DNA of 34,850 nucleotides from Flavobacteriales bacterium (GTDB lineage: Bacteria; Bacteroidota; Bacteroidia; Flavobacteriales; Flavobacteriaceae), in assembly GCA_027065715.1 (NCBI GenBank), contig JAMONO010000086.1, forward strand, positions 1 through 34,850, written 5' to 3'. The notes under the pieces were generated by a model that was given only the letters and a program-made list of their open reading frames with translations, was not told the DNA's origin and made no database searches. A program made the translations under genes and the position numbers. Position 1 is the first letter of the stretch; each line of letters begins with the position of its first letter. This document shows positions 1 to 34,850 of this stretch, in pieces.

Positions 1-385
1 GTATTATCCTGAGCGAAGCGACAGCGAAGTGAAGAATCTAATTTAATAAACCAACCCGAAAACCAAAGATTGCCACGGCGCTCATGTCTCGCACCTCGCA
101 ATAACAACGTATTGTTAATCAAATCGTTACGTAATAAACAGTGTCATTTCGAACGCAGTGAGAAATCTTTTTCTCTTTGGTAAAAGATTCCTCAGTCGTT
201 GCACTCCTTCGTAATGACATTTGTCCTAAGCACCTGTATCCGATGCCCGTCATCTGACACCTATCAACCAATTTCAATTGATGGCGCAATTAATCCCGAA
301 AGGAGTACCGAACAATTCTGCATCAATAAAATATTGGTTAACAACAGATTGCCGCTATCAACTAACAGTAATTTTTATTAAATTC
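1..385 (+). repeat. Intergenic mosaic repeat, copy A
   Basis: This gene-free stretch is nearly identical over about 380 bp to the reverse complement of 32520-32908. It is more distantly related to 25480-25850. It is built of short modules that end in AATGACA or begin with its complement TGTCATT, for example around 145-160 and 212-225. Another module reads like the phrase 'GATTGCCACGGCGCTC' near 69-84. A TTG-started reading frame at 199-381 is open in both good copies, but six of nine base differences there change the amino acid, so I treat it as non-coding. The remainder up to the promoter at 483 shows nothing I can name. Confidence 0.85.
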
Positions 386-482
386 GGGGCAGAAACTTTT
401 TGTTTTGCTTTGGTATAACACCACTTTTGTTTAATTACGTTAAACAATCCTAAAATTTAACCGGTGTTATATCAAAAACAAT

Positions 483-490
483 TATATTTG
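483..490 (+). promoter_or_regulatory. -7 promoter box TATATTTG
   Basis: Exact match to the Bacteroidota TAnnTTTG -7 consensus, 19 bp ahead of the ATG of the DUF4834 gene. I see no clear TTG -33 element at the expected distance. Confidence 0.6.
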
Positions 491-509
491 TTGCCAAATA
501 CAGATACTT

Positions 510-767
510 ATGTTCAAAGCAATTCTTATTTTTATCCTTATTTACTACGTATTTAAACTGATTATGCGCTTGTTGGCGCCGTATATGGCTCAAAAAATGA
601 TGGAAAAAGCCGCGCGTAATTTTGAAAATCAGTTTAAAAATCCATACTACAAAGAAAAGCCGGTTGCCAAAGAAGGCGAAACTATTATTGAGAAAAAACC
701 AAATGAAAACACCTCCGTTTCAAATAAAAATGAAGGTGATTATATCGATTATGAAGAGGTTGATTAG
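510..767 (+). CDS. DUF4834 family small membrane protein
   Basis: This 85-residue protein has one hydrophobic segment at about residues 4-26, containing two arginine/lysine breaks. A charged, lysine- and glutamate-rich tail follows and ends in an acidic DYEEVD. The pattern and length fit DUF4834, a family of uncharacterised single-pass proteins common in Flavobacteriia; its role is unknown. The start is the first ATG after the -7 box at 483-490, which leaves a short leader. The gene ends four bases inside the convergent PorP/SprF gene (shared TTAG). It has no obvious functional partner here. Confidence 0.75.
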   Translation: MFKAILIFILIYYVFKLIMRLLAPYMAQKMMEKAARNFENQFKNPYYKEKPVAKEGETIIEKKPNENTSVSNKNEGDYIDYEEVD

Positions 768-1741
768 TTTATTTCGGGGCAGCCTATTCTTACCAATTGT
801 TGTTTACAATTAAAATTATAACCCAAGGTTATTTGATGAAAACCACTGTTACTGATAGGTGTTTCGCCTAAATCGTATGTGTAAGTGTATGCAAAAGTAA
901 ATTTGCTGATTTTAACTCCCATGATAGGCGTAATATTGTGGTAAATAGCTTGGTTTACTTGGTCGTCCCAATCCTTGCGATAGGAAGCTCCGAGATAGAA
1001 AATGTTGCTATCGGTCATATTGAAATAAAATTTCATATTCATATCGGTAATAACTTGTCCCGAATATTCTTTATATTGAGCCATAACCGAAGGTTCGATA
1101 TGAAAGTTTTTACTTCCCAAATAGTAACCGATGGAACCTACATAGTTTCTCAAATTGACTTGTTCGTATTTTGAATACAAATCACGACTTATCAGTAGGG
1201 CGTTTTTTAGAGTGGCATTAAAAAAGAAACCGCGTACATGGTATGAAAATCCGAAATCGACATTGTAATATGATGCACTTTGAACCACACCGGCTATTAT
1301 CGGGTCAAAACGATTGGGGTCAAAACCGGTTTCGTCCAATTGGTTCTGCACAAACATACCGGCAATACCAAATGAAAGTTTATTGACATATTCGCCGTTC
1401 CCAAAATTTAAATGGTGCGCAAAAGCCAATTGTAAACCTTTTTGTGAATGATAGCCGTTACGGTCGTTAAAGATAATGGCACCAATTCCGTTTTGTCCTT
1501 CTTCGCCTAAGTGCGTATGAAAACTAAATGTTTGTAACATCGGATTGTCTTGTATGTCAAACCATTGCATGCGTCCGGTTAAGCGTACCTTGGCACAACT
1601 GCTGGCACCGGCCATGGAAGGGTGCAATAAAAACAGATTGTCGGACAAGTAATCGTGATATATGGGTATGCCTTCTTGCCCGTAAGTTTTGTAAGTAGTA
1701 AAATATAGTAACGCTAAAAATAGAAATAATATTCGTTTCAT
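764..1741 (-). CDS. PorP/SprF family type IX secretion membrane protein
   Basis: 325 residues with an N-terminal signal peptide (about 1-21, ending YKTYGQ). The mature start 'GIPIYHDYLSDNLFLLHPS' followed by 'AGASSCAKVRLTGRMQW' is the hallmark opening of PorP/SprF proteins. The rest alternates short aromatic beta-strands, as expected for an outer-membrane barrel. Members of this family work with the type IX secretion machine, and SprF supports SprB adhesin export. Many genomes hold several paralogues, usually each next to a large T9SS substrate. No such substrate lies in this window, so this is a stand-alone paralogue and its cargo cannot be inferred. Its stop codon overlaps that of the convergent DUF4834 gene. 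Confidence 0.88.
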   Translation of the reverse strand: MKRILFLFLALLYFTTYKTYGQEGIPIYHDYLSDNLFLLHPSMAGASSCAKVRLTGRMQWFDIQDNPMLQTFSFHTHLGEEGQNGIGAIIFNDRNGYHSQKGLQLAFAHHLNFGNGEYVNKLSFGIAGMFVQNQLDETGFDPNRFDPIIAGVVQSASYYNVDFGFSYHVRGFFFNATLKNALLISRDLYSKYEQVNLRNYVGSIGYYLGSKNFHIEPSVMAQYKEYSGQVITDMNMKFYFNMTDSNIFYLGASYRKDWDDQVNQAIYHNITPIMGVKISKFTFAYTYTYDLGETPISNSGFHQITLGYNFNCKQQLVRIGCPEIN

Positions 1742-1865
1742 AATTTTTTAAGTTGGTATTGTTTATGTTTTTTTTTGATATAAAAAATCATCACCTTTCC
1801 GGTGCCGATTGTCATTTATACTAAAAAACGCATAAAAGTATAAAATATTCTTTAAACTCCATAAT

Positions 1866-2816
1866 TTATTCTTTAAAAAAAGAATCAACAAATTCAATTT
1901 TATCAAATTCTTGCAAATCTTCAATTTTTTCTCCTACTCCTATATATTTAACAGGTATTTGAAACTGGTCGGATATTCCTATAACCACACCGCCTTTGGC
2001 TGTTCCGTCCAGTTTGGTAACGGCTAATGAGGTAACTTCGGTAGCTTTGGTAAATTGTTTGGCTTGTTCAAAAGCATTTTGTCCTGTTGAACCGTCCAAA
2101 ACCAACAGAACTTCGTGTGGTGCATCGGGTATGATTTTTTGCATAACTTTTTTAATTTTTGACAACTCGTTCATCAGATTTATTTTATTGTGCAAGCGTC
2201 CGGCTGTATCGATCAATACTACATCAATATCATGTGCTTTGGCAGATTGTAAAGTGTCAAAAACCACCGAGGCGGGGTCACTGCCCATTTTTTGTTTGAT
2301 AATGGGTATGTTTGCTCTGTCTGCCCAAATTTGAAGTTGGTCAATGGCGGCGGCTCTAAAAGTATCGGCGGCACCGAGCATAACTTTTTTTCCTTCTGCG
2401 GTAAATTTATACGCCAGTTTGCCAATAGTGGTGGTTTTGCCTACACCATTAACTCCAACAACCATAATGACGTAGGGTTTGGTTTTTTGTATATCAAAAT
2501 TTTCGGTTGGATTTTGAGCTTCGTTTTCGGTAAGCAAGGCGGCTATTTCTTCGCGTAATATTTTGTTGAGTTCACCGGTGCCTAAATATTTGTCGCGTGC
2601 AACTCTTTTTTCAATTCGTTCAATGATTTTCAGGGTGGTATCAACTCCTACATCGGAGGTAATCAATACTTCTTCAAGTTCGTCTAATACGTCGTCATCT
2701 ACTTTGGATTTTCCGGCTACGGCTTTTGAAAGTTTTGAAAAAAAACTGTTTTTTGATTTTTCGAGCCCTTTGTCAAGACTTTCTTTCTTTTGTTTGGAGA
2801 ATATTTTTTTAAACAT
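1866..2816 (-). CDS. ftsY: Signal recognition particle receptor FtsY
   Basis: 316 residues. FtsY is the GTPase that receives ribosome-SRP complexes at the inner membrane for co-translational insertion. The N-terminal helical domain covers about residues 1-100. The G domain shows the P-loop GVNGVGKTTT (121-130), DTFRAAAIDQL (151-161), DTAGR (203-207) and TKLDGTAKGG (267-276), all characteristic of SRP GTPases. The long acidic A domain of E. coli FtsY is missing and only a short basic N-terminus remains, which is normal in Bacteroidota. It lies downstream of rpmB-rpmG-DUF4295 on the same strand, a conserved neighbourhood, but a hairpin at 2876-2903 separates them. Confidence 0.97.
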   Translation of the reverse strand: MFKKIFSKQKKESLDKGLEKSKNSFFSKLSKAVAGKSKVDDDVLDELEEVLITSDVGVDTTLKIIERIEKRVARDKYLGTGELNKILREEIAALLTENEAQNPTENFDIQKTKPYVIMVVGVNGVGKTTTIGKLAYKFTAEGKKVMLGAADTFRAAAIDQLQIWADRANIPIIKQKMGSDPASVVFDTLQSAKAHDIDVVLIDTAGRLHNKINLMNELSKIKKVMQKIIPDAPHEVLLVLDGSTGQNAFEQAKQFTKATEVTSLAVTKLDGTAKGGVVIGISDQFQIPVKYIGVGEKIEDLQEFDKIEFVDSFFKE

Positions 2817-2875
2817 AATGTATGTTGAATTTAATGGACGAATATACTATTTTTTGCTTATAAATTCAAACTAAA

Positions 2876-2903
2876 AAATCCATTCGCAAGAGCGAACGGA
2901 TTT
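2876..2903 (-). terminator. Rho-independent terminator after DUF4295
   Basis: A 12-bp stem with one mismatch (AAATCCATTCGC against GCGAACGGATTT) and an AAGA loop. On the minus strand it is followed by a run of six T. It sits between the DUF4295 stop and the ftsY start, so the ribosomal-protein transcript should largely end here. Confidence 0.8.
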
Positions 2904-2932
2904 GTTTATGTTGTTTGGTTTTTTTTACAATT

Positions 2933-3082
2933 TTATTTCTTAAAAAAATCTTTGGCTAAATCAGCGTTTACGATTTTTTCTTCAAAGACATAAGCACCTG
3001 TTTTAGGTGATTTCTTCATGCGGATCACTTTGGTATATTTTTTCGATCCGGTTTGTAAGGTTGCTACTGTTTTCTTTGCCAT
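2933..3082 (-). CDS. DUF4295 family small basic protein
   Basis: This 49-residue ORF starts MAKKTVATLQTGSKKY and ends AKDFFKK. It is very basic and contains the phrase KSPKTGAYVFEEKI, typical of DUF4295. The family is nearly restricted to Bacteroidota and is almost always found directly after rpmB and rpmG, which is the arrangement here (7 bp after the L33 stop). Its association with ribosomal protein genes suggests a ribosome-linked role, but its function is not established. It is probably transcribed from the promoter upstream of rpmB. Confidence 0.9.
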   Translation of the reverse strand: MAKKTVATLQTGSKKYTKVIRMKKSPKTGAYVFEEKIVNADLAKDFFKK

Positions 3083-3089
3083 GTCTTAA

Positions 3090-3278
3090 TTATTTTATTT
3101 CTTTGTGTAAAGTGTATCTACGTAAAATCGGGTTGTATTTTCTCAATTCAAGTCTTCCCGGTGTATTCTTACGGTTTTTGGTGGTAATATATCGGGAGGT
3201 TCCGGGCATACCACTGTCTTTGTGTTCGGTGCACTCCAATATAACTTGCACTCTGTTACCTTTTGCTTTCTTTGCCAT
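3090..3278 (-). CDS. rpmG: 50S ribosomal protein L33
   Basis: 62 residues, the usual L33 length. The sequence [20 protein letters not shown] followed by [12 protein letters not shown] and [16 protein letters not shown] carries the family signature. Only one cysteine is present, so this is a zinc-free (C-) type: the CxxC pairs of zinc-binding L33 are missing. Its start lies 12 bp after the L28 stop and its stop 7 bp before DUF4295, so the three form an operon. Confidence 0.97.
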
Positions 3279-3290
3279 TTCTTTCTAATT

Positions 3291-3536
3291 TTATACGTTT
3301 CTTTTTAGATAACCTTTTGCTTTTGCTTCTTTGATAGCAGCAGCAACACCTTTTTTATCAATAATTTTTAATCCTGCTTTACTTACTTTTAAAGTTACCC
3401 AGCGGTCTTCTTCAGGAATATAAAATTTCTTTTTAAAAAGATTGATATCAAATCTTCTTTTGGTTTTGTTATGGGCGTGAGAAACATTGTTTCCCATCAT
3501 AACTTTTTTTCCTGTAATTTCGCAAACTCTCGACAT
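3291..3536 (-). CDS. rpmB: 50S ribosomal protein L28
   Basis: 81 residues. The N-terminus [20 protein letters not shown] and the [12 protein letters not shown] segment are diagnostic for L28, a late-assembling 50S protein. It is the first gene of the rpmB-rpmG-DUF4295 operon and sits 36 bp downstream of a full-consensus promoter. There is only one CxxC-like remnant (C5), consistent with the zinc-free form and matching its L33 partner. Confidence 0.97.
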
Positions 3537-3571
3537 CTCGCTATATTTTTATGCTTATTCAAAATTGAGTG

Positions 3572-3601
3572 CAAATTTATAAATTATTTTTTATTATACA
3601 A
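3572..3601 (-). promoter_or_regulatory. Full-consensus Bacteroidota promoter for rpmB operon
   Basis: On the minus strand TTG (3601-3599), a 19-bp spacer and TAAATTTG (3579-3572) match the TTG-N19-TAnnTTTG consensus. It lies directly upstream of rpmB. Confidence 0.8.
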
Positions 3602-3667
3602 AGCTTTTAATGATATTTTTCGTCGTTTTTTTTTGACAAAAAAATTTGTTTGTTACTTGCCGGGAGA

Positions 3668-4738
3668 TTAAAATAATTTATATCCTAAATTCAACCCTAA
3701 TCCTCCGTATGTTGATATATTATAATTTAATTGTATAAACAAACGTTCAAAGTCGGCACGAACTCCCATATCAAATTTTGTTCGGGTAAATGTACCGGAC
3801 AAGTCCAACGGATCATCGACATCTTCGGCAACTACACTTCCTATACCAACCGGGTCGGCTATATAGACGGGGTATCTGCCTGTAACTTGTATATTTGAGC
3901 TTCCTACATTGTATCCGCCTCCGGCAAAAATCGTAAAGTGTTCTCCTATTTGATAGTCGGCATAAGCACCAAATTGAATACTTGTAAAAAAAGTATTTAA
4001 GGCTTGGTTATCGTAAGGTCCTGTTTGATTACCGGTTGGTGTAACGGGACTGTAAACACCATTGGGTTGCACGTTGAGGTCGGCATGTCCGTACAAATAA
4101 GAGGCACCGGCTTGCAAACTGATGCCAAAATCCGAATCACGCAATGATTTTATAAACATCGCCATATCTTGTTGAAAGGCAAGCCCAAACATACCAACCT
4201 TTAAGTCGGAGGTAGGCACTTGCACGTAGGGTATAAAATGAGCGGTCAAATTGGTATATTTCAGTCGATAAGTCGCACTTAAAAAGGGAAGCGGCAAAGC
4301 CGATTTTTGTCCGCCCCCCGGCGTATCAAATTCTATCAAAGGACGTCCCAATAAGTCTTTTTGTTTGGAAACCAAAGTAATAACTTGCAACGAGTCTCCA
4401 AAAACCGTGGGAGTTATGTGCCGGGTCGGATCTTTGGGCTCTAAATTTTGCAATCCTATTTTATCGACATCAAAACTTAAATCTTCGGAAGGAACACTTA
4501 CATAAGCCAATTTTACCGAAAGTAACAAATGACGTTTTTGCTCTTTTTTAATTTTGGTGTAACTTACATCGGACAAACCGTAAACAATGGCTTTATTAAT
4601 GGGGGTGATATAAGCATTGACCAGTTTGGCTCCGTCGTCCAAACCGGCTTGAATAAGTTTGGCGGTATTAATAACTTCTTGTCCGTAACCGTATAAACTT
4701 GCCCATAAAATGAAGATTAATAAAAATTTTTTTTTCAT
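3668..4738 (-). CDS. DUF6588 family outer-membrane protein
   Basis: 356 residues with a signal peptide (about 1-19, ending LYGYGQ). Many amphipathic strands rich in Y/F/G follow, and a terminal aromatic residue (F356) is typical of Bacteroidota outer-membrane barrels. The layout (EVINTAKLIQAGLDDGAKL near the mature N-terminus, and a conserved glycine-rich GAYADYQIGEHFTIFAGGGYN region) fits DUF6588. The function is unknown. It has its own -7 box and stands alone between rpmB and another envelope gene on the same strand. Confidence 0.75.
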   Translation of the reverse strand: MKKKFLLIFILWASLYGYGQEVINTAKLIQAGLDDGAKLVNAYITPINKAIVYGLSDVSYTKIKKEQKRHLLLSVKLAYVSVPSEDLSFDVDKIGLQNLEPKDPTRHITPTVFGDSLQVITLVSKQKDLLGRPLIEFDTPGGGQKSALPLPFLSATYRLKYTNLTAHFIPYVQVPTSDLKVGMFGLAFQQDMAMFIKSLRDSDFGISLQAGASYLYGHADLNVQPNGVYSPVTPTGNQTGPYDNQALNTFFTSIQFGAYADYQIGEHFTIFAGGGYNVGSSNIQVTGRYPVYIADPVGIGSVVAEDVDDPLDLSGTFTRTKFDMGVRADFERLFIQLNYNISTYGGLGLNLGYKLF

Positions 4739-4763
4739 AATACGATTATTTATGATGCAATTA

Positions 4764-4771
4764 CAAAATTA
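4764..4771 (-). promoter_or_regulatory. -7 promoter box TAATTTTG
   Basis: TAnnTTTG match on the minus strand, 25 bp ahead of the DUF6588 ATG. Confidence 0.5.
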
Positions 4772-4819
4772 ATAATTATATAATGGTTTAGCGTTACAAA
4801 AGTTTCAAAAACAACTCGA

Positions 4820-5584
4820 TTAAAAATAATATTTAATTCCAATATGCAAACTGTTGCGATATTGTGAAACAAGTTTGTAATTGTTGATACCGGTTTGAAA
4901 CCGCCAGTGTCCCGAAAAATAGTTTATGTTAAATTGGCTGTTTCTAATGGTAACCGGTTCAAAATAGCTCCATTTGATCAAACCGTCCACGCTGATTTGA
5001 TTTCCAAAAAACAATTCGGTTCCTATATCGTAAACAAATCCGCCGGTATTGTTTGGGGCTTCCGAAAACATTATGCCAATTCCATACCATAAGTCAAATT
5101 TTTTGGTTCTGATACGGTGGTAATTCAATACAAATCCGGTTTGGGATAAAAAATAGCGGTTGTCGGGTATGCGTTGTGGCAGATGCACAAAACTTCCGGT
5201 GAAGTCGAGACGTTTGGCAAGGCGTAATTGGGCTTGCCAATGTCCGAAAAAATATTGTTGTTGGTCGAAAGCGATGTTGCCGCTTATTTCCAAACGAAAC
5301 GGAACCGATTCGTTTTGGTAGGTATAATTTCCTTCGTTTTTGTCAAAATACGGATACGGTGTCAGGGCGGCATGGTGCATGGGAGTATTACGTTCCCAAT
5401 AGGTTTCAAACAAAATACCGTAAGTTATTTCCGAAAAAAACCAATATACGATGTCGGTCAAAGGATTATAGTTTTCGGTTTGTCTTGTTTGAACCGTAGT
5501 GATTAGCGGTTTTGTTTGTAAATTATTTTGCGAAAAAATCGATTGAACAACTAATAATAACAGAAGTAAAGCAATTTTTTTCAT
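4820..5584 (-). CDS. Probable outer-membrane beta-barrel protein, unknown family
   Basis: 254 residues that I cannot assign to a named family. An N-terminal signal peptide (about 1-18, MKKIALLLLLLVVQSIFSQ) is clear. The mature part alternates polar and aromatic residues (FGHWQAQLRLAKRLDF, FRFQTGINNYKL-like strands) and ends in KYYF, a typical barrel C-terminus. This suggests a small outer-membrane barrel of perhaps ten or twelve strands. It is on the same strand as the DUF6588 gene downstream, 81 bp away. It may be an independent unit, since that gene has its own -7 box. Confidence 0.6.
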   Translation of the reverse strand: MKKIALLLLLLVVQSIFSQNNLQTKPLITTVQTRQTENYNPLTDIVYWFFSEITYGILFETYWERNTPMHHAALTPYPYFDKNEGNYTYQNESVPFRLEISGNIAFDQQQYFFGHWQAQLRLAKRLDFTGSFVHLPQRIPDNRYFLSQTGFVLNYHRIRTKKFDLWYGIGIMFSEAPNNTGGFVYDIGTELFFGNQISVDGLIKWSYFEPVTIRNSQFNINYFSGHWRFQTGINNYKLVSQYRNSLHIGIKYYF

Positions 5585-5658
5585 CCGGTAAATTTTATTT
5601 TACCATGCAATAATTATTCCATGTTTATCGATTATTTCTCGATTTGTTTTAAAAAAAA

Positions 5659-5871
5659 CTAAACAACAAATGTAATAAACCGGTAAGTATCCAAACAGGA
5701 AAAAAAATACAGGAACGAATCAAATATTTTTGAAATGAAATTTTTTAATGTTTTTACAGGTTCACGATAAGTTATTATTATAATTTGGTATAAAAGACGA
5801 AAAATTGCAAATAATAACAATATACTCAATACAATCAGCAGCAAGTTTATAACCAAATCGAAAATATGCAT
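5659..5871 (-). CDS. Small membrane protein, unknown
   Basis: 70 residues with a strongly hydrophobic N-terminal half (about 5-35, ILLLFAIF within), then a lysine-containing linker and a second aromatic hydrophobic patch. The ATG follows the stop of the LpxL-like gene by only 7 bp on the same strand, the main evidence that it is translated. No family is recognised. It could be a small accessory protein for the acyltransferase, or a spurious AT-rich frame; the spacing favours a real gene. Confidence 0.5.
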   Translation of the reverse strand: MHIFDLVINLLLIVLSILLLFAIFRLLYQIIIITYREPVKTLKNFISKIFDSFLYFFSCLDTYRFITFVV

Positions 5872-5878
5872 GTCAAAA

Positions 5879-6766
5879 TTAAGGTTTTTTGCCTTGATGT
5901 TTAAATCGGTTGTGCGTCCATAAGTAATAACGGGGTTCTTGACGCACTTGTTGTTCGAGTTTTTCTACAAAAATATCGGTAAGTTTGTAGTCGGGAACTG
6001 ATAGAGGTTGGTCTGTTATCAATTCGAATTTTACTTCGTAATAACCTCGTTTAGTTTTTTTTATGTTCATAAAAACATAAGCGGCATCGTATTTTTTGGC
6101 TAAATCTTCGGGTCCGGTATGCACCGGCACGTCTTTTACACCCAAAAACGAACGCCAATATTTGCCGCGGTGTAGTTGAGGAGATTGGTCGGAAAGTAAA
6201 CCGAGAATAAACTTTTGATTTTGGTTTTTAAACTGTTCCAACGAGCGTCTTAGTTGTTTGGTTTCAATAAGTCTGCCACCAAAACGCTGGCGGTTTTTGA
6301 GCATCAGTTTTTCAAAATAACGATTGTTAATTTTAAGATAAGTTGCCACCGGAAAAGCTTTGGTATGCGTGGCTAACGAAAATATCCATTCCCAATTGGC
6401 ATAATGTCCGCCTACAACTACAATGTTTTTCTCTTCTTCTGTCAGTTTGTTTAGCAATTCGACATTTATAAATACAAATCTTTTTTGCATCTGAGATAAC
6501 GGCATGTGAAAAGCTTTAATCATTTCGACAAACATGTCGGAAAAATGTCTGTAAAAGGCTTTTTCGATATAAAGGCGTTCTCGGTCTGATTTTTTTGGAA
6601 ATACCAAAGCCAGATTATTTCGAACAACTTTTTTGCGATAGCCGACTATTTTATACATTAATATATATAAGAGGTCGGAAAAACGATATAATACCCAAAA
6701 AGGCATGTATGAAGTTATCCAAATTAACGGATATAATAAAAGGAACAATAGTAATTGCACAATCAA
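5879..6766 (-). CDS. LpxL/HtrB-like lysophospholipid acyltransferase
   Basis: 295 residues. Enzymes of this family transfer a fatty acyl chain onto the lipid A precursor or a related lipid at the cytoplasmic face of the inner membrane. The N-terminus (1-40) is a membrane anchor. The catalytic HxxxxE box is H121-YANW-E126, in VGGHYANWEWIFS. A conserved LGLLSDQSP-type loop and the ALVFPKK segment near 53-59 also fit. The length is normal for Bacteroidota members. Its -7 box at 6790-6797 lies between it and the divergent phosphopantetheinyl transferase. Another lipid A gene in the window, lpxH, is not adjacent. Confidence 0.88.
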   Translation of the reverse strand: MIVQLLLFLLLYPLIWITSYMPFWVLYRFSDLLYILMYKIVGYRKKVVRNNLALVFPKKSDRERLYIEKAFYRHFSDMFVEMIKAFHMPLSQMQKRFVFINVELLNKLTEEEKNIVVVGGHYANWEWIFSLATHTKAFPVATYLKINNRYFEKLMLKNRQRFGGRLIETKQLRRSLEQFKNQNQKFILGLLSDQSPQLHRGKYWRSFLGVKDVPVHTGPEDLAKKYDAAYVFMNIKKTKRGYYEVKFELITDQPLSVPDYKLTDIFVEKLEQQVRQEPRYYLWTHNRFKHQGKKP

Positions 6767-6789
6767 TTTTTTTGTTAAATTTGAATAAA

Positions 6790-6797
6790 CAAAGTTA
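6790..6797 (-). promoter_or_regulatory. -7 promoter box TAACTTTG
   Basis: TAnnTTTG match on the minus strand, 23 bp ahead of the LpxL-like ATG, in the divergent intergenic region. Confidence 0.55.
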
Positions 6798-6856
6798 CGG
6801 CTATATTTTAGTTTTTAAAAATCGGAATAAACCTCTAAATATTTTTATCATTTGAC

Positions 6857-7456
6857 ATGCCTTTGCAAAAAATAATCATATCACCGGTCAGTCAATTGTA
6901 TTTGTGGCACGTTACCGAAGATATTTCGCAATTGAAATTTCAATTACGGGTGATTTCGCACGATTATCTGAGGTTTAAAAATGAAATACATCAAAAGCAA
7001 AACTTAGCCAAACAGTTGTTAATTAGTTATTTAAAATTACAAGATAAGTTAAATTATTTACCTTCGGGCAAGCCTGTTCTGTCCGGCGGACAATATATTT
7101 CTATTTCACACAGCGGCTATTGGGTAGGTATTAGTTTGTCGCGAGTACCTGTGGGTTTGGATTTGCAAACACAACAAAACAAGTTGCTAAAAGTTGCTCC
7201 CAAATTTGTTCACAAAAGCGAACAACAATTGTTTGACAACCGGATTAACACCCTGCAATATATTTGGACTGCCAAAGAAAGTATATACAAATTGGCGGGA
7301 ACAAAAACACTTTCTTTAAAAAACGATATACGATTGTTGTCAATTGACAGCTTGCTTCAAAAAGGAACGGCTTGTTTGCAGCATAAAAAAGAAGTTTCGT
7401 TGTTTTTTAACAAAATAACTTCCGGTTTGTTAAGCTGTCAAGCCGTTTTTCGATGA
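6857..7456 (+). CDS. 4'-phosphopantetheinyl transferase superfamily protein
   Basis: 199 residues. Such enzymes move the phosphopantetheine arm of CoA onto a carrier-protein serine. Visible signatures are SISHSGYWVGI (82-92, the first conserved block), VGLDLQ (99-104, metal-binding aspartate D102) and WTAKESIYK (137-145, the KExxxK block that supplies E141 and K145). The length and pattern fit the short Sfp/AcpT-like branch. No polyketide or peptide synthetase lies nearby, so the substrate may simply be the fatty-acid acyl carrier protein or an unseen pathway. Transcribed divergently from the LpxL-like gene. Confidence 0.85.
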   Translation: MPLQKIIISPVSQLYLWHVTEDISQLKFQLRVISHDYLRFKNEIHQKQNLAKQLLISYLKLQDKLNYLPSGKPVLSGGQYISISHSGYWVGISLSRVPVGLDLQTQQNKLLKVAPKFVHKSEQQLFDNRINTLQYIWTAKESIYKLAGTKTLSLKNDIRLLSIDSLLQKGTACLQHKKEVSLFFNKITSGLLSCQAVFR

Positions 7457-7492
7457 TTGACAATTGAGTTATATCGCTTTAAAAAGCTTTCT

Positions 7493-7500
7493 TATCTTTG
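7493..7500 (+). promoter_or_regulatory. -7 promoter box TATCTTTG
   Basis: TAnnTTTG match 19 bp before the ATG at 7520. It falls after the in-frame ATG at 7457, so the downstream ATG is the likely start of the OlsF-like gene. Confidence 0.6.
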
Positions 7501-7519
7501 CATAAATATTCTTTTATTG

Positions 7520-9289
7520 ATGAGTAAAAAATTGATTCGTCCTTCACAAATAGCCGGTGCACTTAAGCTTGATGGTTTCGGAAAACTCGGTATCGCAACG
7601 GGGTGGTTATTGATGCACTTATTGGGTATGCAAAAAATCAATCGTATATATGACAAAATTAAACACTTGGAAGGGCTCGATTTTGTCAATGCCATTATAC
7701 AAAAACTCAATATAGATTTTGAAATACCCGAAGAAGATCTAAAACGTATTCCCGCAAACGGTGCTTTTTTGACCGTTTCCAATCACCCTTTGGGCGGATT
7801 AGACGGTATTTTATTGCTCAAAATTATTTTGGAACAACGTCCCGATTACAAAGTTTTGAGTTCATTCATTTTGAAAAATATCCCTCAACTACAAGATTTT
7901 TTAATAGAACTTAATCCGAGAGACGAAAAAATTTCGAGTTTAAAAAACGCTTTGACACATTTAAACGATGCACATGGCTTGGGGTTATTTCCGGCAGGGG
8001 AGGTTTCCACTTACAAAAATGGAAAATTGGTTGTAGATAAAACATGGAACGACAAAGCCCTAAAATTGATATACAACGCCAAAGTGCCGGTGGTTCCTAT
8101 ATATTTTCACGGGCGCAACAGTCGTTTGTTTTATTTATTGTCGCGATTGCACCCTGTTTTACGAACGGCAAAATTGCCTTCGGAAGCCATTTCGGATATG
8201 AAAAAAACCATTAAAGTCAGAATAGGCAAGCCCATAACACCCAAGATGCAAGAAGGTTTTGCCGACCAAAATCTATTGGGTGAATTTATCCGAAAAAAAA
8301 CCTATATCCTTGCCAAGACATTTGAACCCAAAGGTTTGAAAGAAATCATAAAAATAAAATCGTCGGGCAAAAACAAATCAAAACCCGTGATAGACCCCGT
8401 TCCGGTTGAAAAATTGAGACGAAATATTGAGACTTTGACCCGAAAAGGAGCCCTTTTGTTCGAAAAAAACGAATATGTAGGATTTTTGACCGATGCCAAA
8501 GACATGCCTGATTTAATGCGAGAAATAGGACGTTTGCGTGAAATTACATTTAGAGCCGTCGGAGAAGGAACCGGCAACGAAATTGATATGGACAAGTATG
8601 ACAAGTATTACAAACATCTAATTCTTTGGGATAAAAACAAACACCAAATAGTGGGCGCTTACCGAATGGGATTGGGACGAGAAATTTTTGAAAAATACGG
8701 TATCAAAGGCTTTTATCTCAGTGAGTTGTTTACTTTTGACCCCGAACTATACGATATGATGAGCAAAGCCATTGAAATGGGACGTGCTTTTATTGTAAAA
8801 GAATACCAACAAAAACCCTTTCCGTTGTTTTTGCTCTGGCGAGGAATTATTCACACTACTTTGCGCAATCCCGATCACGAATATTTGATAGGTCCGGTAA
8901 GTATCAGTAATAAATTTTCAAATTTTAGCAAATCGTTGATGATTGAGTTTATGAAATCGTATTTTTACGACCCATATACCGCCCAATATGTACGTCCCAA
9001 CAAAGCCTTTAAAGTGCGTTTAAAAGAAGAAGATAAAACCTTTATTTTTGATACGGCAAACAAAAATTTATCAAAATTTGACAAAATTATCGACGAACTC
9101 GAACCCGAAAACCTCAAAATACCGGTTTTGCTCAAAAAATATATCAAACAAAATGCCCGATTAATTGCTTTTAATGTCGATCCAAATTTTAACAATGCCA
9201 TTGACGGTTTAATGTATATCAAAATTTCCGATTTGCCCGAAGAAACCGTTAAACCTGTTTTGGAAGAATTTGAAAAACAATTCGAATAG
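7520..9289 (+). CDS. olsF: Bifunctional aminolipid acyltransferase, OlsF-like
   Basis: 589 residues from the ATG chosen here; an earlier in-frame ATG (7457) lies upstream of the -7 box. The N-terminal half is a PlsC-type O-acyltransferase: SNHPLGGLDG carries the catalytic H89 and D95, and FPAGEVS is at about 157-163. The C-terminal half (about 330-530) is a GNAT-like N-acyltransferase of the OlsB type, with VGAYRMGLG, FYLSELFTF and EMGRAFIVKEYQ. OlsF proteins with this fusion make ornithine lipid in one polypeptide, and in Bacteroidota related enzymes also make glycine lipids. The domain order supports such a role in the membrane, but the amino acid substrate cannot be read from sequence. Confidence 0.8.
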   Translation: MSKKLIRPSQIAGALKLDGFGKLGIATGWLLMHLLGMQKINRIYDKIKHLEGLDFVNAIIQKLNIDFEIPEEDLKRIPANGAFLTVSNHPLGGLDGILLLKIILEQRPDYKVLSSFILKNIPQLQDFLIELNPRDEKISSLKNALTHLNDAHGLGLFPAGEVSTYKNGKLVVDKTWNDKALKLIYNAKVPVVPIYFHGRNSRLFYLLSRLHPVLRTAKLPSEAISDMKKTIKVRIGKPITPKMQEGFADQNLLGEFIRKKTYILAKTFEPKGLKEIIKIKSSGKNKSKPVIDPVPVEKLRRNIETLTRKGALLFEKNEYVGFLTDAKDMPDLMREIGRLREITFRAVGEGTGNEIDMDKYDKYYKHLILWDKNKHQIVGAYRMGLGREIFEKYGIKGFYLSELFTFDPELYDMMSKAIEMGRAFIVKEYQQKPFPLFLLWRGIIHTTLRNPDHEYLIGPVSISNKFSNFSKSLMIEFMKSYFYDPYTAQYVRPNKAFKVRLKEEDKTFIFDTANKNLSKFDKIIDELEPENLKIPVLLKKYIKQNARLIAFNVDPNFNNAIDGLMYIKISDLPEETVKPVLEEFEKQFE

Positions 9290-9334
9290 GTTTTTTATAG
9301 CTTTTTATCCGACTACAATCTTGTGATTATTATG

Positions 9335-9342
9335 TATATTTG
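9335..9342 (+). promoter_or_regulatory. -7 promoter box TATATTTG
   Basis: TAnnTTTG match 17 bp before the RemB-like ATG. It is followed by a small inverted repeat CCAAATTCAATTTGG (9344-9358) that abuts the start codon. Confidence 0.55.
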
Positions 9343-9359
9343 TCCAAATTCAATTTGGT

Positions 9360-10991
9360 ATGACAAGATATGTTTTTTTTATTTTTTGGTTTGCTTTGTC
9401 GGGACAAAAACTTTTTTCGCAAGAAAAATTATGGCTGTCCAAGACCAATAGTCAAATAAAAATTCCCTTTACACATTTCGATTATAACGATTTTGAGTCG
9501 CAACTTTCGGACAGTGTGCATGCAGCTGTCAAACCATGGCACTATTTTGAATTGAACCGGCAACAATTATTAAGCAATTATTTGTCTTTGACAAAAACAA
9601 AAAAAACATGGTTGGGTCGCAAACTTTTTAATGAACATTTTTTTGCCATAACCGGTTCGGATTATTGGATTAGTATTGACCCCGTAGTAGATTTGCGTAT
9701 GGGTAAAGACAATTTGACTACCCAAGATTATGTTTTTCAAAATACGCGTGGTATTCGTGTTGAAGGTTCTTTGGGTAATAATTTTTCATTTAGTTCGACC
9801 ATAGCCGAAAATTGGGCGCGTTTTCCCGTATTTCTCGACCGCTATGCATGGGCTACCCGTCCACATGTTATCCCCGGTTACGGTTTAAACAAAAGTGAAG
9901 ACCCGAATTTTGTCGATTATCCTTATGCCGAGGGCTATATGGCATACAAACCAAGCAAGTTTTTCTTTTTTGAACTGGGACACGGTCATCATTTTATTGG
10001 AGACGGATACCGCTCTTTGTTCTTATCCGATAACGCCGGTGTATATCCGTATTTTAAAGTGGAAGCTACCTTTTGGAAAGTAAAATATACTACTTTTTGG
10101 ACGGCTTACCAAGATATGCGTCCCGAAGTAACGGTAAACGGTGTTTTTAAAAAGAAATTTTCAGCCGTGCACTATATCGACTGGAATGTTTTACCTAAGT
10201 TAAACATAGGTTTTTTTGAAACGGTGGTTTGGTATAACGAAAACCGGCGCGGTTTTGATGTCAATTTTCTCAATCCGCTTATTTTTTTCAAAACCGCCGA
10301 ATATGAAACCGGTTCGGGTGGTTCCAATACCATGCTGGGATTATCGGCTAAATACAACTTACCTTATCAAATCAGCCTGTACGGACAATTTGTTTTGGAC
10401 GAAATGACCGTCGATAAGTTTTTTAACCAAAAAACTTATTGGGCAAATAAGTTCGGTTACCAAGTCGGAATCAAGTATTTTGATGCTTTCGGACTGCCTC
10501 ATTTGTTCTTGCGTGCCGAATACAATACCGTTCGTCCTTATACTTATGCACACAATACCATAGCCAATTATGCACACAATTACCAAGCACTGGCACATCC
10601 GTGGGGCGCCAATTTTAAAGAAATCCTTTTTGAAACACAATATCGCAATAAACGTTGGTTTGCCCATACAACTTTGAGTTGGGGCAAAAAAGGTTTTGAT
10701 TTTGTCGGCGAAGACAAAGCTTATGGCGGCGATATTTATCACTATATTCGTCCCGAAGACAAACACAATCAGGTATATACCTTGCAAGGCAATGTGGGAC
10801 AAATATTTATGAACCAAACCGAAGCCGGATACATACTTAATTCGGCTTCAAAACTCAAAATTTTCGGAGGTTTTATCTATCGAAAAACTAGTATTGAAAA
10901 AGAAATACAGACAGTTAAAAACGAAACGAACAAATATGTATATTTCGGTCTCAAATCACATTTATGGAATGATCATTTTGATGTTTTTTAA
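9360..10991 (+). CDS. remB: RemB-like / Wzi-family outer-membrane protein
   Basis: 543 residues with a signal peptide (about 1-20, ending KLFSQ). A large beta-barrel region rich in Y, F and W follows. Segments such as HYFELNRQQLLSNYLSL and ELGHGHHFIGDGYRSLF, and the PYFKVEATFWKVKYTTFW strand pair, resemble proteins annotated as gliding motility RemB. RemB is related to the Wzi capsule-assembly barrel fold. It would sit in the outer membrane and take part in surface polysaccharide handling or gliding adhesion. It ends 33 bp before nadE on the same strand, and no separate promoter is obvious for nadE. The gliding role is by family only. Confidence 0.68.
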   Translation: MTRYVFFIFWFALSGQKLFSQEKLWLSKTNSQIKIPFTHFDYNDFESQLSDSVHAAVKPWHYFELNRQQLLSNYLSLTKTKKTWLGRKLFNEHFFAITGSDYWISIDPVVDLRMGKDNLTTQDYVFQNTRGIRVEGSLGNNFSFSSTIAENWARFPVFLDRYAWATRPHVIPGYGLNKSEDPNFVDYPYAEGYMAYKPSKFFFFELGHGHHFIGDGYRSLFLSDNAGVYPYFKVEATFWKVKYTTFWTAYQDMRPEVTVNGVFKKKFSAVHYIDWNVLPKLNIGFFETVVWYNENRRGFDVNFLNPLIFFKTAEYETGSGGSNTMLGLSAKYNLPYQISLYGQFVLDEMTVDKFFNQKTYWANKFGYQVGIKYFDAFGLPHLFLRAEYNTVRPYTYAHNTIANYAHNYQALAHPWGANFKEILFETQYRNKRWFAHTTLSWGKKGFDFVGEDKAYGGDIYHYIRPEDKHNQVYTLQGNVGQIFMNQTEAGYILNSASKLKIFGGFIYRKTSIEKEIQTVKNETNKYVYFGLKSHLWNDHFDVF

Positions 10992-11024
10992 ACAATAATA
11001 AATCTTTAAATTCAAAATTTAATA

Positions 11025-12662
11025 ATGAAAATAGCCCTGGCTCAAATTAACGTAATTATAGGCGATTTTGCATACAATACCCGCAAAATGTTGTCGTATA
11101 TTGACAAAGCCCGAAAACAACAAGCCGATATAATTGTTTTTCCCGAACTGGCAACAACCGGTTATCCGCCTCGCGATTTTTTGGAATTTTCGGATTTTGT
11201 CGAAAAAGCCGAAAACAGTATCGAACAACTCAAAAAAGCTTCTCAAGATATTGCAATTGTTGTTGGCAGCCCGACGTTTAATCCGGTGATCGAAGGCAAA
11301 GATTTGTATAATTCGGTAGTATTTTTATATCGAGGTGAAGAAATTTACCGTCAACACAAAACCTTATTGCCAACCTATGACATCTTTGACGAGGCACGTT
11401 ATTTTGAAGCGGCAAGTCGGTGGAATATTGTTGAATTTAAAGGCAAAAAAATAGCTTTGAACGTATGTGAAGATTTATGGAATTTGGGCAACGAAAATCC
11501 GCTTTACACCATTAATCCCATGGATAAGCTCATGCCTTATCAACCCGATTTTATCATTAATGTATCAGCCAGTCCTTTTGATTATACTCATGCGCGTGAA
11601 CGAATTCGAGTTTTAAAACAAAATGTTAAGCAATATCAAATACCACTTATCTACGTCAATCATGTAGGAGCACAAACCGATATAATTTTTGACGGAGGCT
11701 CATTGGCTCTCGGTGCCAATCAAAAAGTTTATAAAGAACTTCCGTATTTTGAAGAAACATTGGAGGTGATTGATATAAACGAGTTGCAAAATCCGCTCCG
11801 TGAACAGCAACAACCCAAAGAAAAAATTGCCTTAATACACGATGCTTTGGTGCTGGGCATAAAAGATTATTTTGGAAAAATAGGCTTTCAAACTGCGGTT
11901 ATCGGTTTGTCGGGCGGTTTGGATTCGGCGGTAACAACGGTACTGGCTGCCAAAGCTTTGGGAAAAGACAAAGTACGCGTTTTGTTGATGCCTTCACAAT
12001 TTTCGTCTGAACATTCTGTAAAAGATGCCGTAGATTTGGCAAACAATCTTGGTATTCGTTACGATATGGTGCCTATTCAACATATTTTTGAAACTTATCT
12101 CGATCAACTCAATCCGTTGTTTGAGGGAAAAAAATTTGATGTTACCGAAGAAAACATACAAGCTCGCATACGGGGTAATTTGTTGATGGCAATTTCTAAC
12201 AAGTTCGGAAATATCTTGCTCAACACCAGTAACAAAAGTGAGATGTCCGTAGGTTACGGAACTTTATACGGCGATTTAGCCGGTGGAATTTCGGTTATTG
12301 CCGATGTTTATAAAACCGAAGTTTACGATTTGGCAAGATATATCAATCGCAAGCACGAAATAATACCTGTTCATACCATTCAAAAACCACCTTCCGCCGA
12401 ATTACGTCCCAATCAAAAAGACAGCGACAGTTTACCCGATTACGATATCTTGGATACCATTTTAAAACTTTATATAGAAGGACGCCAAAGCCCGCAAGAA
12501 ATTATGGCATCGGGGTATGACAAAACACTGGTAAATCGTATTTTGAAATTGGTCAATCGCAATGAATTTAAACGCTATCAAACAGCTCCCGTTTTACGGG
12601 TCAGTCCAAAAGCTTTCGGTATGGGACGACGTATGCCTATTGTGGCAAAATATTTGGAGTAA
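11025..12662 (+). CDS. nadE: Glutamine-dependent NAD+ synthetase
   Basis: 545 residues, the normal length for the two-domain type. It makes NAD+ from deamido-NAD+, ATP and glutamine. The N-terminal nitrilase-like glutaminase domain shows its E-K-C triad: E41 in FPELATTGYPPRD, K112 in HKTLLPTYDIF and C148 in NVCEDLW. The synthetase domain has the ATP-binding SGGLDS loop at 296-301, then NTSNKSEMSVGYGTLYGDLAG. It follows the RemB-like gene by 33 bp. An accessory restriction islet begins after its stop, so nadE marks the left edge of that insertion. Confidence 0.97.
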   Translation: MKIALAQINVIIGDFAYNTRKMLSYIDKARKQQADIIVFPELATTGYPPRDFLEFSDFVEKAENSIEQLKKASQDIAIVVGSPTFNPVIEGKDLYNSVVFLYRGEEIYRQHKTLLPTYDIFDEARYFEAASRWNIVEFKGKKIALNVCEDLWNLGNENPLYTINPMDKLMPYQPDFIINVSASPFDYTHARERIRVLKQNVKQYQIPLIYVNHVGAQTDIIFDGGSLALGANQKVYKELPYFEETLEVIDINELQNPLREQQQPKEKIALIHDALVLGIKDYFGKIGFQTAVIGLSGGLDSAVTTVLAAKALGKDKVRVLLMPSQFSSEHSVKDAVDLANNLGIRYDMVPIQHIFETYLDQLNPLFEGKKFDVTEENIQARIRGNLLMAISNKFGNILLNTSNKSEMSVGYGTLYGDLAGGISVIADVYKTEVYDLARYINRKHEIIPVHTIQKPPSAELRPNQKDSDSLPDYDILDTILKLYIEGRQSPQEIMASGYDKTLVNRILKLVNRNEFKRYQTAPVLRVSPKAFGMGRRMPIVAKYLE

Positions 12663-12805
12663 TATCAAATAGATTTATAAAATAAGCCGAAATATTTCGA
12701 TTCCCAAATTTCCTGACCAAATATTGGGCAAATTTGTCGTTTTTACATAATATGACTTCAAATTAACAATGTTAAATAAGAATGTTTTTTAGACATTAAG
12801 AAAAA

Positions 12806-12837
12806 TTTGTTACCTCAAAAATATTTTGATAATTTTG
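12806..12837 (+). promoter_or_regulatory. Promoter of restriction islet
   Basis: TTTG (12806-12809), a 20-bp spacer and TAATTTTG (12830-12837) fit the Bacteroidota consensus, 34 bp before the XRE regulator ATG. A near-palindrome TTAACAATGTTAA lies just upstream (about 12763-12775) and could be an operator for the regulator. Confidence 0.6.
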
Positions 12838-12871
12838 TCAAGAAATAAAATTCAAGAATAAATTATCAAAT

Positions 12872-13201
12872 ATGAAACAACCAATAGGATTATTTATCAA
12901 GCAATTAAGAAAAGAAAAAGGACTTACCCTTACTCAATTAGGAGCCATTTTAGGGATAGACAGCGGATTATTAAGTAAAATTGAAAACGGAAAACGAAAG
13001 TTAGACGAAAAAGTTTTACCCAAACTCGCAGAAGAATTTAATCTTGATTTTGAAGAGTTGAAAAATGAATATTTAAGCGAAATTATCGCCCAAAAAATTT
13101 ATTCTGATAACTATTCTACAAAAGTTTTACAACTTGCAGAAGAAAAAGTAAAGTATTTCAAGCAAAAAAATGTTAAACAAATTTCTTTAAATCCAAATTA
13201 A
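12872..13201 (+). CDS. XRE-family HTH regulator of restriction cassette
   Basis: 109 residues. An XRE/Cro helix-turn-helix fills about 8-65 (LRKEKGLTLTQLGAILGIDS, LLSKIENGKRKLDE). A lysine-rich helical tail follows. Small regulators of this type at the head of type II restriction-modification cassettes often act as controller proteins that time nuclease expression. Here it precedes the methyltransferase and nuclease on the same strand, which supports that role by context. At 109 residues it is somewhat longer than classic C proteins (about 80), so it may be a relative and not a canonical one. Confidence 0.8.
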   Translation: MKQPIGLFIKQLRKEKGLTLTQLGAILGIDSGLLSKIENGKRKLDEKVLPKLAEEFNLDFEELKNEYLSEIIAQKIYSDNYSTKVLQLAEEKVKYFKQKNVKQISLNPN

Positions 13202-13214
13202 GTATTAGATTGTC

Positions 13215-13355
13215 GTAATGAAAGTCTGTTGTACAATAAAATCAGCAAGTTTAATATTGATGCATAGCCTTAGCTATGGTGAAATATTAAACTTGAACGA
13301 AGTGTCTGAGTTTGAAGTAGAACAGGCTTGTAATAGATTATCTGATACTTATTTT
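13215..13355. repeat. Long imperfect hairpin element
   Basis: A perfect 12-bp inverted repeat (13247-13258 AAGTTTAATATT, 13283-13294 AATATTAAACTT) encloses a second 6-bp stem CATAGC/GCTATG with a CTTA loop (13263-13278), separated by 4x4 mismatched bases. Outside the 12-bp arms about 30 further bases per side still match at roughly two thirds of positions, allowing an extra 8 bases on the right. Together this makes a cruciform-capable or MITE-like element filling the gap between regulator and methyltransferase. The small frame at 13218-13370 lies inside it and is probably incidental. Confidence 0.75.
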
Positions 13356-13381
13356 GGATTAAACCTTTAAACATCAAATCA

Positions 13382-14767
13382 ATGCTGACAAAAGAATACA
13401 TAAGTGAATTAAAAACAAATGGAAACGGAGATTTAAAAGCACTCATCAATAAAAAAAATGATGATAAAAGCGTTTTATTTGTGCTGGAAAACCTCGGTTA
13501 TTTACCCAAAGATTTCGATGATAGTTGGGTAGTAGATTTACTAAAAAGCAAACATAAAAAAATAAGATTAAACGCCGTTAAAACATTAGGAAAAGTTAAA
13601 AACGAACAGCATATTTCCAAATTATTGGACATAGCAAAAAACGATGAAGTTACTGAAATTCGTAGAGAAGCAGTATCTTCAATCGGCAGAATGCGAAGCA
13701 AAAAAGCCATTCCTGCACTTATTGAATTATTAAATGATTACGACCCGAAAGTGGTTACCCAAGCCATTAGAGCCCTACTCGTTTTCAAAGGAAATGAAGA
13801 AATTGATAATGCTTTAAAAAAATTAATCGACCACGAAAACGAAATGATACAAATGGTTATCAATAAAGAATATTTTGCTAAAAAATATATCAGCAAAGAC
13901 AAACTAAAACATCCTCAATCTTATGATTATTTAAAAAACAAAGTAGTATTAGGTGATGTTCGGGACATATTAAAACTTATTCCCGATGAAAGTTTTCATC
14001 TTACATTCACCTCACCACCTTATTATAATGCCCGTGATTATTCAATTTATCCAAGTTACAAGGCTTATTTGAAATTTTTAGAAGAAGTTTTTCAACTTAC
14101 CTATGACAAAACCAAGGAAGGTAGATTTTTAATCGTCAATACATCGCCTGTAATTGTGCCGAGAATTAGTCGCCAATACGCATCAAAGCGCTACCCTATT
14201 CCTTTCGACATTCATCATTTTTTGGTAGAAATGGGTTGGGAATTTATCGATGACATAATATGGGTAAAACCCGAAGCAAGTGTTAAAAATCGTAATGCAG
14301 GATTTTTACAACATCGAAAACCGCTTGCTTACAAGCCAAACGCAAGAACCGAATATTTAATGGTTTACAGAAAACAAACCGATAAACTAATCGACTGGAA
14401 TATAAGGCAATACGATTGGCAAACCGTTAAAGAAAGTAAGGTCAAAGACGGCTACGAAACATCAAATGTTTGGAACATTGACCCAAAATACGATAAAATT
14501 CATTCGGCGGTTTTTCCTGTTGAATTATGCAAAAGAGTAATAGAATATTATTCATTTAAAAACGATTTGGTTTTTGATCCTTTTGGCGGTAGCGGCACAC
14601 TCGGTCGAACAGCCTTAATGTTGGGCAGACATTTCTTCTTGACCGAAAAAGAACCGAAATATTTTGAATATATGAAATCGTTTCTAAAACAAAAACCGGA
14701 CAAAATATTCAAAACCAAACCGACTGAATTTTTAACTCTTGATGAATTTAAGAAAACGATAAAATGA
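13382..14767 (+). CDS. HEAT-repeat DNA methyltransferase (beta-class, TSPPY type)
   Basis: 461 residues. The C-terminal two thirds is an amino-methyltransferase with motif IV TSPPYYNARDY at 210-220 and the SAM-binding FDPFGGSGT at 398-406. Motif IV before motif I gives the beta-class order, and TSPPY is common among N4-cytosine enzymes. The N-terminal part (about 45-165) contains alpha-helical HEAT-like repeats (KIRLNAVKTLGKVKN, EIRREAVSSIGRMRSKKAI, KVVTQAIRALLVFKG), an unusual fusion for a type II methyltransferase. Its stop overlaps the nuclease start as ATGA, so the two are translationally coupled. AGA arginine codons and an A-rich composition differ from the flanking genes and suggest transfer. 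Confidence 0.88.
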   Translation: MLTKEYISELKTNGNGDLKALINKKNDDKSVLFVLENLGYLPKDFDDSWVVDLLKSKHKKIRLNAVKTLGKVKNEQHISKLLDIAKNDEVTEIRREAVSSIGRMRSKKAIPALIELLNDYDPKVVTQAIRALLVFKGNEEIDNALKKLIDHENEMIQMVINKEYFAKKYISKDKLKHPQSYDYLKNKVVLGDVRDILKLIPDESFHLTFTSPPYYNARDYSIYPSYKAYLKFLEEVFQLTYDKTKEGRFLIVNTSPVIVPRISRQYASKRYPIPFDIHHFLVEMGWEFIDDIIWVKPEASVKNRNAGFLQHRKPLAYKPNARTEYLMVYRKQTDKLIDWNIRQYDWQTVKESKVKDGYETSNVWNIDPKYDKIHSAVFPVELCKRVIEYYSFKNDLVFDPFGGSGTLGRTALMLGRHFFLTEKEPKYFEYMKSFLKQKPDKIFKTKPTEFLTLDEFKKTIK

Positions 14768-15678
14768 CATTAACACAGCAAGTAACAAAAAACATCATCA
14801 AAAAATTATTAAAAGGTGATGATTACAGAATTGAAATTGTAACTTTAATCAATGCCGAATTTTTACAGTTTGCCATTGATTTTTTCAAGAGCGTGGCGGA
14901 AGCAAAATTGAACAACCGAAACATTGACGTAGATTGGTATAAAAAAGAAATGTTGGATTTGGATTTATCCCCCGATGAAATTGCAATAAATTCAGGCTTA
15001 AACAAAAAGACAATTACCAATATGTATAATTCGGGAAAAAGAGAAATTGTAATTGAAGCCGCTTACGAACATTATGATACCTTGTATAATGCTATTGATG
15101 AACTGACCAAAATTGAAGATTTAAACCTGACTTTGCAAATTAAGTTTAACAAAGTTAGTGTAGAATTGAATATTAACGAGAGCTTAATTGTTATCAATAC
15201 GCTTGCCGTAAAAAGAGCGGCGCTACGTGGCGGATTATGGAGTACTGCGGGCAAACAAACCGAAGGACCTCTAATGATCACCTTATGTAAACTATATGAT
15301 GTTCCCGATGAATATTATTCCATAAAACCAAGAGCCAAAAAAGTAAAAAAAGGTGATGTAAATCGCGAAGTGGATTTTTACTTAAAAACCGGAGATAAAG
15401 AATACAAATGTGAAGTAAAACTAATGGGAAAAGGAAACCCTGAAAGTGCAGACGCTGTGATTGCCAGAGATAGTGCTGTTTTTGTAGCCGATAAATTATC
15501 AGACCAAAACAAAGCACAATTAGACCAAAGAAAAGTTGAATGGGTAGAATTAAGAAGTAAAAAAGGATTTAGAAAATTCAAAGAGATATTAGATAAATTC
15601 GGTATTCCTAACAAAGAATTTGATGAAAAGAAATTAGATGAAAAGATTGATAAAATACTAAATGAATTGTTTAAATGA
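14764..15678 (+). CDS. CfrBI-like type II restriction endonuclease
   Basis: 304 residues. The opening segment (GDDYRIEIVTLINAEFLQFA) and overall layout resemble CfrBI-family restriction enzymes, whose partner methylases are TSPPY-type as here. A PD-(D/E)xK-like core is visible: EVD at 202-204 and EVK at 217-219 (CEVKLMGKGN), separated by a short hairpin. Residues about 68-90 (LSPDEIAINSGLNKKTITNM) look like a helix-turn-helix that may help with site reading. The start overlaps the methylase stop by ATGA. The family assignment is from memory of its motifs; the recognition sequence cannot be predicted. Confidence 0.7.
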   Translation: MTLTQQVTKNIIKKLLKGDDYRIEIVTLINAEFLQFAIDFFKSVAEAKLNNRNIDVDWYKKEMLDLDLSPDEIAINSGLNKKTITNMYNSGKREIVIEAAYEHYDTLYNAIDELTKIEDLNLTLQIKFNKVSVELNINESLIVINTLAVKRAALRGGLWSTAGKQTEGPLMITLCKLYDVPDEYYSIKPRAKKVKKGDVNREVDFYLKTGDKEYKCEVKLMGKGNPESADAVIARDSAVFVADKLSDQNKAQLDQRKVEWVELRSKKGFRKFKEILDKFGIPNKEFDEKKLDEKIDKILNELFK

Positions 15679-15700
15679 CGGTGTTAAATAATTTATCTGA

Positions 15701-15708
15701 TATATTTG
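15701..15708 (+). promoter_or_regulatory. -7 promoter box TATATTTG at pbpC
   Basis: TAnnTTTG match that overlaps the first possible start codon (TTG 15706). If used, translation of pbpC should begin downstream, for example at GTG 15727. Confidence 0.5.
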
Positions 15709-18081
15709 TTTAGATACGATAATCCTGTGGAAACTTTTCTTTATATACATATCAAGCAACACAAAATCAGATATTTATTACTGGTAATTGGCGTTGTGTG
15801 GTTTTATTTTTTGCTTCCGAGCCCCTTGTTTCAATCTCCTTACAGCACTTTGGCTACTGACCGAAACGGTAGTTTGTTGGGTGCACGTATTGCTTCCGAC
15901 GGACAATGGCGTTTCCCTTTGAGTGACAGTTTACCTTACAAATACCGACAGGCTGTTGTACTATTTGAAGATGCTTGGTTTTATCGTCATCCGGGCATAA
16001 ATCCCGTATCGTTATTCAAAGCTGTTATACAAGATATCAAAGCCGGTAAAATAGTGCGAGGAGGAAGCACGATAACCATGCAGGTAGCCCGAATGGCACG
16101 CGGCAACCAAAAGCGAAATGTATATCAAAAGATTATGGAGATGATTTGGGCTTTGCGTATCGAATTGGCTTATTCAAAAAAAGAAATTTTAAATATATAT
16201 GCTTCGCATGCTCCGTTTGGTGGTAATGTGGTCGGATTGGAAGCAGCAGCATGGCGATATTTTGGGCGTTCTCCCGATAAATTATCATGGGGTGAAACGG
16301 CTGTTTTGGCAGTATTGCCCAATGCACCTTCATTGATATACCCGGGCAAAAATCAAACAAAACTACTCCGTAAACGCAACCGGTTATTAGACAAACTTTA
16401 TAGCAAACATATTATTGACAGTGTAACTTGCGAATTGGCAAAATCGGAAAAATTGCCTCAAAAACCCGGAGCTTTACCCCAAATAACTCCTCATTTGTTA
16501 AATAGATTGCCACAAGGTCAAAAAACAAAAACCACCATAAACAAAAGTTTACAATTGCAAGTAAACGAACTAACCAAAAGACACCACAAATATTTAAGTG
16601 CCAATAAAATTTACAATATGGCGGTATTGGTAGTATCGGTCAAAACGGGCGAGGTGTTGGCTTATACGGGCAATGTATCCGAAAACAAAAAGGATAAAGG
16701 CAGCGAAGTAGATATTATCTTTTCGCGACGCAGCACCGGCAGTATCTTAAAACCTTTTTTGTATGCATGGGCACTTAAAGACGGTTTGATATTGCCACAT
16801 AGTTTACTCAAAGACGTGCCTACACAAATAGCCGGATATCACCCCGAAAATTACAATAAAACTTATGACGGTATGGTTCCTGCCGATGAGGCTTTGGCAC
16901 GTTCGTTAAATATACCTGCCGTTCGTTTGTTGAGAGATTACGGATTGGAAAAATTTCATGACAACTTACAACAAATAGGCTTAAAAACCATTGATAAATC
17001 GGCAGGACACTACGGACTTACATTAATATTGGGAGGCGCAGAGACACGATTGTGGGATATGGTAAAAATATATGCCGGTATGGGACGTAGTTTGAACCGT
17101 TTCGGACAAACAGGACAGTATTATAAAGACAATTATATCGATCCGGTTTGGAAAACTCATAAGAATTTGTTCCAAAATTCGAAGGTAGATGACAATCCGC
17201 CTTTTGGTGCCGATAATATTTGGTTTGTATTTGAAGCCCTTGCTCGCAAAGATCGTCCGGTTGAAGGCGACGATTGGAACATATACCGGTCAGCCCGTAA
17301 AATTGCTTGGAAAACCGGCACCAGTTTCGGACACCGCGATGCTTGGTGTGTAGGTGTAACCCCCGATTATGCCGTTGGGGTTTGGGTGGGCAACGCTTCG
17401 GGTGAAGGACGCCCGGGATTGACCGGAACACAAGTGGCGGCACCTGTTTTATTTGACGTTTTTAAACTGTTACCCCAACAAACAACTTGGTTTCAAAAAC
17501 CCGAAATATTGTTAAAAAAAACCGCTATTTGTGCCCAAAGCGGCTATTTGGCAAGTGCAAACTGTGAAAAAATATTAATCGAACAAATACCTCAAAACGG
17601 CGAACGAACCAAAGTATGTCCTTATCACAAAATTATACATCTTAACCGTGAAGGTACCCGTAGGGTAAACAGCGATTGTTATCCGGTAGCAAACATGCAA
17701 ACCCAAAAATATTTTGTGCTACCGCCTGTTGCCGCTTGGTATTATCGCAAAAAACATAGCAATTACCACCCTTTGCCGCCTTGGGATAGCAATTGTTTAC
17801 CTTTCAACGAAAAAAATATGGATTTGATTTATCCTAAAACGGGCGTACAACTGTTTTTACCCAAAGATTTTAACAAATTGCAACAAAAAGTCGTGTTTAA
17901 AGCTGTTCACAGACAATCGGATGCCAGCATTTATTGGCATTTAAATGAACGTTATATCGGGCAAACCAAAGGCTTACATCATTTGGAATTATACATCAAG
18001 CCCGGCACTTATACCCTTACTCTGGTAGATGACAAAGGCGAAACATTGACACGTCAATTTGAAGTGGTTGTGCCTCGTTAA
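15706..18081 (+). CDS. pbpC: Penicillin-binding protein 1C
   Basis: Up to 791 residues. A membrane anchor at about 22-38 is followed by the GT51 glycosyltransferase (E88 in LFEDAWFYRHPG, GGSTITMQ at 119-126). The transpeptidase domain shows SxxK as S346-ILK (346-349), SLN at 400-402 and KTGTS at 536-540. A C-terminal BiPBP_C-like beta domain (about 690-790) completes the PBP1C architecture. It polymerises and may cross-link peptidoglycan in the periplasm. The start is uncertain: the TTG used here sits inside a -7 box, and GTG at 15727 would give 784 residues and keep the anchor. No alpha-2-macroglobulin gene, the usual pbpC partner, is adjacent; the restriction islet is on its left. Confidence 0.93.
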   Translation: MFRYDNPVETFLYIHIKQHKIRYLLLVIGVVWFYFLLPSPLFQSPYSTLATDRNGSLLGARIASDGQWRFPLSDSLPYKYRQAVVLFEDAWFYRHPGINPVSLFKAVIQDIKAGKIVRGGSTITMQVARMARGNQKRNVYQKIMEMIWALRIELAYSKKEILNIYASHAPFGGNVVGLEAAAWRYFGRSPDKLSWGETAVLAVLPNAPSLIYPGKNQTKLLRKRNRLLDKLYSKHIIDSVTCELAKSEKLPQKPGALPQITPHLLNRLPQGQKTKTTINKSLQLQVNELTKRHHKYLSANKIYNMAVLVVSVKTGEVLAYTGNVSENKKDKGSEVDIIFSRRSTGSILKPFLYAWALKDGLILPHSLLKDVPTQIAGYHPENYNKTYDGMVPADEALARSLNIPAVRLLRDYGLEKFHDNLQQIGLKTIDKSAGHYGLTLILGGAETRLWDMVKIYAGMGRSLNRFGQTGQYYKDNYIDPVWKTHKNLFQNSKVDDNPPFGADNIWFVFEALARKDRPVEGDDWNIYRSARKIAWKTGTSFGHRDAWCVGVTPDYAVGVWVGNASGEGRPGLTGTQVAAPVLFDVFKLLPQQTTWFQKPEILLKKTAICAQSGYLASANCEKILIEQIPQNGERTKVCPYHKIIHLNREGTRRVNSDCYPVANMQTQKYFVLPPVAAWYYRKKHSNYHPLPPWDSNCLPFNEKNMDLIYPKTGVQLFLPKDFNKLQQKVVFKAVHRQSDASIYWHLNERYIGQTKGLHHLELYIKPGTYTLTLVDDKGETLTRQFEVVVPR

Positions 18082-18171
18082 TCACATTTTTTTAAGATAT
18101 TTTTGAAAAAAAACTTTCGTAAATTTAAAATCACTTATTGAAATTGCGTTAGTTCGTTCCCAAAAAAAACT

Positions 18172-18179
18172 TATTTTTG
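18172..18179 (+). promoter_or_regulatory. -7 promoter box TATTTTTG
   Basis: TAnnTTTG match 16 bp ahead of the ABC-F ATG at 18196. Confidence 0.5.
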
Positions 18180-18195
18180 ACCACAAATTTTTTTT

Positions 18196-20127
18196 ATGCT
18201 AAATTTATCCGATGTTACCATACGCTTAGGCGGCAATGATATTGTTCGTAAAGTGAGTTTTCAACTTAATCCGGGGCAAAAAGTCGGTTTAATTGGTCGT
18301 AACGGAGTAGGCAAATCGACATTGCTCAAAGCCATAAACGGCGATGTGGAAATTGCCGAAGGACAAATATCATTGCTCAAAGGCACCCGTATCGGTTTTT
18401 TAAAACAAGATATCGAATTTGACAGCGGCACAACGGTGTTGGAAGAAACTTACAAAGCTTTTGACGACCTTTTGCAGTTGGAAAAACAATTGCTTCAAAT
18501 TGAAACCGAGTTGTCCGAACGTGCCGATTACGAAAGTGAAGCATATTTAAATTTGCTCGATACATACCATCGAATACAAGAAAAATTTCGTGTGTCGGGC
18601 GGGTATCAATATAAAGGTGAAGTCGAAAAAGTATTAAAAGGACTGGGCTTTAATTCCGGCGATTTTGACAAGAAAGTCGAAACATTTTCGGGAGGTTGGC
18701 GCATGCGTATTGAATTGGCTAAAATTCTCTTGCAAAACAACGATGTGCTTTTGCTCGACGAACCGACCAACCATCTGGACATCGAAAGTATATTGTGGTT
18801 CGAAAATTTTTTAAAAAACTATAAAGGTATTGTTATGTTGGTTTCGCATGACCAAATGTTTTTAAACCAAGTTACCAATCGAACCATCGAATTGACCCGA
18901 AACAAAATTTATGATTTTCCAAAGGCCTATTCCGATTTTATGAAAATAAAAGCCGAATTGATCGAAAAACAACAACAAACTGCCAAAAATCAAGAAAAAG
19001 AAATTAAAGAAACCGAACGACTTATCGAAAAATTTCGTTACAAAGCCACCAAAGCGAGTTTTGCCCAATCTTTAATCAAAAAATTGGAAAAAATGGAACG
19101 TATCGAAGTCGATGCGATTGATAACAAAACCATGAATATCAGTTTTCCGGTGGCAAAAGCTTCGGGCAAAATTGTTTTTGAAATAGAACATCTTGAAAAA
19201 AAATACGAACAAAAAGAAGTTTTAAAAGACCTTAATTTAATCATAACCAAAGGCGAAAAACTGGCATTTGTAGGTCAAAACGGCACCGGCAAAACCACTT
19301 TGGCAAAAATATTGGTAGGCGAATTGAAACAAACCGCCGGAAAACTTAAAGTGGGGCATAATGTCAAAATAGGTTATTTTGCCCAAAATCAATCGGAATA
19401 TTTGCAACCGGATTTAACGGTATTGGAAACCATCGAAGCGGCTTCGGACGATACCAATCGTGTCGGATTGCGTGATATTTTGGGCGCCTTTTTGTTTTCG
19501 GGCGACGAAGTGCATAAAAAGGTCAAAGTATTGTCGGGAGGAGAGCGAAACCGTTTGGCTCTTGCCGTTATGATGTTGCAACCGGTCAATGTGTTGATTA
19601 TGGACGAACCGACCAATCACCTCGATATTCACTCCAAAAATGTTTTGCAACAAGCCTTAAAAACTTTTGACGGAACCTTGATTGTAGTTTCGCATGACAG
19701 ACATTTTTTGCAAGGATTGACCCAAAAAACCATCGAATTCAAACAAAGAAATATCAAGGTATATTTGGGTGATATTGATTATTTTTTGAAAGAACGTCAA
19801 GCCGAAAATTTTAGAGAAATTGAACAAAAGAAGGCTCAAAATATACGTTCGAAAAACAAATCTGCTAATAGTGATTATGAAATGCGAAAAGCCAATCGAA
19901 AACGGTTAAAACAATTAAAAAATAAATTGCAAAAAATAGAATTGGCAATACAAGAACAAGAAAATACTCTTGCTCAAATGGAAACACAGTTGGCTGCTCC
20001 CGAACCTCCTGCCGAAACTTCTTTTTTTGAAGATTACAATCAAATCAAAGAGAATTTGGAGCAACTGATGAGCCATTGGGAAATTTTGCAAACCGAATTA
20101 GACGATTTGGAAAAGCAAATCGGTTAA
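18196..20127 (+). CDS. ABC-F family ATPase, Uup-like
   Basis: 643 residues with two ABC domains in one chain and no membrane segments, the ABC-F pattern; these proteins act on the ribosome. NBD1 has Walker A GRNGVGKST (34-42), signature SGGWRMRIELA and Walker [15 protein letters not shown]2 has GQNGTGKTT, LSGGERNRLALA and [11 protein letters not shown], so both sites look catalytic. Between them lies the lysine- and glutamate-rich linker typical of ABC-F. A C-terminal coiled-coil extension (about 560-643) points to the Uup/YheS branch over EttA. It overlaps the convergent TlpA-like gene by four bases. Confidence 0.9.
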   Translation: MLNLSDVTIRLGGNDIVRKVSFQLNPGQKVGLIGRNGVGKSTLLKAINGDVEIAEGQISLLKGTRIGFLKQDIEFDSGTTVLEETYKAFDDLLQLEKQLLQIETELSERADYESEAYLNLLDTYHRIQEKFRVSGGYQYKGEVEKVLKGLGFNSGDFDKKVETFSGGWRMRIELAKILLQNNDVLLLDEPTNHLDIESILWFENFLKNYKGIVMLVSHDQMFLNQVTNRTIELTRNKIYDFPKAYSDFMKIKAELIEKQQQTAKNQEKEIKETERLIEKFRYKATKASFAQSLIKKLEKMERIEVDAIDNKTMNISFPVAKASGKIVFEIEHLEKKYEQKEVLKDLNLIITKGEKLAFVGQNGTGKTTLAKILVGELKQTAGKLKVGHNVKIGYFAQNQSEYLQPDLTVLETIEAASDDTNRVGLRDILGAFLFSGDEVHKKVKVLSGGERNRLALAVMMLQPVNVLIMDEPTNHLDIHSKNVLQQALKTFDGTLIVVSHDRHFLQGLTQKTIEFKQRNIKVYLGDIDYFLKERQAENFREIEQKKAQNIRSKNKSANSDYEMRKANRKRLKQLKNKLQKIELAIQEQENTLAQMETQLAAPEPPAETSFFEDYNQIKENLEQLMSHWEILQTELDDLEKQIG

Positions 20128-21491
20128 TTCTTGTTTATTGGTTCGGGTTTAACCGGATTGGCTTTTAAAAAGGCTTCCAAATTTTTCACTTCATAAGGTT
20201 CGGCTATTATTTCATTTCGATTATTTAAGACAAAAAAGGTCGGTGTGGCTTTGATATGGTAGGTTTTTACGATGGGATTGTCCCATTTTTGTAATTTTAA
20301 TCCGTGCACAAACTCGGGATAGTATTGATGCTCGCTGCTCCAAGGATATTTTTCGCTTTCCAAGCCAATGGCAACAACGGTAAAGTCGGGACGTGCTTGC
20401 ATCAATTTTTTTATTTTGGGCATGGCATGTAAACAGTGCGGACAGGTAGCGCTCCAAAAAATCAATAAGGTATATGGCTTTTGTGCCGTGTATTGATATA
20501 ATGTATGTTTTTTTTCGTTCAAATCGGTAAATTCAAAATCGGGGGCTTGTTCTCCGATACTGAGCCCTATTTCGTCCAAAATGTTTTGCAAATTTATCTG
20601 TTTTTGCTCCTCGGGGGTCATTTTTTTGATGTATTTGTCTATCAAAAGTTTGGATACGCGTCCGTCGGTATTGACAAATGAAGTGGTTAGTGAAAATATA
20701 ATATTGTTGCGATAATTTCGGTTGTTAATCAGCGGCAATATGCGTTCTATTTTTTTTAAATATTCAAGATGTTGAGTTTGAGGATTTTGAGGTGGATTAA
20801 AACTAAATACATAATCATTTATAAGGTCGATAATAATATTGCTTCGTTGCAAATCGTTGTCGTTAAAATTCAAATAATCAAAAAAATGTTTGTCTTTGAG
20901 GTTTATGTAAGTTTCTGTCGGCAAGAGTGAATCGGGGAAAAATCTTTGCATATTTTTGATGTATTTTTCGGCTAACAGCCCCTTTGCATGAGTTTGGGTT
21001 TTTTGTTGTAAACTATCCAATTGTTTTTTTAGATTTTTGTATTGAATTGCATCGTTGTGGTTTGCTGTTTTGTTGAAGAGTTTTTTTTCGATGCGATGCA
21101 AAGCTGCGGTTATTTTTAGAAAACTTTTGCGATAGGGCAAAAAAACTTTGTTTTCATTTGATTTGATAACTTCAATACGGTTGTTTTCAAAAGGATAGAC
21201 ATTTAACGAAACAGTTTCGTTGTTGTAGATAAAATAGACAAAATTATTGGGATTCATGTCATACATTAACAAATATAGCCCCGGTTTACGTCCTTTGAGG
21301 TTGTAAACAAAAAGACTGTCTTTGTTTTGTTGTTTGTTATTGATGTAAGATTGTTTGACATCTTTTAATTCGTACAAAACCGTCCAAGGATATTGTTTGG
21401 CGGGGTAAATATGCACTTGTAAACTGTCTTGTGCTTGCAGACCGGTGTATAATATTGTGATTAATAGAAAAAAAGTGTTTTTTATCTTCAT
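20124..21491 (-). CDS. TlpA-like thioredoxin-domain protein
   Basis: 455 residues with a signal peptide (about 1-20, ending TGLQAQ). Residues 25-300 form a poorly conserved helical/beta region of the kind found in Bacteroidota thiol-disulfide proteins with an N-terminal DUF4369/DUF5106-like part. The thioredoxin domain follows (about 310-445): GEQAPDFEFTDL, active site C350-P-H-C353 and cis-proline in KATPTFF. CPHC differs from the usual CxxC pairs of reductive TlpA but is seen in several family members. It probably works in the periplasm as a thiol oxidoreductase. Overlaps the convergent ABC-F gene by TTAA. Confidence 0.8.
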   Translation of the reverse strand: MKIKNTFFLLITILYTGLQAQDSLQVHIYPAKQYPWTVLYELKDVKQSYINNKQQNKDSLFVYNLKGRKPGLYLLMYDMNPNNFVYFIYNNETVSLNVYPFENNRIEVIKSNENKVFLPYRKSFLKITAALHRIEKKLFNKTANHNDAIQYKNLKKQLDSLQQKTQTHAKGLLAEKYIKNMQRFFPDSLLPTETYINLKDKHFFDYLNFNDNDLQRSNIIIDLINDYVFSFNPPQNPQTQHLEYLKKIERILPLINNRNYRNNIIFSLTTSFVNTDGRVSKLLIDKYIKKMTPEEQKQINLQNILDEIGLSIGEQAPDFEFTDLNEKKHTLYQYTAQKPYTLLIFWSATCPHCLHAMPKIKKLMQARPDFTVVAIGLESEKYPWSSEHQYYPEFVHGLKLQKWDNPIVKTYHIKATPTFFVLNNRNEIIAEPYEVKNLEAFLKANPVKPEPINKN

Positions 21492-21551
21492 TTGGAACCG
21501 TATTTGTTATTTTCCGACTTCAAATATCATACCTTTTTTTGTAAAATAAAA

Positions 21552-21578
21552 GAAGTCGCCTTAAAAAAAGACGACTTC
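21552..21578 (-). terminator. Terminator of gdhA
   Basis: Stem GAAGTCG/CGACTTC (21552-21558 with 21572-21578), followed on the minus strand by the T-rich tail TTTTATTTT. It lies just after the gdhA stop. Confidence 0.8.
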
Positions 21579-21600
21579 ATACAAAGGATATGATGAATGT

Positions 21601-22956
21601 TTATACAATACCTTGTGCCAGCATAGCATCGGCTACTTTGACAAAACCGGCAATATTGGCACCTTTTTCGTAATCGACCCAACCGTCCGGTGTTTTGCCG
21701 TATTTGACGCAAGCTTCGTGTATATCGTTCATGATACGTTTGAGTTTTTCATCGACTTCTTCGCGTGTCCAACTAAAACGCAATGAGTTTTGGCTCATTT
21801 CCAATCCCGATACGGCTACACCGCCGGCATTGGAAGCTTTGCCGGGGGCATACAAAATTTTGGCTGCTTTATACAATTTGATAGCACCCGGTGTTGAAGG
21901 CATGTTGGCTCCTTCTACTACTGCTTTTACACCGTTTTTAATCAATTTGGCAGCATCTTCTTCATTTATTTCGTTTTGGGTGGCACAAGGCAAAGCAATA
22001 TCAGCAGCTACTCCCCAAGGACGTTCACCTTTGAAATATTTGGCATGGGGATATTTATCGACATATTCGTATATACGTCCGCGTTTGACATTTTTAAGAT
22101 GCATAACAAAAGCCAGTTTTTCGGCATCAATTCCGTCGGGGTCATAAATATAACCGCTTGAGTCCGAAAGGGTAACGACTTTGGCACCCAGTTGGGTAGC
22201 TTTTTCGGTGGCATACTGAGCTACGTTGCCACTACCCGATACCAAAACAGTTTTGCCTTTAAACGAATCGCCCAATGTGTTGAGCATTTGTTCAGCAAAA
22301 TATACTACACCGTAACCGGTGGCTTCGGGACGAATTAATGAACCGCCAAACGAAATCCCTTTGCCGGTTAATACGCCTGTAAATTCATTTTTCAGTTTTT
22401 TGTATTGACCGAACAAATAGCCTATTTCGCGTCCGCCAACGCCAATGTCTCCGGCTGGCACATCGGTGTTGGGACCGATATGACGGAACAATTCGCTCAT
22501 AAATGATTGGGCAAAACGCATGACTTCGGTATCCGATTTGCCACGGGTATCAAAATCGGAACCTCCTTTACCGCCTCCCATGGGTAAGGTTGTCAATGAA
22601 TTTTTAAAGGTTTGTTCAAATCCTAAAAATTTAAGGATACTCAAATTAACCGTTTCGTGAAAACGCAAACCTCCTTTGTAAGGTCCGATTGCCGAATTAA
22701 ATTCGACACGGTAGCCACGATTGACACGGGTTTGTCCTTTGTCATCAACCCAAGGAACGCGAAACATTATAACACGTTCGGGTTCAATCATTCTTTCCAA
22801 CAACATTTGATTGTTGTATTTGGGATTTTCCATAATGAAAGGAATAACCGCCTCGGCAACCTCACTTACCGCTTGCAAAAATTCGGGTTCGTTGGGATTG
22901 CGGTGTTTGGCATATTCCATAAAACTGTTAATTTGTTCTTGATACTTATTGCTCAT
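21601..22956 (-). CDS. gdhA: NADP-type glutamate dehydrogenase
   Basis: 451 residues, the length of the hexameric small GDH that interconverts 2-oxoglutarate plus ammonia with glutamate. Conserved blocks are GPYKGGLRFH (substrate lysine), TLPMGGGKGGSDFDTRGKSD with its catalytic lysine, PAGDIGVGGREIGYLFGQYK, the Rossmann glycines in SGSGNVAQYA and CATQNEINEEDA. The similarity to biosynthetic NADP enzymes is from overall pattern; the cofactor-deciding residues were not modelled. It has its own terminator and is bounded upstream by the terminator of the next gene, so it is probably monocistronic. Confidence 0.96.
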   Translation of the reverse strand: MSNKYQEQINSFMEYAKHRNPNEPEFLQAVSEVAEAVIPFIMENPKYNNQMLLERMIEPERVIMFRVPWVDDKGQTRVNRGYRVEFNSAIGPYKGGLRFHETVNLSILKFLGFEQTFKNSLTTLPMGGGKGGSDFDTRGKSDTEVMRFAQSFMSELFRHIGPNTDVPAGDIGVGGREIGYLFGQYKKLKNEFTGVLTGKGISFGGSLIRPEATGYGVVYFAEQMLNTLGDSFKGKTVLVSGSGNVAQYATEKATQLGAKVVTLSDSSGYIYDPDGIDAEKLAFVMHLKNVKRGRIYEYVDKYPHAKYFKGERPWGVAADIALPCATQNEINEEDAAKLIKNGVKAVVEGANMPSTPGAIKLYKAAKILYAPGKASNAGGVAVSGLEMSQNSLRFSWTREEVDEKLKRIMNDIHEACVKYGKTPDGWVDYEKGANIAGFVKVADAMLAQGIV

Positions 22957-23077
22957 GATGAATGATTTAATGAATTAGTGCTTGAAATTAAAACTTTTTT
23001 TGAATTGTGCAAGTGATAAACCATTGTTTTTTGATTTTTTGTTAAATTTTTTTTGTTATGTGTTTTTTGTTACAAAA

Positions 23078-23105
23078 AAAGGCTGTCTTCAAAAAGACAA
23101 CCTTT
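23078..23105 (-). terminator. Terminator of second ABC-F gene
   Basis: Stem AAAGG-c-TGTCTT against AAGACA-a-CCTTT with a CAAA loop. On the minus strand it is followed by a run of T. It lies between the ABC-F stop and gdhA. Confidence 0.78.
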
Positions 23106-23168
23106 AATGAATATACGATTGTTGGTAAAATAAGTGGTGTTATAAAATTATTAAAGGATTGAAAAAAA

Positions 23169-24797
<1,629 letters not shown>

Positions 24798-24814
24798 CTA
24801 TTTTAAAATTTTTG

Positions 24815-24822
24815 CAAAATTA
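24815..24822 (-). promoter_or_regulatory. -7 promoter box TAATTTTG
   Basis: TAnnTTTG match on the minus strand, 20 bp before the second ABC-F ATG. Confidence 0.5.
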
Positions 24823-24903
24823 CAATTTTTAATTTTACCGATTAATATATTTTATTGTCCATTTTGTTTTGAAAAATATTATGGTGAAAGGAGGCAAAAT
24901 AAA

Positions 24904-25296
24904 TCAAAGTTGTTTTTGCACCCATTCGTTTACGGCATCGAGCAATTCGTCAATGTTTTCTTGATGACGTCGCGGCGTGTGTCCTTTGGTAATGGTCGAA
25001 GCGTTGTTTACCAACAAGCGACTGACTTCGCTCCAATTGATAAAATTTCGTATATTTTTTACATGTTTACCGGTTTGAGAGGCTTTTTTTTGTTTGATTT
25101 TGGGTTCAATAACCATTTCTTTTAATTTGGGACGGTTAATGACATAAGGTTTTTCAAAGGTGATAAAAATTTTATCGTCTTTTTCTTTCAGGGTGAAGTT
25201 GATTTTTCCGGTTTCGATGTGTAAGAGGTTTCCTACGGAAAAATCAACGGTTGTTACAACTTGTAAAGGAATTCGTTTGCGGGCTTTTACTTTCAT
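24904..25296 (-). CDS. Conserved-looking basic protein, unknown family
   Basis: 130 residues, no signal peptide or membrane segment, lysine- and arginine-rich. The first half (about 1-70) reads as a small beta fold (VDFSVGNLLHIETGKINFTL, DDKIFITFEKPYVI). A basic linker (KQKKASQTGKHVK) is followed by a helical C-terminal half (WSEVSRLLVNNAS through LLDAVNEWVQKQL). This could be a nucleic-acid- or ribosome-associated protein, but I recognise no family. It has its own -7 box and stands upstream of the ABC-F gene on the same strand, 109 bp away. Confidence 0.6.
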   Translation of the reverse strand: MKVKARKRIPLQVVTTVDFSVGNLLHIETGKINFTLKEKDDKIFITFEKPYVINRPKLKEMVIEPKIKQKKASQTGKHVKNIRNFINWSEVSRLLVNNASTITKGHTPRRHQENIDELLDAVNEWVQKQL

Positions 25297-25324
25297 TTTT
25301 CTTATTTTTTTATATTTCTCTTTA

Positions 25325-25332
25325 CAAAGATA
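25325..25332 (-). promoter_or_regulatory. -7 promoter box TATCTTTG
   Basis: TAnnTTTG match on the minus strand, 28 bp before the ATG of the 130-residue protein. Confidence 0.5.
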
Positions 25333-25406
25333 TTTTAATTTCGTTGAATTTTACGAGATTTTTCTAATTTTAACACTTTATACCAAATCGATTTATAAAA
25401 TGGTGT

Positions 25407-25881
25407 TGTCTCAAAAGGGTTTAATAAATATATTTTGACAAAAAAACAATTATTAACTCACCGATTTTCAGGTTAAAGATTTCTCGCTGCGTTCGAAATG
25501 ACAGGTGTCAGATGAGGGGTGTAAGATGCCGGATGATGAGGTGTAAATGTCATTCCGAAGGAGTGAAACGACTGAGGAATCTTTTACCAAATAGATAAAG
25601 GTTTCTCACTGCATTTGAAATGACGCCATTTATTACGTAATTCTTTGACTGGCAACACGTTGTCATTGCGAGGTGCGAGGCACGAGTACCGTGGCAATCT
25701 TTTGTTTTGGTGTCGGTTTATTGAATTGGATTCTTCACTTCGCTGTCGCTCCGTTCTGAATGACAACACACTTCACTCCGTTCGGAATGACACGACACTG
25801 CTGTTAGCTTATTCTGTCAATTTAGGTTATTTTTTCTATTTTGCAAACATAGGATGACAGATGATTCAATCTTTTGAGACA
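25407..25881. repeat. Intergenic mosaic repeat, copy B, with terminal inverted repeats
   Basis: A gene-free block of about 475 bp framed by an exact 11-bp inverted repeat: TGTCTCAAAAG at 25407-25417 and CTTTTGAGACA at 25871-25881. The interior (about 25470-25850) is a diverged relative of the repeats at 1-385 and 32520-32908, in the orientation of the latter. It shares the phrases GGAGTG-AACGACTGAGGAATC, CATTGCGAGGTGCGAG and repeated AATGACA module ends. No transposase or other ORF is supported. The short termini and size suggest a MITE-like non-autonomous element or a mosaic repeat cluster. Confidence 0.7.
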
Positions 25882-25920
25882 GTCCCATTCCATAATTGTA
25901 ATTGGTGTTATAAATTATTT

Positions 25921-26700
25921 TTATGTGTTAAAATATTTTAATTGGATATTTTGCCCGTCATAAACCAGGTATGAAAAATGTTCTAACCAATCTCCCGTAT
26001 TAAAATATGTAGATTTATTGTCGATAGACATTTTGAGGGGCAGGTGTCGGTGTCCGAATACAAAATAATCGATTTGGGGTTGTTTGGTTAGATATTCCAT
26101 GGCGTATAAGTATAACCATTCTTGGTCTTTACCGTGAAAAATCCGATCGTATTCACCGCTAATCAGTTTATTTTTTTGTGAGAAATAACGGATTAATTTC
26201 AAACCGATATCAGGATGCAGCCAACGAAAAAGAAATTGAGCTACGGGGTTTCGAAAGAGTTTTTTCAGTAGTTTGTAGTTTTTGTCTCCGGGACCTAAGC
26301 CGTCACCGTGTCCCAACAAAAATTTTTTTTGATTGATAACAAAGATTTCGGGTTCAAAAAATACGGTGAAATGAAGTTCGGTTGTTAGGTAATTGCGCAT
26401 CCACATATCGTGATTGCCGACGAAAAAATACACGGGGATATCGACATCGGTTAGTTCGGCAAGTTTGCCTAAACTTCTTACAAACCCTTTGGGTACGGCA
26501 CTTTTGTATTCAAACCAAGCATCGAACATGTCGCCGAGTATAAACAAGACGCCTACATCGGATTTGATAATTTCGAGCCATTGAACGAAACGTTTTTCTC
26601 GTTGTAAACTCGATAAATTTGCGTCCAATCCGAAATGGTGGTCGGAGACAAAATAGGCTTTTTTGCCCGTAGTCAGTTTTATGTTCTTAGTTTTGGTCAT
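25921..26700 (-). CDS. lpxH: UDP-2,3-diacylglucosamine diphosphatase LpxH
   Basis: 259 residues from ATG 26700, chosen because it starts MTKTKNIKL just before the fold; the longer frame would run deep into queD. It is a calcineurin-like phosphoesterase that hydrolyses UDP-diacylglucosamine to lipid X at the membrane, an early lipid A step. Metal-binding signatures are SDHHFG (19-24), GDMFD (56-60), GNHDMW (95-100), GHGDG and FGHRH. The start overlaps the queD stop by 14 bp, indicating co-transcription from the promoter at 27339. Confidence 0.92.
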   Translation of the reverse strand: MTKTKNIKLTTGKKAYFVSDHHFGLDANLSSLQREKRFVQWLEIIKSDVGVLFILGDMFDAWFEYKSAVPKGFVRSLGKLAELTDVDIPVYFFVGNHDMWMRNYLTTELHFTVFFEPEIFVINQKKFLLGHGDGLGPGDKNYKLLKKLFRNPVAQFLFRWLHPDIGLKLIRYFSQKNKLISGEYDRIFHGKDQEWLYLYAMEYLTKQPQIDYFVFGHRHLPLKMSIDNKSTYFNTGDWLEHFSYLVYDGQNIQLKYFNT

Positions 26701-27139
26701 CGGCAAACCATTCGGCATAAGAAGTTCCTGTTTCATATAAACGCAGGTGGTGTAGTTTGATATTTTCGGGTAAGTGCGGAGCAATACGTTTTGCCATATC
26801 TTGAATCATCATTTCGCCGGTAGGTTGAAAATCGACCGACAAAATATGATGACCGCGTTCTTTTAAAAAATCTCCTATTTCTTTATACGATGTATTTTTG
26901 TTTAAAACCAAAGCATGGTCGTAATCGTTGATAACGTGTTTTTTTACAATTTCTTTCAGGTCGCCAAAATCGATTACCATGCCGAATTTGACATGGGTCG
27001 AGTCGGTGATAGGTTCACCTATAACCGTTACTTCGAGGGTATAGCTGTGTCCGTGTACATTGCGACATTTGCCGTCATAACCGGATAGGGCGTGTCCGGT
27101 ATCGAAATGAAATATTTTGGTTAGTCTGATTTTTGCCAT
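26687..27139 (-). CDS. queD: 6-carboxytetrahydropterin synthase QueD-like
   Basis: 150 residues of the 6-pyruvoyl-tetrahydropterin synthase fold. In queuosine synthesis this enzyme turns dihydroneopterin triphosphate into carboxytetrahydropterin. Zinc ligands are H16 (HFDTGHAL), H29 and H31 (VHGHSY), and the catalytic cysteine is C25 (GKCRNVHGHSY). A conserved VIDFGDLK block and the YETGTSYAEW segment also match. No other queuosine gene is in the window, so QueD is by family. It follows the small membrane gene by 14 bp and overlaps lpxH. Confidence 0.92.
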   Translation of the reverse strand: MAKIRLTKIFHFDTGHALSGYDGKCRNVHGHSYTLEVTVIGEPITDSTHVKFGMVIDFGDLKEIVKKHVINDYDHALVLNKNTSYKEIGDFLKERGHHILSVDFQPTGEMMIQDMAKRIAPHLPENIKLHHLRLYETGTSYAEWFADDQN

Positions 27140-27153
27140 ACGTGAAGTGTTTT

Positions 27154-27321
27154 TTAATCGTTTTTTTCGTTAAATTCGTCATCGGTATCTTCATTTCCTT
27201 TGTAAGTTTTGGTAAAATACCAAATCATTAACATGGTTATGCCAAAACCGAGTATAACCGGCAAAAAGGCAGTTACCCAATAACCGATTTGATAGCCGAT
27301 GTCTTTTTCCGTTAAAAACAT
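27154..27321 (-). CDS. Small single-pass membrane protein at head of queD-lpxH operon
   Basis: A 55-residue ORF read directly from the sequence: MFLTEKDIGYQIGYWVTAF, then a hydrophobic stretch (about 14-37, ending MLMIWYF), then a basic turn KTYK and an acidic tail EDTDDEFNEKND. The ATG is 17 bp after a TATCTTTG -7 box and the stop is 14 bp before queD, so expression is likely. No family is recognised. The length, positive-inside pattern and C-terminal acid tail suggest an N-out single-pass inner-membrane protein. Confidence 0.7.
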   Translation of the reverse strand: MFLTEKDIGYQIGYWVTAFLPVILGFGITMLMIWYFTKTYKGNEDTDDEFNEKND

Positions 27322-27338
27322 ATAAATGTGCTTTTGTG

Positions 27339-27346
27339 CAAAGATA
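27339..27346 (-). promoter_or_regulatory. -7 promoter box TATCTTTG for queD-lpxH operon
   Basis: TAnnTTTG match on the minus strand, 17 bp before the small membrane ORF that leads the operon. Confidence 0.6.
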
Positions 27347-27366
27347 CGTGAAAATATGTGAAATGT

Positions 27367-27412
27367 AAAAAACCCGAAAAATCAATTATGAAATAATGAA
27401 GAACGGGGTTTT
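27367..27412 (-). terminator. Terminator after DUF6913 gene
   Basis: Stem AAAACC-CG against CGGGGTTTT with a long AT-rich loop. On the minus strand it ends in TTTTTT. It follows the 27438 stop. Confidence 0.6.
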
Positions 27413-27437
27413 GTGTCAGATTGAATGGAAATGAAAT

Positions 27438-27953
27438 TTACTTTAATAATCCAATGATAGTCAAATACTTATAAGTTTCGGAGGCGAAATTATCAATATC
27501 ACCTTTTTTGATATTTAGCATTAAATCGTAAAGTTCTTCGGGATGAAAGTATCCGACTCGATAATTGGCTTTTATGGCTAGGGAAAAATATTTTTCATAC
27601 AAATTACTCATACCGGTAAAGTCGAGTAATAGGTCGAAGTCTTTTTTTAAAAATTCTATTATTTCGGGACTTTTGATTTTGCCAAATGTCGAAAAAACAT
27701 CTTTGGAAGCAACAATACCGCGTAATTCGTTGTAGTGGTCGTTTTTGTTTTTAAAGGTAAAAATTTCAAATTGACTGCTTTTTAATCCGAGAGTTTTTTG
27801 GACTAACTTAAGATTTTCAAAGTTCAGATTGGAGGTAGGATTGTTTAAAACGGCAATTTTTTGAACCGGTTTTATTTGCACGTTTCGTTTTTCAAAAAGT
27901 TTTTGCAACTTTTTGGTTTTTTTTTGAATGTTATTTTCTTTCAGTTTAAACAA
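27438..27953 (-). CDS. DUF6913 family protein
   Basis: 171 residues, no signal peptide. The pattern PVQKIAVLNNPTSNLNFENL, then DVFSTFGKIKSPEIIEFLKKDFDLLLDFTG and YRVGYFHPE, fits DUF6913, a Bacteroidota family of unknown function. The basic N-terminus (KKTKKLQKLFEKRNVQIK) is helical. No ATG is available: the frame begins at TTG 27953. It is in the same frame as the DUF721 gene just upstream, 13 sense codons after that gene's TAA. The two are likely co-transcribed; a downstream terminator is at 27367. Confidence 0.7.
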   Translation of the reverse strand: MFKLKENNIQKKTKKLQKLFEKRNVQIKPVQKIAVLNNPTSNLNFENLKLVQKTLGLKSSQFEIFTFKNKNDHYNELRGIVASKDVFSTFGKIKSPEIIEFLKKDFDLLLDFTGMSNLYEKYFSLAIKANYRVGYFHPEELYDLMLNIKKGDIDNFASETYKYLTIIGLLK

Positions 27954-27992
27954 AGTTTTGTTGTTTTTTAGACAAGGTAAAAATACGGTTTT

Positions 27993-28286
27993 TTATTTGA
28001 AAACAATTTTTTTGATTAGTTTTTCTCCCAGTTTTTCGTTTAACAAATTGATAATCTTTTCTTTACCTCGATTTAATTCTTCACGCAACGCCGACGAAGT
28101 CAAATATATGTTAAGTTGTCCGTTCTGATAGGTGATATTTGAAGTATAATTGGCTATGGTTTCACTCATGATTTCGGCCCATAGTTTTTTTATTTGTGCT
28201 TTTTCGAGCCCTTTTTTCAGTTTTTTTTCTTTGCGTAGGGCTTCAATAACTTGTTTGATATGTCGGGTGTTTTTGCTAATGTCCAT
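27993..28286 (-). CDS. DUF721 (DciA-like) protein
   Basis: 97 residues of the DUF721 type: a helical start (HIKQVIEALRKEKKLKKGL), then KLWAEIMSETIANYTSNITY and a KH-like end with LNIYLTSSALREELNRGKEKII. In other bacteria DUF721 proteins of the DciA type load or recruit the replicative helicase DnaB. The Bacteroidota relatives are short, and here the gene is not next to dnaA or recF, so the helicase role is a family inference. It is followed in the same frame by DUF6913. Confidence 0.85.
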   Translation of the reverse strand: MDISKNTRHIKQVIEALRKEKKLKKGLEKAQIKKLWAEIMSETIANYTSNITYQNGQLNIYLTSSALREELNRGKEKIINLLNEKLGEKLIKKIVFK

Positions 28287-28413
28287 AAAAAATACTAAAA
28301 GGATTTAGTTGGTAAATCAAATTTGTGCTTAAAAGACTTTTCATTGTTCATAACGAATTATTATGTCAAAAAAATTGTTTTTTTGTTTTTTGGTTTGCTT
28401 TTCGAGACAAATT

Positions 28414-29367
28414 TTATTTTTGTTTTAAAACTCGCTGTACGGCATTGTATATACCTTCGGCATCTAAGCCGTATTTGTGCATCAATTCGTTACCTGTTCC
28501 CGATTCGCCAAACAGATCGTTTACCGCTACAAATTCTTGTGGAACAGGGTGTTGGTTGGCAAGTAATCCGGCTATGCTTTCGCCCATACCTCCCAAGCGA
28601 TTGTGTTCTTCGCAAGTAACTACGGCACCGGTTTTTTGAGCCGATTTTAAAACGGCTGTTTTGTCGAGGGGTTTAATGGTATGTATATTGATTAAATCGA
28701 CGCTGATACCTTCGTTTTCCAATTTTTGAGCGGCTTCTACGGCAGCCCAGACCAAGTGCCCTGTGGCAAAAATACTAACATCGGTTCCTTCGTTTAAGAC
28801 AACCGCTTTGCCTATTTCAAAAGTTTGATTTTCGGGGGTAAAGTTAGGCACTTTGGGTCTTCCGAAACGCAAGTAAACAGGACCATCGTATTGGGCAATA
28901 GCCAGTGTGGCGGCTTTGGTTTGATTGTAGTCACATGGATTGATTACAACCATGCCGGGTAGCATTTTCATCATACCCAAATCTTCGAGAGCTTGGTGCG
29001 TTGCTCCGTCTTCGCCTACGGTAAGTCCGGAGTGTGAGGCGCAAATTTTTACATTTTTTTCGCTGTATGCCACCGATTGTCGGATTTGGTCGTAAACTCT
29101 TCCCGAGATAAATTCGGCAAAAGTTGAAGCAAAAGGTATTTTGCCTTCCAAAGTAAAACCGGCAGCCATTCCTATCATATTAGCTTCTTGAATACCTGTG
29201 TTAAAAAAACGTTGGGGGTGTTGTTTGGCAAAATCGCCCATTTTAACCGAACCGGTTACATCGGCGGTTAGGGCTACGATATTTTCGTTTTGATTTCCTA
29301 ATATGGTCAGGGCATCACCGAAGCCCGAACGTGTATCTTTTTTTTCTTTATAGGTATATTTTTTCAT
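28414..29367 (-). CDS. Transketolase, C-terminal subunit
   Basis: 317 residues from ATG 29367 (MKKYTYKEKKDTRSGFGDAL), preferred over the earlier in-frame ATG because it lies just before the conserved fold. It carries the pyrimidine-binding transketolase domain with the catalytic glutamate E61 (GIQEANMIGMAAG), then the C-terminal domain (VVTCEEHNRLGGMG). It pairs with the thiamine-diphosphate half upstream (stop 93 bp before this start) to form a split transketolase of the pentose phosphate pathway. Confidence 0.92.
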   Translation of the reverse strand: MKKYTYKEKKDTRSGFGDALTILGNQNENIVALTADVTGSVKMGDFAKQHPQRFFNTGIQEANMIGMAAGFTLEGKIPFASTFAEFISGRVYDQIRQSVAYSEKNVKICASHSGLTVGEDGATHQALEDLGMMKMLPGMVVINPCDYNQTKAATLAIAQYDGPVYLRFGRPKVPNFTPENQTFEIGKAVVLNEGTDVSIFATGHLVWAAVEAAQKLENEGISVDLINIHTIKPLDKTAVLKSAQKTGAVVTCEEHNRLGGMGESIAGLLANQHPVPQEFVAVNDLFGESGTGNELMHKYGLDAEGIYNAVQRVLKQK

Positions 29368-29460
29368 AGTTTGTTGTTTTTGTTGTTGAAACACCAATTG
29401 GTTGTCTTTAATGTTTGTTTTATTGCCAAGACGTTTATGCGGATTGTTTTGTCTATAATA

Positions 29461-30306
29461 TTAGTAATCGCCCAATGTTTCGGGTAATTGTGTCAAGGCT
29501 TTTTGGAGTTGTTCGTCGTTAAGTGGTTTGCCGTGCCAACGGTAATCGCCTTGCATAAAATCTATCCCGTAACCCATTTGAGTGTGTAGCAAGACCGCTA
29601 TGGGTTTTCCTTTTGCGGTCAATGATTTGGCTTTTTTAAGTCCTTCTGTAACGGCTTGTAAATCGTTGCCTTGTTCTATATTGACGACAGTCCAATTAAA
29701 GGCTTCAAATTTGGCTTGCAAATTCCCCAAGCTCAACACTTCATCGACGGTTCCGTCAATTTGGGCGTTGTTGTAATCTATGGTTGCTATTAAATTATCC
29801 ACTTTTTTGGCACCGGCATATAATACGGCTTCCCAAATTTGACCTTCTTGCAATTCGCCGTCGCCGTGCAAAGTATAGACCAAGTGCGGGTCGTTGTTGA
29901 GTTTTTTGCCTTGTGCAACTCCCAGTGCCACAGATAAGCCTTGTCCCAATGAGCCGCTTGCTATTCTGACTCCGGGCAATCCGTCGTGAACGGAAGGGTG
30001 TCCTTGTAAACGACTTCCCAATTTTCTAAAAGAAGCCAATTCTTTTATGTCAAAATAACCTCGTCGTGCCAAAGTGCTGTAATAAACCGGAGTGATGTGT
30101 CCGTTGGAAAGCAAAAAAACATCTTCACCGGTGCTGTTTATTTTATAATTTTCGGGTTGTGCTTCGAGAATATTAAAAAATAAAGCGGTAAAAAACTCTA
30201 CGGTTCCCAATGAGCCGCCCGGATGCCCCGATTGCACACCGTGCACCATTCTAACAATGTCTCTTCGTATTTGTGCAGGCAGTTTGTTTATATCGTTGTT
30301 TGTCAT
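29461..30306 (-). CDS. Transketolase, N-terminal (thiamine diphosphate) subunit
   Basis: 281 residues covering only the pyrophosphate-binding half of transketolase: SGHPGGSLG at 26-34, and the thiamine diphosphate motif from GDG (148-150) to NN (179-180, DYNNAQIDG). Bacterial transketolase is usually a single chain of about 660 residues; here it is split over two genes in the order N-half, C-half, on one strand. Split forms are known in Bacteroidota and archaea. A -7 box precedes it at 30327. Confidence 0.93.
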   Translation of the reverse strand: MTNNDINKLPAQIRRDIVRMVHGVQSGHPGGSLGTVEFFTALFFNILEAQPENYKINSTGEDVFLLSNGHITPVYYSTLARRGYFDIKELASFRKLGSRLQGHPSVHDGLPGVRIASGSLGQGLSVALGVAQGKKLNNDPHLVYTLHGDGELQEGQIWEAVLYAGAKKVDNLIATIDYNNAQIDGTVDEVLSLGNLQAKFEAFNWTVVNIEQGNDLQAVTEGLKKAKSLTAKGKPIAVLLHTQMGYGIDFMQGDYRWHGKPLNDEQLQKALTQLPETLGDY

Positions 30307-30326
30307 GGTAATAATTTTTATGATTA

Positions 30327-30334
30327 CAAAATTA
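30327..30334 (-). promoter_or_regulatory. -7 promoter box TAATTTTG for transketolase genes
   Basis: TAnnTTTG match on the minus strand, 20 bp before the N-subunit ATG. Confidence 0.55.
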
Positions 30335-30501
30335 CATTAAATTTTACATATTTATATATGACGAAAGTGCATGTTTAGAGTTTTTTTGCAAAAACTAACT
30401 TTAAGTATAATTCGGGCTTTTTAAAAATTCTTTTAAATTTAACGTTTGTAAACAAAAATAATTTATATATTTACAAAAAAATAAAGTTTAAATAAATAAT
30501 T

Positions 30502-30885
30502 ATGAGACTTGTAATTTTTTCATTTTTATTTGTCATTTTGATTTCGGGCTGTAAAAAAGAGGATGAAAGGGAAGTATTACCGATAGAGGGAAAATGGAAT
30601 TTATTGAGTTTTTCCGTCGGTATGCATCAAGAAATTTACAATAAAGGTGAAATTGTATGGGAGTTTAACAAGTATGATGAATTGATTGTAACGATTAATA
30701 CTACATTGCCTTCCGATAGTGAATTGCCTGTTAAACAGAATGGTACTTATCCTTATGTTGCTTCCAAAGAAGTTATCAGTATTGGTGGTACACAATATGC
30801 CGTTAGCAGAGAAGCCGGGATTTTAAAACTCGACCACAATGCTGCGGCGGACGGCACTTTACTGGTTTTTGAATTGGCAGAATAA
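30502..30885 (+). CDS. Lipocalin-like lipoprotein
   Basis: 127 residues with a lipoprotein signal: a hydrophobic stretch and lipobox ISGC (cysteine 17), then KKEDERE, which suggests export to the outer membrane. After the lipid anchor the sequence EGKWNLLSFSVGMHQEIYN resembles the first strand of lipocalin-like domains in Bacteroidota, with further short strands to the end. Ligand and role are unknown. It stands alone with a strong terminator at 30905-30939. Confidence 0.7.
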   Translation: MRLVIFSFLFVILISGCKKEDEREVLPIEGKWNLLSFSVGMHQEIYNKGEIVWEFNKYDELIVTINTTLPSDSELPVKQNGTYPYVASKEVISIGGTQYAVSREAGILKLDHNAAADGTLLVFELAE

Positions 30886-30904
30886 TTTTTTTTGTATTGT
30901 TAGC

Positions 30905-30939
30905 AAAAAGCTCCGTTTATTGTATAACCGGGGCTTTTT
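30905..30939 (+). terminator. Terminator of lipoprotein gene
   Basis: An 11-bp stem AAAAAGCTCCG/CGGGGCTTTTT (one T-G pair) with a 13-base loop, followed by further T. It lies 20 bp after the stop. Confidence 0.88.
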
Positions 30940-31093
30940 TTGTTTTTGAATAAATGTGTTTTCGATTTGGGATTTTTTTAGAAGCTTGGTTTTAGCCTTT
31001 TTAGAGTGATTTATACAGTTTTGTGATGCAAAATAAATCTCCCTGTAAAAATTTCATTAAATTTATATTTTACACTCAAAAAAATAAATGTAA

Positions 31094-31948
31094 ATGAATT
31101 TTTGGAATATAGATGCAGAAATAAGTTTTTTCATAGAAGCATTAAAAAACTTTGCTTCGCCTGAACAATTATTTTATCATTTGAAAGACGGATATTTAGC
31201 TTATGTTCCCAAAGGAAAAAGTACTGAAAGACAAACTCTACAAAGTAGAAATTCGTTAATAGGACAATATACGGAAAAATGGAGTAAAGATTTCTTTAAA
31301 CCAATAGCCGAAAGTTTAGGTTTATTTGCCGTTAATGGTGTTGTTTGTCCAGAACTTGGATTAACTAACCGAAGTGATGCCGATCTTGCATTTTGCACAA
31401 CAAATAAAACAAAACAAAAAGCCGAAAATATTAAATTACTCTTTGAAATAAAAATGAGTATTGTAAATAATTACAAATATGATAGCGGTAAAATAGAGTA
31501 TATCGGTGATTACAAAACACATAAAGAAAATCCTTCATTACTTCGCTCTGATTCAATGTTAAAAGCAATCGAAAAATCAATAAATATCAGAGTTTCAGGA
31601 AAAGATTCAAGAAAAATTCCTATAATAATTCTTGGAAATAGCCCGATTACAAAAAGCTATAAACAAAAAGTCGATTTTTTGAAGCAAGCAGGAATTATTC
31701 AAGGTTTTATATCAGTATATCCAAACCCAACCGATAATTTTATTAAAAAAACAGCAAAAAACGGTTTTTAAACATTTGATAATTATGATAATTTAAAAAA
31801 GTTTATTACAGATTTGACTAAATCCGATTTAAACTTTTTTTCATCAATGTTGCCCAAGAAAAAATTAGGACAATTTATAACATTATCAGCACAAGAAAAA
31901 GATGATATTGCAAAGGCTGAAAGATTTTTAACTCTAATAAATCAATAA
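31094..31948 (+). pseudogene. Restriction-endonuclease-like gene with in-frame stop
   Basis: The frame begins MNFWNIDAEISFFIEALKNF and runs 225 codons to TAA 31769. It then continues in the same frame for 58 further sense codons (TFDNYDNLKKFITDLTKSDL onwards) to TAA 31946. This indicates a nonsense change, for example CAA to TAA. A PD-(D/E)xK-like core is visible: SDADLAF (D95, D97) and LLFEIKMS (E118, K120). With the methyltransferase start that follows 6 bp later, the gene reads as the nuclease of a type II restriction-modification pair, here probably inactive. The 225-residue product could still be made, and I recognise no exact family. Confidence 0.65.
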
Positions 31949-31954
31949 AAAATA

Positions 31955-32107
31955 ATGAGAAATACAATAATAACAGGAACAGGAACAGGCACTAAAACAA
32001 GTTCATTTGGAACAAATGGACGAATAAATCACGATTCAAGCAAATTTTATGATTCAAAATTATATAAAGAGTTTAACAATAATAAAAAAAATCCCGATGC
32101 ACGGTAA
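31955..32107 (+). pseudogene. Truncated DNA methyltransferase N-terminus
   Basis: A 50-codon frame starting MRNTIITGTGTG, then SSFGTNGRINHDSSKFYDSK. The segment GRxxHDSSKFYxSKLY is the kind of opening seen in some TSPPY-type amino-methyltransferases. Coding similarity stops at about codon 40, where the sequence runs into the tandem array at 32091; the last codons and the TAA come from the array. No catalytic motif remains. It starts 6 bp after the broken nuclease gene, so the pair looks like a dead restriction-modification unit cut at the tRNA-Gln locus. Confidence 0.55.
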
Positions 32108-32371
32108 CATCAGGATTTTATATAAACTGCCGGCCTACTAGGGCTTCCCGAAGTATTTCGGGATAAACTTCTCGCCCTAGAAAAAGTTTAAACAATAACA
32201 AAAATCCCGATGCACGGTAACATCAGGATTTTATATAAACTGCCGGCCTACTAGGGCTTCCCGAAGTATTTCGGGATAAACTTCTCGCCCTAGAAAAAGT
32301 TTAAACAATAACAAAAATCCCGATGCACGGTAACATCAGGATTTTATATAAACTGCTGGCCTACTAGGGCT
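32091..32371. repeat. 113-bp tandem array derived from tRNA-Gln tail
   Basis: Two identical 113-bp units (32091-32203, 32204-32316) and a 55-bp third part (32317-32371) that merges into the tRNA-Gln gene. On the minus strand each unit holds the tRNA 3' strand with its trailer and a terminator (stem AAAATCC-GATG/CATC-GGATTTT, e.g. 32088-32119). It also holds a hairpin CTAGGGC/GCCCTAG with an inner CCCGAA/TTCGGG (32138-32180). That outer stem extends the T-arm stem CTAGG/CCTAG of the tRNA; the T-loop is replaced by the inner hairpin. I see no repeat-spacer structure, so this is not CRISPR. Confidence 0.88.
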
Positions 32372-32428
32372 CGAACCTAGACTCTTCTGAACCAAAATCA
32401 GACGTGTTGCCAGTTACACCATAGGCCA
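32356..32428 (-). tRNA. tRNA-Gln (UUG)
   Basis: A 73-nt cloverleaf on the minus strand: acceptor TGGCCTA/TAGGCCA, anticodon stem TCTGA/TCAGA with loop TTTTGGT (anticodon TTG), T-arm CTAGG-TTCGAGC-CCTAG, discriminator G, CCA not encoded. A full promoter is at 32448-32477. A small hairpin ACCACTT/AAGTGGT (32431-32446) lies in the leader. Its 3' tail is repeated in the downstream tandem array. Confidence 0.95.
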
Positions 32429-32447
32429 ATACCACTTAAAAGTGGTG

Positions 32448-32477
32448 CAAATTTATAGCTTTTTTTTTAGTTGCCAA
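32448..32477 (-). promoter_or_regulatory. Full-consensus promoter of tRNA-Gln
   Basis: On the minus strand TTG (32477-32475), a 19-bp spacer and TAAATTTG (32455-32448), the same form as the rpmB promoter. Confidence 0.8.
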
Positions 32478-32519
32478 AAAAAATAATAAATTTTTTGTTT
32501 CTTTTTTTGGTTGCGCCTC

Positions 32520-32908
32520 AAGTTTAATAAAAATTACTGTTAGTTGATAGCGGCAATCTATTGTTAACCAAGATTTTATTGATGCAGAATTGTTCGTTAC
32601 TCCTTTCGGGATTAATTGCGCCATCAATTGAAGTTGGTTGATAGCTGTCAGATGACAGGTATTGGATACAGGTACTTAGGACAAATGTCATTACGAAGGA
32701 GTGCAACGACTGAGGAATCTTTTACCAAAGAGAAAAAGATTTCTCACTGCGTTCGAAATGACACTGTTTATTACGTAACGATTTGATTAACAATACGTTG
32801 TTATTGCGAGGTGCGAGACATGAGCGCCGTGGCAATCTTTGGTTTTCGGGTTGGTTTATTGATTTAGATTCTTCTCTTGGCTTCACTTTGCTCCGTTCAG
32901 AATAATAC
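32520..32908 (-). repeat. Intergenic mosaic repeat, copy C
   Basis: Reverse complement of 1-385 with few differences (nine over the 183 bases compared base by base). Differences cluster at the outer end near 32870-32908, where an indel lies inside the GAAGTGAAG-like module. It occupies the gap between tRNA-Gln and the HIT gene. The remaining stretch 32909-33063 shows no gene or clear structure. Confidence 0.85.
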
Positions 32909-33063
32909 ATTTCGATAGGCGTCGTTACTTGTTTCTATTGGCATCTACCAAAAAAAACTCCCGAAATATCAATTCATCATATCATCTCTCGAAGTATCGG
33001 AACATACAAATTATCTGCTAAGATAACAGTGGAGCCAATAAAAACAATTAATATATTCCGATT

Positions 33064-33459
33064 TTACAAAAGCGCCTTTTGTAGCTGTTTTTGTATTTGC
33101 TTAAATTGTTCGGGAGTAAACGACAACTTTTTGCCAAAATCCATATCACTCATATCCTGCAAAGGTATCAGGTGCACATGCACATGAGGCACTTCCAAAC
33201 CTACAACTGCCATACCTATTCGTTTAACATCTGGAAAAACTTTTTCTTGGGCTTTGGCTATCTTTCGGGCAAATTTCATCAAATCCAGATAAGCTTCTTC
33301 GGACAAATCAAAAAGTTTGTCCACTTCTTTTTTGGGAACGGCCAATACATGTCCTTTGGCATTGGGAAAAATATCCAAAAAAGCAATATGATTTTCGTCT
33401 TCGGCTATAATGTATGCCGGTATTTCACGATTGATAATTTTGGTAAAAATTGAAGCCAT
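33064..33459 (-). CDS. HIT family nucleotide-binding protein
   Basis: 131 residues from ATG 33459; an earlier in-frame start would lie next to the -7 box at 33487. The fold opens MASIFTKIINREIPAYIIAE with FLDIFPNAKGHVLAVPKKEV, and the histidine triad is HVHVHLIP at 92-99. HINT-type members hydrolyse aminoacyl- or phosphoramidate-linked nucleotides in the cytoplasm. Length and motif spacing are normal. It stands alone beside the mosaic repeat. Confidence 0.93.
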   Translation of the reverse strand: MASIFTKIINREIPAYIIAEDENHIAFLDIFPNAKGHVLAVPKKEVDKLFDLSEEAYLDLMKFARKIAKAQEKVFPDVKRIGMAVVGLEVPHVHVHLIPLQDMSDMDFGKKLSFTPEQFKQIQKQLQKALL

Positions 33460-33486
33460 ATTATTTTTTTTTAGGTATTTCACTAA

Positions 33487-33494
33487 CAAAGTTA
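33487..33494 (-). promoter_or_regulatory. -7 promoter box TAACTTTG
   Basis: TAnnTTTG match on the minus strand, 27 bp before the HIT ATG. It supports the shorter start. Confidence 0.55.
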
Positions 33495-33729
33495 AATATA
33501 AAATTCATATTTTTGTCATAATTAAAGGCAATTTTTTTGCAACAATTCTAAAAAATCCGATAATACTCGACCATTTAGACTTTATGTGTCATGGGTTGAA
33601 ACATGAATAAAAGTTATTACTTTGAAATAATTGGAAGTCGGATATTGAAACCAAGATACACAAATGTTCAAATCTTGTGATTATTATGAAATTTTAAAAC
33701 TATTTGAAACAAATAAAATTTAAAAATTC

Positions 33730-34083
33730 ATGTTACGAATATTTTTTCATCATCAGAAATTATTAGCATTTATTTTGTTGTTCACCTCAATACATATCAA
33801 GGCACAAAAAATTTTTTCGGTTCCTTACGAAAGTCAAGCCGACATAAAAGTATATGTCGTTCCGTATGAAAGTCAAGCTGACTTATTGGTTTACAAAGTC
33901 AAATACGAAAGTCAAGCCGGACAAAACAACGGCAAGTGGTTTTTTGTTTCTTATGAAAGCGAGGCTGACAAACGAATATATTTTGTCGATTATGAAAGTC
34001 AAGCCCAATTAAAAATTTATTTTGTCGATTATGAAAGTGAAGCCGGCTGGCGCGATAAGTCAAAAATACATTTGTTGTATTAG
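33730..34083 (+). CDS. DUF6150 repeat protein, secreted
   Basis: 117 residues: a signal peptide (about 1-25, ending IHIKAQ), then six copies of Y-E-S-Q/E-A at 33, 46, 59, 75, 88 and 101. The spacing is 13 residues, except one of 16 where GQNNGK is inserted. Each unit has the form V-x-Y-E-S-Q-A-D-x-x-V/I-Y, a short strand-turn that suggests a repetitive beta structure. The family, DUF6150, has no known function. The protein probably acts in the periplasm or outside the cell. It ends by overlapping the convergent exonuclease gene by four bases. Confidence 0.85.
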   Translation: MLRIFFHHQKLLAFILLFTSIHIKAQKIFSVPYESQADIKVYVVPYESQADLLVYKVKYESQAGQNNGKWFFVSYESEADKRIYFVDYESQAQLKIYFVDYESEAGWRDKSKIHLLY

Positions 34084-34799
34084 TTTTTTCTCCTGATATT
34101 TTCCTCGTTTAACAAAGCTTTTCCCATATAACGCAACATTACTTGTGCTACGGCAATTACATCATTTTCGCAATATTTTTTGATACGTTTCAAATCATTG
34201 TCTTCATAATATATACGTGCTACATCTTTTCCTTCTATGTCATTTTTGGGTGAAGGAATTTCCAAAATATGAGTTAATAATTCTAATGAAGTATAGTGTT
34301 TATAGTCGCCAAAACGCCATAATTCCATAGTATCGCAAAAAGAGGTTTCCCAAGGTTTTTTGCCAAAAACCGCCAATTGTTTAGGCACTTTTATCCGGTT
34401 AATAATCATGCGTCGTGCTATATACGGAAAATCAAACTCTTTGCCGTTGTGAGCACACAATTTTAAATCGGCACGTTGAAAATATTTGGTATTGAGCAAA
34501 TCGGCAAAATTTTGCAAAATTTCGGTTTCGTCGTGTGAAGCAAAAGATTTCAATCTAAACTCACTCCCGTCGTCTTTGACAAAAAAACCGACGGAAATTA
34601 CTATAATTTTGCCAAACTCGGCCCATATACCCGCCTGTTCATACAAATCTTCAAGAGTTTTATCATCATTGATACGGTAACGTACTTTTTTCTCAAACAA
34701 CTTCTTTTCAACTTCCGGCAATTGTTCAAATTGATAAATTTTTGGAATGGTTTCAATGTCAAGAAACAAAAACCGACTTAATTTGGAATGATTAAGCAT
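34080..34799 (-). CDS. DEDDy 3'-5' exonuclease, PolB-exo-like
   Basis: 239 residues from ATG 34799; the longer frame starts at TTG 34817, next to the -7 box. It resembles predicted exonucleases related to the proofreading domain of family B polymerases (PF10108 type). ExoI is D14-I-E16 in FLDIETIP, ExoII is in CAHNGKEFDFPYIARRM, and ExoIII is YCENDVIA with Y and D four apart. It should degrade nucleic acid from the 3' end with two metal ions; the substrate is unknown. No polymerase domain is attached. Confidence 0.88.
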   Translation of the reverse strand: MLNHSKLSRFLFLDIETIPKIYQFEQLPEVEKKLFEKKVRYRINDDKTLEDLYEQAGIWAEFGKIIVISVGFFVKDDGSEFRLKSFASHDETEILQNFADLLNTKYFQRADLKLCAHNGKEFDFPYIARRMIINRIKVPKQLAVFGKKPWETSFCDTMELWRFGDYKHYTSLELLTHILEIPSPKNDIEGKDVARIYYEDNDLKRIKKYCENDVIAVAQVMLRYMGKALLNEENIRRKN

Positions 34800-34818
34800 A
34801 GATAAAAAATTTGACAAT

Positions 34819-34826
34819 CAAATATA
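34819..34826 (-). promoter_or_regulatory. -7 promoter box TATATTTG
   Basis: TAnnTTTG match on the minus strand, 20 bp before the exonuclease ATG at 34799. Confidence 0.6.
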
Positions 34827-34850
34827 CAAAAAAACTTCAATACCTTAATA

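Follow-up and report, generated by a model that had tools for sequence, protein, structure and literature searches.

Genomes of Bacteroidia carry a real, widespread, and previously unannotated class of tRNA-linked elements, in which the 3' tail of a tRNA is repeated downstream of its gene behind a rebuilt T-arm, an almost invariant 11-nt motif (GAGAAGTTTAT), and a hairpin replacing the T-loop. Such units are located just downstream of at least 12 tRNA isotypes. Their anatomy, tRNA association, and covariation are well supported, and we infer their transcription and molecular role from sequence. There is about an even chance that the units are structured spacer RNAs linked to tRNAs, of the type represented by the rtT RNA of E. 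coli. The main rival to this explanation is a selfish, tRNA-targeting hairpin.

The window, that is, the whole stretch of 34,850 nt analyzed here, comes from a Flavobacteriales bacterium (GCA_027065715.1, contig JAMONO010000086.1, positions 1-34,850 of the forward strand), and the array described below lies on its minus strand. An intact tRNA-Gln (UUG) gene is located at 32355..32428 (ARAGORN; Rfam RF00005, 62.2 bits), and its T-loop reads TTCGAGC, so that position 59 is G and position 60 is C. It is followed by a trailer and first spacer (32294..32354), whose sequence recurs in each unit and which contains an intrinsic-terminator-like hairpin (AAAATCCTGATG...CATCGGGATTTTT, 32313-32345). Both window units then read, on the minus strand, CTAGGGC-GAGAAGTTTAT-CCCGAAATACTTCGGG-AA-GCCCTAGTAGGCCGGC-trailer-terminator. 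In unit 1, the 5' strand of the rebuilt T-stem, CTAGGGC (32287..32293), pairs with tail positions 59-65, as indicated by folding and family-wide covariation; the motif GAGAAGTTTAT (32276..32286) is near-invariant in 91 first units, and the inner hairpin CCCGAAATACTTCGGG (32260..32275), recognized by folding, is directly followed by AA (32258-32259). The segment GCCCTAGTAGGCCGGC (32242..32257) copies the tRNA-Gln 3' tail, starting at position 59, with one A to G change against the tRNA, and precedes the repeated trailer and terminator (32181..32241), delimited by repeat comparison. Unit 2 comprises a rebuilt T-arm (CTAGGGC-GAGAAGTTTAT-hairpin-AA, 32145..32180) that is the same as in unit 1, a tRNA-Gln tail copy (32129..32144), and a trailer and terminator (32082..32128) forming the distal array edge, which adjoins a truncated methyltransferase gene.

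ARAGORN, Rfam, and TRF (period of 113 bp, 2.6 copies, 98% match, 32081-32371) bear out the sequence-only reading of this region as a tRNA-Gln with its trailer and terminator, followed by two 113-bp units. The same reading had called the units identical, which holds for the stem, hairpin, tail, and terminator (32293-32200 is identical to the next copy) but not for the last bases, since 2 of 113 bases differ when the units are set in register (32303-32191 vs 32190-32078), both past the terminator. The stem CTAGGGC/GCCCTAG and the hairpin CCCGAA/TTCGGG that it placed at the site of the T-loop are both there, and a single unit folds far better than its shuffled versions (z -5.0; whole array, z -8.0). 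The one acceptor-base substitution it had noted, A to G, was also found and is the sole change between the unit tails and the tRNA-Gln tail (32357 vs 32244/32131). Missing from that reading was GAGAAGTTTAT, located between stem and hairpin, which is the invariant core of a large family. For a 24-nt piece of the unit, 0 chance matches are expected in the window, and a search of the bacterium's own genome (2.2 Mb) revealed no copy beyond the two window units.

The surroundings of the array also have features of their own. On the plus strand, a possible restriction-endonuclease gene (31094-31948) with an in-frame TAA at 31769 has no Pfam or NCBIfam match, and the neighboring type II DNA methyltransferase gene (31955-32080; PADLOC MTase_II, E 2.9e-9 across the first 38 residues) is cut off at the array end. 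Together, the two genes abutting the array are apparently a broken restriction-modification pair. Just upstream of tRNA-Gln, a REPIN-like inverted pair (CATTTCGAACGCAGTGAGAAATCTTT ... AAAGATTCCTCAGTCGTTGCACTCCTTCGTAATGACA) occupies 32700-32790 of the minus strand.

The unit is not local debris but is widespread in Bacteroidia. A DNA search of relatives, which the sequence-only reading had proposed, showed that tRNA-Gln is followed by the same arrangement in further species and genera, and a search with the short motif located the same core behind other tRNAs. A covariance model, proposed likewise and built here from 24 units, detected units, within the window's family, in 118 of 298 genomes representing 94 of 187 genera (E 1e-3 or better), with up to 14 units per genome and arrays of 109-bp period. 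Class-wide, 51 of 396 genomes carry it (E 1e-4); 48 of these belong to 18 families other than that of the window. Among the 17 loci examined outside that family, 15 have a tRNA at most 161 nt upstream together with a copy of its tail, and the phylum sample added tRNA-Arg(CCU) as a host tRNA. Carriers of the unit include Gillisia limnaea, Christiangramia sabulilitoris, and Winogradskyella strains. Some units lie inside transcription units, namely tRNA-Thr-Tyr-Gly-Thr and tRNA-Trp-secE. No Rfam family matches the units in the window or at six other unit loci, and no description of the Bacteroidia units was found in open-licence papers.

The sequence of each unit follows the local tRNA. We sampled 150 units in 100 fetched loci; a same-strand upstream tRNA (Thr-UGU, Gln, Trp, Lys, Met, Asn, Gly, Ile, Leu, or His) is present for 141, and in 137 of these 141 the unit's own upstream tRNA gives a better tail match than any other isotype. 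Most units of the family lie approximately 45-60 nt from their tRNA. A GTDB scan using the motif alone, with the tail unused, yielded 101 copies in 80 loci, of which 82 have a same-strand tRNA within 800 bp upstream and 77 match the tail of that tRNA best; the remaining copies are mostly found at contig ends or are displaced units still bearing tRNA tails, and most full units are located at tRNA tails in sense orientation. The sequence-only reading had reasoned that a unit scattered far from tRNA genes would be ordinary repeat debris; such scattering was looked for in the bacterium's own genome and in the GTDB motif scan and was not found. When tails were sought first, up to 320 nt downstream, 145 of the 152 tRNA tail copies contained the motif, a count that is not fully independent, because many loci had been fetched on account of the motif, and degraded forms occur in 3 of the other 7. 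The same tail-first search found no tail copy behind tRNA-Tyr in 41 cases and two behind tRNA-Thr-GGU in 41 cases, neither with the motif.

A few units are displaced, parted from their tRNA by genes. At loci L122 (approximately 4076-4450) and L178 (approximately 3950-5110), GIY-YIG nuclease genes lie between tRNA-Asn and the unit; they precede a 3' half of tRNA-Asn, beginning close to the anticodon, in which a different hairpin replaces part of the arm, an arrangement that looks like homing-type insertion into tRNA-Asn. As a general driver, a GIY-YIG homing gene was rejected, since only 6 of 100 loci have such ORFs abutting tRNA-Asn or tRNA-Met. At L278 (505-2225), an IrrE-domain gene and a DUF4411/PIN gene (toxin-antitoxin-like) separate tRNA-Leu(UAG) from its tail unit. 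Furthermore, L178, L035, L145, L122, and L150 contain second hairpins exactly between the T-stem and the acceptor 3' strand of the tail copies.

Throughout the family, the unit consists of the reverse complement of tRNA positions 59-62 or beyond, GAGAAGTTTAT, a hairpin, RA, and the tRNA from position 59 to its end, the copied tail comprising the last ~16-18 nt of the upstream tRNA. The base directly before GAGAAG (base -1) pairs with tRNA position 59 in all 85 distinct cases (C-G 73, U-G 7, U-A 5), and base -2 pairs with position 60 in 84 of 85 (G-C 45, A-U 21, G-U 15, U-A 3). Position 61 is paired in 125 of 135 and position 62 in 109 of 135, and further out pairing drops towards chance. Since a normal T-arm leaves positions 59 and 60 unpaired, the stem extension is newly made rather than inherited. 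Base -1 changes with position 59, being U where tRNA-His and tRNA-Gly have A59, and not with C56, which excludes the 5' CGAG as a leftover of the T-loop. In 128 distinct aligned units, whose alignment was fitted to the covariance model and therefore leans towards structure, 95.6% of cells pair vs 82.0% in shuffles, with 139 double changes vs 43; sliding the partner by one column leaves pairing at no more than 62%. G-U pairs are common (25 at the closing pair of stem 2, 18 and 9 in stem 1), which favors RNA rather than DNA pairing, and judging from these alignments RNA-level pairing appears to be under selection. Among the 91 first units, the motif is 0.96-1.00 identical between genera vs 0.47-0.70 for the flanking spacers, an upper estimate because the search favors conserved motifs, and the copied tails are 0.94-0.99 identical to the tRNA.

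Of the three ideas offered by the sequence-only reading, namely an integration scar, a small structured RNA, and a decoy for tRNA-processing or recombinase enzymes, the evidence best supports the small structured RNA, produced along with the tRNA: its structural part agrees with the conserved, covarying, G-U-rich stem and the invariant motif, and its making with the tRNA would be consistent with units located inside transcription units. We count in favor of a structured spacer RNA the tail identity, the motif scan, the tail-first test, the covariation, the G-U pairs, and the conservation of the motif relative to the spacers, as well as the fact that E. coli rtT, annotated as an sRNA, has the same architecture. 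In the proposed mechanism, the unit would be transcribed with its tRNA, within the operon in the case of tRNA-Thr and tRNA-Trp and via terminator read-through in the window. The new 5' strand, complementary to positions 59 to 62-65, would rebuild and lengthen the T-stem, capping GAGAAGTTTAT and the hairpin. The unit would thereby fold on its own and lock away the T-stem 3' strand of the copied tail, preventing competition with the genuine tail of the tRNA. The constant internal loop (GAGAAGUUUAU/RA) is a putative binding or cutting site of a cellular RNA-processing or RNA-binding factor. Against a structured spacer RNA we count the patchy presence of the unit, the dispersed AGTTTAT-tagged copies of the inner hairpin, and the position of both window units beyond a terminator, which makes their expression dependent on read-through.

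Copy number bears on this question as well and would, in the proposed mechanism, shift by recombination between ~75-bp direct repeats (tail, trailer, terminator). Units are present in 7 of the 13 genomes of the window's genus, a patchiness indicating that the element is dispensable, and the comparison of unit number in relatives that had been suggested from the sequence gave 0, 1, and 2 units within this one genus. One genome with zero units (G002) keeps a remnant, AGTAGGAGAGAAGTTT, where another (G008) has one unit and a related remnant; this pattern fits gain and loss by recombination between direct repeats. The units could also be a neutral by-product, that is, a tandem duplication of the tRNA 3' end, spread and homogenized by recombination, with a hairpin that arose once and was tolerated as a tail insulator. 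The variable copy number, including arrays of up to 7 copies, the partial repeats such as GGGCGAGAA at array ends, and the near-identity of tails to the tRNA, as gene conversion would give, agree with such an origin. However, the 11-nt motif and compensatory stem changes persist over the whole class, and units behind 12 or more isotypes share one exact junction, at position 59, and we regard a neutral origin as quite unlikely.

The closest known counterpart of the units is the E. coli RtT RNA (rttR), encoded by the 178-bp tyrT repeats (Rfam RF00391). Both are tandem repeats downstream of a tRNA, each ending in that tRNA's 3' tail from position 59 (137 of 141 sampled units and the window tails), and in both a new complementary 5' strand (GGGGAAGGAT/ATCCTTCCCC in RtT) lengthens the T-stem from position 59 while hairpins replace the T-loop. 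The rttR/tyrT plan, GGGGAAGGAT-GAGAAG...GAGTA-ATCCTTCCCCCACCACCA, even has GAGAA after the stem, although this resemblance may be due to chance, since the inserts at lysT and argQZYV lack GAGAA. The insert sequence, length, and period differ (178 vs 113 bp), and RtT is found behind tRNA-Tyr, whereas the Bacteroidia units occupy 12 or more isotypes with one constant motif. At the gathering score, RF00391, which matches E. coli tyrT at 133-138 bits, has no match in the window or at six other unit loci; the Bacteroidia units are therefore not RtT by membership. Processing of the tRNA reportedly releases the rtT RNA, for which a link to the stringent response has also been reported; to our knowledge, its role has never been settled, although it has been known for decades.

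Similar repeats occur in the spacers of E. coli MG1655 lysT (780400-782200) and argQZYV (2816500-2819500) (loci L411 and L413), which contain tail copies of tRNA-Lys and tRNA-Arg(ACG) preceded by GGAT-AACGTTGC..GCAACGGCCCG.AGGGCGAG...-ATCC. As in the Bacteroidia units, the T-stem is lengthened from position 59 and one hairpin insert is common to different tRNAs; unlike in those units, the insert is unrelated to GAGAAGTTTAT and its hairpin, and the repeats lie between tRNA genes of one operon. Neither repeat is annotated as a feature in the MG1655 record. Almost every E. coli genome has the repeat of the tRNA-Lys type, with no annotated feature listed under the best matches. Small RNAs derived from stable RNA transcripts provide a further precedent: rrA/rrB/rrF (PMC8144298) and 3'ETS-leuZ (PMC6191717) derive from transcript spacers by read-through or processing of stable RNA operons, and the precedent includes read-through of a first terminator. 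In the parts of these reports available to us, neither a copied tail nor a remodelled T-arm is described.

Tail copies downstream of tRNAs are a classic sign of integration, and the units could be scars of integrative elements, i.e., attR sites left by tyrosine integrases, as the sequence-only reading had also considered. Attachment scars share with the units the direct repeat of the tRNA 3' end, and integrases and islands do occur at these tRNAs, but the true scars found there are plain tRNA 3' parts without a hairpin, located inside the unit. In genome G158, a ~48-kb insertion at tRNA-Met, led by a phage-type integrase gene, ends in a plain 43-nt tRNA 3' part that has its own terminator, and the unit comes next, outside the insertion. 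The order of a plain tRNA 3' part followed by a unit recurs in L337, L363, L305, and L367, and plain tails lie directly inside displaced units in Salinimicrobium sediminis, Aequorivita lipolytica (with an integrase), a Flavobacteriaceae, and a Fluviicola MAG; the hairpin motif was never seen in these attR sites. A scar would be identical to the tRNA from the crossover to the 3' end and separated from it by an integrase gene or island, whereas in the units the motif and hairpin replace the T-loop side, and the window array has no adjoining integrase and a spacer of ~60 bp without an ORF between tRNA-Gln and the first unit. The coexistence of plain attR and unit at G158 and the four other loci leads us to reject the integrase-scar reading as very improbable; integrases use these tRNAs, and the unit is a separate resident feature. 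A repeat of the tRNA 3' end alone is thus no proof of an integration scar. Integron attC sites were also considered and rejected, as the R''/R' boxes RYYYAAC and GTTRRRY are absent on inspection of the window sequence.

The units might instead be selfish, palindromic REP-like DNA elements that an HUH/Y1 transposase or some other recombinase mobilizes in single-stranded form, with the 5' strand guiding them to the T-arm 3' strand of the target tRNA, a possibility that we consider less probable than a structured spacer RNA. In IS200/IS605 elements, guide sequences bind the cleavage sites by base pairing, and in the units a stem strand is complementary to the target tail. One motif and hairpin behind many isotypes in a single genome, together with patchy gain and loss, also speak for such an element, and the AGTTTAT-tagged copies of the same inner hairpin dispersed in complete genomes fit mobile DNA as well. 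On the other hand, no autonomous element was found, G-U pairs are common, and the tail copies are those of the local tRNA, so that an element simply transposing from one isotype to another would disrupt the tRNA. Y1_Tnp (PF01797) was found neither in the window's genome (G000, E 1e-5) nor in several unit-rich genomes, and over 298 genomes its association with units is weak (56/62/58/122; odds ratio 1.9; p 0.01, uncorrected for kinship); a Y1/RAYT transposase as a required partner was therefore rejected.

REP/REPIN sequences with their RAYT resemble the units in combining a short tag with a hairpin and in the dispersed AGTTTAT-hairpin copies of some genomes. By contrast, full units are mostly found at tRNA tails, in sense orientation, and require no transposase. 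Instead of being dispersed away from tRNAs, the units number only two in the window's genome, where no cognate Y1 transposase was detected at E 1e-5, and 82 of the 101 motif copies of the GTDB scan are near tRNAs. A generic REP was rejected, as the hairpin core TGAGCGNAGTCGA occurs 59 times in units vs 4 times elsewhere in 0.86 Mb of fetched loci, although dispersed tagged copies exist elsewhere. Hairpin repeats tagged with AGTTTAT or AATTTAT were observed away from tRNAs at L246, L259, L263, L270, L272, and L273, and some dispersed tagged hairpins are centered in short inverted repeats of local sequence. A viral origin was also rejected, with 0 viral matches to a window 24-mer and viral matches to a 16-mer lacking tRNA tails. 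In a further variant, which we consider unlikely, a tRNA-programmed mobile hairpin would carry a 5' guide complementary to positions 59-63 of its target and colonize any tRNA by swapping this guide of 4-7 nt, the tail being rebuilt each time. Under this variant, the same process would also account for E. coli tyrT, lysT, and argQZYV, either independently or as very old members.

If the units are structured spacer RNAs, the 3' spacers of tRNAs would carry a conserved, unannotated RNA layer across a whole class of bacteria, behind a dozen isotypes and absent from Rfam. The isolated rtT RNA of E. coli would then be placed into a general class, whose function may be tested in two phyla.
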